Of a stretch of DNA of 64,000 nt, positions 1 to 64,000 are shown piece by piece (positions within the stretch are counted from its first letter, which is position 1; every line of letters starts with the position of its first letter). Position numbers and translations under genes: made by a program. The notes beneath the pieces are model-generated. The model worked only from the letters and a program-made list of their open reading frames with translations. It searched no databases and had not been told where the DNA came from. This stretch comes from Alcanivorax sp. DG881 (GTDB taxonomy: Bacteria > Pseudomonadota > Gammaproteobacteria > Pseudomonadales > Alcanivoracaceae), in contig NZ_DS989915.1 of NCBI RefSeq assembly GCF_000155615.1, positions 637,135 to 701,134 of the forward strand, in the 5' to 3' direction.

Positions 1-15
1 GATCAATACGCTCAT
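1..15 (-). CDS. sucD: Succinyl-CoA ligase alpha subunit, first codons only
   Basis: Only the first five codons (M-S-V-L-I) are in the window, read leftwards from the ATG at 15..13. The ATG overlaps the sucC TGA in an ATGA arrangement, so translation is probably coupled. The call rests on this position directly after sucC and on the typical SucD N-terminus; the rest of the gene lies off the left edge. Confidence 0.75.
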
Positions 16-1181
16 GCGGCACCTCCCACTGCTTTCACTACCTGTTCGGCAGCATCATCAAAACTTTGTGCGGCAATGATGTTCATGCCGCTTTCTGCCA
101 GCTTCTGGGAACCCAGCTCCGCATTGTTACCTTCCAGACGAACCACAACCGGGACCGTCACGCCCACTTCTTCCACAGCACCGATAATGCCTTCGGCAAT
201 CAGGTCACAACGGACAATACCGCCAAAGATGTTCACCAGAACGCCCTTTACCTGATCATCAGACAGGATGATCTTGAACGCTTCGGTAACGCGCTCTTTG
301 GTCGCACCACCGCCCACGTCGAGGAAGTTGGCCGGCGCACCGCCTTTCAGCTTCACCAGGTCCATGGTGCCCATGGCCAGGCCCGCACCGTTCACCATGC
401 AACCGATGTTGCCGTCCAGCGCCACGTAGTTCAGGTCCCACTCGGCAGCACGACGCTCACGCTCGTCCTCCTGACTGGGATCGTCCAGAGCCTTGATGTC
501 CGGATGACGATACAGCGCGGAGCCATCCACGTTGATCTTGGCATCCAGGCAGTGCAGATCGCCCTCATCGGTAATCACCAGCGGGTTCACTTCGATCAGC
601 GCCAGGTCCTTGTCGATGAACAGCTTGGCCAGGCCTACAAAGATCTTGGCAAACTGGTTGACCTGTTTGCCTTCCAGGCCCAGCTGGAACGCAATTTCAC
701 GAGCCTGGTAGGGCTGTGCCCCCACCAGCGGGTCGATTTCCGCTTTGAGGATTTTCTCCGGGGTTTCTTCTGCGACCGTTTCGATGTCCACGCCACCTTC
801 GGTGGAGGCCATGAAGACGACACGGCGGCTGGCACGGTCCAGTACCGCACTCAGATACAGCTCTTTGGCAATATCGGTGCAGGTTTCCACCAGGATTTTT
901 GATACCGGCTGGCCGTGTTCATCGGTCTGGAACGTCACCAGGTTTTTGCCCAGCCACTGCTTGGCAAACGCCGCCGCGTCTTCCGGGGTATCCACCAACT
1001 TCACACCACCGGCTTTACCGCGACCGCCAGCGTGCACCTGGGCCTTCACTACCCACTTGTCACCACCGATCTCTTTCGCCTTTGCTGCTACCTCTTCCGG
1101 GGTATCACAGGCAAAGCCGGTAGAGACTGGCAACCCATAATCAGCAAAAAGCTGTTTTGACTGATACTCATGGAGATTCAT
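12..1181 (-). CDS. sucC: Succinyl-CoA ligase (ADP-forming) beta subunit
   Basis: The beta subunit of succinyl-CoA synthetase couples succinyl-CoA cleavage to nucleotide phosphorylation in the TCA cycle, in the cytoplasm with SucD. The 389-residue protein has the family's usual length and its standard start [12 protein letters not shown]. An ATP-grasp domain fills roughly residues 1-210, with the glycine-rich loop GGRGKAGGV near residue 52. The CoA-ligase domain follows, with the conserved [10 protein letters not shown] stretch near residue 320. It is the penultimate gene of the sucAB-lpd-sucCD run and overlaps sucD by four bases. Seventy-four bases without an evident terminator separate it from lpd upstream, so co-transcription is likely. 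Confidence 0.97.
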
Positions 1182-1255
1182 GCCAATACTTCCATCATCA
1201 ATGAATTAGTGGCGCCCTGTTCAAGCGCCGTTATCGCTGCCGTTCAAATGCCGCG

Positions 1256-2698
<1,443 letters not shown>

Positions 2699-2712
2699 CT
2701 ATTCCTTCTATC

Positions 2713-2766
2713 GCTGGCACGCTTCACGCAACACGCTGGCACGCCATGTCGCGTGTGCGTGCCAGC
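2713..2766. repeat. Repeated and inverted GCTGGCACGC motif between sucB and lpd
   Basis: The decamer gctggcacgc begins at 2713, a near-direct copy lies at about 2735-2744, and the exact reverse complement gcgtgccagc is at 2757-2766. Both can fold into a stem in the sucB-lpd intercistronic RNA. There is no T-run, so it is not a plain intrinsic terminator. An mRNA-stability or processing element is possible, but this is inference. Confidence 0.5.
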
Positions 2767-2787
2767 ATGAAGCGTGCAGGCGTACAT

Positions 2788-4062
2788 TCAGATATCCAGC
2801 AGCAGGCGCGCCGGATCCTCGATAAAGTTTTTCACTGCAACCAGGAACTGCACCGCTTCCTTGCCATCGATAAGGCGATGATCATAGGACAGGGCCAGAT
2901 ACATCATTGGCAGGATTTCCACTTTGCCGTCCACCGCCATGGGCCGTTCCTGGATCTTGTGCATACCCAGAATCGCCGTTTGCGGCGGGTTCAGAATCGG
3001 CGTGGAAATCAGCGAACCGAACACCCCGCCGTTGGAAATGGTGAAGGTGCCGCCGGTCATCTCTTCAATGGACAGCTTGCCCTTCTGGGCTTTCTGGCCG
3101 TACTCGATGATCTGCGATTCCACTTCTGCTAGGCCTTTCTGGTCCGCATCGCGAAGCACAGGCACAACCAGCCCCCGCTCGGTGGAGACTGCCACACCCA
3201 CGTCGTAGTAACCGTGATAAACGATGTCTTCACCGTCGATGGAGGCGTTCACCGCCGGGAAGCGCTTCAGGGCTTCCACACAGGCACGGGTAAAGAACCC
3301 CATAAAGCCGAGACGCACGTTATGGGCTTTCTCGAATTCCGGCTGATAATGCTTGCGCATATCCATGATCGGTTTCATGTTGACCTCGTTGAAGGTGGTC
3401 AACATGGCCGAATCCTGCTGGGCCGACACCAGGCGCTCGGCAATCCGCTTGCGCAAACGGGTCATTGGCACCCGACGCTCTTCACGCTCACCCGGTGCTC
3501 CCGGTACGTCCAGAGTCGCCGGTTGTTGCGGCGCAGGCTGGCTGGCACGTTTCTCCGCTTTCTCAGTGATGACCTTTTCTACATCACCCTTGGTAATGCG
3601 GCCACCGCGGCCTGTGCCTTTCACCTGGTCTGCGGCGATGCCATGCTCGCTCATCAGCTTACGGGCCGCCGGGCCCGCCTGATCGCCGGCACTGTCATCG
3701 TCGTCAGCAGGCTCGGACTTCGCGTCCGCTTTCTCTTCCTGCTTGTCATCCTTCTTGTCCGCAGAGTCATCATCACTCTCTGCCTTTGCCGGCTTCTCAT
3801 CGCTCTTGCCGGCACTGCCGCTGGCCCCTTCATCGAAGGTACCCAATACCTGCTGGCTTTCTACGGTTTCACCCTCGGCCGCCATGATCTTGCTGACCAC
3901 GCCATCGGCCGGTGCCACCACTTCAAGCACAACCTTGTCGGTTTCAATATCGACCAGCAGCTCATCACGCTTCACCGCTTCACCTTCCTGTTTGTGCCAG
4001 GTGGCTACGGTGCCGTCTGCTACTGATTCCGGGAACTGCGGGGCTTTGATATCAGTCGCCAT
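2788..4062 (-). CDS. sucB: 2-oxoglutarate dehydrogenase E2, dihydrolipoyl succinyltransferase
   Basis: E2 forms the core of the 2-oxoglutarate dehydrogenase complex and transfers succinyl from lipoate to CoA. The 424-residue protein starts with one lipoyl domain, with lipoyl-lysine Lys43 in [12 protein letters not shown] long acidic Asp/Glu/Lys-rich linker follows at about residues 95-130. Next comes a peripheral-subunit-binding domain ([20 protein letters not shown]) and then the catalytic acyltransferase domain. That domain ends in the family motif [16 protein letters not shown], which supplies the active-site His and Asp. The linker is more charged than the Ala/Pro linkers common in enterobacteria. 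The gene lies 16 bases after sucA and is clearly co-transcribed with it. Confidence 0.97.
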
Positions 4063-4078
4063 GCCTAATCCTTAACTG

Positions 4079-6913
4079 TTACTTAATCTCGAAGGCGTCC
4101 TGAACCAGACGCTGCTGTTGTTCCACGTGCAGTGACATTGAACCTGCCGCCGGGGCGGCCGCCATATCGCGGCCAGCGTAATGCACAGGCCCCACGCCAG
4201 CTTTTGTTGCTACACGGTACATATGATGCTGAGAGCAATACCAGGCGCCCTGATTCATGGGCTCTTCCTGACACCAGACCAGATGCTCCAGGTTCGGATA
4301 GCTCTCAAGAATCTCCTGCAAGCGCTGTTCCGGGAACGGGTACAACTGCTCAATGCGAACCAGCGCGGTATCGCTCAGATCATCGCCATCGCGTTTTTCC
4401 AGCAGGTCGTAGTAGACCTTCCCGGAACACATCACCACGCGCTTGATCTTCTTGCGATCCAGATCAGCCAGGTCATCCAGCACCGAATGGAAGGTGCCAT
4501 GGGCCAGATCTTCCAGTGCGGATGTGGCCTTTTTATGGCGCAACAGGCTCTTCGGACTCATTATCACCAGCGGTTTACGCAGTGGCCGTACAGCCTGACG
4601 GCGCAGCAGGTGATAAATCTGACCGGGAGTGCTCGGCACACAGACCTGCATGTTGTGCTCAGCGCACAGTTGCAGGAACCGTTCCAGCCGTGCAGAAGAG
4701 TGCTCCGGGCCCTGCCCTTCATAGCCGTGGGGAAGCAGCATGGTCAGGCCACACAAACGGCCCCACTTGGCCTCGCCGGAAGAGATGAACTGGTCAATTA
4801 CCACCTGGGCACCATTGGCGAAATCACCAAACTGAGCTTCCCAGATCACCAGGGATTTTGGCGTGGTAGTCGCGTAGCCATATTCGTACCCCAACACCGC
4901 TTCTTCAGACAGCAATGAATCGTAGATATCGAAGCGCGGCTGATCCTCGTAGAGGTGTTGAAGCGGCACATACTGCTCACCGTCTTTCTGGTTGTGCAGC
5001 ACCGCGTGGCGGTGTGAGAAGGTGCCGCGGCCACTATCCTGGCCGGTCAAGCGAATGGCAAAACCCTGATCCAGCAGCGTCGCATAGGCCATGGTTTCCC
5101 CGTAACCCCAGTTCAGGGGCAAGGCACCGGCGGTCATTTTGCGGCGGTCTTCAAGAATTTTCTTCACCTGACGCTGAACGACCACCCCTTCCGGCGGTGT
5201 TTCCAGGCGGGTAGCCAGATCCTGCAACTTCTTCAGCGGGTACGACGTATCCCAGTCATCTTCCACCTTGTGGCCAATGTAGGGAGACCAGTCCACGAAC
5301 AGTGCCTTGTTTGGCTCACGCACCAGGGATTTCACCACATGATTACCGGCATCCAGCATGTCGCGGTAGTCATCCACGGTTTTCTGGGCTTCCTGTTCAC
5401 TGATCACTTTTTCGTTGATCAGCTGCTCGGCATACAGGGTGCGGGTGGTCGGGTGGCTTTTGATCTTTTTGTACATCATCGGCTGGGTCGAGGACGGCTC
5501 GTCCGCCTCGTTATGCCCCGAACGGCGATAACAGATCAGATCAATCACCACGTCTTTCTTGAATTGCATGCGGTAATCCACCGCAAGCTGGGTGACGAAA
5601 TACACCGCTTCCGGATCATCCGCATTCACGTGGAAGATCGGCGCCTGCACCATTTTTGCCACATCGGTGCAGTACTCGGTGGAGCGGGCATCATCACGCC
5701 GGCTGGTGGTAAAGCCCACCTGGTTGTTGATGATCACATGCAGGGTACCACCGGTGTGGAAGCCGCGGGTCTGGGACATCTGGAATGTCTCCATGACCAC
5801 GCCCTGCCCGGCAAAGGCCGCATCACCGTGCAATATGATCGGAACAACCTGCTCGCCACCTTCGTCATCACGGCGATCCTGACGGGCACGTACCGACCCT
5901 TCCACCACCGGAGACACGATCTCAAGATGCGAGGGGTTGAAGGCCATGGCCAGATGCACTTCACCCCCAGACGTTTGTACGTTGGACGAGAAGCCCTGGT
6001 GATACTTCACGTCACCGGAGCCCGTTTCGTTGAAGCTCTTGCCGTCGAATTCTTCAAACAGGTCTTTCGGGCTTTTGCCCAGGGTGTTGACCAGCACATT
6101 CAAACGACCACGGTGGGCCATGCCGATCACCAGCTCCTTGGCGCCATAACTGCCCACGCGCTGGATGATTTCGTCCATCAACGGAATCAGCGATTCGCCG
6201 CCTTCCAGGCCGAAACGCTTGGTGCCGGGGTACTTGCTGCCCAGGTATTTTTCCAGGCCCTCGGCGGCGGACAGGCGCTCAAGAATATGCTTCTTGATGT
6301 CCGTACCGTATTCCGGGTGACAGCGCACGCCTTCCATGCGCTGCTGCAACCAGCGTTTTTCCGCGGTGTTGACCATGTGCATGTATTCCGCACCCACGCT
6401 GGAGCAGTAGGTACTGGTCAGGCAGTCAACGATATCGCGGAGGGAGGTCTCGGGCTTACCAATAAACAGGTTGCCCGTTTGAAATACGGTATCCAGATCA
6501 GCCGTGCTGAGACCGTGATGCGCCAGTTCCAGGTCTGGAACGGCTTCGCGCTCCATGATCCCCAGCGGGTCCAGCTTGGCCACCTGGTGGCCACGGTTTC
6601 GGTAGGCTGCAATCAAGTGCAGCACACGGACCTGACGACGCTCATGCTCCGTGCTGACCGCACCGGCACCAAACTTCTGCACACGCGAGCGGTTCTTCGC
6701 CTGCAACAGGAAGTATTCACGCACGGCGGCGTGGGGCACGTCGGATTCGACGGCGGTATCAACACTGGGGAGTTTTTCGAAATAAACGCGCCAGTCTTCC
6801 GGCACGGAATTAGGATCGGTCAGGTAGGATTCGTACAGTTCATCGACATAGGCAGCGTTGGCTCCCCCGATATGGGAGGACTGCCATTGCCGCTGCATGG
6901 AACTGTCTTGCAT
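4079..6913 (-). CDS. sucA: 2-oxoglutarate dehydrogenase E1
   Basis: E1 is the thiamine-diphosphate subunit that decarboxylates 2-oxoglutarate and succinylates the E2 lipoyl group. The frame is open further upstream, but I place the start at the ATG at 6913. It gives a 944-residue protein of normal family length beginning MQDSSMQRQWQSSHIGGANA, and it follows a GGAACGAGCTAAC ribosome site. Family motifs include GMAHRGRLNVL near residue 265, the HGDAAFAGQGVVMETF cofactor region, NNQVGFTT, and the C-terminal transketolase-like part with LLPHGYEGQGPEHSSARLER. It is the first gene of the suc group and follows the sdhB terminator, so it probably has its own promoter. Confidence 0.97.
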   Translation of the reverse strand: MQDSSMQRQWQSSHIGGANAAYVDELYESYLTDPNSVPEDWRVYFEKLPSVDTAVESDVPHAAVREYFLLQAKNRSRVQKFGAGAVSTEHERRQVRVLHLIAAYRNRGHQVAKLDPLGIMEREAVPDLELAHHGLSTADLDTVFQTGNLFIGKPETSLRDIVDCLTSTYCSSVGAEYMHMVNTAEKRWLQQRMEGVRCHPEYGTDIKKHILERLSAAEGLEKYLGSKYPGTKRFGLEGGESLIPLMDEIIQRVGSYGAKELVIGMAHRGRLNVLVNTLGKSPKDLFEEFDGKSFNETGSGDVKYHQGFSSNVQTSGGEVHLAMAFNPSHLEIVSPVVEGSVRARQDRRDDEGGEQVVPIILHGDAAFAGQGVVMETFQMSQTRGFHTGGTLHVIINNQVGFTTSRRDDARSTEYCTDVAKMVQAPIFHVNADDPEAVYFVTQLAVDYRMQFKKDVVIDLICYRRSGHNEADEPSSTQPMMYKKIKSHPTTRTLYAEQLINEKVISEQEAQKTVDDYRDMLDAGNHVVKSLVREPNKALFVDWSPYIGHKVEDDWDTSYPLKKLQDLATRLETPPEGVVVQRQVKKILEDRRKMTAGALPLNWGYGETMAYATLLDQGFAIRLTGQDSGRGTFSHRHAVLHNQKDGEQYVPLQHLYEDQPRFDIYDSLLSEEAVLGYEYGYATTTPKSLVIWEAQFGDFANGAQVVIDQFISSGEAKWGRLCGLTMLLPHGYEGQGPEHSSARLERFLQLCAEHNMQVCVPSTPGQIYHLLRRQAVRPLRKPLVIMSPKSLLRHKKATSALEDLAHGTFHSVLDDLADLDRKKIKRVVMCSGKVYYDLLEKRDGDDLSDTALVRIEQLYPFPEQRLQEILESYPNLEHLVWCQEEPMNQGAWYCSQHHMYRVATKAGVGPVHYAGRDMAAAPAAGSMSLHVEQQQRLVQDAFEIK

Positions 6914-7267
6914 GTTAGCTCGTTCCTTCGGCGGGAGGTTGTCACACTCTGTGGTATGAGTAACTGCGACCACAGGGGGGCGACCCTGTTCCCGTACGCT
7001 CGTATTTTTCGGAACAACGCCTTTTAAGCCCTGTTCCACCCATGAGATGCAACCTGCTATCTCGCCCATACCGGGTCGGGTCTGGGTAGAAGCTTGCTAC
7101 CTCTCGTCGAGGGATTACCTCGAACTGCTATCTAGTGTAGCCCTTTTAATTCGGTTTTGTTAGGCACCGAATTCATAAAGTAACTTATGACTCTTTCCGA
7201 ATGTTTCTGCCATTGGCAAAACGTCGAATAGACAGCACAAAACGCCATCATCGACTTTATTAGATAC
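6914..7267 (-). promoter_or_regulatory. Leader and promoter region of the suc operon
   Basis: This stretch between the sdhB terminator and the sucA ATG has no convincing gene. Reading leftwards, a TACACT hexamer at 7139-7134 could be a -10 box, but its -35 (TAACAA, 17 bases away) is poor. The resulting leader would be about 220 nt. Weak start codons in frame with sucA occur here, but the upstream extension is not conserved-looking. Confidence 0.3.
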
Positions 7268-7297
7268 AAAAAAGGCGGCCATCAGGCCGCCTTTTTC
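7268..7297 (-). terminator. Intrinsic terminator after sdhB
   Basis: A perfect ten-base stem (aaaggcggcc / ggccgccttt) closes a four-base loop, with T-runs on both sides. It lies just past the sdhB stop on the minus strand and separates the sdh transcript from sucA, although read-through is possible. Confidence 0.85.
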
Positions 7298-7305
7298 GTT
7301 TCGGG

Positions 7306-8022
7306 TCAGATGCCCCGCTCCAACAGCATGGAACGGATATGGCCGATGGCCCGGGTCGGGTTCAACCCTTTTGGGCAAACGCTGACGCAGTTCATGATGC
7401 CGTGGCAGCGGAACAGGCTGAAGGGGTCGTCCAGTTTGGACAGACGCTCTTCAGTCACTGTGTCGCGGCTATCCGCCAGGAAGCGGTAGCTCTGCAACAG
7501 GGCTGCCGGACCCAGGAACTTGTCCGGGTTCCACCAGAAGCTCGGGCAGCTGGTTGAACAGCAGGCACAGAGAATACACTCGTACAGGCCATCCAGCTTC
7601 TCGCGCTCTTCCGGGCTCTGCAGGCGCTCGATGGCCGGAGCCGGCGAGCTGTTCTGCAGGTACGGCTGCACTTTTTCGTACTGGTTGTAGAACATACCCA
7701 TGTCCACCACCAGATCGCGAATGACCGGCAGACCCGGCAGCGGGCGCAGGATCAACGGCTTTTTGCCTTCCAGTACACCCGGCGCCACCTGGGACAGCGG
7801 AGTGATACAGGCCAGGCCGTTCTTGCCGTTCATGTTCATGCCGTCGGAACCGCAAACACCTTCACGGCAGGAGCGACGGTAGGACATGGATTCGTCCTGC
7901 TCTTTCACCAGAGCGAGAATGTCCAGCACCATGAGGTCTTTACCCTGGGTATCGACCTCATACTCCTTCATGCTCGGCTCACGATCCGTTTCCGGATTGT
8001 AGCGATAGATACTGACTTTCAT
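7306..8022 (-). CDS. sdhB: Succinate dehydrogenase iron-sulfur subunit
   Basis: SdhB carries electrons from the SdhA flavin to quinone through three iron-sulfur clusters at the inner membrane (complex II). The 238-residue protein shows the [2Fe-2S] cysteines in SCREGVCGSDGMNMNGKNGLAC. The C-terminal ferredoxin-like cysteines for the [4Fe-4S] and [3Fe-4S] clusters are in CILCACCSTSCPSF and CHGIMNCVSVCPKGLNP. It is last in sdhCDAB, 12 bases after sdhA, and is followed by a strong terminator. Confidence 0.97.
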   Translation of the reverse strand: MKVSIYRYNPETDREPSMKEYEVDTQGKDLMVLDILALVKEQDESMSYRRSCREGVCGSDGMNMNGKNGLACITPLSQVAPGVLEGKKPLILRPLPGLPVIRDLVVDMGMFYNQYEKVQPYLQNSSPAPAIERLQSPEEREKLDGLYECILCACCSTSCPSFWWNPDKFLGPAALLQSYRFLADSRDTVTEERLSKLDDPFSLFRCHGIMNCVSVCPKGLNPTRAIGHIRSMLLERGI

Positions 8023-8034
8023 CGTTAGCTCCCC

Positions 8035-9810
8035 TTAGTAGGTCCGCGCCTTGGGCTGGAAGGTGTCAACGGTCTTCGGCTTGAAGTTCACGTCACGCTT
8101 GCCCAGCTTCTTGGCTTTGGGGTCGAAGATGGAGTGGCACAGCCAGTTCTCATCGTCACGATCCGGGTAATCGTAGCGGGAATGCGCGCCACGACTTTCG
8201 GTACGGCCTTCGGCCGCGATGGCGGTGGCTTCCGCCACTTCCAGCAGGTTATCCAGCTCCAGCGCTTCAATACGCGCGGTGTTGAACGGCTTGCTCTTGT
8301 CATCCAGGTGCGCCTTGGCAATCCGCTCACGCAGATCCGCCAGCTTGGCCACGCCTTCCGCCATCAGGTCGCCCTTGCGGAACACCCCGAAGTGGTTCTG
8401 CATCACACTCTGCAGCTCTTTGCGCAGTGTGGAGACAGACTCACCACCCTTGGAATCGTCCCAACGGCGAACCCGGGACAGCGCTTCATCAATGTCGGCA
8501 TCGCGCGGCTCGTATTGAGTCATACCCTGACGCAGGGCATCTTCAATGTACAAACCGGCGGCGCGACCGAATACCACCAGATCCAGCAGCGAGTTACCGC
8601 CCAGGCGGTTGGCACCGTGTACAGATACACAGGCCACTTCGCCCACCGCGAACAAGCCGTTAACGAACTCGGCGTCACCTTCATGCCCACCGGTCAGCTT
8701 GAGCGCCTGACCATGAACATTGGTGGGGATACCGCCCATCATGTAGTGACAGGTCGGCACAACCGGGATCGGCTCTTTCACCGGATCGGTCTGCGCGAAG
8801 GTAATGGCCAGTTCACAGATGCCCGGCAGGCGGCTGTGCAGCACCTCTTCACCCAGATGATCGAGCTTCAGGTAAACGTGGTCACCGTCCGGACCGTCGC
8901 CACGACCATCCAGAATTTCCATCATCATGGAACGGGCAACAACGTCGCGGGACGCCAGATCTTTGGCGTTCGGCGCGTAACGCTCCATGAAGCGCTCGCC
9001 GTCCTTGTTGATCAGATAGCCACCCTCGCCCCGGCACCCTTCGGTTACCAGTACACCGGCGCCGGCGATGCCGGTGGGGTGGAACTGCCACATTTCGATG
9101 TCCTGCACCGGCAGACCAGCACGCAGAGCCATGCCTACGCCGTCACCGGTGTTGATCAGGGCATTGGTGGTGGAGGCGTAAATGCGACCGGAACCACCAG
9201 TGGCAAAGACGGTTGCCTTGGCCTTGAAGAACACGGTCTCGCCAGTTTCGATGTCGATGGCGATCACACCACAAACATTGCCGTCAGCGTCTTTGACCAG
9301 TTCTGCGGCGTACCACTCATTGTAGAACTGGGTGCCGTTCTTCAGGTTTTGCTGGTACAGCGTGTGCAGCAGCGCGTGGCCGGTACGGTCAGCGGCCGCA
9401 CAGGTACGAGCTGCCTGGCCACCTTCACCGAAGTTCTTGGACTGACCACCAAACGGACGCTGGTAAATACGCCCTTCTTCGGTACGGGAAAACGGCAGGC
9501 CCATGTGGTCCAGCTCGTAGACCGCTTCGGGTCCAACATTACACATGTATTCGATCGCGTCCTGGTCACCGATGTAATCGGAACCTTTCACGGTGTCATA
9601 CATGTGCCAGCGCCAATCATCGTTGGGATCGGCGGACGCGATCGCACAGGTAATACCGCCCTGGGCGGATACAGTGTGCGAACGGGTCGGGAAGACTTTG
9701 GAAATCAGCGCAGTCTTGAAACCGGACTGGGCCATTTGCAGTGAGGCGCGCATACCGGCACCACCACCACCTACGACGATAGCGTCAAACGTAATAGTGC
9801 GAATGGACAT
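8035..9810 (-). CDS. sdhA: Succinate dehydrogenase flavoprotein subunit
   Basis: SdhA oxidises succinate to fumarate using covalently bound FAD. The 591-residue length and layout are standard. The dinucleotide fold [12 protein letters not shown] lies near residue 12, and the FAD-linking histidine is in [11 protein letters not shown]. The QFHPTGI segment, the [22 protein letters not shown] segment (given here only as its core [11 protein letters not shown]) and a catalytic Arg region complete the family pattern. The C-terminus ends in [13 protein letters not shown]. The gene lies three bases after sdhD and 12 before sdhB. Confidence 0.97.
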
Positions 9811-9813
9811 GGA

Positions 9814-10185
9814 TTACGCCCCTCCCCAGATCAGAACCAGACCCCAAAGCAGGTACACAACAAGCGCCAGAGCAATTGCCAACTGGGCAATCAGGCGCAC
9901 GCCGGTGGCGGCTTTACCAAAGGTCAGGCTGGTCAGGTAGTCCGTGGTTACGCCCCACAGGCCCACCCAGGTGTGTGCAGCGACAGAAATTACCAGCAGG
10001 GTGTTGGCTATCTGCATGCAGATAGATCCCATGAAGGCTTTCCAGCTGCCATAGTCCAGATCACCCGCGGTGATCAGATAACCCAGCATGCCGATCATGT
10101 AGACACCGATGATGACAGCGGATACGCGCTGAATGAGCCAGTCATACAGGCCGTTACGGCCCAGGCTCGTTACACTGGTTACCAT
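9814..10185 (-). CDS. sdhD: Succinate dehydrogenase membrane anchor subunit SdhD
   Basis: SdhD anchors SdhAB in the inner membrane and, with SdhC, forms the quinone site and binds haem b. The 123-residue protein has three hydrophobic helices: about residues 18-38, 55-77 and 95-120. The histidine in VAAHTWVGLWGVTTDYL is the expected haem-ligand region. Its start overlaps the end of sdhC by seven bases, a sign of translational coupling. Anchor subunits are poorly conserved, so the call rests on context and topology. Confidence 0.92.
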   Translation of the reverse strand: MVTSVTSLGRNGLYDWLIQRVSAVIIGVYMIGMLGYLITAGDLDYGSWKAFMGSICMQIANTLLVISVAAHTWVGLWGVTTDYLTSLTFGKAATGVRLIAQLAIALALVVYLLWGLVLIWGGA

Positions 10186-10556
10186 ATCCAGACTCCTACC
10201 AGCAGAATCAATACCGCAGAGATGATGAAGGCCAGCTTGGCGCCACGACGGCCGCCTTCCAGGCTTTCACCAACACCGGTGTCCATAATCAAGTGACGAA
10301 TGCCCGCCACCAGGTGGTACAGCAATACAGACAAAATGCCCCATACCACCAGCTTCACCAGCAGTGAGGTCATCATCAGTTCTTTCAGGTCCGCAAAGCT
10401 CTCGGGAGACGCCAGGGAGCGATCCAGCATCCACAGCAGAATCGGCAATGCCAAAAAGATGGCAACGCCGGTTACACGGTGGGTGATAGATGCTATAGCC
10501 GTGACCGGGAACTTGATCGTGCTCAGATCGAGGTTAACGGGTCGCTTATCGTTCAC
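10179..10556 (-). CDS. sdhC: Succinate dehydrogenase cytochrome b556 subunit SdhC
   Basis: SdhC is the large membrane anchor of complex II and is first in the sdhCDAB operon. The 125-residue protein has the family start RPVNLDLSTIKFPVTAIASI, the signature SITHRVTGVAIF and the haem-ligand segment YHLVAGIRHLIMD. Three transmembrane helices can be drawn. A probable promoter lies at 10712-10740, giving an mRNA leader of about 150 nt that contains a 17-bp perfect inverted repeat. Confidence 0.95.
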   Translation of the reverse strand: MNDKRPVNLDLSTIKFPVTAIASITHRVTGVAIFLALPILLWMLDRSLASPESFADLKELMMTSLLVKLVVWGILSVLLYHLVAGIRHLIMDTGVGESLEGGRRGAKLAFIISAVLILLVGVWIW

Positions 10557-10609
10557 GGTAGCCTACTTATAGCCAGGCCTCAGTTAAGAGGCGGTTGTCG
10601 GGAACTTGG

Positions 10610-10655
10610 CAGAGTTATTGAGATCAAAACGTGAAGCCTGATCTCAATAACTCTG
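10610..10655. repeat. 17-bp perfect inverted repeat in the sdhC leader
   Basis: The arm at 10610-10626 (cagagttattgagatca) is the exact reverse complement of 10639-10655, with a 12-base loop. It lies 54 bases upstream of the sdhC ATG, inside the predicted sdh transcript. It lacks a T-run, so it is a candidate operator or an mRNA structure rather than a terminator. Confidence 0.75.
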
Positions 10656-10711
10656 CCCGGGCCGGGGTGGGCCCGTGTGAAACCCCCAGCAGGAGGTTTC
10701 TGCCGGGCGGC

Positions 10712-10740
10712 AGTATATCGCCGCCACTTACGCAAAACAA
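10712..10740 (-). promoter_or_regulatory. Predicted promoter of sdhCDAB
   Basis: Reading leftwards, TTGTTT (10740-10735) and TATACT (10717-10712) are separated by 17 bases. The -10 matches sigma-70 in five of six positions, while the -35 is moderate. Confidence 0.55.
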
Positions 10741-10913
10741 ACGCTCCGACCGACAATTATTGCCCACTTACCGGCTAACGCCTTGATTTACAATGATGCA
10801 CCTGATGTGAACGCCGTGAATTTGTGTTGCACCATGCTGAGGCAAAATCGTCATTCTGCCGTAACAAGCTGTTTACCCTACAAAAGTCTGACTCCCCGGT
10901 TCTCGGCTGCGCG

Positions 10914-10942
10914 TTGACAAAGGTGTGTCAAAACTTTACCTT
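10914..10942 (+). promoter_or_regulatory. Predicted promoter of gltA
   Basis: A perfect TTGACA (10914-10919) and TACCTT (10937-10942) are 17 bases apart, placing the transcript start about 60 bases before the gltA ATG. This promoter diverges from the sdh promoter, leaving about 170 bases between them for shared regulation. Confidence 0.6.
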
Positions 10943-11010
10943 CCCCCGCGCTTTGGAGGACCTTCCTTACCTTGAGGAACGTTCCCTCGTCCGCCAATGG
11001 AGAGATTCCC

Positions 11011-12294
11011 ATGACCGAGAAGAAAGCCACTCTCAAGGTAGAGGGTCAGGACCTGGACCTGCCGATCTACACCCCGACTCTGGGCCGCGACGTTATCGAC
11101 GTGTCCAAACTGGTAGCTAACGGCGTCTTTACTTTCGACCCGGGTTTCACCTCTACCGCTTCCTGTGAATCCAAGATCACCTTTATCGATGGTGAAGTGG
11201 GTAAACTTCTGCACCGCGGCTACTCCATCGAGGAGCTGGCAGGTCAGTCTGATTATCTGGAAGTGTGTTACACCCTGCTGTACGGCGAACTGCCTACCGC
11301 AGAGCAACGGGATCAGTTCATCAGCACCGTGAAGAACCACACCATGGTGCACGAGCAGATCCGCAACTTCTTCAACGGTTTCCGCCGCGATGCCCACCCG
11401 ATGGCCATCATGTGTGGTGTAGTTGGCGCCCTGTCCGCCTTCTACCACGACTCACTGGACATCAATAATCCTGAGCACCGTGAAATCACCGCGTACCGCC
11501 TGATCGCCAAGATGCCCACCATCGCGGCCATGTGCTACAAGTACGCGCTGGGCCAGCCCTTCATGTACCCGCGCAACGACCTGGGTTACGCAGAAAACTT
11601 CCTGCACATGATGTTCGGCAACCCCTGTGAAGAATCCAAGATCAGCCCGACCCTGGCCAAGGCCATGGATCGCATCTTCATCCTGCATGCGGACCACGAG
11701 CAGAACGCCTCCACCTCTACCGTGCGTCTGGCAGGCTCCTCCGGTGCCAACCCGTTCGCCTGTATTGCTGCTGGTATCTCTGCCCTGTGGGGCCCGGCAC
11801 ACGGTGGCGCCAACGAAGCCGTGCTGAACATGCTCGATGAAATCGGTCACATCGATAACATCGACGCCTACATTGCCAAGGCCAAGGACAAGAATGACCC
11901 GTTCAAGCTGATGGGCTTCGGTCATCGTGTCTACAAGAACTACGATCCGCGTGCCACCGTGATGCGCGAGTCCTGCCACGACGTTTTGGCCGAACTGGGT
12001 GTGAACGATCCGCAGCTGGAACTGGCCATGAAGCTGGAAGAAATCGCGCTGAACGACCCCTACTTCAAAGAGAAGAAGTTGTTCCCGAACGTGGATTTCT
12101 ACTCCGGCATCATCCTGAAAGCCATCGGGATCCCGACCTCCATGTTCACCGTAATCTTTGCCCTGTCACGCACCGTAGGCTGGATTGCGCACTGGAACGA
12201 AATGATCTCCAACCCGTACAAGATTGGCCGTCCGCGCCAGCTGTACACCGGCGAAGCCGAACGTTCATTCGTTCCGGTCAACGAGCGCAAATAA
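11011..12294 (+). CDS. gltA: Citrate synthase
   Basis: Citrate synthase condenses acetyl-CoA and oxaloacetate, the entry step of the TCA cycle. I start it at the ATG at 11011 ([20 protein letters not shown]), which follows a GGAGAG ribosome site and gives a 427-residue protein matching the hexameric, NADH-sensitive type. Visible motifs are the long N-terminal beta domain, [20 protein letters not shown] (active-site His follows in PAHGGANEA), and [14 protein letters not shown] with the second catalytic His. The gene is divergent from sdhCDAB, an arrangement common in gammaproteobacteria, and ends in a strong terminator. Confidence 0.97.
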
Positions 12295-12312
12295 GCGCCT
12301 CGTTATCGCCTG

Positions 12313-12344
12313 ACAAAAAAACCGCCTTCGGGCGGTTTTTTTGT
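12313..12344 (+). terminator. Intrinsic terminator after gltA
   Basis: The stem accgcc / ggcggt with a TTCG tetraloop is flanked by an A-run and followed by seven T. It lies 19 bases after the gltA stop. Confidence 0.9.
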
Positions 12345-12509
12345 GTCTGCAAAAAACCGCCGCGAGTTAAAACTTTCGCTCCCTGAAACTCGCTGCTCGC
12401 TCACCGGGCAACAACGATTTCATCCTGCTGATTGAACGTTATTACCACCCTGCATTTGCGTGGTTGCGCCGTGCATGCAAGCATCATCGTCTCGCTAGCC
12501 AACGCAGAC

Positions 12510-13622
12510 ATGACAATGAAAAAAATCCTCGCGCTTCTCATCATCATCGCCATTGCCGCTTACCTGTTATTCTGGCCGGTCAGTATCGAGCCCGTCGCCT
12601 GGCAAGCCCCTACAGCCCCCGCCCTTGAAGGCCCCTACGCCACCAACACGACACTCAGTGACAGCCGCATACTCGGCAAGGATGAAGGCATTGGCCCGGA
12701 AGATGTGGCCATTGATGACGAAGGCTACCTGTACGTGGGCTATGTAGATGGCCGCATTGTTCGCTTTGATCCCGACGGCAACAACCCGGACCTGATCGCC
12801 AACACCGAAGGCCGGCCACTGGGTCTGGATTTTGCGCCCTCCGGCAACCTGATCGTTGCCGATGGCTACAAGGGGCTTTTGAGCATCAGCGCGGCCGGCG
12901 CCATCACAACCCTGAGCGACAGCGCTAACGGACTGGCCTACGGTTTTACCGATGACGTGGATGTGGACAGCAACGGCATCGCCTATTTCTCCGATGCCTC
13001 CAGCAAGTTTGGCCCGGCCATGCATGCCCGCGACGACATCATGGAACACGGCGGCCATGGGCGGCTGCTGCGTTACGACCCAGCCACCAACCAAGCCGAA
13101 GTCCTGCTTGATGGCCTGCAGTTCGCCAATGGTATCGCCCTGTCGCAGAATGAAGACTTCGTGCTGGTCACCGAAACGGGCAACTACCGCATCGTTCGCT
13201 ACTGGCTCAAAGGCGACAAAGCCGGCACCCACGATATCTTCATGGATAACCTGCCCGGCATCCCGGATGGCATCTCGGCCAACGGCGACGGCACCTTTTG
13301 GCTCGCCCTGTTCAGCCCCCGCAATGCCATGCTCGACAGCCTTTCCGACAAACCCCTGCTGCGCAAAGTGGCCTTCCGTATGCCCAGCTTCCTGCAGCCG
13401 CAGCCGGTGCATCACGGCTTTGTGCTCGGTCTCGACGAGCAAGGACAGGTCACTCACAATCTGCAAGACAACAGCGACGGCGCCTTCGCCCCGATCACCA
13501 GCGCCGAACAGCACGGCAACACCCTCTACCTGGGCAGCCTTACCGAACCTCGCTTTGCCGCTTACCCCCTGGGCGATAACAGCGCCGCCACTCGCAGTAA
13601 TCACGGAGACAGCAACAAATGA
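12510..13622 (+). CDS. SMP-30 / strictosidine-synthase-like beta-propeller protein
   Basis: This is a membrane-anchored six-bladed beta-propeller protein of the SMP-30/gluconolactonase/strictosidine-synthase superfamily; the substrate is unknown, and lactone or ester hydrolysis is typical. The start is taken as ATG 12510, or ATG 12516 in the same frame. Either leads straight into a hydrophobic segment (KKILALLIIIAIAAYLLFW) that would be an uncleaved N-terminal anchor. Propeller repeats include PEDVAIDDEGYLYVGYVDG, GRPLGLDFAPSGNLIVADGY and DDVDVDSNGIAYFSDASSKFG. The last of these is the typical Str_synth block with a metal-binding Asp. The stop overlaps the next start as ATGA, so the two genes are an operon. 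Confidence 0.8.
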   Translation: MTMKKILALLIIIAIAAYLLFWPVSIEPVAWQAPTAPALEGPYATNTTLSDSRILGKDEGIGPEDVAIDDEGYLYVGYVDGRIVRFDPDGNNPDLIANTEGRPLGLDFAPSGNLIVADGYKGLLSISAAGAITTLSDSANGLAYGFTDDVDVDSNGIAYFSDASSKFGPAMHARDDIMEHGGHGRLLRYDPATNQAEVLLDGLQFANGIALSQNEDFVLVTETGNYRIVRYWLKGDKAGTHDIFMDNLPGIPDGISANGDGTFWLALFSPRNAMLDSLSDKPLLRKVAFRMPSFLQPQPVHHGFVLGLDEQGQVTHNLQDNSDGAFAPITSAEQHGNTLYLGSLTEPRFAAYPLGDNSAATRSNHGDSNK

Positions 13623-14503
13623 GCGCCCTGAACGCCGCCTTTATCGGACTCGGCACCATGGGCTACCCCATGGCCGGGCACCTGGCCGAGGCGGGCATTA
13701 CCATGACGGTGTACAACCGCTCCGGTCAGCGGGCACAACAATGGACCGGGGACTACCCCGGCAGCCATGCCGCCACCCCCGCTGAAGCCGCCCAGCGGGC
13801 TGATCTGGTTTTTGTCTGTGTCGGTAACGACGACGACCTGCGTCAGGTAACGCTCGGCGATGACGGCGCCCTGCAAGGCCTTGCCAAGGGCGCGATTCTG
13901 ATCGATCACACCACCGCCAGCGCAGAAATGGCCCGTGAGCTGGATACCGCCTGTCGGAAGCAGGGCAATCATTTTGTGGATGCCCCGGTCTCCGGCGGCC
14001 AGCAAGGAGCTGAAAACGGCCAACTGTCGATCATGTGCGGGGGTGAAGAGGCGATCTATCAGCGCGTACTGCCTACCCTTCAGCATTACGCCAAAGCCAC
14101 CAACCTGATGGGACCGGCGGGCAGTGGCCAGCTGACCAAGATGGTCAATCAGATCTGCGTAGCCGGGCTGGTGGAAGGCCTCTCCGAAGGCGTCGCCTTT
14201 GCCCTGAACGCCGGCCTGGATGCCAGCAAAGTCTTCGAAACCATCAGCCAGGGGGCCGCCGGCTCCTGGCAAATGGTGAACCGGCACCAGACCATGATCG
14301 ACGACCAGTATGAGCACGGCTTCGCCGTGGACTGGATGCGCAAGGACCTGGATATTTGCCTGAACGAAGCTGCCCGGAACGGGACACCCCTGCCCATCAC
14401 TGAGCAGATAAACGACTTTTACCGGGATATTCAGGCCATGGGCGGGGGCCGCTGGGACACATCGTCCCTGTTGCGTCGATTGCAGAAAAAGCCTGAAGCC
14501 TGA
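13619..14503 (+). CDS. 3-hydroxyisobutyrate dehydrogenase-like NAD(P) oxidoreductase
   Basis: A 294-residue beta-hydroxyacid dehydrogenase. The N-terminal Rossmann motif GLGTMGYPMAGHLAEAG binds NAD(P). The substrate loop DAPVSGGQQGAENG lies near residue 121, and the catalytic lysine is in GSGQLTKMVNQICVAG. Family members act on 3-hydroxyisobutyrate, tartronate semialdehyde or succinic semialdehyde, and the sequence alone does not decide between them. No valine-degradation genes are next to it. It shares an ATGA overlap with the upstream propeller protein, suggesting linked roles, perhaps hydrolysis of a lactone or ester followed by oxidation of the product (inference). Confidence 0.85.
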   Translation: MSALNAAFIGLGTMGYPMAGHLAEAGITMTVYNRSGQRAQQWTGDYPGSHAATPAEAAQRADLVFVCVGNDDDLRQVTLGDDGALQGLAKGAILIDHTTASAEMARELDTACRKQGNHFVDAPVSGGQQGAENGQLSIMCGGEEAIYQRVLPTLQHYAKATNLMGPAGSGQLTKMVNQICVAGLVEGLSEGVAFALNAGLDASKVFETISQGAAGSWQMVNRHQTMIDDQYEHGFAVDWMRKDLDICLNEAARNGTPLPITEQINDFYRDIQAMGGGRWDTSSLLRRLQKKPEA

Positions 14504-14530
14504 TGCCGCATGCCTGACGCAATAAAATTG

Positions 14531-14564
14531 AAACCCACACCACCACCGATGTCATTGTGGGTTT
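14531..14564 (+). terminator. Probable terminator after the dehydrogenase
   Basis: Nine-base arms (aaacccaca / tgtgggttt) enclose a 16-base loop shortly after the stop. The T-run is short, so strength is uncertain. Confidence 0.5.
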
Positions 14565-14588
14565 AGGCGTCAGGCACTCCGAAAGGCG

Positions 14589-14618
14589 AAAAAAGCCCTC
14601 ATCAGAAGCCGGGGCTTT
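14589..14618 (-). terminator. Terminator of the amidohydrolase gene
   Basis: On the minus strand the stem AAAGCCC / GGGCTTT is followed by a run of six T, just past the stop at 14645. Confidence 0.7.
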
Positions 14619-14644
14619 CCCTTAAATCCACGACAAATCTTCAT

Positions 14645-15682
14645 TCAAGGCAACGGCAGTGCCCCTTTTTTGGGCACAAGCGCATCCGCATTCCCGTGTG
14701 AAAGCTGCTCTGCCACTTTTTTGGGCAACGCTTCCAACAACGGCTCGTACTCGCCAAGCACCCTTTCCATGCTGTCGAAATGCCCCACCAGGTCGGTTCC
14801 CAGGGTAAAACGGTCCGGGAATTCACGGATAAGGGCCAGCCACTCCTCGCTGGGCACGCCGTCATCAATCAGGTAGTGGTCCTTTACGCTCCACGACAGA
14901 TCGATGTACAAATTGCCATAACGGCTCAACAACGCCCGCAAAATCGGCGGCAAGGTCCCCAGTGGCGCCTGTCGCTCTTCCACACCACCACTGGTGCCTG
15001 CGTGGGCCAGCAAAAAACGGGTTTCCGGGTGCTCACTGAGCGCCTCTTCCAGCTCCCCCAGATAGATCGGCGTCTCTTCGCGAAGGGAGGTCAGGTTGCT
15101 GTGCAGCAACACGGGAAGATCATAGCGCCCCGCCATTGCATACACCTTCATCAGTGCCGGGTGGTTGGCCCGGGGAGTCTCTCCTTCGGTCAGCGCAGTG
15201 AGCTGATCATGCCGGGTGAGAATTTCCCCCACCCCTTGCCACAGGCCCGGATAGCGCTCAATAAGGTGCTCCACCTGTTCCGCTGCATGCATGTCCGTGG
15301 GGTTGAAACCACTGATAAACGGCTGCAACCGCGCCTGCTGCTGCTTCGGCAACGACAACACCGCCTGGGCAACAATGTCATCCGTGGCACTGTAGTAATA
15401 CAGCGGCGCCTCATCGCCCAGATAATACCGGGGGCGGCGTGGCGCCTCTGCCTGCCATTTTTTCATCACCGGCAGACCAAATACCCAGGCTCGCTCCACA
15501 CCCGCCTCATCCATGGCCGCGATCATCGCCTGGGCGCCCTCACTGTCCTGCATGAAATCCACATAGTGCAGATGCGCATCAGTCCATTGCCGGCTCGCAA
15601 CATCTCCTGCATTGGCACAGCCTGCCGACAGCGCTGCCAACAGCAACACTCCGCTACCCAACACATTAACCCTGTTTCCCAT
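14645..15682 (-). CDS. Exported amidohydrolase-family (TIM-barrel) protein
   Basis: A predicted secreted or lipid-anchored metal-dependent hydrolase of the amidohydrolase-2 type. I place the start at ATG 15682 (MGNRVNVLGS), which follows GGAGAGGCTGG; an upstream in-frame start is poorer. The first 25 residues form a signal peptide ending LSAGCANA, so either a lipoprotein cysteine or SPase I cleavage is possible. Metal-site motifs run in order: TDAHLHYVDF (HxH), LPVLLHSN, RFLLAHAGTSGG and the late Asp in FTLGTDLVG. The substrate cannot be told. It is a single gene, convergent with the dehydrogenase on its left. Confidence 0.8.
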   Translation of the reverse strand: MGNRVNVLGSGVLLLAALSAGCANAGDVASRQWTDAHLHYVDFMQDSEGAQAMIAAMDEAGVERAWVFGLPVMKKWQAEAPRRPRYYLGDEAPLYYYSATDDIVAQAVLSLPKQQQARLQPFISGFNPTDMHAAEQVEHLIERYPGLWQGVGEILTRHDQLTALTEGETPRANHPALMKVYAMAGRYDLPVLLHSNLTSLREETPIYLGELEEALSEHPETRFLLAHAGTSGGVEERQAPLGTLPPILRALLSRYGNLYIDLSWSVKDHYLIDDGVPSEEWLALIREFPDRFTLGTDLVGHFDSMERVLGEYEPLLEALPKKVAEQLSHGNADALVPKKGALPLP

Positions 15683-15800
15683 CCAGCCTCTCCAGCAAAT
15701 GTTCACCAACCCGGCGCCCGGCCATCCAATGGGCGCAATACAGTGACTACAGACACCTCAGGTTGTTCATGGATATGACATTTTCTTGCCCTTCATGTCT

Positions 15801-15838
15801 CAATATAGACAATAACTAAAATATAGATCATTATTGGC
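15801..15838 (+). promoter_or_regulatory. AT-rich operator/promoter region of the Xre-RES pair
   Basis: The 38-bp AT-rich stretch contains atatagac-aataa and atatagatc-attat as near-direct repeats, bounded by caata and tattg. It ends about 18 bases before the antitoxin ATG. Autorepression by the Xre protein at such a site is expected for this family; the exact operator is inferred. Confidence 0.4.
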
Positions 15839-15856
15839 ACTAACAGGAGGCAAAAC

Positions 15857-16264
15857 ATGGAACCGGCAACAGCCTATACCCCACAAGCTCTGGACGATGG
15901 CGCCCGCCATGCGGCCTTGCGTGCCGTATTGAAGCTGCTGGAGCACTGGCAGTGCAGTGAAAAGGAGAAAATGGCGCTACTCGGTGTAGGCCGCTCCACC
16001 CTGCACAAATACCAGAGCCAGCCAGACAGCGCGCGGGTAAACCAGGATCTGCTGGAACGGCTCAGCTATCTGCTGAATATCCATCAGGCGCTACGTACCT
16101 TGTTCGGCAACAAGGAGAACGTGTACGGCTTTGTGCGCATGGCCAACCATAACGCCTTTTTCAATGGTGCGACCCCCATGAGCATTATGGGCAACGGCCG
16201 GGTCGCCAGCCTCTATGAAGTACACCGCCAGCTCGACAGCCTGCGGGGCGGCCAATGGGGCTGA
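15857..16264 (+). CDS. Xre/MbcA/ParS-type antitoxin (DUF2384)
   Basis: Antitoxin of a RES-Xre toxin-antitoxin pair. It should neutralise the RES toxin by binding its active site and repress the operon. The 135-residue protein has an N-terminal helix-turn-helix (CSEKEKMALLGVGRSTLHKY). Its C-terminal DUF2384 helical domain has the family pattern LLNIHQALRTLFGN and ends NAFFNGATPMSIM with the conserved G-x-x-P-x-x-x-M-x-x-G theme. The ATG follows AGGAGGCAAAAC, a strong ribosome site. Its stop lies 10 bases inside the toxin gene, giving translational coupling. Confidence 0.88.
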   Translation: MEPATAYTPQALDDGARHAALRAVLKLLEHWQCSEKEKMALLGVGRSTLHKYQSQPDSARVNQDLLERLSYLLNIHQALRTLFGNKENVYGFVRMANHNAFFNGATPMSIMGNGRVASLYEVHRQLDSLRGGQWG

Positions 16265-16962
16265 GTGAACCGGATACCGATGCCCTGCCGCGCACGACAC
16301 TACGCGGACAAACCGCCTACCGGCTGGTCAATGGCAAATATCCCCCCATCGCCATCTTCGATGATGTGGCGGACCAGGCCGATTTCGATGCGCTGTTTGC
16401 CGTGCAGGCACTCACCAATCCACGCCTGCAGAATGATGTTGGCGAGCTGAACCGGGTACCGCCCGATCAACGCCCCTGGGGCATTCCCGGTTGTAACTAC
16501 GCCCTCGGGCCTTTCGTGCATGTGAACCCGGCCGGTTCGCGCTTCTCTGCGGGCCATTACGGCGTCTTCTATTGTGCTGACCGTATGGCAACGGCCATTG
16601 CCGAAACCCGCTATCACCAGCAACGCTACTTCCAGCAGGTGGATGGCCTCAAATATGACCGCATCGTCATGCGCGGCCTGAAGGTCAATTTCACCGCGAC
16701 ACTCATCGATATCACTCCTGCCAGTGACCACCCACACTGGCATGCGCCCGATGATTACAGCGCAGCCCACCTGCTGGGCCAGCACCTAAAGGACCAGCAG
16801 CACAGCGGCATTCATTACGAATCAGTGCGGGCTGCCGGCAGCCATTGCTACGCCCTGCTGAGCCCTCACATTATCGCCAGCATTACCCCCAGCGCTCACT
16901 ACGAATACATCTGGGACGGCGAAAAAATCGCCCACACCCTTACCATCCGGCGACTGAGCTGA
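16255..16962 (+). CDS. RES-domain toxin
   Basis: RES toxins act on NAD+ (hydrolysis or phosphorolysis) or ADP-ribosylate targets, stopping growth when the antitoxin is lost. The 235-residue protein has the family's Arg in TAYRLVNGKYPP and a Arg-Phe-Ser motif in NPAGSRFSAGHYGVFYCAD. The conserved Glu is in MATAIAETRYHQQRYF. Its length is within the usual 150-240 range. The start overlaps the antitoxin by 10 bases, so production follows the antitoxin. It is chromosomal and not inside the mobile element further right. Confidence 0.88.
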   Translation: MGLSEPDTDALPRTTLRGQTAYRLVNGKYPPIAIFDDVADQADFDALFAVQALTNPRLQNDVGELNRVPPDQRPWGIPGCNYALGPFVHVNPAGSRFSAGHYGVFYCADRMATAIAETRYHQQRYFQQVDGLKYDRIVMRGLKVNFTATLIDITPASDHPHWHAPDDYSAAHLLGQHLKDQQHSGIHYESVRAAGSHCYALLSPHIIASITPSAHYEYIWDGEKIAHTLTIRRLS

Positions 16963-17105
16963 CGCAGGGAGCAGCATTTCCAGTAAGCGAAGCATCGGAG
17001 AGGAAGCATCTACTATTTGCGACTGATCCTGGGACCGCAGGATCAGACCAAGCCTTTAGCATGATGGACTAGTGCGTGAAACGTGATGCGGCCGCAAAGC
17101 GGCCA

Positions 17106-17134
17106 TAAAAAAGCCCCACTCTTTCGAGTGAGGC
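17106..17134 (-). terminator. Terminator of the tRNA pair
   Basis: On the minus strand GCCTCACTC-GAAA-GAGTGGGGC, with a G:T pair, is followed by six T. It lies just past the CCA end of tRNA-Glu. Confidence 0.8.
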
Positions 17135-17143
17135 TTTTCTATT

Positions 17144-17219
17144 TGGCGTCCCCTAGGGGAGTCGAACCCCTGTTACCGCCGTGAAAGGGCGGTGTCCTGG
17201 GCCACTAGACGAAGGGGAC
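17144..17219 (-). tRNA. tRNA-Glu (TTC)
   Basis: The complete 76-nt cloverleaf reads on the minus strand. The acceptor stem is GTCCCCT/AGGGGAC, the anticodon loop CTTTCAC has TTC, the T-arm GGGGTTCGACTCCCC is present, and CCA is encoded. It is the second gene of a two-tRNA transcript after tRNA-Ala and lies downstream of gltX, whose product charges it. Confidence 0.97.
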
Positions 17220-17224
17220 GTGTT

Positions 17225-17300
17225 TGGTGGAGCTAAGCGGGATCGAACCGCTGACCTCAACACTGCCAGTGTTGCGCTCTCCCAGCTGAGCTATAGCCCC
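17225..17300 (-). tRNA. tRNA-Ala (GGC)
   Basis: The complete 76-nt tRNA on the minus strand has acceptor GGGGCTA/TAGCTCC, D-arm AGCTCAGCTGGGAGAGC, anticodon loop CTGGCAG (GGC) and encoded CCA. It is five bases upstream of tRNA-Glu and co-transcribed with it. Confidence 0.97.
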
Positions 17301-17341
17301 AAATACCAGTGGGATCAGGTGCATCCCGGTAGGTGCGGCGT

Positions 17342-17369
17342 ATTCTACCGGCCACCCCTACCCTGTCAA
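17342..17369 (-). promoter_or_regulatory. Promoter of the tRNA-Ala/tRNA-Glu transcript
   Basis: Reading leftwards, a perfect TTGACA (17369-17364) and TAGAAT (17347-17342) are 16 bases apart. The discriminator CGCCGCACC is GC-rich, as in stringently controlled stable-RNA promoters. Confidence 0.8.
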
Positions 17370-17450
17370 GCGCCAGCCAGCGGTTTTTTTCAGAATGAAG
17401 TCGATTTGACTACATCCTGAGCAAGTTGCTGAAAAACTGGGCGAAAATCA

Positions 17451-17602
17451 GTTTAAAGTTCAAAGTGAAAAGTTTAAACGCGGGAACGGCTATACAACAC
17501 TGCCGTCTTGTTGCCGCGATTCAGGGTCTGTCCGCGGAGGAAACTTACCCGTCATCATGGCCCTCACCGCGCCTTTTCAAATTTGAACTTTGAACTTTCA
17601 AC
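17451..17602. repeat. Diverged inverted repeat around the end of gltX
   Basis: The left arm (gtttaaagttcaaagtgaaa, starting at 17451) and the reverse complement of the right arm (about 17573-17602) share most of about 28 positions, including AAAGTTCAAAGT. About 90 bases lie between them. It could be a small MITE-like remnant or the gltX 3' structure. Confidence 0.4.
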
Positions 17603-19087
17603 TCAGCCCACTAGCAGATCCCGGTAGGCCTTCTCCAGCTTCTTCATCTGCTTCTTGGATACCCCGCCCAATACCTCAATGGCGTGACGGATGCGGGCAC
17701 GGCTGATGTCAGAACCGATAATCTCCATGGAGTCCACCACCGAGAAACTGGCACTGGTGCCGGCAATGGCGATGAAGACCGGGAACAGGAAATCCTTGAT
17801 CTTCACTTCCAGGGCATCGGCGATAGCTTTGGCGTCGGCGAACAGGCCGTCACGGTTCCAGTCGTTGCGCGCTTCATAGGTCCAGAGCAGATACTGCAAC
17901 CACACCTTGATGTCATCGGAGCCGTACTGCTTATGCTCGAAACTGGCTTCGGTGAGCGCCGGCATACCGTTAAAACAGAACGCTGCCTTGTCGGCCACTT
18001 CCGACAAGGTCTCCACCCGCTGACGCAGGTGCGGGATGATTTTCATTGCGTAGTCGCGGTTGTAGGCCCAGCCAAGGAGCGAATCCAGGAATTGCTCATC
18101 GCTCTGATCGCGCAACCATTGGCCGTTCAGCCAGCTGAGCTTCTCCACATCGAACACCGGCCCCCCCAGGGACACACGCTGGATATCGAACGCGCCCTGC
18201 ATCTGCGCCAGCGAAAATTTCTCGCTCTCATCCGGCATGGACCACCCCATGCGTCCCAGGTAATTGACCAGCGCCTCAGGCAGGTAGCCCATGCGCTGAT
18301 AGAACAGGATACTGGTGGGGTTCTTGCGTTTGCTGAGTTTGGATTTATCCGGGTTACGCAGTAGCGGCATGTGACACAGCGCCGGCATTTCCCAGCCAAA
18401 ATATTCATAGAGCAATTTGTGCTTGGGCGCAGAGTTAAGCCATTCCTCACCACGAATTACATGGGTGATCTCCATCAGGTGATCGTCCACGATATTCGCC
18501 AGGTGGTAGGTTGGCATGCCGTCGGATTTCAGCAGAATCTGTGCATCGACCAGGGCCCAGTCCAGCTCGACCGTGCCGCGCAGCATATCCTGAATTTCAC
18601 AGCGACCGTCCGTGGGGACCCGCATGCGAATCACGTAGGGTGCGTTATCAGCCTCACGTTTCCCCTGCTCATCGGCCGGCAGTTCCAGATCCGACGGCTT
18701 GAGCGCCCGATTTTCACCCTTCTCTTTCAGCTCGGCCCGTAGCACATCAAGCTCTTCACTGGTGCGGTAGCACTTGAACGCATGGCCCTTTTCGATCAAC
18801 TCGTCCGCGTACTGGCGGTACATACCCTTACGTTCGCTCTGGCGGTACGGCCCATGCGGCCCGCCCACGTCCGGGCCTTCGTCCCAGGTCAGACCCAGCC
18901 ATTTCAGAGAATCCAGGATCATCTGTTCGGACTGATCCGTGGAACGGGTCTGATCCGTATCTTCGATACGCAGAATAAACTGGCCACCATGCTGCTGCGC
19001 AAAGCAGCGATTGAACAAGGCAATATAAGCCGTGCCGACGTGGGGATCACCGGTGGGCGACGGGGCGACGCGAGTACGAACAGTCAT
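17603..19087 (-). CDS. gltX: Glutamyl-tRNA synthetase
   Basis: Charges tRNA-Glu with glutamate in the cytoplasm. The 494-residue class I synthetase has the HIGH-type motif in [19 protein letters not shown], the specificity segment [13 protein letters not shown], and the KMSKS-type loop [12 protein letters not shown] near residue 250. An alpha-helical anticodon-binding domain forms the C-terminal third. It has the length of the canonical bacterial enzyme and is not a short Glu-Q type. The gene lies upstream of tRNA-Ala/tRNA-Glu on the same strand, but the tRNAs have their own promoter. Confidence 0.97.
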
Positions 19088-19264
19088 GCTGACTCCAATA
19101 ATGCAAACTGGCGCGGATTATACCTGTCAAAGCCGCCACCATGTAGACACGAAGCCCGGGGTTTCTGCTATGGTTATGACAACTTCGTGACTCCGGTTCA
19201 CTCTGTTGCCCTATTTTGTCTGGCAGCAGGTCTTCATTGGATTCAACTGCTCAAGGAAAAGACC

Positions 19265-19819
19265 ATGCGTATTCCGTTTCAACGTTCCCTGCTCGTCGCT
19301 GTGATTGCCAGCACTACCCTGCTGCAAGCCTGTTCCGACAACAGCGAAGACGCCACCAAAGAAGCTGCGGCTCCAGCTGCAAACGCCCCTGCCGCCACCG
19401 ATCACAGTAATCACATGAACACCGATGACAGCGCTGAAAAACCTGCTGCCACCGGCATTACCCGCAGCCCCGCCCCGGAAGGCGCTGCCGCTGAAATCGT
19501 CAGCCCGGCCAATGGCGCCACCGTCAGCAGCCCGGTGAAGGTTGTCTTTGGTCTGGAAGGCATGGACGTGGCGCCGGCTGGCAACGAGCAAGACAACAGT
19601 GGCCACCACCACCTGCTGATCGACCTGGAAACCCTGCCGGACATGGGCATGCCGCTACCTGCCAACGACCAGGTGATTCACTTCGGTAAAGGCCAGACTG
19701 AAACCGAGCTGGAACTGGAGCCGGGTACCCACACCCTGCAGCTACTGCTGGGCGATTACCGCCATGTTCCCCATGAGCCACCGGTCATGTCCGAGAAGAT
19801 CACCATCACGGTGGAATAA
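19265..19819 (+). CDS. DUF4399 lipoprotein
   Basis: A predicted lipoprotein of 184 residues with a C-terminal DUF4399 domain of unknown role. The start is ATG 19265, after AAGGAAAAG; the frame is open further upstream across the gltX start, but that part is not credible. The signal peptide ends in LLQACSDNSE, with the lipid-attachment Cys near residue 22. An Ala/Thr/Asp-rich linker follows, then the domain core with VSPANGATVSSPVKVVFGLEG, HHHLLIDLE and LLLGDYRHVPHEPPVMS. The histidine clusters suggest metal binding, which is not shown. It ends at a bidirectional terminator shared with the convergent usp gene. Confidence 0.85.
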   Translation: MRIPFQRSLLVAVIASTTLLQACSDNSEDATKEAAAPAANAPAATDHSNHMNTDDSAEKPAATGITRSPAPEGAAAEIVSPANGATVSSPVKVVFGLEGMDVAPAGNEQDNSGHHHLLIDLETLPDMGMPLPANDQVIHFGKGQTETELELEPGTHTLQLLLGDYRHVPHEPPVMSEKITITVE

Positions 19820-19846
19820 GAGCGCGGCTCGCCACTTAATTCCACA

Positions 19847-19902
19847 CAAAAAAACGCGGGCCTGTCTTTGCCTATTAGCACTGACAGAGCCCGCGTTTTT
19901 TG
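19847..19902. terminator. Bidirectional terminator between DUF4399 and usp genes
   Basis: The stem aacgcgggc / gcccgcgtt, with A-run and T-run on either side and a loop of about 28 bases, serves both convergent genes. Confidence 0.75.
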
Positions 19903-19947
19903 TAGCGCCCAACATGTTGCTCGTTGCGCCTGAATGGTCCTTAAACC

Positions 19948-20787
19948 TTACCGCAACAGCAGGTGCGGCACCTTCGCTTCACGAATCATCTTGTTAGTGG
20001 TGCTGCCCACAAAGAATTCGCGGATGCGGGAATGGCCATAAGCCCCCATTACCACCAGGTCCACGTTGTGGCTCTGCTGGTACTGGTGCAAGGCAGGCTC
20101 CACCTCACCTTCAAGCGTGGCCGTTTGCACGTTATGCCCGGATTGTTCGAGCTGCCGAGCCGCCTCATCAAGCCCCTCATGGTTATTGCCAACCGTCACC
20201 AGATGACAATCCAGCCCCTGAAACAGCGGACTGTCAGCCAGCATGCTCACACCCTTGCGCGAAGTAGCACTGCCGTCGAATGCGAGCATGATGGTTTTCG
20301 GTGCCTGAAACTCCCCTGCCGTCACCAGGATTGGGCGATGCAGGCCGCGGATAACACGCTCGACATTGTCTCCCACCTGGGCACCAATACCCTCGTGCTC
20401 TTCGCCTTGCTTGCCAATGACCAGCAAACGCATCTCTTCTTCCAACTCGGCAAGCGTATCCACCAGATCACCGTGACGCTGACGTTGCTGCGGGTCGCTA
20501 ATGCCAGCTTCGCTGGCGCGCTGACTTGCCGCTTCCAGCATCATCTTGCCTTGTTCCAGTGCCAGGCGGTTACGCTTGGCATCCAGATCTGCCAGCTCTT
20601 CCATCAAGTGCTCGCGACCACCCAGCGCCAGATTACCACTGAAATCGGCACTGACCGGGTAGCGCGAATGATCCAGCACATGCAACAAGGTCAGCGGCGC
20701 GCTCAGGCGCTGTGACGCCCAGGCAGCGTAGTCACAAACAGCCGTTGCAGCGTTGGAGCCGTCGATACAGGCGATGACATTCGTCAT
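19948..20787 (-). CDS. Universal stress protein with two UspA domains
   Basis: A 279-residue cytoplasmic protein of two tandem Usp domains. The first (about residues 1-145) starts NVIACIDGSNAATAVCDYAAW. The second (about 155-279) starts TIMLAFDGSATSRKGVSMLA and ends in the nucleotide-binding loop VVMGAYGHSRIREFFVGSTT (G-x2-G-x9-G-S/T). Only the second domain has the full ATP loop; the first has IGKQGEEHEG at the same place. It lies 19 bases after the SulP transporter with its own AAGGAGAACAAC site, so the two are an operon. Tandem Usp proteins beside transporters often modulate or report their activity. Confidence 0.9.
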   Translation of the reverse strand: MTNVIACIDGSNAATAVCDYAAWASQRLSAPLTLLHVLDHSRYPVSADFSGNLALGGREHLMEELADLDAKRNRLALEQGKMMLEAASQRASEAGISDPQQRQRHGDLVDTLAELEEEMRLLVIGKQGEEHEGIGAQVGDNVERVIRGLHRPILVTAGEFQAPKTIMLAFDGSATSRKGVSMLADSPLFQGLDCHLVTVGNNHEGLDEAARQLEQSGHNVQTATLEGEVEPALHQYQQSHNVDLVVMGAYGHSRIREFFVGSTTNKMIREAKVPHLLLR

Positions 20788-20806
20788 TGTTGTTCTCCTT
20801 TGGCGC

Positions 20807-22288
20807 TTAGTGGCCGCCCATCATTTTTTCAACGGCAGCGGGCTTGTCATGCACACCGAACTTGTCCACCAGCGTAGCACTGGCTTCGTTGAGGCCGACG
20901 ATATCCACTTCGGTGCCTTCGCGGCGGAACTTGATCACGACCTTGTCCAGGGCGCCGATAGCGGTGATATCCCAGAAGTGGGCACGATGAACATCAATAG
21001 TGACTTTATCGATGGCTTCCTTGAAGTCAAACGAGGCGATGAACTGGTCGGAGGAGGTAAAGAATACCTGCCCCACCACATCATAAACCCGGTGCCCGTC
21101 TTCAGCACTTTCGGTCGCTTTCACGTAGAAGATACGACCCACCTTGTTGGCATAGAACAGGGCACTCAACACCACCCCGATCCCCACACCAATGGCCAGA
21201 TTGTGAGTCGCCACGGTGGCCGTCACCGTGGCCAGCATCACCACGGTACTGCTGGCCGGATGTTTTGCCATATTGGTAATGGACTCCCAGCTGAAGGTAC
21301 CGATGGACACCATGATCATCACTGCCACCAGCGCGCCCATGGGAATCTGGGAAACCCACTGGCCCAGGAACACCACCAGCACCAACAGGAAACAGCCGGC
21401 AAACAGGGTCGACAACCGCTTGCGCCCACCGGATTTCACGTTGATCACCGACTGGCCAATCATGGCGCAACCGGCCATCCCGCCCAGGAAACCGGACGCG
21501 ATATTGGCCACGCCCTGGCCTTTGCATTCGCGGTTCTTGTTACTGTCAGTGTCGGTCAGGTCATCAACAATGGTGGCCGTCATCATGGATTCCAGCAGGC
21601 CAACCACGGCCAACGCCAGAGAATACGGCAGGATGATCTTCAGGGTTTCCAGATTCAGCGGAATATCCGGCAACAGGAAGATTGGCAGGCTGTCCGGCAG
21701 CTCCCCCTTATCCCCCACCGTGGGCACATCAATGCCCAGATACATCGCCACACCGGTAATGACCACGATACAGACCAGCGGCGACGGCACCGCCGTGGTC
21801 AGCAGAGGCAGCAGATAGATAATCCCCAGGCCAGCGGCCACCATGGCGTAAACATGCCAGGTCACGTTCACCAACTCCGGCAACTGTGCCATGAAAATGA
21901 GTATAGCCAACGCATTCACAAACCCCGTGACCACAGAACGCGACACAAATCGCATCAGGTTACCGAGTTTGAGGAACCCCGCGATGATCTGCAGTGCGCC
22001 AGTGAGCACCGTGGCCGCCAGCAGGTATTGCAAGCCGTGGTCGGCCACCAGAGTCACCATCACCAGCGCCATAGCGCCAGTGGCTGCAGAAATCATCCCC
22101 GGGCGCCCGCCGAAGAAGGCCGTCACCACGGCAATACAGAAAGAGGCATACAAACCCACTTTCGGGTCCACACCGGCAATGATGGAGAAGGCAATCGCCT
22201 CCGGGATCAACGCAAGCGCCACAACGGCCCCTGCCAGCAAGTCGCCACGGACGTTACTGAACCAGTCCTGCTGAATCGTTCGAAGCAT
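20807..22288 (-). CDS. SulP-family anion transporter with STAS domain
   Basis: An inner-membrane anion transporter; SulP members carry sulfate, bicarbonate or dicarboxylates with Na+ or H+. The start is put at ATG 22288 ([20 protein letters not shown]), giving 493 residues; an upstream in-frame start adds an unlikely hydrophobic lead. About twelve membrane segments occupy residues 20-390. The first includes [23 protein letters not shown], of which the family core is [16 protein letters not shown]-terminal STAS domain begins near residue 395. The short linker and the [20 protein letters not shown] region resemble the BicA-like bicarbonate branch, so CO2/bicarbonate supply is a fair guess; sulfate remains possible. 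Confidence 0.88.
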
Positions 22289-22620
22289 GGATTTCAATCC
22301 TGTGTTTGGAAATAACAAGCAAAGGCTGCGCAGCGGCAGCAATAAAATACGAAGAACGGCACCAACAGGCACCGCACGGCAAAGCCATGTAAGGAGGGCG
22401 CGCTAGGGCGGACTCAGCCGTGTTTGGGTCATTATGAACACCCGACAGTAAGGAAAGGCGCGGATTCTAGCAGAACCGTTCGGCCAATTACAGGAAGAGC
22501 CAGAAGCCTCACCCCCCACCCCACTACGCCCCGAGACCACAACATGCGATAATCCCCGCTTATGTGTACCGCCTTCGCGGCATCCGCAAAGGCCCCAATT
22601 ATGTGCCCGATACCGTGTTA

Positions 22621-23616
22621 ATGACCGACCCCACCGCCCACACCACAGCCCGCACACTGGACCGCCGCCTGAGCGTCGCCCCGATGATGGACTGGACCAC
22701 AAGGGACTACCGGTTTCTGGCCCGCCTGATCACCCGGCATACGCTGCTGTACACCGAAATGGTGGTAGCCCAGGCCATTCTGCACGGCGATCGTGACCGT
22801 TTCTTGAGTTTCAACAACGAAGAGCACCCCGTGGCCCTGCAACTGGGTGGCAGCGACCCACAACAACTGGCCGAGGCCAGCCGCATCGCCGGAGACTACG
22901 GCTATGACGAGATCAATCTGAATGTGGGCTGCCCATCCGACCGGGTTCAACAGGGCAAGATCGGCGCGATTCTGATGGCCGAGCCGGAGCTGGTGGCGCG
23001 CTGTGTCGAAGCCATGCAGGCGGCGGTCCGCGTACCGGTGACGGTGAAAACCCGTATCGGCATCGATGACCAGGATGACTATGATTTCCTTTACCGGTTT
23101 GTGGGCCGCATGGAAGCCGCCGGCTGCACCAGCCTGACCATCCATGCCCGCAAGGCGATCCTTTCCGGCCTCTCCCCCAAGGAAAACCGGGATATCCCGC
23201 CGCTGATCTATCAGCGCGCCTATGCCATCAAGCAGGCCTTTCCGCACATCGAAATCATCCTTAACGGCGGCGTAAAGACACTGGATCAGGTACACGAACA
23301 CATGGGGGAAGTGGATGGCGTCATGATTGGTCGCGAGGCCTACCAAAACCCCTATTTTCTGGCCGAGGCAGACCGGGTGGTATTTGGCGACGACCACGCC
23401 ATTCCCAGCCGCCTGGCTATTGCCGAACAGTTCCTGCCCTATGTGGAACGCCGTTACGCTCTGGGGCACGCACCCAAACACTCGCTGCGGCATATCCTTA
23501 ACCTGTTTCAGGGCCAACCCGGTGCCCGTCGTTTCCGACGCCACCTCAGCGAAAACATGCACAAACCGGAGACGACACCACAAGTGCTCATGGACGCCTT
23601 GGCACAACTGCCTTAG
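22621..23616 (+). CDS. dusA: tRNA-dihydrouridine(20/20a) synthase
   Basis: A flavin enzyme that reduces uridines 20/20a in the tRNA D-loop. ATG 22621 gives 331 residues, the usual DusA length; an upstream ATG at 22564 would add 19 unconserved residues. Motifs are RLSVAPMMDWTTRDYRFLAR at the N-terminus, the catalytic-cysteine segment NVGCPSDRVQQGKIGAILM, TVKTRIGIDD, TIHARKAILSGLSPKENR, which is characteristic of DusA rather than DusB/C, and IILNGGVKT with the FMN phosphate site GVMIGREAYQNPY. It is divergent from the sulP gene, with a gap of about 330 bases to that gene's chosen start. Confidence 0.95.
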   Translation: MTDPTAHTTARTLDRRLSVAPMMDWTTRDYRFLARLITRHTLLYTEMVVAQAILHGDRDRFLSFNNEEHPVALQLGGSDPQQLAEASRIAGDYGYDEINLNVGCPSDRVQQGKIGAILMAEPELVARCVEAMQAAVRVPVTVKTRIGIDDQDDYDFLYRFVGRMEAAGCTSLTIHARKAILSGLSPKENRDIPPLIYQRAYAIKQAFPHIEIILNGGVKTLDQVHEHMGEVDGVMIGREAYQNPYFLAEADRVVFGDDHAIPSRLAIAEQFLPYVERRYALGHAPKHSLRHILNLFQGQPGARRFRRHLSENMHKPETTPQVLMDALAQLP

Positions 23617-23628
23617 GCTGTAAAAGTC

Positions 23629-23793
23629 TTTCACCACAGAGTTCACAGAGCCAACAAGCCGGATAGCACACTCTGTTTTTGTGGGAAGCTATGCTTGCAT
23701 AGCGAATGCCGTGCCCGCCTCTTCACCATGCAAGCATGGTTTCCCACACCCCCGATTTACCGCTGTGTACTCTGCGACCTCTGTGGTGAAAAA
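23629..23793. repeat. Nested inverted repeat between dusA and tal
   Basis: Outer arms ttcaccacagag (from 23630) and ctctgtggtgaa (to 23790) enclose inner arms gtgggaagctatgcttgcat (23681-23700) and its near-complement atgcaagcatggtttcccac (23728-23747). The 165-bp unit looks like a small non-autonomous repeat element. No gene is seen in it. Confidence 0.6.
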
Positions 23794-23854
23794 ATAATTC
23801 TGTCATGGTGGCTCAGTACCGTGCCCCGCCATGACACTGAAAGGAACGGATACC

Positions 23855-24805
23855 GTGAACAAACGCGAACAGCTCGCTCAATGGACATCGTTAGTTGCCG
23901 ACACCGGTGACCTGGAAATGATCGCCCAGCTGCGCCCCGAAGACGCCACCACCAATCCCTCCCTGCTGCTGGCCGCGGCCCGGGACGAGCGTTACCGCGA
24001 TCTGCTGCAGCAAGCGGCAGACTTGTGCCGCACCCTGGGCCACCAGGGCGAAATGGACTGGCTCACCGATACCTACGCCTGCCTGGCCGGCCAGGCTATC
24101 CTGGAACGCGTGCCCGGTCTGGTATCCAGCGAAGTGGATGCGCGCCTGTCTTTCGACACCCGCGCCACCGTGGAAAAAGGCCGCCGGCTAATGGCGATCT
24201 ACCGGGAACTGGACGTGGATCCAGGCCGCATCCTGATCAAGGTGGCAGCCAGCTGGGAAGGTATCCGTGCCGTGGAGATCCTGGAAGAAGAAGGCATCCG
24301 CTGTAATGTGACGCTGGTGTTCAACCAGACCCAGGCCCTGGCCGCCGCCGAAGCCGGCGCCACACTGATCTCACCGTTTGTGGGCCGCATTTTCGACTGG
24401 CACCGCAAAAATGGCATGACCATCGAAACCCCGGAGCAAGACCCGGGCGTGCTATCCGTGCGCGAAATCTTCGCCACCTTCAAGGCCCGCGGCCTGGACA
24501 CCATCGTCATGGGTGCCAGCTTCCGCAACGCCGGGCAAATCGAAGCGCTGGCCGGCTGCGACAAGCTCACCCTCAGCCCGGCACTGCTTGAGGAACTGGC
24601 TGGCGATAACGGCGGTCTTACCCGGGTACTGGACCCTGAACTGGTGGCCCCGCAAGACGACTGGACACCGGTGAACGAAGCCGCATTCCGTTGGCAGCTC
24701 AACGATGATGCCATGGCCATCGACTTGCTCGCCGATGGTATCCGCCGCTTTGCCAAGGATCAGCAGGCACTGGAAACCTTACTGATTGACGAGGGTGTCA
24801 TTTGA
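23855..24805 (+). CDS. tal: Transaldolase
   Basis: Transfers a dihydroxyacetone unit between sugar phosphates in the non-oxidative pentose phosphate pathway. I start at GTG 23855, nine bases after AAGGA, giving 316 residues, close to the enterobacterial enzyme's 317. A more upstream ATG at 23831 has no ribosome site. The conserved start VADTGD, then EDATTNPSLLL, the Schiff-base lysine Lys129 in ILIKVAASWEGIRA, CNVTLVFNQTQALAAAEAG (catalytic Asn/Thr region) and SPFVGRIFDW all fit the TalB class. It overlaps the terB-like gene by four bases. Confidence 0.95.
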   Translation: MNKREQLAQWTSLVADTGDLEMIAQLRPEDATTNPSLLLAAARDERYRDLLQQAADLCRTLGHQGEMDWLTDTYACLAGQAILERVPGLVSSEVDARLSFDTRATVEKGRRLMAIYRELDVDPGRILIKVAASWEGIRAVEILEEEGIRCNVTLVFNQTQALAAAEAGATLISPFVGRIFDWHRKNGMTIETPEQDPGVLSVREIFATFKARGLDTIVMGASFRNAGQIEALAGCDKLTLSPALLEELAGDNGGLTRVLDPELVAPQDDWTPVNEAAFRWQLNDDAMAIDLLADGIRRFAKDQQALETLLIDEGVI

Positions 24806-25254
24806 ACTGGCTGAACCGACTGTTTCGCCCTGAAAGCGATACACCACAGTACTCTGAACACGATCTGCACCGTGCTGCTGCTGCCCTGCTGTTCGAGGTA
24901 GCACGCACCGATGGCACGGTGGATCAGGCAGAAACCCAGCGCCTGATCACTGCCGTAGAGCAACACTGGCATCTGGATGCCGAGGAAATGCAGGATATTG
25001 TGGCGGAGCTGGAAAGCCGAGTGGATCAGGCCACCGACCTGTTCGAGTTCACTCTGCCGTTACGCGACCACTGGGGCCCGGAGCAACGGGTCACGCTGAT
25101 TGATGAGATGTGGGCAATGGCGGCCGCTGACGGCAAGGCCGATGTACATGAAGAGCACTTGATCCGTCGGGTCAGCGACCTGCTCTACGTCTCCCACGGC
25201 GACTACATTCGCGCCAAACTGAAAGCCACCGATCCTCAAGCGCTGGATACCTGA
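24802..25254 (+). CDS. TerB-like protein
   Basis: A 150-residue all-helical protein of the TerB (tellurite-resistance protein B-like) superfamily. The family shows acidic pairs in DGTVDQAETQRLITAVEQ and ADGKADVHEEHLIRRVSDLL, two half-repeats that can bind metal ions. The start is TTG 24802, which overlaps the tal stop (TTGA) and follows GAGGGTG, so translation is coupled. No other ter genes are near, so tellurite resistance is unlikely; stand-alone TerB proteins have no settled role. Confidence 0.82.
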   Translation: MNWLNRLFRPESDTPQYSEHDLHRAAAALLFEVARTDGTVDQAETQRLITAVEQHWHLDAEEMQDIVAELESRVDQATDLFEFTLPLRDHWGPEQRVTLIDEMWAMAAADGKADVHEEHLIRRVSDLLYVSHGDYIRAKLKATDPQALDT

Positions 25255-25306
25255 TGCCGGCACCCGATGCCGCTGGCATCTGGCATCTGGCAACCGCACA
25301 GAACCA

Positions 25307-26110
25307 CTACCAGCCGTCGTCTTCGTACTCGTCATTGAGTTCCGAATCGCGGGCTTCAATCTCGGGGAAGCGCAACGACGGCCGGTCACCGCTTTCAAAA
25401 CGACGGCGTTGCAGGTAAGCATTGCGCAGGAAGGTATAGCGGTCGCCAACGATATTGCGTTCCAGGTCCAGCAAGTCAGCCCGCAAGTCGACCACATACA
25501 CCGCGGTAAAACTGTGGCGGGTCAGGTCGTGGGGGATATAGTGACGCAGGCGCATGTAGTCTTCCGGCAGGATAGCCGCAGCATCCCGCCCTGTGGATGG
25601 CCCAAAGAACGGCAGCATCATGAACGGGCCTTCCGGCACACCCCAGCGGGCAAACGTCAGGCCCAGGTCAGTATTGCGCTTCTCCAGATCCACCTTGCTG
25701 GCCACATCAAACAAGCCACCAATACCTAGCGTGGTATTGACGGCAAACCGGCCCCAGTTCTGCCCCACATGCCCCCAGCGCCACTGCAAGACACTGTTCA
25801 GCCCGCTGCGAAAATCACGCAGGTTTTCATAAAAACGGGTGATGGTGTCGTTCATCCACTGTGGTGTGACCTTGTCGTACCCTTTGGCAACGGGCTTGAG
25901 GCCGTATTTGTCCAGCGCTTCGTTGAAAGCAAAGATCTTGCGGTTGATGTCTTCCCAGGGGTCTTCGTACTTGGGTTTGCCGTCCGGGGAGTCAAATGCC
26001 GTGGACGCATCTCCCCAGTCTTCTTCCGCCTGAACGGCGAATGGCAGACATAACAGCAAACTCAGCAATAGATAACGCACGGACACCCCGGACAGTAATG
26101 GACGCCGCAT
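25307..26110 (-). CDS. mlaA: MlaA-family outer-membrane lipid-asymmetry protein
   Basis: MlaA sits in the outer membrane with a porin and removes phospholipids from the outer leaflet, passing them to MlaC. The 267-residue protein has the signature EDPWEDINRKIFAFNEALDKY at about residues 50-70 (core DPWEDINRKIFAFNE). Family blocks GRFAVNTTLGIGGLFDVA, FARWGVPEGPFMMLPFFGPS and RDAAAILPEDY follow. The signal peptide ends PFAVQAEEDW without a cysteine, so unlike the E. coli protein it appears not to be lipidated. The other mla genes are not in the window. It is 65 bases after the hvf-like operon and is probably an independent gene. Confidence 0.92.
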   Translation of the reverse strand: MRRPLLSGVSVRYLLLSLLLCLPFAVQAEEDWGDASTAFDSPDGKPKYEDPWEDINRKIFAFNEALDKYGLKPVAKGYDKVTPQWMNDTITRFYENLRDFRSGLNSVLQWRWGHVGQNWGRFAVNTTLGIGGLFDVASKVDLEKRNTDLGLTFARWGVPEGPFMMLPFFGPSTGRDAAAILPEDYMRLRHYIPHDLTRHSFTAVYVVDLRADLLDLERNIVGDRYTFLRNAYLQRRRFESGDRPSLRFPEIEARDSELNDEYEDDGW

Positions 26111-26175
26111 TATAGCGACGCCCCGGCCCCTACGAACAGGGCCACCGGCAAACCGTTACCCAACCCGCACAGGTT

Positions 26176-26844
26176 TTACACATTCGATCTGGCGCGAGCC
26201 CAGCAACGACGGGCAATCCAGTAGTCCAGGCTGACAAAGCGACCCGCCCCGGAGAAGAACAGCACCAACAGCATAATCAGGTAAGTAACGGCAAATTCAA
26301 TACCATTATTCAGCACCACGAAATTGCCTTTACCGGTAAGCCAGTCGTACTGTCCGTGCTCGCGCAGAATAGCCCGCGCCCGGCCCAGGCGCTCGCCCAC
26401 AGCCTCACTGTTCTGCAAACTTTCCGCGGCCCCCGGAAACCCGACCTCGGCCAGGGGCGCAGCCATACTGGTTGCCGGATTGCCCGGTGCGATGGCGAAC
26501 CAGCCGTTTTCCCAGTGCACGGAGCCAATGGCAACCATCATGGTGAACATCAACGGGATGCTGATATAACGGGTAAAAAGGCCCAGTAGCAGCAAGACAC
26601 CGCCAACCAGCTCAGTGGCCGTCGCCAAAAAGGCCAGTAACGCGGGAAAAGGCAAACCCAGCCCCCATTCACTGTTGCCAAACCAGGACACCGTACTCTC
26701 AAAGCTCATGGCCTTGTTATATCCAGCGCTGAACATCACCGGTGCCAGAAACAAACGAAGCGCCAGAGGCGCAAGGAAATCGGCAATACGGGTATGATTC
26801 AATGCCGCATGACAGCGGTGAAACAAAGACAGTAGCGTGGTCAT
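26176..26844 (-). CDS. DoxX-like membrane protein (HvfX type)
   Basis: A 222-residue inner-membrane protein of the DoxX family. Four hydrophobic segments are seen: RLFLAPVMFSAGYNKAM with the family Gly/Lys pattern, LLAFLATATELVGGVLLLLG, a helix through SIPLMFTMMVAIGSVHW, and a last one near AVTYLIMLLVLFFSG. An inserted loop of about 75 residues between the last two helices is typical of the members found in hvf/MNIO operons. It is last of the four-gene operon, 11 bases after the DUF2063 gene. A role in respiration-linked redox or in handling the peptide product at the membrane is inferred from context only. Confidence 0.82.
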   Translation of the reverse strand: MTTLLSLFHRCHAALNHTRIADFLAPLALRLFLAPVMFSAGYNKAMSFESTVSWFGNSEWGLGLPFPALLAFLATATELVGGVLLLLGLFTRYISIPLMFTMMVAIGSVHWENGWFAIAPGNPATSMAAPLAEVGFPGAAESLQNSEAVGERLGRARAILREHGQYDWLTGKGNFVVLNNGIEFAVTYLIMLLVLFFSGAGRFVSLDYWIARRCWARARSNV

Positions 26845-26855
26845 CGTCAGGATCC

Positions 26856-27626
26856 TTACAGGTGACTCAGTGAGGTTCCTATTAGGATGTCCCGATCACG
26901 CATTTGTTGCAGAATATCGCGAGAAAAAGTTTCCAGCGCCGCCACGTCCGCAAACTGCATTTCCTCAGCCAGGCGCCCCACCACCGCTTTCCCCGTCTCC
27001 GTTGGGTGCTCGCCAATCAACTGCAGCAATCTGGCCGTCGGGGCGTTGATTTCCATAAAGCGCACGCCATCGTCCCGGCCACGATAAACCAGTAACCAGA
27101 CCGGTTGCTCAAGCGCTTCCTGAGGCTGAAATTCGCTACAAATTTTGTGCACAGGAAAGTGGTAGCTCAATATCTCATGCAGAGGGCTAAGCTGGGGAAT
27201 CGCACGGAGTAGATCTCCATCCGGATGAAACCCGGTTTCCGGGAAAGTTTCTGTGGAGGCGTCCAGCACCAGCTCCATCCACTCGTAATGCGCCAGCTCC
27301 AGCATAAAAACCGGGTCGCCGGGCTCACTGCCCTGGCCGCTGGCCAGAAAACTGACAAATTCCTGGGGAATTTCCAGAAAATAAGGAGTTTGACTGGCAT
27401 GCTTTTCAAAGAATGCCCTGGCCAGTCTCTGCCAACGCGCACTGTCCAGCAGGCTGTGCAGCACAGGAAATCCCTGGCGCAAAAAACCGTTCACATTGTT
27501 GAAAAACAGATTGCGATAAATATCCAGACGCCGCTCTTCGATGCCGTCGGGGGCAGGATGCGAATCCGGATTACGCAAGTGCGCAGCGAATTCCCGCTGT
27601 AGCGTCTGAAAATCCGGGGTTTTCAT
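26856..27626 (-). CDS. DUF2063 partner protein of the MNIO enzyme (HvfC type)
   Basis: A 256-residue cytoplasmic protein. The N-terminal half is the DUF2063 domain, with RLDIYRNLFFNNVNGFLRQG (core IYRNLFFNNVNGFL), the FFEKHASQTPYFLEIPQEF block and LELAHYEWMELVLD. The C-terminal half is a winged-helix-like module. In known systems this protein recognises the precursor peptide and delivers it to the DUF692 (MNIO) enzyme, as MbnC does for MbnB. Its ATG overlaps the stop of the MNIO gene as ATGA, so the two are made together, fitting a stable complex. Confidence 0.88.
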   Translation of the reverse strand: MKTPDFQTLQREFAAHLRNPDSHPAPDGIEERRLDIYRNLFFNNVNGFLRQGFPVLHSLLDSARWQRLARAFFEKHASQTPYFLEIPQEFVSFLASGQGSEPGDPVFMLELAHYEWMELVLDASTETFPETGFHPDGDLLRAIPQLSPLHEILSYHFPVHKICSEFQPQEALEQPVWLLVYRGRDDGVRFMEINAPTARLLQLIGEHPTETGKAVVGRLAEEMQFADVAALETFSRDILQQMRDRDILIGTSLSHL

Positions 27627-28534
27627 GACTGCACAGACTTTCTGGAAGACGTGCCAGGCGCGGATGCCTTTATGGCCGCGCTCGCATAGTGTTGCTGATA
27701 ACCGCCAATCTTGCGCAACTCGGCAAAAAGGGTTTCGTTATCCGGAATATTGAAGTCCCGCTCCAGCAACGTGGGAAGTGGACCAAACGTCCGATAGGCG
27801 TGGTCCAGTAATGCCCACACCGGGTCGATCACATCGCTGCCGTGGGTATCCACTTTCAGATCTTCCGCTTCATCAAAATGGCCTGCGATGTGCAAATAAC
27901 AAATGCGTTCATCAGGCAATGCGGAAATAAAATCGTAGGGGTCATAGCCGTGATTAATACCGTTCACATAGGCATTATTCACATCCAGCAGCAGCTCGCA
28001 GTCAGCCTCCTGCAATACCGCCTTGACGAAATCAATCTCTGACATTGCTGCGCCGGGCGCGGCATTCCCCAACCGAGCATAGTAGCTAACGTGCTCAATG
28101 CCGATCGGTTGTTCAAGAAAGTCCTGCACCTGGCGAATACGATCCGCCACATAATGCACCGCCTCTTCCGTAAAGGGAATCGGCATCAAATCATAGAGAT
28201 GACCGTGGTCACTGCAATAACTCAGGTGTTCGGTATAACGGCGAATGTTGTGTTCTTTAAGAAACGACTTCACCGACTTCAGTAATTCGAAATCCAGCGG
28301 TTCTGGCCCACCCAGTGACAGACTCAGCCCGTGAGTCACAAAGGGATAGCGCTCGGTAAAAGCACGAAACTCTTTACCCAGACGCCCACCCATGGGAATC
28401 CAGTTCTCTGGCGCCACTTCCATAAAATCAAAGGGGATACTGTCAGGCGCGGAATCATGGGCCTGTGAAAGCGGGCCCATGAGGGCCCGCCGAAGACCCA
28501 GGCCCACTCCGGACACTGGTGTCTCAGTTTTCAT
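27623..28534 (-). CDS. MNIO-family peptide-modifying oxidase (DUF692, HvfB type)
   Basis: A multinuclear non-haem iron-dependent oxidative enzyme of the DUF692 family, with a 303-residue TIM-barrel. Candidate iron ligands lie in order at Glu39 (FMEVAPENW), His68 (THGLSLSLGG), Glu102 (TEHLSYC), Asp184/Asn186 (LLDVNNAYVNG), His215 (YLHIAGH), Asp229/His231 and Glu258 (LLERDFNIP). This is the full family set. Characterised members convert cysteines of a precursor peptide into thiooxazole- or oxazolone-type groups that bind copper. The gene follows a cysteine-repeat peptide gene by 12 bases and overlaps its partner gene by four. Its substrate is therefore almost certainly that peptide. Confidence 0.92.
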   Translation of the reverse strand: MKTETPVSGVGLGLRRALMGPLSQAHDSAPDSIPFDFMEVAPENWIPMGGRLGKEFRAFTERYPFVTHGLSLSLGGPEPLDFELLKSVKSFLKEHNIRRYTEHLSYCSDHGHLYDLMPIPFTEEAVHYVADRIRQVQDFLEQPIGIEHVSYYARLGNAAPGAAMSEIDFVKAVLQEADCELLLDVNNAYVNGINHGYDPYDFISALPDERICYLHIAGHFDEAEDLKVDTHGSDVIDPVWALLDHAYRTFGPLPTLLERDFNIPDNETLFAELRKIGGYQQHYASAAIKASAPGTSSRKSVQS

Positions 28535-28546
28535 GGTCAGGCGTCC

Positions 28547-28843
28547 TTATGCGTCACCGCCGCATTTGCCTTCACCACACTTGCCTTCGCCTTTCTTGTC
28601 TTCACCACATTTACCTTCGGCACCTTTTTCACCACAGCTGCCTTCGGCTTTCTTGTCTTCGCCGCACTTGCCTTCACCACACTTGCCTTCAGCGTGATCT
28701 GCGGCCAACTGGTAACCCGCGCTCAGGTCAGCAGCAGCAAACGGATTTTCAGCAGCCTGGGCCACTGGTGCAGACAGCGCAGAAGCGACAACAGCAGCAC
28801 CAACGGTAGCAGCAAGAGGGTTCAGTTTGGTCAGCTTAGCCAT
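28547..28843 (-). CDS. Cysteine-repeat precursor peptide (HvfA/bufferin type)
   Basis: A 98-residue exported peptide. A signal peptide ends at about residue 30 (SAPVAQA). A short spacer is followed by a Cys/Gly/Lys/Glu repeat tail from residue 52 to the end. The unit EGKCG occurs five times and EGSCG once, placing cysteines at 55, 60, 70, 79, 89 and 94; there are no others. Spacers such as EDKK break the repeats. This is the arrangement of HvfA and of bufferins, whose tail cysteines are oxidatively modified by the MNIO enzyme and bind copper in the periplasm. It is first in the operon, after TATGGAGACTTAAC, and should be its most abundant product. Confidence 0.9.
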   Translation of the reverse strand: MAKLTKLNPLAATVGAAVVASALSAPVAQAAENPFAAADLSAGYQLAADHAEGKCGEGKCGEDKKAEGSCGEKGAEGKCGEDKKGEGKCGEGKCGGDA

Positions 28844-28997
28844 GTTAAGTCTCCATACTTACTTTATTTGAGGGTGTACATTATTGAATGTCATGTCCGA
28901 AGCCGTTTTACCGGCTCAGGCACCCGCGCAAATCAAGAGCACCTGACACAGACAATATAGAGATGCGGGCGTGAGGTAAACGTTACGGCTACAGGCC

Positions 28998-29031
28998 AAA
29001 AAAAAGAAAAAAGGCCGCAAAATGCGGCCTT
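28998..29031 (-). terminator. Terminator after the KAS III gene
   Basis: On the minus strand the nine-base stem AAGGCCGCA / TGCGGCCTT is followed by a long T-rich run. It lies 28 bases past the stop at 29059 and isolates the hvf-like operon downstream. Confidence 0.88.
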
Positions 29032-29058
29032 GTGAAGAGCATGTGAACGCAGCAGTGA

Positions 29059-30189
29059 TTATTTGATGCGGTTCACAATAACGCTGCCGATGGAATAACC
29101 GGCACCGAAGGAACAGATAACACCCTTGGTGTCCACGGGCAGATCTTCATTGTATTTGTGAAACGCAATCATGGAGCCCGCTGAACTGGTGTTGGCGTAT
29201 GCATCCAGAATAACCGGAGCTTCCTCACGGGTGGCGGGACGGCCCAGTACCCGCTTGGAAATCAGTTCATTCATGCTCAGGTTGGCCTGGTGCAGCCACA
29301 TGCGGCTGACAGAATCGACCGGCACCTGGGTATCGGCCAGGTGCGAACTGATCTGCTCGGCAACCATGGGGCAGACTTCCTTGAACACCTTGCGCCCTTC
29401 CTGGCGAAAGAGTTTGTCACGCGCGCCCACACCACGCTCATCTGCCCGGTTCAGGAAGCCAAAGTTGTTACGGATGTTGTTGGAAAACTTGGTTTGCAGG
29501 CGAGTGCCCAGAATCTCCCATTGGTTGCCAGAGGTCGCATCTTCCTTGCGCTCCAGAATCACGGCCGTGGCCACGTCACCGAAAATGAAGTGGCAATCAC
29601 GGTCTTCCCAGGCCAGATGTGCCGAGCAGATTTCCGGGTTCACCATCAGCACCCGGCGGGCACTGCCATTGCGGATCGCGTCCACGCCGGCCTGGATACC
29701 GAAAGTGGCACTGGAACAGGCCACGTTCATGTCGTAACCCCAGCCGTGGTCCATGCCCAGGGCCGCTTGCACTTCCACTGCCATGGCCGGGTAGGCACGC
29801 TGCATATTGGAACAGGCCACCAAAACGGCATCCAGGTCATTGGCTGTCAGGCCGGCATTGTCCAGTGCCTGTTTGGCTGCCTTGACCGCGATCTCCGCCT
29901 GAATGGACACCTCGTCATCGGTGCGCTCATCAATGCGGGGAGCGAGGCGGTCAGGGTCCAGAATGCCTGTTTTATCAATTACATAACGCTGCTTGATGCC
30001 TGACGCTTTTTCGATGAAAGCACTGTTGGACGGGCCCAGAGCCTCCAGCTCGCCGGCTTCGATGGCTTGTGCATTGCGGGCGTTATAACGCTCCACGTAT
30101 TCATTGAATGATTCCACCAGTTCGTCGTTGGTGATGGTCTGGCCCGGGGTCCACAGGCCGGTCCCACTGATTACAACCGAATAGCTCAC
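29059..30189 (-). CDS. Beta-ketoacyl-ACP synthase III-like condensing enzyme
   Basis: A thiolase-fold enzyme that condenses an acyl-CoA with malonyl-ACP to start fatty-acid synthesis or a related chain. The 376 residues are longer than classical FabH (about 320). The catalytic triad is Cys158 ([14 protein letters not shown]), His300 ([13 protein letters not shown]) and Asn333 ([11 protein letters not shown]). An insertion near residues 30-60 and the [20 protein letters not shown] block mark it as the long FabH-like group. Pseudomonas has such a protein that shunts medium-chain acyl-CoA from beta-oxidation into fatty-acid synthesis. That role would suit a hydrocarbon or lipid degrader but is inference. 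It is a single gene with its own terminator. Confidence 0.88.
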
Positions 30190-30379
30190 AAGCGAGTCCT
30201 CGCACTAATGCAGGGCCAGCCGCCCTGCTACAGCAAATTAGATAATGGGTCGATTATCCGGATTCAGTGGGCCCGGCGCAAAGGCACCAGGGCCCATTTT
30301 GTTGGTTATTACGGTCGTTCAGAGGCCCGTTTACGTCTTGTGCTGTGCCTGGAGCGCTGTAAGCAAGCCTATTCGCCCT

Positions 30380-33300
30380 TCAGCATTGCTCCCACTGTTT
30401 ATTCAGCCGCTTCGCTGAAACCGACAGTTTGGTGCCCAGTTGCTGGGCAAACAGGCTCACCCGGTATTCCTGCAGCATCCAGAAAAACTGCTGCAAGGGC
30501 TCGGGTTGCTTCCATAACGGGGCGCCAGCAGCCCGGGTTTCATGCTGTTTGCTGTAAGCCTCCAGCTCCGCACTGAGAGTGCGATCCTTGCCGATCTGCC
30601 CGCCCAGCTTATCCAGGCGGTGGTCGATGGCCCCCAATAGCCGCGGGTATTCCTGTAACCAGGCCCAGGGCACCTGTAACAGCACGTCATCGGGAAATAA
30701 TTGCCCAAGCTGTTGCTTCAAGTCGCGATGGGCATGGGCCCAGGCCAGCGGGAAGTTCTTTTCCAGCGTCCCCATCAGCTGCCGGTAGTGCGCAAACAGT
30801 TTCCCCAGCGTGGCCAGTTGCTGCTGGGCCCAGGGCACAAAGTCCCCACGGTGGGCATTGAGTCGGTCCCGAAACGCCGCCTCGTTACGCACCGGCTCAT
30901 CCAGACGGAAATGTTCGGCCAATAACCGCAGCAAGGCATGATCCAGCGCATTACGGGCCATGGCGCCTTTCTCGGTTTTCAGTTTCTGGAAACCCGCCAT
31001 TTGCGAGGCCTGCTTGCGCAGATCCCGTAGCTGCACCGACAGTTTGAAGCTCAACAAGCGGGCCGTGCCCCATCGGTGTGCCCAGGCACCCTCGACTTCA
31101 TCGTCCCGATACTGCAGCTCTACTTCGCTGCCAATATCCACCAGCGCCGGGAAACGGCGTACGGTCATGCCCCCCAGATCCTGATCCTCGGTTTCCGGCA
31201 GCTCACCAAACAACCACTCCTGACCACGCAATGCCGGCGCGGCTTCGGGAGGCTTGGGCAAGTCCCGGGTGACGCCGGCAAGCCGGTCTTTTACGTCATC
31301 CAGGCTACGCCCCTGGGCGAGCACCTTGCGTTTGCCGTCAACACGGTCCACCACCTGAATAAACATGCGCAGATGGTCCGGCAAGGTGGCCGCCTGCCAT
31401 TCCTCCAGTTCGATACGAAGGCCACTCATGCGCTGCAGTTCCCGGGTCATGGCCGGCAGCAACGGCTCATCCGGCGCCAGGGTTTCCATCAGGGCGCTGA
31501 CATAATCCGGCACCGGCACAAAATGGCGGCGGCGCGCCTTGGGCAAGGCCCGAATCAACGCTTCCAGTTTTTCACGCAGCAAACCGGGCACCAGCCAGTC
31601 CAGTCGCGCCTCGGACACCTGATTCAACGCAGCCAACGGCACGATCAGGGTGACGCCGTCGCGCTCCCCGGTGGGATCAAAGCTGTATTCCAGCGGCAGG
31701 CGAAGCCCATCGAGTTTAAGCTGATCGGGAAACTGATCGCTGCCCAGATCTGGGCTTCGCGAAAGCAGGAAACTCTCATCCATGAGCAACGCAGTTTTCT
31801 GTTCCTCGCTGGCCTGTTTGTTGTACCAGTTCATCAACCCCGCGACAGTGTGAAGGTCACCGGGCAGGCGCGCATCGTAGAAAGCCACCCGCGCTTCTTC
31901 ATCCACCAAAATATCCCGACGGCGCAGTTTGTGCTCCATCTCTTCCAGTGTTTCAAAACGCTCGCGGTTGGTTCTCACAAACGGCGGCTCTCGGGTCAGC
32001 TGCCCCATGACCAAGCCTTCACGGATCATCAACTCACGGGCTTCTTCCGGCTGAATGGGCCCATAGTTAACCGGCCTGCCGCTGGCCAGAATCAGGCCGA
32101 ACAGATTGACCTGTTCCTTTGCCATGGCGCAGCCACGCTTTTTCGACCAGTGCGGCTCAAAATATTGGCGCTTGAGCAGGTGCCCCGCCGCCTGTTCGAT
32201 CCACAATGGATCGGTTTTTGCCACGGTCCGGGCAAACAACCGGCTGGTTTCCACCTGCTCTGCCGCCATCAACCAGCGCGCCTTGGTCTTCGACAGCGAC
32301 GACCCCGGCCATACCAGGGGTTTGCGGTTTCGCGTCGACAACCATTCGCCCTCTTCCGTGCGTTGCATGACATTGGCCAGCAACCCGGTGAGCAACGCCT
32401 GATGCAAGGGTGCATAGAGCGGGGACGGAGGAGCGTTATCGCTGTTCTTGCTCTTTGCCTTATCAGGTTCTCTTAACGGCAACCCGGATTCCACTGGGGC
32501 ATTCAGCTCCCAGCCCTGTTCTTTACTCAGCAATAAAAGCTGGCGGTGGGTGTCGCGCCATTCGCGCATTCGCGTGGGAGACAGGAAGGTTTTCTTGAGC
32601 AGTTTCTCGTACTGATTGCGGCTCAGGGATTCGCGTTGGGAATCCGCCCACTGCCACAGCTTCACAAAGAACAGGAAATCCGATTCCTTGTCGGTGAAAG
32701 GCTGGTGGGCCTGATCTGCCTGTTGCTGCTTATCGTGGGGGCGTTCCCGGGGATCCTGGGCGGCCAGTGCGGACACCACAATCAAGGCCTCGCGCAACAC
32801 TTTCTTTTCTGCCGCCGCGACCAACATTCGGCCCAGGGTAGGATCCAGCGGGAAACGAGCCAGCTGCCGCCCCAGTGTTGTCAGCGTCTGTTTCTCTGTC
32901 AGCGCGCCCAGCTCATCCAGCAACCGGTAACCATCGCGGATCAGCCGGCCATCCGGTGGTTCGATAAAGGGAAAATCTTCGACCCTGCCCAGGCGCAGGT
33001 CTGCCATCTGCAGAATCACCGCCCCCAGATTGGTGCGCTGAATTTCCGGGTCGGTGAACGCCGGCCGATTGAGAAAATCGTCTTCGTCAAACAAGCGAAA
33101 ACAGATACCAGGCATCACCCGGCCGCTACGCCCTGCCCGCTGATTGGCACTGGCCTGGCTCACCGGCTCCACCGGCAGGCGCTGCACCTTGGAGTGCACG
33201 CTATAACGGCTGATGCGCGCGGTGCCGGCATCAATCACATAGCGAATGCCGGGCACCGTGAGTGAGGTTTCTGCCACGTTGGTACTGAGCACCACGCGGC

Positions 33301-34330
33301 GCCCGCGGTGGGCAGAGAAAATCCGATGCTGCTCGGCCTGGCTGAGTCGTGCATACAGCGGCAGAATTTCCGTGTCGCGCAGGCTGGAACCATGAGTCGC
33401 ACAGCGTTTCAAATGGTGGTGCACATCGCGGATATCCCGTTCACCGGCCAGAAACACCAGTACGTCGCGCGCCATGGGCAGGCCATCGCGACGCTCATCA
33501 CGCTGAATTTCCAGCAGGATGTCTTCCACCTGCCGGGACAGCTCCTGCCCGTCTGCGGGTGGCCGGTAACGCATCTCCACCGGGAAAGTACGCCCGGACA
33601 CTTCCAGCACCGGGGCGCCACCGAAATGTTCGGCAAACCGTTGGTGATCGATGGTGGCCGAGGTGATGATCACTTTCAGATCTGGCCGGCGCGGCAACAG
33701 CTGCTTGAGATAGCCAAGCAGAAAATCGATGTTCAGGCTGCGCTCGTGGGCCTCATCAATAATCAGGGTATCGTATTGATTAAGAAAACGGTCCTGCTGA
33801 ATTTCGTTTAACAGCATGCCATCGGTGAGCACCTTGATCAGCGAATGTTCACTGACCTGCTCAGAGAACCGCACCTTGAACCCCACGGCGCTTCCCAGTG
33901 GGCTATGCAGCTCTTCCGCTACCCGGGTTGCCACCGCCCTGGCCGCCAACCGCCGTGGCTGGGTATGGCCAATAGTGCCTTCAATTCCCCGCCCCAGCTC
34001 CAGGCAGATTTTGGGTAACTGGGTGGTTTTGCCGGAGCCGGTTTCACCAGCAATTACCACCACCTGGTGGTCGCTGATCGCCTGCTTGATATCCTCCCGG
34101 CTGGCCACAACCGGGAGATCCGGCCACTCCAGTGCCGGTACGGATGCCAGACGCTTATCCCGGCTGGCCATGGAGGTGGCCATGGCCTCGGCGACTTTAT
34201 CTACAGCTTTAGGGTTACGTTTCCCGGCCGGCGTTCGTGCCAGGCCATCAACCCGTTTCTTCAGACGAAAACGGTCAGCCCGACGTACTTTGTCGAGCTG
34301 CCGGTAAAGCGGTTTCAGGGTATCGGTCAT
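30380..34330 (-). CDS. hrpA: ATP-dependent RNA helicase HrpA
   Basis: A DEAH-box RNA helicase of 1316 residues, the normal length of HrpA. Helicase motifs are Walker A in VVIAGETGSGKTTQLPK, DEAH in LIIDEAHERSLNIDFLLGY, SAT in VIITSATID, and the domain-2 motif QRAGRSGRVMPGICFRLF. The oligonucleotide-binding fold and the long DUF3418 C-terminal region are present. HrpA acts on mRNA and stalled ribosomes and affects fimbrial mRNA processing in E. coli. The start at 34330 follows GGAGCCTC-type weak sequence within the edge of a repeat element. The gene stands alone on the minus strand. Confidence 0.96.
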   Translation of the reverse strand: MTDTLKPLYRQLDKVRRADRFRLKKRVDGLARTPAGKRNPKAVDKVAEAMATSMASRDKRLASVPALEWPDLPVVASREDIKQAISDHQVVVIAGETGSGKTTQLPKICLELGRGIEGTIGHTQPRRLAARAVATRVAEELHSPLGSAVGFKVRFSEQVSEHSLIKVLTDGMLLNEIQQDRFLNQYDTLIIDEAHERSLNIDFLLGYLKQLLPRRPDLKVIITSATIDHQRFAEHFGGAPVLEVSGRTFPVEMRYRPPADGQELSRQVEDILLEIQRDERRDGLPMARDVLVFLAGERDIRDVHHHLKRCATHGSSLRDTEILPLYARLSQAEQHRIFSAHRGRRVVLSTNVAETSLTVPGIRYVIDAGTARISRYSVHSKVQRLPVEPVSQASANQRAGRSGRVMPGICFRLFDEDDFLNRPAFTDPEIQRTNLGAVILQMADLRLGRVEDFPFIEPPDGRLIRDGYRLLDELGALTEKQTLTTLGRQLARFPLDPTLGRMLVAAAEKKVLREALIVVSALAAQDPRERPHDKQQQADQAHQPFTDKESDFLFFVKLWQWADSQRESLSRNQYEKLLKKTFLSPTRMREWRDTHRQLLLLSKEQGWELNAPVESGLPLREPDKAKSKNSDNAPPSPLYAPLHQALLTGLLANVMQRTEEGEWLSTRNRKPLVWPGSSLSKTKARWLMAAEQVETSRLFARTVAKTDPLWIEQAAGHLLKRQYFEPHWSKKRGCAMAKEQVNLFGLILASGRPVNYGPIQPEEARELMIREGLVMGQLTREPPFVRTNRERFETLEEMEHKLRRRDILVDEEARVAFYDARLPGDLHTVAGLMNWYNKQASEEQKTALLMDESFLLSRSPDLGSDQFPDQLKLDGLRLPLEYSFDPTGERDGVTLIVPLAALNQVSEARLDWLVPGLLREKLEALIRALPKARRRHFVPVPDYVSALMETLAPDEPLLPAMTRELQRMSGLRIELEEWQAATLPDHLRMFIQVVDRVDGKRKVLAQGRSLDDVKDRLAGVTRDLPKPPEAAPALRGQEWLFGELPETEDQDLGGMTVRRFPALVDIGSEVELQYRDDEVEGAWAHRWGTARLLSFKLSVQLRDLRKQASQMAGFQKLKTEKGAMARNALDHALLRLLAEHFRLDEPVRNEAAFRDRLNAHRGDFVPWAQQQLATLGKLFAHYRQLMGTLEKNFPLAWAHAHRDLKQQLGQLFPDDVLLQVPWAWLQEYPRLLGAIDHRLDKLGGQIGKDRTLSAELEAYSKQHETRAAGAPLWKQPEPLQQFFWMLQEYRVSLFAQQLGTKLSVSAKRLNKQWEQC

Positions 34331-34332
34331 TA

Positions 34333-34599
34333 AAGGAGCCTCTAAAAAACGCCTTGCATGCTCAGTCTTTCAGGCTGGTTCGCAATCTAGGCGCCCTTTT
34401 GAAGGTGTATGTCGATCCATCGAAAAAGGTCAACAACGAGTGCGGACCAGCCTGGAAGACCCGAAGGGCGCGGCCTGAAGCGCACATCTGCTGCGCCTTG
34501 CCTCTAGGAAAGGGAACCACCCTGTCCGTCGAGACAAGACACAACAGCTGCACGCTTCAGGCCACGCTGAGCACGTAAGGAGTTTTTCAGAGGCTCCTT
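34333..34599. repeat. MITE-like element with 30-bp imperfect terminal inverted repeats
   Basis: The left end from 34333 (aaggagcctctaaaaaacgc, then cttgcatgctcag) matches the reverse complement of the right end to 34599 (aaggagcctctgaaaaactc, then cttacgtgctcag), with only a few differences over about 33 bases. The 267-bp interior has no convincing gene; a 63-codon minus frame at 34362-34553 is doubtful. It lies between hrpA and the M61 peptidase gene and abuts the hrpA start codon. Confidence 0.65.
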
Positions 34600-34664
34600 C
34601 AGCGCCATTGGGCAGGAGCCCTTCTCAAGGCACTCCTGCGGGTAACAAACGAATTTTCGTGCCG

Positions 34665-36455
34665 CTATTTTGCGTGCAGCCACGCACGGCCTTTTTCTGT
34701 CAGCCCGCCTTTGGCGATAGTCAGGAATGCGGTGCTGGCTTCGGTGACTTCCACCTGAACCTTGAACCGCATCAACTCATCACGCCGGAAAGCATGAATC
34801 TCCATGACTTCACCGGGCAGGAAACCCGACAGCAGATTATCAATATTGCTGGTGGTGGCCTGCAGGCCATCCACGGCAATAATCACATCACCAGCGGATA
34901 GTCCCGCCGCCATGGCGGCCCCTTGCTCAAACGCCACCGCGATTTTCGCCCCCATGGTATCCGGCACCAATCTGGCTCCCAGATGAGGAATGCCATCCTT
35001 GCCAGCTCTGCCGCCGTTATCGCCATGCCCGGCAGCACTACGCCAGTGCAGCTCCACGCCCCGGTCGGCCAGCAATTCTGCCAATGGCAAATCCTCTGTG
35101 CTGTACAGGGCCTGATTAAAGAAGTCACTCATGTCGCAACCGGCGATTTCTTCCGCCAGTGGCTGAATGCCCTGCTCCGGCACGCCCTCACCGGTCTGGC
35201 CGTAGCGCTGCCATAACACCCGCATCAGATCATCCAGCGTCTTTTGCTCCGCGGTCAGGTTGCGCAGGGTCAAATCCAGTGCCAGCGCCACCAGTGATCC
35301 CTTGGTGTAGTAGCTGACAATGGCATTAGGTGCGTTTTCATCCTGCTTGTAGAAGCGAGTCCAGGCATCAAAGCTGGATTCCGTCACCGTTTGTTTATGG
35401 CGGCCCTGCCCCCTGTATACCCGCGTCAGCGTCTGCCCCAGCAGCTCCAGATAGCTCTGCGGCGAGATCAGTCCGGTACGAGCGAGGGACAGGTCGTCGT
35501 AATAACTGGTAATTCCTTCAAACGCCCACAGCAATTCGGTATGCACTTCCTGTGACAGATCAAACGGCGTAAACGCGGCAGGCTTGATTCGTTTCACGTT
35601 CCAGGTATGGAAATACTCATGGCTGCACAGCCCCAGATAAGAGCGGTAACCATCGCGGACTTTGCCCGGTTCATCGGTACGGCGTGGCAAATCATCACGG
35701 GGACACATCAGGCTGGTGGAATTACGGTGCTCCAAGCCGCCATAACCATTGCCGGTCACCAGGGTCATGAAGACATATCGATCCATGGGAGCCGGCTCAC
35801 CGAACATGCGGATATGGTGTTCACAGATCGGTTTCAGGTCACGACAGAGGCGCGCCATATCGGCTTTATGACGCCCTGCCAACACCACCCAGTGCGGCAC
35901 ACCACAGGCTTCGAACTGGGCATACTCAAACGGCCCCATTTCCACCGGGTGGTCGATCAGGGCATCGTAGTTATCCGCCTGGAACACACCGAAACCCAGC
36001 TCCGATCCAGACTCCCGCTTCAGCCCGGTCGCCACTTGCCAACCGTTGTAGGCATGCCCTTGCGGGGCCTCTATGGCAACGTGGCAGGGTTGATCTTCAT
36101 GCCCCATGGCAGCCAGAAACACGCAGCTGCCGTTAAAATAACCGTGGGTGGTGTCCAGGTGCGCGCCACGCACGGACAAATCCCAGGCATAAACGTGATA
36201 GAGCAGTTGTACCGGGCCATCACAGGGCGGCACTTGCCAGGTCTGCTTGTCCCGTTTGGCCACAGGCAAGGTTTCGCCATGGCTGCTGGCTTGCACATGC
36301 ACGATATGGCGCGCGAAATCGCGAATCATATAACTGCCAGGAATCCAGGCGGGCAAGCTGAACGCCTGCCCCTCCGGGGTCGGGTCCGCCACCGTCAGGG
36401 TCACTTCAAACAGGTGCGCCTCGGGGCGCAGCGGGCGAATCCGGTATTCGATCAT
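34665..36455 (-). CDS. M61 glycyl aminopeptidase with PDZ domain
   Basis: A zinc metallopeptidase of family M61. The start is ATG 36455 (MIEYRIRPLRPEAHLFEV), right after AGGAGTAACC; a start 10 codons upstream lacks a site. The 596-residue protein has an N-terminal beta domain to about residue 170 (with LPAWIPGSYMIRDFARHI). The catalytic domain has HEYFHTWNVKRIKP (HExxH zinc motif), followed by ELLWAFEGITSYYDDL with the third zinc ligand Glu. A PDZ domain lies around residues 485-575. No signal peptide is seen, so it is probably cytoplasmic. Confidence 0.9.
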   Translation of the reverse strand: MIEYRIRPLRPEAHLFEVTLTVADPTPEGQAFSLPAWIPGSYMIRDFARHIVHVQASSHGETLPVAKRDKQTWQVPPCDGPVQLLYHVYAWDLSVRGAHLDTTHGYFNGSCVFLAAMGHEDQPCHVAIEAPQGHAYNGWQVATGLKRESGSELGFGVFQADNYDALIDHPVEMGPFEYAQFEACGVPHWVVLAGRHKADMARLCRDLKPICEHHIRMFGEPAPMDRYVFMTLVTGNGYGGLEHRNSTSLMCPRDDLPRRTDEPGKVRDGYRSYLGLCSHEYFHTWNVKRIKPAAFTPFDLSQEVHTELLWAFEGITSYYDDLSLARTGLISPQSYLELLGQTLTRVYRGQGRHKQTVTESSFDAWTRFYKQDENAPNAIVSYYTKGSLVALALDLTLRNLTAEQKTLDDLMRVLWQRYGQTGEGVPEQGIQPLAEEIAGCDMSDFFNQALYSTEDLPLAELLADRGVELHWRSAAGHGDNGGRAGKDGIPHLGARLVPDTMGAKIAVAFEQGAAMAAGLSAGDVIIAVDGLQATTSNIDNLLSGFLPGEVMEIHAFRRDELMRFKVQVEVTEASTAFLTIAKGGLTEKGRAWLHAK

Positions 36456-36508
36456 GGTTACTCCTGAAAGGTGTGTCGCGTTCATTCAATCGGGATTTAA
36501 CATCACAA

Positions 36509-36539
36509 ACAAAACCGGGAGCCCAAGGCTCCCGGTTAA
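36509..36539 (-). terminator. Terminator of the 36556-37191 lipoprotein gene
   Basis: On the minus strand AACCGGGAGCC-TTGG-GCTCCCGGTT is followed by TTGTTTG. It is a strong stem shortly past the stop codon. Confidence 0.8.
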
Positions 36540-36555
36540 CGGCGCAGGCCAGAGG

Positions 36556-37191
36556 TTAAATCATGTCATCCTTGGCCATTCGGTCCACAACAGCATCAGC
36601 CACACCGCTGGTCCCTGCCTGCAGGTCACTGGGGTTTACCGTGGTGGATTTGGCTCTCCATAGTAGCCCTTCCGGCTGAAGCCGGTACAGATTGGACTCC
36701 AGGAAGTACTTCTTGTCATTGCTGAAATAGCCGGGCTCGTAGGTGGCATTCTGGCGCACGTAATAGGTCTGGCCCATGGCACCGGACACCGCGATATCCG
36801 GGGCAAAATTGGTGCCCCCCTGGGTGTAGTGCATTTCTTCCTTGATATCGATGACGCTGATTACCAGTGCCGCTTCATAACCTTTCGAGGCGATATCGGC
36901 GGCCATTTGCTTGCGGGTTTTCCCTTCACTGTAATGGTCCCCCAATACCGGGGCGGATGCCGTTGCTTCCACCCCCTGCGCTTTCAAAGCAGCCACAACA
37001 TTGGACTCCAGCGAGTCGCGGGCCTGCTTGTCATTGACCACAGCTACCACCATGACCTTGTTAACATGCTCACCGGTCTGGTGATCCTTGGCCCGGGCGG
37101 AACTGCTGACCATGGTGTTATGGGCCGTACAGGCCGTCGCCAGCACCGCCACCACGAAAACCATCAGGAGACCTTTTATTCTTGCTATCAT
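36556..37191 (-). CDS. Lipoprotein of unknown function
   Basis: A 211-residue predicted lipoprotein starting at ATG 37191 (MIARIKGLLMVFVVAVLATA). The hydrophobic signal ends in a lipobox-like ATAC, giving an acylated Cys at about residue 21. The mature part has an alpha/beta core (HVNKVMVVAVVNDKQARDSLESNV, core KVMVVAVVNDKQARDSLE) and a later block with LVISVIDIKEEMHYTQGG. Residues near DAVVDRMAKDDMI end the chain. It resembles the many DUF4136-like or GNA1162-like outer-membrane lipoproteins in outline, but I do not recognise the family firmly. It is monocistronic and divergent from the hydrolase at 37262. Confidence 0.75.
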   Translation of the reverse strand: MIARIKGLLMVFVVAVLATACTAHNTMVSSSARAKDHQTGEHVNKVMVVAVVNDKQARDSLESNVVAALKAQGVEATASAPVLGDHYSEGKTRKQMAADIASKGYEAALVISVIDIKEEMHYTQGGTNFAPDIAVSGAMGQTYYVRQNATYEPGYFSNDKKYFLESNLYRLQPEGLLWRAKSTTVNPSDLQAGTSGVADAVVDRMAKDDMI

Positions 37192-37261
37192 CTCTCTTCC
37201 TCGTTGAGTTTCTTGACCTTGCCTCGGCAATGACGCACGTTTTGCGCAGCCGGAGACTATT

Positions 37262-38182
37262 ATGACCGAACAGATGATCCATCACACCACGGATGATAAC
37301 CATGTTGTCGCCATCCACCACTGGCCCTGCGAACCGGCAGCGGCCAGAGGCACGGTAATCTGGCTGCACGGCATGTCCGAACACGGCTCACGTTACCAGA
37401 ATCTGGCCCGTACCTTGAATGCTGCCGGCTGGCATCTGTATTGCCCGGACCATCGCGGTCATGGCGACAGTATCAACGAGGCCAGCCCCGCGGGCCACAT
37501 TGGCGATCAGCACGGCTGGCAACATCTGGTCAATGACGCCGCCAGCGTCATTCATCTGGCCAAAGAGCAACACCCGCAGTTACCGGTCGTGCTGGGCGGC
37601 CACAGCATGGGGTCCTTTATTGCACTGGGCGCAGCTGAGCAACACGGTGATGCCCTGGCCGGCCTGGTGTTGTGTGCCAGCAGTTATCATCCTGGTGCCT
37701 ACTACCGGTTAATGTCTCTGCCCATCCTCTTCGAGCGCATGCGCCGGGGCAAACGCAACCCCAGCCCGCTGATACGCAAGCTCACCTTTGGTGCCTGGGC
37801 CACCCAGGTACCGGAACCCGCCACCGATTTCGACTGGCTGAGCAACGATGCGGAAGAAGTGAAACGTTATATCGATGATCCACTGTGCGGGTTCGATTGC
37901 AGTACGGAAACCTGGGTGCAGCTGGTTACCGCCATGCGTCGCATCCAGAGCATTTCGGGGTTGTCCGAGCTGCCGGAAGACCTGCCCGTGCTGTTGTTAG
38001 GCGGTGAACAGGATCCCATGAGCGACAACGGCAAAGGCATGATGGCCCTGGAGAAAGTGTTGCATGCCATGGAGCAACCGCTGACCACGCACTTCTGGCC
38101 GCAAGGTCGACATGAAATTCTCAACGATGACTGCCGTGACGAAGTGCACCAGGCGATCACCGAGTGGTTGGGAGGTCTCTGA
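37262..38182 (+). CDS. Alpha/beta hydrolase, monoacylglycerol-lipase/lysophospholipase type
   Basis: A 306-residue serine hydrolase of the S33/Hydrolase_4 group. The oxyanion motif WLHGMSEHGSRY and the CPDHRGHGDS block precede the nucleophile Ser115 in LGGHSMGSFIALGAAEQ. The acid is in LLLGGEQDPMSDN and the base in FWPQGRHEILND. This set is typical of monoglyceride lipases and lysophospholipases. No signal peptide is present. The start ATG at 37262 follows GGAGACTATT. A role in lipid turnover is inferred from the family; neighbours give no further clue. Confidence 0.88.
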   Translation: MTEQMIHHTTDDNHVVAIHHWPCEPAAARGTVIWLHGMSEHGSRYQNLARTLNAAGWHLYCPDHRGHGDSINEASPAGHIGDQHGWQHLVNDAASVIHLAKEQHPQLPVVLGGHSMGSFIALGAAEQHGDALAGLVLCASSYHPGAYYRLMSLPILFERMRRGKRNPSPLIRKLTFGAWATQVPEPATDFDWLSNDAEEVKRYIDDPLCGFDCSTETWVQLVTAMRRIQSISGLSELPEDLPVLLLGGEQDPMSDNGKGMMALEKVLHAMEQPLTTHFWPQGRHEILNDDCRDEVHQAITEWLGGL

Positions 38183-38679
38183 AAAAACGGGTCAGGTGCG
38201 GCATAAAAGAGGGTTCATCGCGGGATTGAGGGAATAGTAAAAATTGGATGTCTTGCCGGACGAATTCGCTGAGGAGAGGACCGGACACCTGATGCCCGGA
38301 GCCTGAGGAAATAACCGAAAGCCCTGTGACTGTGAGCGATGTGGCAACTGCACCCGTTCTTTAAATCGCCAGGCAGCGGTTATCAGGCGTCCGACTTTAT
38401 CTGCGGGAAAAGCCAGCCTGCTGGAAATCCCCTCGCTTCGCGAGGTTCGTCCCTCAAGAGAAATTATTCGCTTCGCTCACCCTTTGGCCAGCACGGAACT
38501 CGTGCGTTACTCCGCGTTGCTACGTTCCTACAGCGGTGCTGTAGCAGGGTTTTGTTTACTGTTTGTGTGGTTTTCGCGCTTGGTATTCGGCGTTAAGCGT
38601 CATGCAAAGTGCGAAAGGTTGGCGGTACGCCTATTAAAAGGCCAGAACGAGTTTTTCACTCGAATCCGCGATGAACCAT
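38183..38679. repeat. Intergenic region with a REP-like block
   Basis: No supported gene is seen in these 497 bases. The part at 38464-38538, starting ttattcgcttcgctcaccct and ending gttgctacgttcctacag, resembles the reverse complement of 49452-49515 between msrB and the flavoprotein gene. It is therefore probably one copy of a dispersed intergenic element. A short hairpin, ctcgcttcgcgag, lies nearby at about 38431. Confidence 0.5.
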
Positions 38680-38711
38680 AAAAAAACCGGGCAAAAAGCC
38701 CGGTTTTTTTT
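38680..38711. terminator. Bidirectional terminator
   Basis: The stem aaccgggc / gcccggtt with a five-A loop is flanked by A and T runs. It mainly serves the minus-strand gene at 38725-39012. Confidence 0.85.
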
Positions 38712-38724
38712 CAAACGCCTGGCG

Positions 38725-39012
38725 TTACTTGAACAGGCTGTTCTTGATGTCCTTCAGCCCATCCAGGGTGCTATCCCAGGTTTTTTCCACGCTGTCTTTG
38801 ACGTCTTCCCAGCGCGAATTGCTGTCGTTGCGCACTTCGTCCAGCTGTGCGGACAGCTCTTTGCGCTTCTCTTTCAATTCCAGCTTGCGGGTTTCCCACT
38901 GATGGCGGACATCCTCGCCTGCTTTGTCCGCTTTGACTTGCAGCTGGTCGAATTCATTATCCAGCTCGTCCAGCTTGCCTTTTACCTTTTCGATGAAAGT
39001 GTTGCGATCCAT
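38725..39012 (-). CDS. Small coiled-coil protein
   Basis: A 95-residue highly charged protein with heptad-like spacing throughout (FIEKVKGKLDELDNEFDQLQ; LELKEKRKELSAQLDEV), predicted to be one long helix or coiled coil. I choose ATG 39012 because AAGGAG lies seven bases before it; an ATG five codons upstream overlaps that site. There is no signal peptide or membrane segment. Similar short coiled-coil proteins occur in many proteobacteria without a known role. It is just upstream, on the left, of the lytic-transglycosylase gene's 3' end and has its own terminator. Confidence 0.75.
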   Translation of the reverse strand: MDRNTFIEKVKGKLDELDNEFDQLQVKADKAGEDVRHQWETRKLELKEKRKELSAQLDEVRNDSNSRWEDVKDSVEKTWDSTLDGLKDIKNSLFK

Positions 39013-39092
39013 CACAATCTCCTTCAATGAGTGGTACCCCAGATAATGGGGCCCATTTCCGGCTTTTCCATGACCGGGTTGTAAAATTCCGG

Positions 39093-41186
39093 TTAAAGCT
39101 GAGACTGCTCCTGCTCACCCAGTGCGGCGACATAGCCCAAATAGCGGTTCTTGATTTCCCGCACGTATTTGACCGGCTCGGAGCCGCGCACATACCCATA
39201 GCGGGCCTGGCGAGCATATTGGGGCTTGGACAAGAGCAGCATGGCCTCCTCCACATGGCCGAACCACTTGTCCGGATCCTTGCCAAGGCGCTGCGCCAGG
39301 CGCCGGGCATCTTCCACATGACCATGGCCGGCATTGTACGCGGCCAGCGTGAAGTACAGTTTTTCCGCCAGGTCCAGGCGCGCGGGAAAGCGCTGTTCCA
39401 GCCAGTCAATATAAGCCAGCCCCGCTTCCACGCCATTCTTCGGGTTAGTCAGATTACTGTAACCAAATTGCCGGCCGGTACGGGGCATCACTTGCAGCAG
39501 CCCCTGAGCACCGGCAAAAGAGCGGGCGTTCGGATTAAAGCGGCTTTCCTGGTACATCTGCGAGGTAATCAGGCGCCAGTCCAGGCCATACTTGAGCGAC
39601 TCGCCACGCACCAGCTCATCGTAGGGCGAAATATCCCGGCCCGCTTCCACCCGATAGGCCTCATGGGTCGCAATGGTTTTCTTTTCCTTGAAATAGCGGT
39701 TGTAGGTCACGTTGTAAAACAGCCCACGATAACCACGTTTTATATAGCGGTTGAGCTGCTCACGCAGTGCCTGCTGGGGTTCCCGGGTCACCCAGGCAAT
39801 CTCTTTGGCTGGCTCAAACTGGAACAACACAGCGATGTCATCCCGGTAGGTGGATTCCATGGCAGCCAGATGGCTATCGGCCATGGTCAGGTCGTAATCG
39901 CCGCTGGCCACGCCATCGATCAACATTTCCGTACTGGCGTTTTCCACTTCCAGAATCTCGAACGAGCCCCCCGCCTCTTGCAACGCCTTGAGCGTATCGT
40001 AATAGGCGGTTTCCGGGTTCACCGCCACCGTGCGCCCTGCCAGTTCTTCAACGGTCTCCAGCGGTGTATCGCCCGCCTCGCCGATGAGCTGCTCATTCAC
40101 TTCCAGATAACGCTCACTGAAGGACCAGCCTGCGCGCTCCCGCTCTGCCGTGACAGTCATGGAGGCGGCGATGACATCCCCTTCCCCCGCTTCCAGGGCC
40201 GCAAACATGGAGGATGGGGTATCGTGTACAACAACCCGGACACGCAAACGATGCTGCTTGGCAAAGTCCTTGATCAGGTCGTAATCAAAACCCATCAATT
40301 CCCCACGCCACATAAAATAGCTGGCCGGGTTATTGGAGGTGATGACTCGCAACACCCCTTTTTCACGAATCTCGGCCCAGTCACGCTCCTCCTCGCTGTC
40401 CACGGAGGTAATGACCCGCTCGCTGGTAATGTATTGGTTGATCTGATCCAGCAATTCACTGCTATCCGGGCGCACAGCCCAGGCGATGCGACGTTTGCGG
40501 TTGGCCACTGGCCCCGCTACAGCCTCCCCGTCCTCTTCAAGCAGCGCATCGAGCATATTGCTGTCGACGATACTCGCCGCCAGCTCACCATTGGCCACGC
40601 CGTTGACCAATTCCTCATCCGAAACATTGCTTTCCAGCACTTCCAGGCTGATGTTGTCGTGGCGCTTGGCCAGTTTGGTGGCGGTTTCCTGATAGGCGGA
40701 CCCTTCCGGTACCGACAGCGTCACCTCCCCAATCTCCGTGAGCGGCAGGTCCGCCAGCGCCCGCGGCACCACCAAGCGCTCCTGTACGGCGTTTACCGGG
40801 GTGGAAAAGGCGAGGCTTTTCTGGCGCTCCTTGGTCACCGAATAATTGGTGATGATGATGTCGGCCATACCCTGATTGATGAGAGCGCTCAGCTCACCAA
40901 AATTGTCGGCATACACCCAGCGCGGCTCCAGCCCCAGGTGCTCAACAAATTCTTCCGCCTGCTGCTGGTATTCGCTGGCCGGGATGCCATCGCGGGGCAG
41001 GCCGGAGGGCTCGTCAAACCGGGGGGCCAGTAACCGAACGAAGCCCCGCTCCTTCAGCGCAGGCAAATCACCGGTTTCCTGGTAGTTTTCAAAGGTGCTG
41101 ACGACCTCCCCCACCTCCGGCTCCTTGTCACAACCGGCCAGCAGCGTGAAACCGAGACATATGAGGATGAATATGCCTGTTCGCAT
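39093..41186 (-). CDS. Lipoprotein lytic transglycosylase with two substrate-binding domains (MltF-like)
   Basis: A 697-residue outer-membrane-type lipoprotein (lipobox LLAGC, Cys19). Two solute-binding (SBP_bac_3) domains follow each other, about residues 35-260 and 275-500. Each has paired blocks of the type GFDYDLIKDFAKQHRLRVRV and AGRTVAVNPETAYYDTLKAL. A C-terminal SLT lytic transglycosylase domain (about 525-690) has catalytic Glu547 in SQMYQESRFNPNARS, then GAQGLLQVMPRTGRQFG and AAYNAGHGHVEDARRL. Standard MltF has one binding domain and about 500 residues, so this is an extended form. It cleaves peptidoglycan and the binding domains are thought to sense muropeptides. Confidence 0.9.
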   Translation of the reverse strand: MRTGIFILICLGFTLLAGCDKEPEVGEVVSTFENYQETGDLPALKERGFVRLLAPRFDEPSGLPRDGIPASEYQQQAEEFVEHLGLEPRWVYADNFGELSALINQGMADIIITNYSVTKERQKSLAFSTPVNAVQERLVVPRALADLPLTEIGEVTLSVPEGSAYQETATKLAKRHDNISLEVLESNVSDEELVNGVANGELAASIVDSNMLDALLEEDGEAVAGPVANRKRRIAWAVRPDSSELLDQINQYITSERVITSVDSEEERDWAEIREKGVLRVITSNNPASYFMWRGELMGFDYDLIKDFAKQHRLRVRVVVHDTPSSMFAALEAGEGDVIAASMTVTAERERAGWSFSERYLEVNEQLIGEAGDTPLETVEELAGRTVAVNPETAYYDTLKALQEAGGSFEILEVENASTEMLIDGVASGDYDLTMADSHLAAMESTYRDDIAVLFQFEPAKEIAWVTREPQQALREQLNRYIKRGYRGLFYNVTYNRYFKEKKTIATHEAYRVEAGRDISPYDELVRGESLKYGLDWRLITSQMYQESRFNPNARSFAGAQGLLQVMPRTGRQFGYSNLTNPKNGVEAGLAYIDWLEQRFPARLDLAEKLYFTLAAYNAGHGHVEDARRLAQRLGKDPDKWFGHVEEAMLLLSKPQYARQARYGYVRGSEPVKYVREIKNRYLGYVAALGEQEQSQL

Positions 41187-41531
41187 GGGCGCCCCCCCTT
41201 TTTCCGTTCTAGTGTTTATTTCTTAGCTCAGGTTACCAGCCTATGCCCATCAGGCGATACTTTTTAGGTGATCCGTACTTACCTGCGAAAACGGCGTTTG
41301 CTGATATCGCCTCAAAAGCGGTTAACCAGTACGCTATATGTGCTCGAGCAGGCTGTTGAAAAACGCCTGCGCCCGGAACAAAAAAAGGCCTGAACCTCCC
41401 CGGTGACAACGCATTCTTTTCAGAATCATTGCAACCGGTTTGGTTCAGGCCTTTCACGTGCCCCGAAACGCTATTGCTAACGTTCGGGGCGGCGACCCGA
41501 AGGTCCTTTTCTTGTTACCCTGTTTTGCCGA
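41187..41531 (-). terminator. Intergenic region with terminator for the TSP3 lipoprotein
   Basis: No gene is supported here. A 13-bp perfect inverted repeat (aaaggcctgaacc at 41384 and its complement ending 41454) has a T-run on the minus strand and a 45-base loop. A second stem at 41461-41489 (ccccgaaacg / cgttcgggg) lies closer to the gene. Together they probably end the ompA/TSP3 transcript. Confidence 0.6.
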
Positions 41532-42965
41532 TCAGGGCGTACCGACACAAACATCATGAACACGGAACGCTTTGTTGACATTCACAAGGCCAGCATAATC
41601 CAGCTGAATGGAATCGAACGGCTGGCTAGATGCCGGGGCAGCGATGAACCGCTGATCCGAGTTGGCACCCAGGCCCAGCAAGTCCAGATCCAGCAACCCG
41701 CCGCCTACGGTAGCGCTATCCACTTCCACGCCGTCATTGAAGAAACGAACGGTAATGAAGTTGCCAAGCAGTTCCAGATTGAGCAGCTGGGAGCTCGGGT
41801 CGCTGACCACAAAGCCAACAACGCTGTCTGCAATATCCACGGACTGGTCAATGGCGTCCGCTGCCACAAACCCGCCACCGTAGATCAGAGCCGCGCCGAT
41901 ATTGATCTGTGCGAAGGTGGTGTTATTTCCGTCAATCGCATTGCCTTCGTCATCGACGGAACAACCCAGGCACACGCCCAACACGCCGCTGTCTGCCGTG
42001 TAATCGGTATTGGCCAACTGCTGGTAAGTGGTGGTAGCGGAGCAAGTGAAGCCATCGTCGTCACAGACATCGCCTTTGCCATCGCCATCGCCATCAGCCT
42101 GATCCGCATTGGCAATCAGAGGGCAGTTGTCAGTGGCATCGGGAACACCATCACCATCGGTGTCAGTGGGATCACCGCCACCGCCATCACAAACGTCACC
42201 GATGCCATCACCGTCGCTGTCTGCCTGGTCCGCATTGGCCGCCAGTGGGCAGTTATCAGTGTCGTTATCCACGCCGTCGCCATCACGGTCGTCGTCACAC
42301 ACATCACCAATGCCATCCACATCCAGGTCAGCCTGGTCGGTGTTAGGAATGTTCAGGCAGTTGTCATTGGTATCAAGGATGGTGTCACCGTCGCGGTCGT
42401 CTTCGCAGACGTCACCAATACCATCGGTATCGGTATCTTTCTGATCCGCATTTGCCGTGAACACACAGTTGTCATTGGTGTTATCCACACCATCGCCATC
42501 CGCGTCGTCATCACAGACATCACCGATACCATCGTTATCCACATCACCCTGTTCCGGGTTGAAGATGGCAGGACAGTTATCTACTCCATCGTCGATACCG
42601 TCGTTGTCCTGATCATTGTCTTGATCACAGGCATCGCCGATACCATCGCCATCGCTATCATCCTGGGTCGGGTTGGCTACCAGCGGACAGTTATCAGTGG
42701 GGTTGTCTTCCCCGTCACCATCACGGTCGTCATCACAGACATCGCCGATGCCATCACCATCCTGATCTTCCTGCATGGCATTGGGGTTAGCGGGACAGTT
42801 GTCCACGTTATCGGGTACACCATCATTATCCTGGTCAGCACTGTTACCAACCGGCGTGTTGCCACCACCACTGCTGCCATCTCCATCAGCTTCACAACCA
42901 GCCAATCCAAGACCCAGCAAAGCAGCCAGCATGATTACAAAAAACGGTTTGCTATACATATTCAT
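41532..42965 (-). CDS. Lipoprotein with thrombospondin type 3 calcium repeats
   Basis: A 477-residue secreted lipoprotein starting at ATG 42965, 7 bases after TAGGAG. The signal ends in LGLAGC (acylated Cys near residue 23). From about residue 40 to 310 there are some 14 Asp-rich TSP3 half-repeats. They alternate between the D-x-DGDGIGDVCD and D-x-DGVxDxxDNCP forms, each ending in a cysteine. The C-terminal 165 residues are a separate domain with four more cysteines and a beta-rich look. TSP3 repeats bind many calcium ions and stiffen on doing so. The gene follows ompA by 10 bases, so the two are an operon. Surface adhesion or an envelope spacer role is inference. Confidence 0.88.
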   Translation of the reverse strand: MNMYSKPFFVIMLAALLGLGLAGCEADGDGSSGGGNTPVGNSADQDNDGVPDNVDNCPANPNAMQEDQDGDGIGDVCDDDRDGDGEDNPTDNCPLVANPTQDDSDGDGIGDACDQDNDQDNDGIDDGVDNCPAIFNPEQGDVDNDGIGDVCDDDADGDGVDNTNDNCVFTANADQKDTDTDGIGDVCEDDRDGDTILDTNDNCLNIPNTDQADLDVDGIGDVCDDDRDGDGVDNDTDNCPLAANADQADSDGDGIGDVCDGGGGDPTDTDGDGVPDATDNCPLIANADQADGDGDGKGDVCDDDGFTCSATTTYQQLANTDYTADSGVLGVCLGCSVDDEGNAIDGNNTTFAQINIGAALIYGGGFVAADAIDQSVDIADSVVGFVVSDPSSQLLNLELLGNFITVRFFNDGVEVDSATVGGGLLDLDLLGLGANSDQRFIAAPASSQPFDSIQLDYAGLVNVNKAFRVHDVCVGTP

Positions 42966-42975
42966 GACTATTCTC

Positions 42976-44070
42976 CTACTGCTCGCTAACGCGGAATTCA
43001 ACGCGACGGTTCATGGCACGGCCTGATGAGGTCTCATTGCTGGCAACCGGAACCACTTCACCATACCCACGAGCGGTCAGACGCTCTGCTGCTACGCCAT
43101 TATCAATCAGGTACTGGCGTACGGCCTTGGCACGTTCATCGGAAAGGGTTTCGTTGTATTCAGCGCTACCGGTGCTATCCGTGTGGCCTGCAATCTCAAC
43201 ATCGAAGTTCGTCTGAGATTTCAGCGCTTTGACAAGACGGTCCACAAGCGGACGGGAGGTTGCGGTGAGCTTGGCAGAATTAAGCTCGAAGCCAATGTTG
43301 TTGAAGGTAATGGTCTGGTTGGTCAACAGACAGCCATCGCCATCGACTTTGGCGCCCTGGATGGTGTTGGGGCACTTGTCACGGTTGTCCGGAATACCGT
43401 CGCCATCACTGTCGGCAGCGGCCACTTCCACAACTTTCTCGACTTCACGAGTTTCGTAGACAATTTTTTCCACTTCGACGGTCTTGGTCTGACCGAGAGG
43501 CACTTCCAGGCCCAGAGAGAAGCGCCAGTCGTTGAACCCGCCTTCATCTTCAGACACCGTACCAGTAATACCGTCGAAATCGTCATACATGTAACGGGCT
43601 TCAGCGCGCAACTTCAGGCCGTTATCAAAAATAGGACCAGTAACCGCACCCAACCCCACATTGGCGTGCAAATCAAAGCCATCATCATCGTCTGGCACTA
43701 CATCGTTGTAGATGCCACCGATCTGGGCCAGCACGAAAGGCGTAAACCCTTCGCGGTCGCCAAAGGCATAGGCCACACCGGTGCTTACCGTGTACTGGTA
43801 ATAATCCGCAGCGCCTTCGACCCCGGAATCCAGGCCATACCCGGCACCTTCGGTCTCCCACCACCAATGTTCGGATAATTCACGGCCATAGACCAAACCA
43901 GCACCCAGCCCCTTGCGAGACAGATCCCGATCTTCGTCCAGAACCAGATAGTGCAGCATAGGCGCGACATACTGCCGCGTGTTGGGCTCTTTCATGTCCT
44001 CTGCGGCAATCGCTTGCGTCGCTAACGCGACACTCGCTGCCAGCATGGATATACGCGTGCTTCCTTTCAT
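42976..44070 (-). CDS. OmpA/OprF-like outer-membrane protein with TSP3 linker
   Basis: A 364-residue outer-membrane protein. The signal peptide ends ATQAIAAED at about residue 23. An eight-stranded beta-barrel spans about residues 25-205. A short linker carries a TSP3-like unit (DSDGDGIPDNRDKCPNT). The C-terminal OmpA peptidoglycan-binding domain has NNIGFELNSAKLT, EIAGHTDSTGSAEYNETLS (core GHTDSTGSAEYN) and LSDERAKAVRQYLIDNGV, with the Asp and Arg that bind diaminopimelate. It ties the outer membrane to peptidoglycan. It is first in a two-gene operon with the TSP3 lipoprotein, whose ribosome site lies within 10 bases after this stop. Confidence 0.92.
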   Translation of the reverse strand: MKGSTRISMLAASVALATQAIAAEDMKEPNTRQYVAPMLHYLVLDEDRDLSRKGLGAGLVYGRELSEHWWWETEGAGYGLDSGVEGAADYYQYTVSTGVAYAFGDREGFTPFVLAQIGGIYNDVVPDDDDGFDLHANVGLGAVTGPIFDNGLKLRAEARYMYDDFDGITGTVSEDEGGFNDWRFSLGLEVPLGQTKTVEVEKIVYETREVEKVVEVAAADSDGDGIPDNRDKCPNTIQGAKVDGDGCLLTNQTITFNNIGFELNSAKLTATSRPLVDRLVKALKSQTNFDVEIAGHTDSTGSAEYNETLSDERAKAVRQYLIDNGVAAERLTARGYGEVVPVASNETSSGRAMNRRVEFRVSEQ

Positions 44071-44253
44071 GACTACCCCCCTTGGGTATGAATGATCTGT
44101 GCAACCATTGGAATAGGTGGGGAAAGAAAAAAAAATAGGCGTCCGGTGCCGTTGCGTTGGAATATTGTTGTGAACCCGTTCATGTTCCTGCTTTCTGTAT
44201 CTAAGCGTATCTTTTCGTATCCTTCACGCCCGTTCAGCAACAAAATGCACCCG

Positions 44254-44291
44254 TTTGCACCAATGGCACCGAGTTGGTACTTTGGTGCAAA
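44254..44291. promoter_or_regulatory. Candidate operator before the ceramidase gene
   Basis: The decamer tttgcaccaa (44254-44263) is exactly reverse-complemented at 44282-44291, with 18 bases between. The right arm ends 18 bases before the ceramidase ATG, within the ompA-ceramidase divergent region. A dimeric repressor site is a fair guess. Confidence 0.5.
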
Positions 44292-44309
44292 TTACAAGAA
44301 AGCCGGATT

Positions 44310-46322
44310 ATGAAGCCCACACACTCACCTCGTCTGCGCCGCTGGCTGCTCGCCATTGCCGCTCTCATCGTTATCGCCGCCCTGACTCATACCGCCTGGC
44401 CGTTTCTGTTTTTCCCCCGTCAGCAGGTCGATATTCACCTTAACGCACCGCTTGCGCCCAACCCGGGCAGCACTGCTGTGGCTGGCATTGCCGAACGGGA
44501 CATTACGCCGCCAACAGGAATACCCAAGTTCGGCTATTCCGCCTGGGCCAAGGTTGCTGACGGCTTTCGCACCCGCCTGAAAGCACGAGCGTTTTACCTG
44601 CATGCTCCCGGGCAGACGCCCATGGCCATTGTGCAACTGGACCTGGGCACCGGCTCCCTGCCCCTTCATCATCGCGTGGCAGAGCGCATCGCAGAGAAAA
44701 CCGATGTACCCGCCCACGCCTTGTCCTTGCTGGTGACCCATACCCATTCCGGGCCGGGGCAGTATCTGGGCAGTGACTTCTATAATGTCTTTGGCAGCAA
44801 CAAACCCGGTTTCGACCCGGCCTTGTTTGAATACCTGAGCGAACAGATTGCCGACGCGGTCATCGCGGCCTATGCATCCCGGCAGGAAGCCCGCTTCGCC
44901 GTCGGTCAAAGCGACATCCGGGGCTATACCCGTAACCGTTCCATGGGCGCCTGGGCGAACAATTTCCCTGACGGCCAGTACCTGGATGACGACCCGATGA
45001 TGGCGGTCAACCCCACCATGACTCTGCTCCGCATCGACCAGAAGCAAGGTGACCGCTTTGTTCCTGCCGGTGCGCTTAGCCTGTACTCCATTCATGGCAC
45101 CGCCATTCCCCCCTTTACCCGTCCTTACCATGCCGACGTCTGGCACTGGATCAGTGGCACTCTGGAGGATGAACTGGCAGGCACAGCCCCCGGCTTTATC
45201 CATGGCGCCGCCCAGGCCACCCACGCGGACAATAATCCAGCCTGGCACACAGACCAGCGTGGCGACCTGGAAGCGCAGCGTATCGGCATGGCCCTGGGCG
45301 AACACGCCATCCAATTGTTTCACTCACTGGATGGGCAACTCACCAATAAACTGGACACCGCCGTCGCCAGCCGCCAACTGAACCTGCTGGACCAGATCGA
45401 CACAGGGCGCTTCGGACTCTGTGAGCGTGCCATTGCCGGGGCCGCCGTCGCCGGGGCCGCCAATGGTGATGAAGTGTTTCCTATTTCCCACTTGCCCTTT
45501 CTCAAGGAAGACTGGCCTCGACGCTTTTTCACCGACAACTGCCAGGGCGTAAAGCAGTGGATGCTCTCCAAGTTGCAGCTTCTGTTACCTGCGGAACGCT
45601 TCCCCCATCAAGCCCTGTTCCAGATCGTACGGATCAACGAGCTGGTCATCGTGCCGCTGCCCTGGGAAGTCACCCTGGAAAGCGGCAATCGCCTGCGCAA
45701 TGCCGTTACCGATACCTTGCCCGCCGGCACGAACTGGAAAGTAGAAGTCTCCAGCCTGGCCAACGGCTATTTCGGCTATGCCGTCACCCCCGAGGAATAC
45801 CAGCGGCAATACTACGAAGGTGGCCACACACTCTACGGCCCTCATACGCTGGATTTCCTGATTGCCCAGAGCAGCGAACTGAGCCGCGACCTGCAACAGA
45901 CCGGCGACATCAACGACATTCCCCGCAAGCAGACCTTCTCCCTGCTTACGCATCAGTACTTTCCTGAAGCACAGCAAACCGCAACGCCCGCCACTCTCAC
46001 GGCAGCCCAGTGGAATGGTCATCCTGCCCACGAGCCCGGCGACCCCACCACCGGCCCTTACTGGCGCATGTCCCTGCTGGCCGCCCCCGCCGAACAGCTG
46101 GCCCTCGACACGCTGGAGCTGGCTATTCACTGCCGGGGGCAGCGCGCGGCCACCGATGACGGCGCCGCGTTGCAACTACAATGGCAGGAACAACAAAACA
46201 GTCAGGACAAATACGAAGTGCGCTGGTACCCCGCCCCCGGGCAGCCGCAAACAGGCTGCCGTTTTGCTTTTTCAGCCGACCCGGCCGCAGCTCCGGCACA
46301 GCACTCTCCGGCGATCCCCTAG
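44310..46322 (+). CDS. Neutral/alkaline ceramidase-family hydrolase
   Basis: A 670-residue zinc amidase of the neutral ceramidase family, which releases the fatty acid from ceramides. The start ATG 44310 opens a positively charged then hydrophobic stretch (RRWLLAIAALIVIAALTHTA), a signal or membrane anchor. The family start AGIAERDITPPTGIPKFGYS lies near residue 60. The zinc motif is in LLVTHTHSGPGQYLGSD, and the RGYTRNRSMGAW block supports the family. The C-terminal immunoglobulin-like domain is shorter and more diverged than in the Pseudomonas enzyme. Few marine bacteria make sphingolipids, so the natural substrate may be host or algal lipid or another N-acyl compound. Confidence 0.85.
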   Translation: MKPTHSPRLRRWLLAIAALIVIAALTHTAWPFLFFPRQQVDIHLNAPLAPNPGSTAVAGIAERDITPPTGIPKFGYSAWAKVADGFRTRLKARAFYLHAPGQTPMAIVQLDLGTGSLPLHHRVAERIAEKTDVPAHALSLLVTHTHSGPGQYLGSDFYNVFGSNKPGFDPALFEYLSEQIADAVIAAYASRQEARFAVGQSDIRGYTRNRSMGAWANNFPDGQYLDDDPMMAVNPTMTLLRIDQKQGDRFVPAGALSLYSIHGTAIPPFTRPYHADVWHWISGTLEDELAGTAPGFIHGAAQATHADNNPAWHTDQRGDLEAQRIGMALGEHAIQLFHSLDGQLTNKLDTAVASRQLNLLDQIDTGRFGLCERAIAGAAVAGAANGDEVFPISHLPFLKEDWPRRFFTDNCQGVKQWMLSKLQLLLPAERFPHQALFQIVRINELVIVPLPWEVTLESGNRLRNAVTDTLPAGTNWKVEVSSLANGYFGYAVTPEEYQRQYYEGGHTLYGPHTLDFLIAQSSELSRDLQQTGDINDIPRKQTFSLLTHQYFPEAQQTATPATLTAAQWNGHPAHEPGDPTTGPYWRMSLLAAPAEQLALDTLELAIHCRGQRAATDDGAALQLQWQEQQNSQDKYEVRWYPAPGQPQTGCRFAFSADPAAAPAQHSPAIP

Positions 46323-46456
46323 TGAGCGGTTAAAAGTGGGCGGCTAAAGGCCCGCCATAACACAAGAGATTGTGCACCAGTTGATGTGGCGCCTGCGTGG
46401 CGCTGTTACACTGGGCGCAGCCATTGAAGGCACCGCATTCGCCGCCGGAGATTTCC

Positions 46457-47065
46457 ATGCGACCGCTTTTTCGATACCTGTTACCCGCCCTCTTCGTTGC
46501 CGGCTGCGCCAGCACCACGGACGTGACCACTCGCTTCACCGATGAGGGCAACCACCCGCCGCAAGATACCCTGCTGCTGGTCGCCCACACCCCGGAAGGC
46601 AACATCCGCGAAACCTGGGAATTAACCTGCAGGGATATATTTTCAAGTGATTCGTTGACCGTTTTGCTCAGCCATCAGGAATTACCGTTATGGTATGAAG
46701 GCGGAAAAGAACGCATCCTCGACTGGGCGCAAGAAAACGATGTAGAGCGGATTCTGGTGGTCGAGCTGACCCACTTGCTGATAGACGCTGCCGCACCGCC
46801 TGCGGCCGGCAACCAGCTCAACCCCATGGAGCAATCCGCCGGCGACGTACAACCGACCTGGAAAATCGGGATCGGTGGCGACCTGGCCAAAGACGAGGTA
46901 CCCGACGCCCTGCGGCAACATGGCGCAGAGCTGATCAATGCCGACGGCAAACCTCTCTGGACCGGTATCGCTACCACCCACGAAGCCAGCAACGCCGTTG
47001 CCATCGCCAAAAGCCAGTGCTCGGCCCTGCGTCGCAGCTTGCGTGAACAAGCCCTTGTTCCCTGA
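46457..47065 (+). CDS. Lipoprotein of unknown function
   Basis: A 202-residue predicted lipoprotein. ATG 46457 follows CGGAGATTTCC and begins MRPLFRYLLPALFVAGCAST, with a clear lipobox (VAGC, Cys17). The mature part has two cysteines (LTCRDIFSS and SQCSALRRS) that could pair. It has an alternating alpha/beta pattern with ILDWAQENDVERILVVELTH. I do not recognise the family. It lies between the ceramidase and racemase genes on the same strand, 48 bases before the latter. It may be expressed with either. Confidence 0.72.
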   Translation: MRPLFRYLLPALFVAGCASTTDVTTRFTDEGNHPPQDTLLLVAHTPEGNIRETWELTCRDIFSSDSLTVLLSHQELPLWYEGGKERILDWAQENDVERILVVELTHLLIDAAAPPAAGNQLNPMEQSAGDVQPTWKIGIGGDLAKDEVPDALRQHGAELINADGKPLWTGIATTHEASNAVAIAKSQCSALRRSLREQALVP

Positions 47066-47113
47066 CCGGCCAATGTCCGTCAGGGAACGGTAAAACGGAC
47101 TCTGACAACGGAC

Positions 47114-48265
47114 ATGAACATTATGACAGGCCCACTTAACGGACTGACCTTCATCGAACTGGCCGGCATTGGCCCCGGCCCCTTCTGCGGCATGATGCTT
47201 GCCGACATGGGCGCCACCGTTATCCGCATCGACCGCCCCGGCGGTAACCCGCATTCCGCCATCGGCCACACCGTCCTTTTCCGCAATCGCCAGAACCTGG
47301 CCGTGGACCTGAAAAGCGCCGAAGGCATCGAAACCGTTCTGAAACTCTGCGAAACCGCCGACGGCCTGTTCGAAGGCTTCCGTCCCGGCGTCACCGAGCG
47401 CCTGGGCGTGGGCCCGGAGCAATGCCTCGCCCGCAACCCGAAACTGGTCTACGGCCGCATGACCGGCTGGGGCCAGACCGGGCCACTGGCCCAGGCCGCC
47501 GGCCACGACATGAACTACATCTCCCTGTCCGGCGCCCTGCATGCCATGGGCCGTGAAGGCGAAAAGCCCGCCATCCCTCTCAACCTGGTCGGCGATTTCG
47601 GCGGTGGCGGCATGATGCTCGCCTTTGGCATGGTCTGCGCCGCACTGGAAGCCCAGCGCAGCGGCAAAGGCCAGGTGATCGACTCGTCCATGGTAGAAGG
47701 TTCCGCCGCCCTCATGGCCATGTTCTACGGGCTCAAATCCCAGGGCATGTTTACCGATAATCGCGGCACGCACATGCTCGACTCCGGCGCACACTTCTAT
47801 GAAGTGTATGAAACTGCGGACGGCAAATACGTCTCCATCGGCAGCATCGAACCCCAGTTCTATGCTCAGCTCTGCCAACTGGCCGAACTGCCCGCCGAGG
47901 ACTTTGGCCATCAGATCAACCCGCCCAAATGGCCGGAAATGAAACAAAAGCTGGCTGCCGTCATCAAACAGAAGACACGGGACGAGTGGTCCGCGCTGAT
48001 GGAGGGCACCGATGTCTGTTTTGCACCGGTACTCAGCCTTGAAGAAGCGCCCTCACACCCGCATAACGTAGCCAGAGAATCCTTTGTTACCGTCAACGGC
48101 GCCGCACAACCTGCACCGACCCCGCGCTTCTCACGCACCGCAGCCGGCGAGATAAAACCCGCCACCACTGCCGGGGCAGATAGCCGGGCCGTACTGAGCC
48201 AGGCCGGCTTCAGTGACAGTGACATCGATGGCCTGATCGCCAGTGGTGCCGTCAAGCAGGACTGA
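47114..48265 (+). CDS. Alpha-methylacyl-CoA racemase-like CoA transferase family III enzyme
   Basis: A 383-residue protein of the CaiB/BaiF family. The AMACR-type start GLTFIELAGIGPGPFCGMML is followed by DMGATVIRIDRPGG. The block RNPKLVYGRMTGWGQTGPLA precedes AGHDMNYISLSGALHAMGR, whose His and Asp positions correspond to the racemase catalytic region. Racemisation of 2-methylacyl-CoA is needed to feed pristane-type branched chains into beta-oxidation, which would suit an alkane degrader. A CoA-transferase role cannot be excluded by eye. A 90-base gap separates it from msrA. Confidence 0.88.
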   Translation: MNIMTGPLNGLTFIELAGIGPGPFCGMMLADMGATVIRIDRPGGNPHSAIGHTVLFRNRQNLAVDLKSAEGIETVLKLCETADGLFEGFRPGVTERLGVGPEQCLARNPKLVYGRMTGWGQTGPLAQAAGHDMNYISLSGALHAMGREGEKPAIPLNLVGDFGGGGMMLAFGMVCAALEAQRSGKGQVIDSSMVEGSAALMAMFYGLKSQGMFTDNRGTHMLDSGAHFYEVYETADGKYVSIGSIEPQFYAQLCQLAELPAEDFGHQINPPKWPEMKQKLAAVIKQKTRDEWSALMEGTDVCFAPVLSLEEAPSHPHNVARESFVTVNGAAQPAPTPRFSRTAAGEIKPATTAGADSRAVLSQAGFSDSDIDGLIASGAVKQD

Positions 48266-48355
48266 TCCCTGCTTGTGCTCTCCACTGGCTGCATTGACCT
48301 GTAACACCTGCCTGGCCACAAGCCCGGCAGGTGTTGACGCCCCATTGGAGGAACC

Positions 48356-48982
48356 ATGAACGCAGTGATCCCCGGCACATCCCTGGCCATTCACCCGGAA
48401 CGTTTTCCTGACCCCATCGACGACCTGCCCGCCAGTGGCACGGCCAAAGCGGTTCTTGCCGGCGGTTGTTTCTGGTGTGTGGAAGCGGTCTATCTGAATC
48501 TGGAAGGCGTGAACGCCGTGGTCTCCGGTTATGCCGGCGGCCATGCTGCCCGCGCTAATTACGAGGCCGTCTGTACCGGCACCACCGGTCATGCGGAAGT
48601 CATCGAAGTAGAATACGACAGCACCGTAATCAGCTTCGGCGAGCTGCTGAAAGTGTTCTTCTCCGTCGCCCACGACCCCACCCAGAAAGATCGCCAGGGT
48701 AACGACCGGGGCACCCAGTACCGCTCCGCGATTTTTTATCACGATGACACCGAGAAAGCGGTGGCCGAGGCGTACATCCAGCAGTTGAACAACGCCGGTG
48801 CCTTTATTGCTCCCATTGCCACCACCGTGGAACCGCTGGACGCCTTTTACCGCGCCGAGGATTACCACCAGGATTTCGCCCGTCGCAATCCCAATCAAGG
48901 CTACATTACCCATATAGCCAAACCGAAAGTGGAAAAGCTGATCCAGGCCTTTCCCGACAAACTTAAAACCCGGACACCTTAA
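48356..48982 (+). CDS. msrA: Peptide methionine-(S)-sulfoxide reductase
   Basis: Repairs S-methionine sulfoxide in proteins after oxidative damage. The 208-residue protein has the catalytic motif [11 protein letters not shown], with the nucleophile Cys38 and a second cysteine at 41. The family blocks [33 protein letters not shown] and [19 protein letters not shown] follow, then [11 protein letters not shown]. It follows GGAGGAACC and is 25 bases before msrB, so the two repair enzymes for both sulfoxide isomers form an operon. Confidence 0.95.
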
Positions 48983-49007
48983 CCAGACAAACTCAAGGGA
49001 GTGCCTG

Positions 49008-49439
49008 ATGACCCAAGCACTGTCCGCCAGCGGCTTCGACCTGACGCCCCTGAGCGAAGAAGAAAAACAGGCCCGCGCACGCTCGCTGAGCGAAGAAGAG
49101 CGCCGCATCCTGCTCAACCAGGGCACCGAGCCCCCATTTTGCGGCGGCCTGCTGGATAACAAGGACGACGGCACCTACCACTGCAAACTGTGCGACCTGC
49201 CACTGTTCACCTCCAGCGCCAAGTTCGAATCCGGCACCGGCTGGCCCAGCTTTTACGAACCCTTCGATCCTCAACACATCCGTGAACTGCACGACAGCAG
49301 CCACGGCATGGTCCGAGTGGAGATTCGCTGTGCCCGCTGCGACGGCCACCAGGGCCACGTCTTCCCCGACGGCCCGCCCCCCACCGGCCAGCGCTACTGC
49401 CTGAACTCTGCCTCCATGGTGTTCAAGGCAGAGGATTAA
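49008..49439 (+). CDS. msrB: Peptide methionine-(R)-sulfoxide reductase
   Basis: Reduces R-methionine sulfoxide in proteins. The 143-residue SelR-domain protein has the zinc site as two CxxC pairs ([10 protein letters not shown] and [13 protein letters not shown]), the active-site segment [12 protein letters not shown], and the catalytic cysteine in [11 protein letters not shown]. Start ATG 49008 follows AAGGGAGTGCCTG. It is cotranscribed with msrA. Confidence 0.95.
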
Positions 49440-49451
49440 TCCATCCCATCC

Positions 49452-49693
49452 GTAGGAGCGTAGCGTAGCGAAGCAACGACCGCAGGTCGGCCCGAAGGGT
49501 GAGAGAAGCGAATAACCTCGCTGACGGCGCGATAACCCAAGCCGACTCTACTGTAGGAGCACCTCTCGAGGTGCGAACCTGAGCCTCGGCGAAGGGTCGC
49601 CTTCAGATTGCCAATGCGCAAAACGGGCGGTTCGCACCTCAAGAGGTGCTCCTACTGCTAATGCGTTTATCGCGCCGCCAGCGACGCTCCTAC
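49452..49693. repeat. Three-level nested palindrome between msrB and the flavoprotein gene
   Basis: Three inverted pairs are stacked inside one another. The outer pair is gtaggagcg (49452) and cgctcctac (ending 49693). The middle pair is cgctgacggcgcgataa (49519-49535) and its near-complement (49668-49683). The inner pair starts gtaggagcacctctcgaggt (49553) with a matching arm ending 49655, 27 bases long with one or two differences. The inner unit also has its own cctctcgagg palindrome. No gene is present. It is a REP/BIME-type structure. Confidence 0.75.
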
Positions 49694-49880
49694 AGCAGCT
49701 CGTTCCCGCCCTTAGCGCCACGCTGACTTGACCACAGAGTACAGCGGCACTTTCTGTCATTGCCTTGGATTACACACTGTTTACCATCAGGGATGACTCC
49801 CAAGTCACCCTATTTCCGATGATATTGCTTCCCGCGTCGCCCATGACGCAGAGCAGAACAACACGATCCCAGGAGGCACC

Positions 49881-51392
49881 ATGAACGCCGCGAACCCGGC
49901 TCCAGCCCGTGAAGAATCCGCCCAAACCCGTTGGGACCGCATTCCCGTCATCAAGACCGGTGACGACTACCTGGCCAGCCTGCGCAACCGCGGCACTCGC
50001 CTGTTCCTGTTTGGTGAACTGATTGATGAGCCTGCGGATCACCCCATCATCAAACCCAGCATCAATGCCCTGCGCGCCAGCTATGACCTGGCTATTGACG
50101 ATCCGGAACTGGCCACCGCCTGGTCGCCGTTGATCGACGCCCAGGTAAACCGTTTTCTGCATATCGTGGAATCCCCCGGCGACCTGGTAAAAAAGAACAA
50201 GATGCAACGGCGCATGGGCCAGATCACCGGCACCTGTTTCCAGCGCTGTACCGGCCTGGACACCATCAGCGTGCTGCACTCCGTCACTTACGAGATGGAC
50301 GAGAAACACGGCACCCAGTATCACCAGCGCTATCTGGACTTTCTCAAGGAAGCCCAGCGCAAGAACATCCTGATTGCCGCCGGCATGACCGACCCGAAGG
50401 GTGACCGCAGCAAGCGGCCCGCCGAGCAGGCCGATCCGGACATGTTCATGCGCGTAACCCGCCGCACCGACAAGGGCATCTACGTGAAAGGCGTCAAGGC
50501 GCACATGACCGGCGGCTGGAACCAGCACTGGATCTGCGTGTTGCCCACCATGAATCTCACCGAAGGGGATAAAGACTACGCTGTGGTCGGCATGATCCCC
50601 GGCGACGCCGCCGGCATTACTTATATCTACGGGCGCCAGAGCTGCGATACCCGGGCCATGGAAGGCGGCGACATCGATCAGGGCAACGCCCAGTACGGCG
50701 GCCAGGAAGTGCTGGTGTACTTCGATGATGTCTTCATTCCCCACGAGCACGTGTTCATGGACGGCGAATACGAATTCGCCCAGGAACTGGTCACCCGCTT
50801 CACCGCCTATCACCGGGCCAGCTATGTGTGCAAAACCGGCCTGGGCGACGTCATGGTCGGTGCGGCGGCGTCCATCGTGGAATACAACGGGCTGGAAAAA
50901 GTCAGTCACATCCGCGACAAGCTGGTGGAGATGACCCATCTCAACGAAACCATCTACTCGTCCGGCATCGCCAGCTCCCATGAAGCCACACAGATGCCCA
51001 GCGGCATCTACATGAATGACACCATGCTGGCCAACGTGTGCAAGCACAACGTGACCCGTTTCCCCTACGAGATTTCCCGTCTCGCCCAGGATCTGGCCGG
51101 CGGCATCATGGTCACCATGCCCAGCGAACAGGATCTGGAAAACGAAGAAGCCGGAGACATCATCCGTCGCTTCCTCAAGGGCCGCGAAGATATCCCCACC
51201 GAGGACCGCATGCGCATCCTGCGGCTGATCGAAAACATGACCCTGGGGCGCAACGCCGTGGGTTACCTCACCGAGTCCATGCACGGCGCTGGCAGTCCCC
51301 AGGCTCAGCGTATTCAAATTCTGCGCGGCATGGATGTGGAAACCAAGAAGTGGCACGCCCGCAAGCTGGCGGGCATCAAGCAGGAAGCCTGA
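49881..51392 (+). CDS. 4-hydroxybutyryl-CoA dehydratase / vinylacetyl-CoA isomerase-like flavoprotein
   Basis: A 503-residue protein of the HpaB/acyl-CoA-dehydrogenase fold family. It fits the AbfD branch, not the hydroxylase branch. It keeps a C-x3-C pair (Cys119, Cys123 in GTCFQRCTGLD) and a His-x5-Cys pair (His311, Cys317 in TAYHRASYVCKTG). These positions bind the [4Fe-4S] cluster in the clostridial dehydratase. The C-terminal block HNVTRFPYEISRLAQDLAGG is also AbfD-like. The known reaction is a ketyl-radical dehydration of 4-hydroxybutyryl-CoA to crotonyl-CoA. No partner genes lie nearby. Start ATG 49881 follows AGGAGGCACC. Confidence 0.75.
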   Translation: MNAANPAPAREESAQTRWDRIPVIKTGDDYLASLRNRGTRLFLFGELIDEPADHPIIKPSINALRASYDLAIDDPELATAWSPLIDAQVNRFLHIVESPGDLVKKNKMQRRMGQITGTCFQRCTGLDTISVLHSVTYEMDEKHGTQYHQRYLDFLKEAQRKNILIAAGMTDPKGDRSKRPAEQADPDMFMRVTRRTDKGIYVKGVKAHMTGGWNQHWICVLPTMNLTEGDKDYAVVGMIPGDAAGITYIYGRQSCDTRAMEGGDIDQGNAQYGGQEVLVYFDDVFIPHEHVFMDGEYEFAQELVTRFTAYHRASYVCKTGLGDVMVGAAASIVEYNGLEKVSHIRDKLVEMTHLNETIYSSGIASSHEATQMPSGIYMNDTMLANVCKHNVTRFPYEISRLAQDLAGGIMVTMPSEQDLENEEAGDIIRRFLKGREDIPTEDRMRILRLIENMTLGRNAVGYLTESMHGAGSPQAQRIQILRGMDVETKKWHARKLAGIKQEA

Positions 51393-51399
51393 TTCCTGC

Positions 51400-51427
51400 T
51401 TGCCTGCGGCGGGCGGCCTGCTAAACT
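51400..51427 (+). promoter_or_regulatory. Promoter of the interrupted tRNA-Thr gene
   Basis: TTGCCT (51400-51405) and TAAACT (51422-51427) are 16 bases apart, with a GC-rich discriminator. The tRNA promoter therefore still stands although its gene is broken. Confidence 0.55.
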
Positions 51428-51452
51428 AGCGCCCGCCCAACACAACGGGCAT

Positions 51453-51492
51453 GCCGGGATAGCTCAGTCGGTAGAGCAACTGATTCGTAATC
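51453..51492 (+). pseudogene. 5' half of tRNA-Thr (CGT), broken by mobile-element junction
   Basis: The acceptor 5' strand GCCGGGA, the complete D-arm TAGCTCAGTCGGTAGAGC, the anticodon stem start and the loop TTCGTAA (anticodon CGT) are present, then TC. After that the sequence is unrelated (ctttgccctacc). The 3' anticodon strand, T-arm and acceptor 3' strand are missing. All genes to the right belong to a mobile element, so this is the element's left junction, either from insertion at the anticodon loop or from a later deletion. Confidence 0.85.
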
Positions 51493-51665
51493 CTTTGCCC
51501 TACCAAAAACCCCTCCCCTGCATCCCGTCATTCACGCGGCTTTCAGCGATTATAGACTGTAGCGAATATGTTCTGGGCTACAAATGGGCTACAGCTTGAA
51601 CCCAAAAACCATGGATTTGCTAGGCGGGGCTACTGGCAATAGGGTTGATGAAAAGGGAGGCTGGC

Positions 51666-52004
51666 ATGAGAGACGAGCTGCAAGAAGAGCTGAAGAAGCA
51701 CTTTCCAAAACTCATAGATGAAAAGACGCAGATTGCTATCGGCGACGGCTGGTTCGATTTGATTACATGCTTGCTTCAAACGCTGATGATCACTCCCGAC
51801 AAACCCCGCCTGGATGACATCTCAACGAAATTCGGTAGGTTGCGAGTGACTTCATTTTCGGGTGTGTCAGATGCAGCTCACGGCGCGATCGCAATGTCAG
51901 AAATGATGAGCAGATATATTTGCAGTGTCTGCGGCAACAAAACAGACATCAATCACACTGATCATCGCTCTCGCTGTCTCGCGCATTCAGATCAAGCTCG
52001 TTGA
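51666..52004 (+). CDS. Small phage/island-type protein of unknown function
   Basis: A 112-residue protein beginning at ATG 51666, five bases after GGGAGG. It has a charged helical start (MRDELQEELKKHFPKLIDEK), then IAIGDGWFDLITCLLQTL. A C-terminal CxxC (YICSVCGNK) followed by CLAH could bind zinc. The layout recalls small proteins of phages and islands (GDGW motif, KFGRLRV, then a zinc knuckle), whose role is unknown. It is the first gene inside the element and overlaps the next gene's end by 56 bases on the other strand. Confidence 0.65.
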   Translation: MRDELQEELKKHFPKLIDEKTQIAIGDGWFDLITCLLQTLMITPDKPRLDDISTKFGRLRVTSFSGVSDAAHGAIAMSEMMSRYICSVCGNKTDINHTDHRSRCLAHSDQAR

Positions 52005-52179
52005 GCCGCGGAATAGCGAACCTATTGTTTTTGATTGACCTGTCAACCAGCCGCCCGATAGCACTTGCTCGAGATTCAGCAATGTAGTCAACGCCGTTTT
52101 CTGAAAGCTCACGCTCACGCACATGGCGAGCTTTGTGAAGTGCCTGCATTTCGAGAAACCTACTGCTTTTCTTCGACAT
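51949..52179 (-). CDS. Small hypothetical protein
   Basis: A 76-residue charged protein (MSKKSSRFLEMQALHKARHV), starting after TGAGGTTGTC. It is helical and basic at the start and acidic at the end (DSESDDQCD). It overlaps the neighbouring convergent gene by 56 bases. I do not recognise it; length and basic N-terminus would suit a small DNA-binding or regulatory protein. Confidence 0.5.
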   Translation of the reverse strand: MSKKSSRFLEMQALHKARHVRERELSENGVDYIAESRASAIGRLVDRSIKNNRFAIPRLNELDLNARDSESDDQCD

Positions 52180-52380
52180 GACAACCTCAGCGATGACTAA
52201 GAAGTGTGAACCCTGGCCCAGGCCGACCCCTGGCCGTGCCTACAGCGCTTTATTCTTGCTCTGAGCAAACTATACTTTGAGCGTGCTTATACGCTTACGT
52301 AAGCCCTGAATATGCACTGAACCTATATTTGTCCGCGGATCTGTCAACCCCATCGAAAAGACGCGATGGCGGCATCACGA

Positions 52381-52423
52381 CAACTGCCCGAAACTTTCAC
52401 TCTAATTCCCGAAACGTCAGTTG
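52381..52423. repeat. Repeat pair bounded by CAACTG/CAGTTG
   Basis: Two units, cccgaaactttcac (52387) and cccgaaacgtca (52408), lie 21 bases apart and are enclosed by the inverted hexamers caactg and cagttg. The same units recur at 52856-52950. The site covers the last codon of the HTH gene. Confidence 0.6.
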
Positions 52424-52773
52424 TCTTCCGGCCAAGTGATTTCCCCCGGGGCCCCGGCCGGCGCCCTAGCTCGCCCCACCCTGCGCCTTTTCCTATCCTT
52501 CTTTTGCTGACTGGCAAGTTTCAGCGGGCTCATGCTCGTATCCCAAATCACGCTATCAAGCGACTCGAGCAGATCGATAGCACGCATGTATCGCAAGAAT
52601 TCAGAAACACCGACTTGCTTGCCGCGCTCAATCTTACTCACTGTTGATCTTGAGATTGACGCTTTATCAGCAAGATCATTTTGACGCAAATTTGCATTAA
52701 TGCGCATATCACGAAGTCGAGATCCGATTTCTATCAGCAACGACTCATCTGTCATCAGCTCTCTCAGTCTCAT
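52417..52773 (-). CDS. XRE-family HTH regulator (HipB-like)
   Basis: A 118-residue DNA-binding protein with an N-terminal XRE helix-turn-helix (GSRLRDMRINANLRQNDLAD, then KASISRSTVSKIERGKQ). A C-terminal basic tail holds SPLKLASQQKKDRKRRRVGR. The fold and tail resemble HipB-type antitoxins, but no HipA kinase gene is adjacent in the window. The start may be the second ATG (codon 7), which follows GAGAG. Repeats of one family lie on both sides of the gene and could be its operators. Confidence 0.78.
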   Translation of the reverse strand: MRLRELMTDESLLIEIGSRLRDMRINANLRQNDLADKASISRSTVSKIERGKQVGVSEFLRYMRAIDLLESLDSVIWDTSMSPLKLASQQKKDRKRRRVGRARAPAGAPGEITWPEDN

Positions 52774-52855
52774 TTTTCTCTCACAACGTGTTTGATCACA
52801 ATATTTATACTGCTTTTTTGATCACAACGCATTAGATTGCACGCACAAGAAGCAT

Positions 52856-52950
52856 CCGAAACTTTCACGCAGATTCCCGAAACGTCAAAGAATTGCCCGA
52901 AGTTTTCACGCAGATCCCTGAAACGTCAAAGAATACTGAAACTTTCACCC
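52856..52950. repeat. Array of about five 20-bp repeats
   Basis: Units beginning ccgaaactttcacgcagatt, ccgaaacgtcaaagaattgc, ccgaagttttcacgcagatc, ctgaaacgtcaaagaatac and tgaaactttcaccc follow one another every 19-21 bases, alternating between two subtypes. The array is 80-180 bases upstream of the XRE gene start, reading leftwards. It may be an operator array for that regulator or an iteron-like origin element. Confidence 0.7.
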
Positions 52951-53965
52951 TGCCCTAGGCCTTTCTGTGATCAAAACAGCGTGTTTGTAGCCAAAATCAG
53001 GGAAATCCAGCCCGAGGCCCGATGAAAACGGAGGATTACTTGATGAAAAGGGAGGGTTTGGTGTCGGGTTTGACCCCAAAAAAGGGGTTTTGGGTGCGAC
53101 TTAACGTCTGGGACATGATGAAAAGGGAAACCCTTTCAACTATGAGCATACCTGCCGCCAGAAAGAGAGCAAACTGGTGGCGATTCAACTGCCCCACCGC
53201 TTCGGTCGATAGCAAAGCTAATCCATAGCCCGTATTGCTATCTGATCCCTCCGCCGAACACGACTTTGGCACGCAAAGTAACAGGCGATGTGCCGATCAA
53301 AGCTCTAATCTAAAAACTTGGCTGGTATTCAGTGACAGCAAGCCCGCGCTGAGGTTTTCGAGGCCAAGCACCACCACCATCAAGCAACCCTTGCAAATAG
53401 CTAAGCGTCCATGTTGCCGGCCTGCACAAGTAAGGGCGAAGTTTAGGAGCAACATCTATCTGCCACAGTGAGCCCCTAAGCGTCCATTCCGGCATAGAAT
53501 CTATGCCGGAATGGAACTCATAATAAACCTGAGACGCAGGCAATATATCGCCAGGCAGATTTACCCTGACCACCAAAACATTAAGCCCCGTTGCCTCCCT
53601 CCCTTAAAGCAGTCTGTAGGAGCTGAAAACTCCTAGTTTGGCAGTACCCGAAAAGCCACCTCACGGATAAAAAAACAACCTAAAGTTCGAGGGAAAAATA
53701 ATCAGATACAGATCTGGCTAACTCCATGCAGATCTCTTCTAATTGCATTTTTTTACCCAAATACATAGTAATTTTCAGCATCCTTGCCGCGCTATGCGCG
53801 AAGACGGCCACGTGTATGGCGGGGTGTTCGTTTAAAAATAATATCGGCTAGAGGCCTGACAGGGCTCAAGCCATGATAATTCTTAATAATTATAGATGCT
53901 CTTCCACCAACAACGATCAATCCCTTTATTCTCTTGGGCTCCAGCAGATTTCAAGGAACAAATTA
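52951..53965. other. Element region without a supported gene
   Basis: About one kilobase lacks a convincing gene. Short frames at 53022-53228 (plus), 53036-53272 (minus) and 53310-53576 (minus, 88 codons) lack good ribosome sites and overlap or conflict. The right half (about 53640-53960) is AT-rich and abuts the iterons, as expected for the melting region of an IncQ-like origin. The motif tgatgaaaaggga appears at about 53041 and 53115 and also before the 51666 gene. Confidence 0.4.
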
Positions 53966-54031
53966 GTGACCCTTAGAACAGGCATTCGTGACCGTTAGAA
54001 CACGGAAACGTGACGGTTAAGACAGTGAAAC
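53966..54031 (+). repeat. Three 22-bp iterons, candidate oriV
   Basis: Units start at 53966, 53988 and 54010, exactly 22 bases apart. They share GTGAC[C/G][C/G]TTA[A/G][G/A]AC. In the other strand the core reads TCTAACGGTCACGAA, close to the iteron core of IncQ plasmids. They abut the stop codon of repC, whose product is the expected binding protein. Confidence 0.78.
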
Positions 54032-54032
54032 A

Positions 54033-54869
54033 TCAGACTTTGGGCCGCCCGATTCGATATCTCTCTTTAGCATACTCCTCCACAGACCACCCGATGGCTT
54101 CAAGTTCAGCCAGCGCAGCCCTCAACCTCTCGCGCCTCTTTCGTACAGATTCTGGGCCCACTGCCTCCAACCATAAATATCCACAGAGCGTGTCCACAGC
54201 CACATCTCTTCGCCTGCCTGGGTTTATCCAAGCACAGAGACGTTGATGCAAGAGGCGAGCGTTGTCACCATTTAACAGCCTAGTTTCAGCCAAACTAATC
54301 CTCACATGCTGAGACTCTCCCAGGATGGCATTGGCTATCAGAGGGTTGAGCGCGACAAATAACTGCCCTCTCCCCGTGTCCGCAGCATAATGTGACAATA
54401 AACGGTATCCACGACGAAAACCTTTATCATCAACGATGATAGAAACCTTCCATAGCCGCTCGACACAGCGCTTCACGCCTTCAAGCTGACGCCCCCCTTC
54501 TGTGAGCCCTATTTCGCGGGCAAGGTGCCTGTAACTGCATTTCACCATCATGGAGGTGTTTGACACCGCTAATCCTGTCAGCTGAAGGGATTCTCTAAGC
54601 TGTCTCCCTTCGGCTGTTTTGGGCTCTGAGCCTAGTGTTAGGCCACTAAATCCAGCAATGGCAATCAACCCTTGCAAGACCCGTAGATCATCAGCGCCTA
54701 GCGGTTCTGGGCCTGAAATTTCAATGGTACAGTCATCGCGGTATTGGTATGTCACCGCAAGCTTCGCGTGCTGGCGCTCCCCTCTGCGAAGGGCACGAAA
54801 AAGTCCTGGAGCCAAGCAAAGCGCACTTGCATGTTTGGCATACGTCAGCGAGTACTTAGCCTTCTCCAC
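54033..54869 (-). CDS. repC: IncQ-type replication initiator RepC
   Basis: RepC binds iterons and opens the origin of IncQ plasmids. I place the start at GTG 54869, just after AGAGGTGAAC, giving 278 residues, near the 283 of RSF1010 RepC; the longer upstream frame is RepA overlap. Clear family blocks are CLAPGLFRALRRGERQHAKL, SGPEPLGADDLRVLQGLIA, RLWKVSII, GYRLLSHYA, LFVALNPLIANAILGESQHV (core FVALNPLIA), ARLLHQRLCAWINPG and DTLCGYLW. It overlaps the end of repA and ends directly at the iterons. Being in an integrated element, it may support excision-stage replication. Confidence 0.93.
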   Translation of the reverse strand: MEKAKYSLTYAKHASALCLAPGLFRALRRGERQHAKLAVTYQYRDDCTIEISGPEPLGADDLRVLQGLIAIAGFSGLTLGSEPKTAEGRQLRESLQLTGLAVSNTSMMVKCSYRHLAREIGLTEGGRQLEGVKRCVERLWKVSIIVDDKGFRRGYRLLSHYAADTGRGQLFVALNPLIANAILGESQHVRISLAETRLLNGDNARLLHQRLCAWINPGRRRDVAVDTLCGYLWLEAVGPESVRKRRERLRAALAELEAIGWSVEEYAKERYRIGRPKV

Positions 54870-55707
54870 GTTCACCTCTTTGTTTCTTTGCTGGTGCTGA
54901 CAGCTCCACTGGCTGCAACACCCCGCCATCACATCGTCTAAACCAGCGATCTTGAAGCGGCTGCCCATAATTTGCTTTCGAAACACCAAATCTCACATAG
55001 AATCGACGCTCTAGAGGGCTCAACTTCAATTTCTTCGCCTCCGGCTCACTCATACCACACAAAAAAGCCTGCCAGCGGATATTGTCGACCAGAACTGAGG
55101 AGCCGCGGCTCGCCTGCTGCTGGTCTCCAGCCCCATTCAGTGCCGAGCCCTTACCGGCATGGTGAAGAAAAACGATAGAGCACCCCGTATCCTTGGCAAT
55201 GAGTTCCATACGGCCGATGACTTGAGCCATTGGCCCAGACATATTTTCATCCTCAAGATGAAATCGGCGTAGAGTGTCCAGAATCAGAAGCCGGCGTCCT
55301 TCCGCTGCGCTTTTCACATACTCCAACCAACCCATATCAAGAAGGTCAGGGTTAGCCCCTATCAAAGGCTCTATCGTTAAGCCCGATGAGACTTTTTCTC
55401 TAATCTCTGGGGGGATATGAGCTCCTAGAGCATGCAGACGGTGGTGCAACGCTACAACTGGATCCTCAGCCGGGAGATAACTCACCTTACCCTCAGGCAG
55501 AACGCCGATATCCAGCATGTCCCAGCCGCCAGCCACTTGGACAGCAAGCTGAAGCGCGAGCATAGATTTACCTGTGCTTCCTGGCGCAATGACTGCACCA
55601 ACCGTCCCCGCCACCATATTTGGCAGCACGAAATCCATCGCTGGAGGCGCTGAGATGAAGGCTTTGCTGATATCTATCGCTGGCTGCGGTCGGATCATCG
55701 CTTGCAT
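54856..55707 (-). CDS. repA: IncQ-type replicative helicase RepA
   Basis: A hexameric DnaB-like 5'-3' helicase of IncQ plasmids. The 283-residue length matches RSF1010 RepA (279). The Walker A loop is in GAVIAPGSTGKSMLALQLAV, Walker B near RRLLILDTLRRFH, and further blocks are SGPMAQVIGRMELIAKDTGC, FLHHAGKGSALNGAGDQQQ and ASRGSSVLVDNIRWQ. The C-terminal segment FGVSKANYGQPLQDRWFRR completes the match. The ATG follows the alpA-like stop with no gap (TAAATG), and the end overlaps repC by 14 bases. The three genes are one translationally coupled unit. Confidence 0.94.
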   Translation of the reverse strand: MQAMIRPQPAIDISKAFISAPPAMDFVLPNMVAGTVGAVIAPGSTGKSMLALQLAVQVAGGWDMLDIGVLPEGKVSYLPAEDPVVALHHRLHALGAHIPPEIREKVSSGLTIEPLIGANPDLLDMGWLEYVKSAAEGRRLLILDTLRRFHLEDENMSGPMAQVIGRMELIAKDTGCSIVFLHHAGKGSALNGAGDQQQASRGSSVLVDNIRWQAFLCGMSEPEAKKLKLSPLERRFYVRFGVSKANYGQPLQDRWFRRCDGGVLQPVELSAPAKKQRGERGEG

Positions 55708-55989
55708 TTAATGCACCTCGTCCGATTGCTGGTCGAGCCATGCCTCAATCTCTGACATTCGCCAAACCGTAACCCTGCCAGGCAACCTGATTGGCTGAGG
55801 AAACTTGCCGCTCTTAACCCCTGCCCACCAAGTCGATCTCGCTATCGGCAATAAGCCGGGGATCTCAGGACGAACACGCTTAACTCCACGACCCAACCGC
55901 TTGTTGAGAAGGGCCTCCTGTTCAGTCACACCTCTCTGGCCACAAATTTGAGCGATACGTAGTAATCTTTCCGTCACTGTCTTCTCCAA
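55708..55989 (-). CDS. AlpA-family regulator
   Basis: A 93-residue DNA-binding protein of the AlpA/Excisionase type. The winged-helix core is LLPIARSTWWAGVKSGKFPQ then PIRLPGRVTVWRMSEIEAWL. AlpA proteins control integrase/excision in P4-like islands and replication genes in others. It occupies the position of repF in IncQ plasmids, directly upstream of repA and coupled to it, but it is not RepF by sequence. A role as repressor or switch of the rep operon is the best guess. Confidence 0.85.
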   Translation of the reverse strand: MEKTVTERLLRIAQICGQRGVTEQEALLNKRLGRGVKRVRPEIPGLLPIARSTWWAGVKSGKFPQPIRLPGRVTVWRMSEIEAWLDQQSDEVH

Positions 55990-56905
55990 GAAAATACGCC
56001 AAAGACCATCCTCGGCTGAAAAAACAGTAACGACTTAATTTACGGATTAATATTTGACGTGTTCAGATTTTTTAAATAGATTTCCTCACTTTATTAATTA
56101 ATTTCAACTAGTTATCTATCAATATACCGTTTTTGAATATCTATCCGTTTCTTTATTCTCAACAATCGGCCATGGCATTGGAAAGGGTGAGCGAAGCTAA
56201 TCAGCACGACTCAAGAACTGAACTTTCAAGGCCGCCACATTCTCCCCACATGCGAGCAGTGCTGCAGCAAGCACAATGGAAACTTCCCGGAGTGCTCATC
56301 ATGACTAAGAACACATCACTCCCAACCTTGAAGCTGCAACGCCCCCCCCCCAACACATCAAGCTCCCCCCTCTTTGGAATCGAACCATAATAAAAAGGGG
56401 TCTCTTACGCTCTCAATAAAGGAACTGGGGATAGTTCGCAGTGCAAGAGTGCGAACGTGAAATTTCAGTTTTGACTTAGTACCCAACGAGCGCGGATTTT
56501 TTTGGCTTCGCACTATCGCTAAATAGAAACAAATCTGCACAGGTGGGTCATACCTGACCCGCATTGGGCCAAGGGTGGGTCACGCCAGGCCCAAAGTGGG
56601 CCACAACTGGCTCAATAGAACCACCTCACACCCAACCCACCTGGCTCTGCTTCCGGATCGGAACGATTCGGGTACGCACATAAAATTATTTTACCGTTTA
56701 TTATTTACTGAATGTTATTTCTTCACTACAGTATCTTTAAAGGCAGCAAGCAATAGCCAATAACCTCTCTAAACTCTCCGCGTTTAGTTCGGCCATTGTC
56801 TGCTTGATCTGACAGCATCGCAGCGCGAGCAGATCAGATCAGATAGCGCCAGCTCAGGCTGGCAACAATTGGCGCCGGTGGCGGTTTAAACAGTGGGGAT
56901 GCACG
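55990..56905. other. Divergent region between rep and mob modules, candidate oriT
   Basis: No convincing gene lies in these 916 bases; an 85-codon frame at 56133 is doubtful. It holds an AT-rich promoter-like stretch (about 56030-56130) and a run of ten C at 56342-56351. A structured GC-rich part at 56543-56603 has gtgggtca repeated at 56543, 56575 and (as gtgggcca) 56596, a gggtca/tgaccc hairpin, and ttgggcc/ggcccaa arms. The position next to mobC/relaxase genes would suit oriT; no known nic sequence was recognised. Confidence 0.4.
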
Positions 56906-57274
56906 ATGGAATTGGGTGGCTTGGTGAGACCAAGGTCGATTCGGGGGGCCGAGCTATTTTCGCCCTTCTCGGAGTTCATCAGCCAAACAATTGATGGCGA
57001 ACGCTGCTATCTGGTGGTTGAGGGCGACACTCTGCATGTGTCCGCAAGGCTGCATTCTGGCCAGGTTACTGACCGCGACCTCCATGTGCGCCACAACGTC
57101 ATCTTGAGATCGGATGACATCCTCAATCGGCTCTGGCAGTTCGATGATGGGGTGTCGCACCATGGTATGGCCAAAGCCACGCTCAACAAGCTCCTGGCAG
57201 GCTCCAGGTATGGCCTGACCATCACGCCATACCTGGAGCGCCCGGCTAGCCCACCCTTTTTTGCGTATCCATGA
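56906..57274 (+). CDS. Hypothetical protein upstream of mobC
   Basis: A 122-residue protein (MELGGLVRPRSIRGAELFSP) with a mainly beta-strand middle part (GERCYLVVEGDTLHVSARLH). Its codons show strong G/C in third position, and its stop overlaps the mobC start in an ATGA, both arguing that it is real. An antisense frame at 56954-57289 is a less likely alternative. I do not recognise a family. Position as the first gene of the mob operon suggests a relaxosome accessory or regulatory role, which is inference. Confidence 0.55.
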   Translation: MELGGLVRPRSIRGAELFSPFSEFISQTIDGERCYLVVEGDTLHVSARLHSGQVTDRDLHVRHNVILRSDDILNRLWQFDDGVSHHGMAKATLNKLLAGSRYGLTITPYLERPASPPFFAYP

Positions 57275-57675
57275 GCCGGACTCCAGCAATGCGAGCGGCT
57301 AATGCGGCAAGTCATAAGAGGAAAAACAAAGGGGGGCGCCCTCTCATCCCCGAACACCTTGCCCGTACATTCAAGAAGACAACAAACTTGAACGCCAGTG
57401 AGCTGGAAAAGTTGTCCGCCCATGCCAAACAAGCTGGCTTGTCTATATCACAATACCTCAGATCCGCAGCGCTATACCCCAAAAAAGGAGACTACAGTCC
57501 CGCTACAACAGCCGTACTCAGCGCCATAGCGGGAGAGCTCAACACTATTGCTAGCCGAGCAGCTGGAGCCGGCGCTCCATTATCCAAGGCAGAAGCCGCA
57601 GAGCTGATTAGCCTCCATCAAGCATTGATAAAACGGCTTTCCCAACTGAAACACACCCTGGAGGGCGAACAATGA
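57271..57675 (+). CDS. mobC: Relaxosome accessory protein MobC
   Basis: A 134-residue MobC-like protein that helps the relaxase melt the origin of transfer. A basic N-terminus (HKRKNKGGRPLIPEHLA) leads to a ribbon-helix-helix-like part (LNASELEKLSAHAKQAGLSI) and the family phrase SQYLRSAAL. A long helix (LNTIASRAAGAG to the end) follows, typical of MobC. Its start overlaps the upstream gene and its stop overlaps the relaxase start, each by four bases, so all three are coupled. Confidence 0.85.
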   Translation: MSRTPAMRAANAASHKRKNKGGRPLIPEHLARTFKKTTNLNASELEKLSAHAKQAGLSISQYLRSAALYPKKGDYSPATTAVLSAIAGELNTIASRAAGAGAPLSKAEAAELISLHQALIKRLSQLKHTLEGEQ

Positions 57676-59009
57676 TTGCCAAGATTTTACCCATCAGGGG
57701 TAACTGCCGACACACAATCAAGTACGCTTTTGGCCAAACAGAATCGAAGAAGGATTCTCGCCCTGAAGATGCTTACTTTTTGGCGAGCAACGGGCTCACC
57801 ATCATTGATCCTACAGTGACCACTCAGGAAAAAGCAGATGGCAGCCTAAGCATCACCCGCGTCCCAGCAAACGAAGCAAACCTCGATCCTATCATCGATG
57901 AGTTTGAATTCCAGGCAGCCCGAAATACCCGGGCAACACTTCCCTACTGGCATTCAGTACTAAGCATAAACCCCGAAGATGAGGCATCTCAGACGGACGA
58001 GTCACTGAGACAGATTGCACGGGATTACATGACCCGGATGGGCTATGAATACTGTCCATGGATTGCGACTATTCATCGTGATACCAAGCACACTCACGTA
58101 CACTTGGCAGCCTGCACTGTCCAAAGCCTACCAGGTTATCCAGTTGTCGATCGGTACAATGATTTCGAAAAGGCGATGGATTCTTGTCGGAAGATTGAAG
58201 CCAACTATCAGCTTAAGGCTGTGCCAATGCCGGAGGACGGGCGTGACCGAAATGACGCAGGCCCACAGCATGTGGTTAACGATATTCGGTTAATCCTGGA
58301 CTGGGCTCTGCTGAATGAAGTGGAGTCTTCAAAAACCCCGGGGCTTTGTAGTTACCTTTCTCGCATTCAGAACTGCGGGATAGATGTAAACATCCGCTGG
58401 CGACAAGGAGCACCAGTTGGAGTGTCCTATTCCTTTAAAGGCTGCAGCTACACAGCAACCAAGCTTGGCGGAGGTGGCCGTTACCAGCTACGGCACCTGC
58501 AGAACTTTCTGGCATACGACAACTCCAGCCAACACGACGCCCTTGAGGAAATCCACCAAGCAACTCCTACTGAGAAGAACACTGAAGACGCTCTTCTGCA
58601 GAATGCGGGGTTTATTCACTTCAAATTAAAGAATGCCAGGGCTAAACATGACCGTAGAGCGTATATTGCACTCGAATTCCACAGCATGGATGTCGCAAGG
58701 CGAATCGCAGCACATCCAAAAACCCCTGTTGCATACCTACACCAGCAGGTTCGCAGAAAAGACAAAACCGTTCACATTTTGTACTACAGGCAATCACTAT
58801 TCATTCCGGCGACGACTAGAGAGGAAGTCGAGTTTCGAAAACTTCTTGAAGCAATGGTTAAGCTTGTGCGATCCACGCTGATCTGGATGGGCATTACAGC
58901 TGAGCAAGAGCCTCTTACATGCTATGTATCAAAGCATCCGGGGAATAATCCAGCAGACAGCAGCCTGCCGATGCCAAGCCATAAAATAGACATTCCGACT
59001 TTAGAATAA
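57672..59009 (+). CDS. Three-histidine relaxase (mobilisation nuclease)
   Basis: A 445-residue relaxase that nicks oriT and leads the strand to the recipient. A tyrosine (Tyr18 in CRHTIKYAFGQ) is the probable nucleophile. Motif III is IHRDTKHTHVHLA, with His135, His140, His142 and His144 available for metal binding. This is VirD2/MOBP-like. The C-terminal 170 residues (with HDRRAYIALEFHSMDVARRI) are unlike known relaxases I recall. It is unrelated to RSF1010 MobA and contains no primase part, although it sits with IncQ-type repA/repC. No type IV secretion genes are in the window, so transfer would need a helper. Confidence 0.85.
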   Translation: MIAKILPIRGNCRHTIKYAFGQTESKKDSRPEDAYFLASNGLTIIDPTVTTQEKADGSLSITRVPANEANLDPIIDEFEFQAARNTRATLPYWHSVLSINPEDEASQTDESLRQIARDYMTRMGYEYCPWIATIHRDTKHTHVHLAACTVQSLPGYPVVDRYNDFEKAMDSCRKIEANYQLKAVPMPEDGRDRNDAGPQHVVNDIRLILDWALLNEVESSKTPGLCSYLSRIQNCGIDVNIRWRQGAPVGVSYSFKGCSYTATKLGGGGRYQLRHLQNFLAYDNSSQHDALEEIHQATPTEKNTEDALLQNAGFIHFKLKNARAKHDRRAYIALEFHSMDVARRIAAHPKTPVAYLHQQVRRKDKTVHILYYRQSLFIPATTREEVEFRKLLEAMVKLVRSTLIWMGITAEQEPLTCYVSKHPGNNPADSSLPMPSHKIDIPTLE

Positions 59010-59025
59010 GAAGATCGAATTCCAT

Positions 59026-59931
59026 TTATTTGGCCGATCGCCCACCCTTCCTCGTTGCTTGCTCAACAACAGCATCTCCTGGGGTAACCATAGTTCGGCT
59101 GACAGCATTTGGCAGTTTGTGCACTAAACTAGCGACCGTTACGCCTTTCTCTTTAGCCTCCCGAAATAGGGCATCCAAATCCTCGCCGGAAATCTTTTTT
59201 CCTTTCTCGGCCATAATAATCGTGCTTGAATGAAACATTCCTTCACTCTCATCATCTACCGAGAATGATTGAGACAAAACTGTTTCCAGCATTTCATCAT
59301 TAAAAACATCAGACATTCCATTGCCATTGATAAAAACAGGAACAATTTTCCCTTCAGAGGCATCCATAGCTTCAATCTGAACCAACTCTTTCTCACCAAA
59401 CGGAATATGGAAATCATTAAATCGAATGAAGGGCTTTGAATCGCTTCTCATTTGGAAGTGGTAATGAGGAAAACTTCCATTAATGGAGTTCTTATGGCCA
59501 GAATAATCAGAGTGAGCACAAGAGAAAGACCAATCTATATCTCTATATTTAATCGTTACCTCGAATTTCTTTCCTGTTCCCTCCTGTGGCATATCATTAA
59601 TATTCTTGAGCACTCCATCATGCGAGGCAACCCACCTCAAATACGTCTGAATTTGAAAAAAACCATACTTTTCGAAAACAGGATCAAAATGCTTCTTTTT
59701 AATCCCCTTAGGCCGCAGAAACCAATGAAGACATGGGCTCGACGAGGAATATGTTTTTAAAGGCTTTGCGCATATGTAGCACTTACCTTCATCGAAGGCG
59801 TGAACAAACGCTGAGAACTCGGCATTTGCCTCTTCAATCTGCGACCTTCGCACCAATTCTTTTTCTTCATCGGATAGAGAGGTTATCCTCTCAGCCAATG
59901 CAACCCCCTTGCTCTTAATATCATCATCCAT
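59026..59931 (-). CDS. Uncharacterised protein with Cys/His motifs, beside Abi gene
   Basis: A 301-residue protein of unknown function. ATG 59931 follows GGTGAG; an upstream in-frame start is less likely. An N-terminal charged helix (LAERITSLSDEEKELVRRSQ) is followed by a possible zinc site, GKCYICAKPL and SPCLHWFL. A beta-rich middle contains the HxH segment FPHYHFQMR. The C-terminus carries DLDALFREAKEKGVTVASLV and a basic end (RKGGRSAK). Base composition is more AT-rich than the chromosomal genes. It lies 40 bases after the Abi_C gene on the same strand and is a candidate partner of that system. Confidence 0.7.
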   Translation of the reverse strand: MDDDIKSKGVALAERITSLSDEEKELVRRSQIEEANAEFSAFVHAFDEGKCYICAKPLKTYSSSSPCLHWFLRPKGIKKKHFDPVFEKYGFFQIQTYLRWVASHDGVLKNINDMPQEGTGKKFEVTIKYRDIDWSFSCAHSDYSGHKNSINGSFPHYHFQMRSDSKPFIRFNDFHIPFGEKELVQIEAMDASEGKIVPVFINGNGMSDVFNDEMLETVLSQSFSVDDESEGMFHSSTIIMAEKGKKISGEDLDALFREAKEKGVTVASLVHKLPNAVSRTMVTPGDAVVEQATRKGGRSAK

Positions 59932-59971
59932 AACGCTCACCAGAAAGAAAGCCATTCAACCAAATACAGCA

Positions 59972-60796
59972 TCAGGATCTATCATCCCATGACTCTATAA
60001 AAAACAGCGCAAGCGTATGCGCTGAGTTGACAGCCAAGCGTGCATGCCTAGGCTTTAACCTGTATGCATTTCTACCTTGACCATGCGCAGAACTTGCATG
60101 CGATCTCAGCGACCCGATACCGTCAACTGTAGAGAAAACACCACTAATAATCTTCTTCAAATCGTTATCTTCTACAAGAGAAGCGTTAAAACCCATTTCT
60201 TCTCTCACAACCTTCCAAACGCTTTGCAAATCCATTTTTGAAGGCATAACCAATCCCTCATCATGAATATAAACCTTGAAAAGGGTTTCAAGTATGTTGC
60301 ACGCAGCTGAAACAGACTCTCTGGGTGAGTTCTCAATATTCTTCAATGCCCTCTCGAACTCCAATTCCAACGCCGGAATATCTCTTCCATGGATTACATC
60401 AGCAAGAGACTTGCTTACCGGGCCGCCACCCTCAGAAATAATTCCTCCGACCAAGTAAGTTAATCCATATTTTGATAGAACTGCCTTAGCTTTGTCTTGA
60501 AAAACCTGCTCTCTGGATGGATTAACAGAGCCTGTGAACCAGTCAACTTCCTGACTCGTTATTTCGGCCTCCATATAGCCTTCAATCAAACGCCCCAAAG
60601 TAGCTAACGGAGACACCGATTCCTTATTTACTCTCCTCAGCCACTCTTGGGCTTTTACAGCTTTTGATCCTTCAGGCGGCTCACCAGGCGCATCAGCATA
60701 GAGAAATAGACTATCCATGCTCGCATGTGTTTCATTCGCACTAATATAATCAGACAGCAATGCAATCATAGGCCCCGGAATTCGCTTTCCTTCCAT
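59972..60796 (-). CDS. Abortive-infection family protein (Abi_C)
   Basis: A 274-residue protein whose C-terminal third matches the Abi_C domain: SAACNILETLFKVYIHDEG, then VDGIGSLRSHASSAHGQGR and ARLAVNSAHTLALFFIESW. The RSHASSAHG block is the family's conserved core. The N-terminal part is helical without a recognised domain. The chosen ATG 60796 lies 10 bases after TGAGG; a TTG three codons upstream is possible. Such proteins are linked to phage abortive infection. It lies 83 bases after hsdR, AT-rich like its neighbour, and is part of the element's defence cargo. Confidence 0.82.
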   Translation of the reverse strand: MEGKRIPGPMIALLSDYISANETHASMDSLFLYADAPGEPPEGSKAVKAQEWLRRVNKESVSPLATLGRLIEGYMEAEITSQEVDWFTGSVNPSREQVFQDKAKAVLSKYGLTYLVGGIISEGGGPVSKSLADVIHGRDIPALELEFERALKNIENSPRESVSAACNILETLFKVYIHDEGLVMPSKMDLQSVWKVVREEMGFNASLVEDNDLKKIISGVFSTVDGIGSLRSHASSAHGQGRNAYRLKPRHARLAVNSAHTLALFFIESWDDRS

Positions 60797-60879
60797 TACT
60801 TTCAAACCTCATTAGCCCACTTCTACACATCTGCAATCGCTTTTTGCAAACTTCAGCCTGTGATTTCTGAAAATATCAC

Positions 60880-63800
60880 CTAGCTTACCCAACTAGCAGA
60901 CAGCGCTTCTGCCTGCTTCAAAACCAACTCAACAGCCTCAGCCGCCTTATCAGGAGGATACTTGTAACGCTGTAACGTCCGCCTAACAAGAATCCGTAAT
61001 TTTGCCCTGACACTCTCTCTCACCTGCCAGTCAACGGTTGTGGAGCGTCTTAATTTTTCCGTGATCTCGACAGCGATTTTCTTGAGCGTCTCGTCACCCA
61101 GCTTTCGAACAGCACTCTCATTATTCGCCAGTGCATCATAGAACGCGATCTCATCGGGGTTGAGACCTAACGCTGCTTCGCGAGCAAGTTCTTCCTGGAA
61201 CTGCTTCGCCATGGCGATCAGCTCTTCGATCACCTGAGCGGTTTCAATACCGCGGTTGTTGTACTTTCGCAGGGTCTCCTGCAGACGATCACCGTATTTC
61301 TTCTCTTGCACCACGTTATTACGAGTCTTCGCACGAATGTCGTCCTTTAGCAGCTTCTCCAACAACTCGACGGCAAAATTCTTGTATGGCATCTGGCGGA
61401 CGTCTTCCAGAAACTCATCGGAAAGCAGGCCGATATTGGGCTTATCGAGGCCGCAAAGAGCGAAAACATCTGTCACCCCGTCTGCCACAACTGCATTGTC
61501 CAGAATTTGCTTGAGAGCAGAGTTTTTCTCTTCCTGGGTGAGCTTTCTGTCTACGCTGGTGTGCTTGCTGATTGCAGCCTTCACCGCAGACAGGAACGCC
61601 ACCTCCTTGTGGTATTCCCTTGCTTCATCTAGGGTGCTACACAGAGAGTAGGCCTTCGTCATCGCCAGTACGGTGTCCAGGAAGCGCTTCTTTCCATCAT
61701 CAAGCCCAAGGATGTAGTTCGCGGCGGGCACCAGCAGTTTGTTCGGATCGCCCTCAAAGCCGCTGTAATCGAACCCTTCGCTCTTAGTGCCCTTCGCAAA
61801 CATCCCATGGATGACGTCCAGCTTCTCCAAGAGGATGGCAAATGCTTCTTCAGCGCTATGGGTAGGCTCGCCCTTTCCTTTTGCGTCGGTGTAAGTCTTG
61901 AGGGCCTGCTTCAGCTCATTGGCGATTCCGATGTAATCCACCACCAAACCACCCGGCTTGTTCTTGAAAACCCGGTTTACCCGTGCAATGGCCTGCATCA
62001 GATTGTGCCCCTTCATTGGCTTGTCCACGTACATGGTGTGGCAGCACGGCGCATCAAAGCCTGTAAGCCACATATCCCGGACAATCACCAGCTTGAGCGG
62101 GTCATTGATATCCTTGAAGCGCTTTTCCAGTCGTTTCTTGGTCTGCTTGTTGTAGATATGAGGCTGAAGCAGAACCTTGTCAGAGGCTGACCCAGTCATC
62201 ACTATCTTGATGGCACCCTTCTCAGGGTCTGGGTCATGCCAGTCAGGTCGGATAGTTACGATTTCGTTATACAGATGGGCGCAAATATCCCGGCTCATGG
62301 CCACAATCATCGCTTTGCCATCCATGGACTCGGAGCGAGTCTCAAAGTGCTGCACCAGATCCTCTGCGACCTGTTGCAAACGCGGGCCTGAACCCACCAG
62401 TTTCTCTAGCCGGCTCCATTCACCCTTTGTCTTTTCGCGGGCTCCGACATCCTCTTCGTCTTCGACCACCTCTTCAACCTGATCGGACAGCTCCTCGATC
62501 ATCTCTCGATTGAGGTCAAGCTTGGCAAGACGAGATTCATAGTAGATGGGCACCGTGGCTCCATCATCCACCGCATCCTGAATGTCATAGATAGAGACAT
62601 AGTCACCGAAAACGGCTCGAGTATCCTTATCTTCACTACTGATCGGGGTGCCGGTGAAACCAATAAAAGCCGCATTAGGCAACGCATCACGCATATGCTT
62701 GGCGTAGCCGAACTTGTAGCTACCGTCCTGCTTGAGCGTCGCTTTCAGCCCGTATTGGCTTCGGTGTGCCTCATCCGATATCACAACGATATTGTGACGA
62801 TCATTTAGAATCGGATGGCCAGACTCATCATCAAGCAGGGCAAATTTCTGTACCGTGGTAAAGATAATCCCACCAGACTCTCGCTCGGCCAGTAACTGCC
62901 TGAGTTTCTCGCGATCATCCGCCTGCACGGGCTCCTGCTTCAGGAGCTCCTTGGCAGCGCTGAAGGTTGCAAACAGCTGACCATCAAGGTCATTTCGATC
63001 TGTCACCACCAACAGAGTCGGATTATTCATTTCAGGCTGTTGGAGCAGTTTCCCAGCATAGCAGCACATAGAAATGCTCTTGCCTGACCCCTGGGTATGC
63101 CATACCACTCCCGCTTTCTTACTCCCGGGCTCTACTTCATCACCATAAGTGGCCCGCTTTTCTCTCTGCTCGTTCTTATCTGGGATCCGAGAGGCAATCA
63201 CCGTGGCCCGCACAGCCTCGCGCACCGCATGAAACTGGTGATAGCCCGCAATTTTCTTGATAAGTCGGTCGTCATCAGTCTCGAAAATCACAAAATAACG
63301 GATATAGTCGAGAAAGAGCTCCCTGTCGAAGAAGCCGCGCACCATTGTCTCCAGCTGCCATTCAAGCAGAGGCTTATCATCCTCGTCCTTGATGGTTCGC
63401 CAGGGCATGTAGCGCTCCTGGTTAGCAGTGAGAGAACCCACCCTTGCGTTATAACCGTCACTAATGACGGATGCCTCGTTAAATACAAAGAGGTCGGAGA
63501 TTTCATCTTTATAGGTCTGTATCTGGTTGTAAGCATCCCAGATATCTACATTTTCAGCTGTAGGGCTCTTCAACTCCAGTACAGCTAAGGGCAGGCCATT
63601 GATGAAGCAAACAATGTCAGGGCGACGAAGCTGCTTGCTACCCTCTACCGTAAACTGGTTAATAGCACGAAACCGATTAGCTGATAGCGAGCCAAAATCG
63701 ACCAGAAGCGCCTTATCATGGATGACCCTCTCATCCATTTTGTACTCAACCGATACACCCTCAATCAGCAAACGATGGAAGGCCCGGTTACTGGCAACAG

Positions 63801-63999
63801 CATCCAGACTCTCAGGTTTTCGGACGATCTCAATCGCTTGATCAACAGCTGATTGCGGCAAATGCGGGTTGATACGCTGAATCGCAGACTCAAGATCTGC
63901 CAACAACAACACTTGGCGATAGTCCCCACGCTCTGGAGAAGGGCCGTCTGGAGCCAAATCTGGGCCATGCCCGATTTGCCATCCGCCCTCGTCAAACCA
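60880..63999 (-). CDS. hsdR: Type I restriction enzyme R subunit, 5' end outside window
   Basis: The motor and nuclease subunit of a type I restriction-modification system; it translocates DNA and cuts unmodified sequence. The visible 1039 residues run from the window edge; the frame is open through 63999 with a family-like lead ([14 protein letters not shown]), so the true start lies to the right. The nuclease domain has [20 protein letters not shown] (PD...ELK). Helicase motifs are [14 protein letters not shown] (Walker A), [13 protein letters not shown] (DEAH box) and [21 protein letters not shown] helical C-terminal region completes it. hsdM and hsdS should lie further right. Confidence 0.95.
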
Positions 64000-64000
64000 G

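Follow-up and report, generated by a model that had tools for sequence, protein, structure and literature searches.

The genome of Alcanivorax sp. DG881 contains, within the 64,000-nucleotide stretch analysed here (the window), a four-gene operon that belongs, by the curated models for its enzyme, partner and DoxX proteins, to the captophorin/Hvf (oxazolin, EGKCG) branch. We consider it quite probable that this operon is switched on by a distant ECF sigma factor that is paired with a zinc-finger anti-sigma factor, and it is this likely control that is new here. The operon itself adds a member to a known kind, since the chemistry of the class, 5-thiooxazole formation at Cys and copper binding, has already been published for characterised relatives (PMC13097082, PMC12538549, PMC13419390), with the 5-thiooxazoles of bulbicupramide assigned tentatively (PMC12538549). 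The same chemistry and copper binding would apply to the Alcanivorax peptide by analogy with these relatives. A literature search gave no paper combining "Alcanivorax" and "MNIO". Within the reach of that search, the word "uncharacterised" in an earlier note on this DNA is apt for the organism, but not for the chemistry of the class.

Operon structure and gene families

The operon consists of four open reading frames, all on the minus strand (Table 1), with intergenic gaps of 12, −4 and 11 bases, exactly as the earlier note had read them. An intrinsic terminator sets the beta-ketoacyl synthase III gene upstream apart from the operon. Neither this terminator nor the promoter described below figures in the earlier note. 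The DUF692/MNIO, DUF2063 and DoxX families proposed for three of the genes were confirmed with Pfam, where HvfB scored 329 bits with MbnB_TglH_ChrH, HvfC 101 bits with DUF2063 and 99 bits with NGO1945_C, and HvfX 77 bits with DoxX, all over cut-off. The NCBIfam models for HvfB (420.6 bits, cut-off 360), HvfC (309.5 bits, cut-off 142) and HvfX (241.4 bits, cut-off 80) were likewise passed. HvfX is a frequent but not obligatory component of captophorin/Hvf operons.

Table 1. Features of the hvf operon and its upstream region, in window positions.
Feature	Position	Strand	Description
hvfA	28547..28843	-	98-aa precursor peptide, exported; six Cys, of which five in KCG and one in SCG
hvfB	27623..28534	-	MNIO (DUF692), 303 aa
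hvfC	26856..27626	-	DUF2063/RRE partner (PME1), 256 aa; 4-base overlap with hvfB
hvfX	26176..26844	-	DoxX-family membrane protein, 222 aa
Putative Sec signal peptide of HvfA	28754..28843	-	probable, by eye; residues 1-30, ending VAQA and followed by AENPF
Leader box NPFAAADLSAGY	28712..28747	-	conserved; probable docking on the RRE partner
HvfA core	28550..28690	-	EGKCG/EGSCG repeats with six Cys, each a predicted site of 5-thiooxazole formation; chemistry by homology
ECF-type promoter GTAAC-N16-CATCT (CTATATTGTC)	28951..28986	-	begins 143 bases before the hvfA start
Intrinsic terminator, beta-ketoacyl synthase III gene upstream of hvf	29011..29031	-	

A DUF2063 homologue is encoded with the MNIO in all 80 relatives fetched (the match in L066 being a 69-residue stretch only), and the leader box NPF-x4-[LM]-x2-GY was found in 64 of the 65 loci with an NPF-containing, Cys-Gly-rich open reading frame. 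The grouping of the hvf genes is therefore not due to chance. A looser form of the leader box is present in all 42 family precursors. Searched with Rfam at gathering scores, the whole window yielded two tRNAs and nothing else.

In a family search of the peptide, which the earlier note had suggested as a check, HvfA passed the NCBIfam model KCGExKCG_twice (41.3, cut-off 19.5) and stayed below the cut-off of the HvfA equivalog model NF050188 (53.7 bits vs 95, alignment 2-96 of 98 residues); there was no Pfam match at E 0.001, DUF2282 included. By these scores HvfA is a member of the wider EGKCG group, and we do not claim it as a strict HvfA equivalog. Together the families and the EGKCG repeats bear out the earlier reading of an MNIO-modified Cys-repeat RiPP.

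Ten residues of HvfB (H68, H103, E147, D184, N186, N187, H215, D229, H231, and E258) are each conserved in 81 of 81 sequences, i.e., the window and 80 relatives. Judged from 3BWW and from HvfB N175/D242/H244 they are probably the MNIO ligands. R15, R16 and D260-F261 (ERDF), the substrate-selecting residues of the Lys-Cys type of MNIO, are also found in 81 of 81. A genome search with NF050137, which missed the window's own gene, gave a lower bound of at least 69 of 143 genomes.

A conserved promoter element upstream of hvfA

The pattern GTAAC-N16-CRTC was found in 12 of the 15 family upstream regions of the contig set, compared with 0.03 on average over 300 first-order Markov shuffles. L024 is a family locus without the site. 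In all, 62 upstream regions entered the count, as 19 of the 81 operons (those of the window and of 80 loci) lacked a usable NPF-containing precursor and were dropped. When the spacing was varied from 10 to 23 over these 62, 12 matches fell at 16 and at most one at any other value. Outside the family the pattern occurred in none of the 47 upstream regions of the contig set; 20 of these 47 carry another ECF-like motif, itself selected as the commonest dyad. Within the genus, GTAACN16CATCTNNAT stands at hvf in 16 of 17 genomes, with 3 of its 19 matches elsewhere and none in the reversed control.

The sequence GTAACGTTTACC is identical across 14 aligned sequences, 12 of them different. Where sites were picked by a score, the score selects on the very bases that then come out as invariant, and that invariance is partly by construction. 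Usable upstream regions were available for 23 of 30 precursor loci. During scoring no precursor was obtained from G032 or G044, and the start taken for G042 was wrong; for G032 and G042 the site was read by eye and entered by hand. Looser promoter patterns in the DG881 genome gave 13 matches vs 23 and 18 vs 33 in the reversed control. As there is no excess over the control, no wider regulon can be read from the site.

A distant sigma/anti-sigma pair

An ECF sigma gene (G000:C2:1601854-1602459), with an anti-sigma gene next to it, lies ≈0.94 Mb from hvf. In the anti-sigma factor there are an H-x3-C-x2-C motif and a zf-HC2 match, and comparison with solved structures gave one weak match (E 0.78). 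The sigma factor scores below every NCBIfam equivalog cut-off among the models listed, and we claim no equivalence to RpoE2.

Sigma gene and hvf site occur together. Among the 43 genomes of the family that have an Hvf-type MNIO the counts were 35 with both, one with sigma only, one with the site only and six with neither, so that the site is found in 35 of 36 genomes with the sigma gene and is absent from six of the seven without it. In the sole sigma-positive, site-negative genome the sigma gene is broken; in the opposite case, G031 (64% complete), the site is present and sigma was not found. The two family genomes without an MNIO, G023 and G033, are also without sigma, and G044 (86% complete) has sigma with an MNIO of only 195 bits, below the HvfB cut-off. 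On the tree there are two separate joint losses of sigma and site, and with so few independent losses significance was out of reach of a sign test on independent pairs.

In G122 a single locus has the order ECF, anti-sigma, hvfA-like precursor, hvfX, with two sites, and the MNIO is located on another contig. From the pattern of presence and loss, the distant ECF factor probably turns on the hvf operon in trans.

Upstream of the sigma gene itself, none of the 12 genomes examined has such a site, and so the gene is not under conventional autoregulation. A further copy of GTAAC-N16-CATC lies inside the sigma gene, in the 3′ part of its coding sequence, ahead of the anti-sigma gene. Its codon Cys168 is TGT in 37 of 37 family sigma genes, and codon 175 has A as third base in 36 of 37, vs 16% GCA use for Ala; the internal site, absent from 4 of the 37, is constrained at the codon level. 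The same sigma factor probably also fires from this site to make its anti-sigma factor, which would close a negative loop.

Relocation of hvfX and the neighboring mlaA

The position of hvfX was read in 24 of the 36 genomes with both sigma and an Hvf-type MNIO. The gene is either in the hvf operon (nine genomes) or behind the sigma pair (10 genomes), never in both, and is at neither place in five. Nine of the 10 relocated copies have a promoter site of their own in front, the exception being G041. A sign test on independent pairs could not reach significance for the two places of hvfX either.

The gene mlaA lies downstream in all 28 family stretches read. We considered it as a fifth operon gene and left it out, since its position suggests stable synteny and it may have its own promoter (by eye).

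Proposed mechanism and alternatives

In the proposed model HvfA would be synthesised in the cytoplasm, where its NPF...L..GY leader may dock on the HvfC RRE. The iron enzyme HvfB, which uses O2, would then convert each of the six Cys and its preceding residue into a 5-thiooxazole, with an expected mass change of −4 H per Cys, or about −24.2 Da in all. The modified peptide would be exported by the Sec pathway, bind Cu(I) and protect the envelope, with HvfX as a membrane accessory. The ECF factor would act in trans by contacting the promoter at 28951-28986, and the stimulus may be an oxidant or a thiol-reactive metal. The chances seem even that hvf forms one half of a split module, in which a dedicated sigma factor would drive the operon from a single strong promoter, hvfX wherever it has moved, and its own anti-sigma factor from the intragenic site, with shut-off without self-activation and with the captophorin as the chief or sole output of this stress response.

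Alcanivorax species are marine oil degraders, and with this operon the genus joins the predicted makers of captophorins. What is gained is a concrete, testable circuit made up of a promoter, a distant sigma/anti-sigma pair, an hvfX gene that stands in either operon with the same promoter element, and a candidate intragenic promoter. If the model holds, the question of which stress the copper peptides serve could be tested directly through the signals that inactivate the anti-sigma factor. HvfX, a DoxX protein that is poorly understood, would then be tied to the pathway by evolution beyond adjacency.

A bufferin (DUF2282 or Buf2) operon, instead of one of the Hvf/EGKCG kind, would have the same A-B-C-DoxX gene order, and the BufB model still gives 239.8 bits. 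This misses the BufB cut-off of 310, however, whereas the HvfB, HvfC and HvfX cut-offs are all reached, and the precursor has EGKCG repeats and no DUF2282 match. We therefore rejected bufferin proper as highly improbable, which leaves the Hvf/oxazolin half of the "hvf/bufferin class" given in the earlier note. Methanobactin was rejected as well (MbnB model 29.8 bits vs cut-off 325). For the hvf promoter region, the nearly palindromic GTAACGTTTAC, a TATATT resembling a −10 and the constancy of the aligned block described above could suit a sigma-70 promoter overlapped by an operator for a copper or redox regulator. A scan of 25900-29150 for sigma-70 promoters found none, however, and divergent members of the family retain GTAAC and CATC at spacing 16 where the dyad is lost. 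The element also tracks the ECF gene and precedes hvfX where hvfX sits in the ECF locus, and we judge an operator to be improbable compared with an ECF promoter.

The purpose of the peptide leaves somewhat more room for doubt. Its main role might be defence against oxidants or thiol stress, or maintenance of the envelope, with copper binding secondary. In H. influenzae, HOCl induces the hvf counterpart by way of RpoE2 (PMC7907618), the zinc-finger motif and zf-HC2 match of the anti-sigma factor point the same way, and the constant presence of mlaA could hint at the envelope. Yet the characterised relatives bind copper, 5-thiooxazole peptides are tied to copper stress, and mlaA is retained also where hvfX or the sigma gene has been lost and may thus reflect mere synteny. 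We regard such a role as possible though rather unlikely, and prefer copper binding as the main function.

Comparison with known systems

H. influenzae RpoE2, meningococcal sigmaE and Caulobacter sigmaF are precedents that count in favor of ECF control. The H. influenzae oxazolin operon hvfABCX (PMC13419390; PMC7907618) has the same four families, EGKCG repeats and six Cys, and is under an ECF factor with a small anti-sigma factor, as proposed for Alcanivorax, the sigma gene being in the msrAB region outside the doxX cluster. Unlike in H. influenzae, the Alcanivorax repeats are less regular, with one EGSCG, and some members of the Alcanivorax family carry hvfX in the sigma locus. The fontiphorin operon fonABC (PMC13097082) and the Microbulbifer bulbicupramide operon mmrABC (PMC12538549) share the EGKCG precursor, the MNIO and PME1, and it is in those systems that copper binding and 5-thiooxazole chemistry have been shown, the latter tentatively for bulbicupramide. 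Descriptions of fon list just a precursor, an MNIO and PME1, and those of mmr just mmrA-C, whereas the Alcanivorax operon is completed by hvfX.

The meningococcal sigmaE/MseR operon NMB2140-2145 (PMC2893595) also has a DoxX-family gene and three genes for hypothetical proteins under an ECF/ZAS pair, and its −10 element CGTCTAAH resembles the CATCT of Alcanivorax (PMC2893595). There everything is in one operon, in contrast to the two loci of Alcanivorax, and the −35 element is GTMAGBWTT with a spacer of 12-13, compared with GTAAC and N16. The Caulobacter sigmaF bufferin operons (PMC3511200, PMC12452194) are ECF-controlled MNIO operons. Their promoter, GTAACC-N16-CGAA, agrees with that of Alcanivorax in −35 core and spacing but not in the −10, and they differ further in their DUF2282 precursors and NrsF/DUF1109-type anti-sigma factor.

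The hvf Operon and Its Class

The four open reading frames of the earlier note, read there as a cysteine-repeat peptide, an MNIO, a DUF2063 partner and a DoxX-like protein, were all exactly reproduced, as were their strand and spacing. The HvfB, HvfC and HvfX models of NCBIfam all scored above cut-off. The precursor passed the KCGExKCG_twice domain and missed the HvfA equivalog cut-off, and the BufB and MbnB models of the same collection stayed below cut-off for the MNIO. The window corresponds to C2:637135-701134 of a 3.8 Mb genome, in which an MNIO family search gave a single match. The nearest named relatives are Alcanivorax, the MNIO being 85% identical to those of A. jadensis T9 and of an Alcanivorax MAG.

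Among solved structures, the MNIO is nearest in sequence to 3BWW and the partner to 3DEE, both assigned to the captophorin-type class (Hvf/oxazolin-type peptides with EGKCG repeats) in PMC13097082. The same paper names R15, R16 and D-F of ERDF as substrate-selecting or catalytic in Lys-Cys MNIOs. These residues, equated with those of the fontiphorin MNIO FonB by motif and numbering, are invariant in 81 of 81 sequences. A search of 143 relatives at genus, family and order level gave an HvfB-level MNIO above cut-off in 89, including all 17 genus genomes, and MNIO-PME1 loci number >24,000 (PMC13097082). The class is common and already described. Within the Hvf branch, the operon is complete and ordinary for a captophorin operon.

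Features located in the window and in the genome of Alcanivorax sp. DG881 (G000)
Feature	Location	Strand	Remark
mlaA	window 25307-26110	-	follows hvf operon
Intrinsic terminator	window 29011-29031		ends beta-ketoacyl-ACP synthase III gene upstream of hvf
ECF sigma gene	G000:C2:1601854-1602459		anti-sigma gene (77 aa) follows
Shorter DoxX-like protein	L211:1992-2399 (G000)		135 aa, follows anti-sigma gene

The HvfA of the window has six Cys residues, five in KCG and one in SCG. Among 37 distinct precursors of the Alcanivoracaceae, the 210 residues preceding Cys-Gly are K (151), S (44), T (8), R (4), A (2) and N (1), against 378 K and 10 S of 401 in 47 loci that we labeled ourselves as outside the family. 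By these counts, the family drifts from EGKCG to EGSCG. As FonBC (FonB with its partner) tolerated Ala, Arg and Thr at position-3 (PMC13097082), Ser before Cys is by analogy probably accepted by the enzyme. Of the 65 loci with a Cys-Gly-rich ORF that contains NPF, 64 have the leader box NPF-x4-[LM]-x2-GY.

Two precursors (L081 and L049) are without any KCG and have Ser-, Thr-, Ala- or Asn-Cys-Gly instead (EGSCG, EGTCG, EGACG). Seven of 11 re-read MNIO-PME loci (L038, L058, L060, L064, L067, L070 and L079) showed no EGKCG-type precursor in the stretches examined; at four of these seven, DoxX stands in front. At G067:C141, an HvfB-type MNIO adjoining KCG repeats was matched as three pieces, so that either the gene is broken or the assembly is at fault.

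A Putative ECF Promoter Upstream of hvfA

Because a terminator closes the gene upstream, a separate transcription unit probably begins with the hvf operon. On the other side, mlaA follows hvf in all 28 family stretches that were read. Of the 80 named loci, 37 have mlaA downstream in the same orientation, and a promoter of its own may drive the gene.

An alignment of 14 regions upstream of hvfA (12 different) revealed the block GTAACGTTTACCTC-N7-CATCTCTATA with few changes, and GTAAC, N16 and CATC alone are retained throughout the divergent family members. GTAAC-N16-CATC matches the layout of an ECF promoter. In the genome-contig set, GTAAC-N16-CRTC occurred in 12 of 62 upstreams, all within the 15 family members (first-order Markov shuffles: mean 0.03, maximum 1) and in 0 of 47 outside the family, while other spacings of 10-23 gave 0 or 1. 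The conserved motif AACT-N16-GTCA, often GAAACTT and chosen for being the commonest dyad, precedes captophorin precursors in 20 of the 47 non-family upstreams (same type of shuffle: mean 0.17, maximum 2); its layout resembles that of sigmaE-like ECF promoters and differs from the family motif. A separate precursor search (30 loci) gave GTAAC-N16-CRTC in 12 of 23 usable upstreams, seven outside the family. Within the 17 genus genomes, GTAACN16CATCTNNAT had 19 matches, 16 at hvf and 3 elsewhere (control 0); G015 has CATCC in place of CATCT at hvf.

The principle of ECF control of such operons is not new, given that in H. influenzae control of all four hvf genes under HOCl lies with RpoE2 (PMC7907618), the meningococcal rpoE operon contains a DoxX-family gene and three genes for hypothetical proteins (PMC2893595) and the Caulobacter sigmaF promoter is GTAACC-N16-CGAA (PMC3511200). 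Our literature search returned nothing joining Alcanivorax with MNIO, or with an ECF sigma factor and copper. The control circuit inferred around the operon is the part worth a bench test.

A Candidate Sigma/Anti-Sigma Pair

The genome of DG881 has several ECF genes. One is followed by a 77-aa anti-sigma matching NF052368 (54.2 bits, cut-off 50) and zf-HC2 (23.1 bits, cut-off 22.2). In the relative G122, homologs of this sigma (51%) and anti-sigma (36%) adjoin a captophorin precursor and a DoxX homolog (67%), and the interval from anti-sigma to precursor holds two GTAAC-N16-CATCT sites. This 12 kb stretch gave no match for an MNIO or a partner, the MNIO of G122 being on another contig.

The sigma occurs in 37 of 46 family genomes. 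Among the 43 with an Hvf-level MNIO, 35 have both sigma and site, one sigma only, one site only and six neither (Fisher 8e-6, kinship ignored). G031, the genome with the site alone, has a completeness of 64%. In the sigma-only genome (G043), sigma homology ends at residue 182 of 202 and the anti-sigma start is missing; its hvf promoter has decayed alongside, and the system was apparently caught in loss. Both MNIO and sigma are missing from G023 and G033, whereas in G044 the sigma is present with just a weaker MNIO. An MNIO tree built by a quick method shows two changes of state for the site and four for the sigma, so that independent events are few and the paired sign test was not significant.

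Of the 37 sigma genes of the family, taken from 36 genomes and excluding the broken G043 copy, 33 also contain GTAAC-N16-CRTC, in DG881 (L219) about 100 bases ahead of the anti-sigma start. Only two of 71 near-invariant codon columns use a single codon, one being Cys168 TGT, where the site starts. At codon 175 the third base is A in 36 of 37 although the residue is Ala, Pro or Thr, and GCA is the commonest codon in 0 of 10 other conserved Ala columns. The fixed TGT and the third-base A suggest a constraint at the DNA level, and the internal site would most simply be a candidate promoter for the anti-sigma gene.

Relocation of hvfX

In ten genomes, the ECF and anti-sigma genes are followed by a gene whose product shares 65-72% identity with the HvfX of the window, and in all ten the hvfC-mlaA stretch is without hvfX. 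Nine genomes have hvfX within the hvf operon but lack it behind the sigma pair, five have it at neither place, and none of these 24 genomes, read at both loci out of 36 with sigma and hvf, has it at both (Fisher 0.002, uncorrected). GTAAC-N16-CATC is found in the stretch before the relocated hvfX in nine of ten. We take this, hvfX lying elsewhere with the promoter element standing there again, as the strongest single argument for the putative control circuit.

The shorter protein behind the anti-sigma gene of DG881 had no Pfam or NCBIfam match at E 0.01 and is DoxX-like by eye. It also lies behind the anti-sigma gene in G014, G015 and G022.
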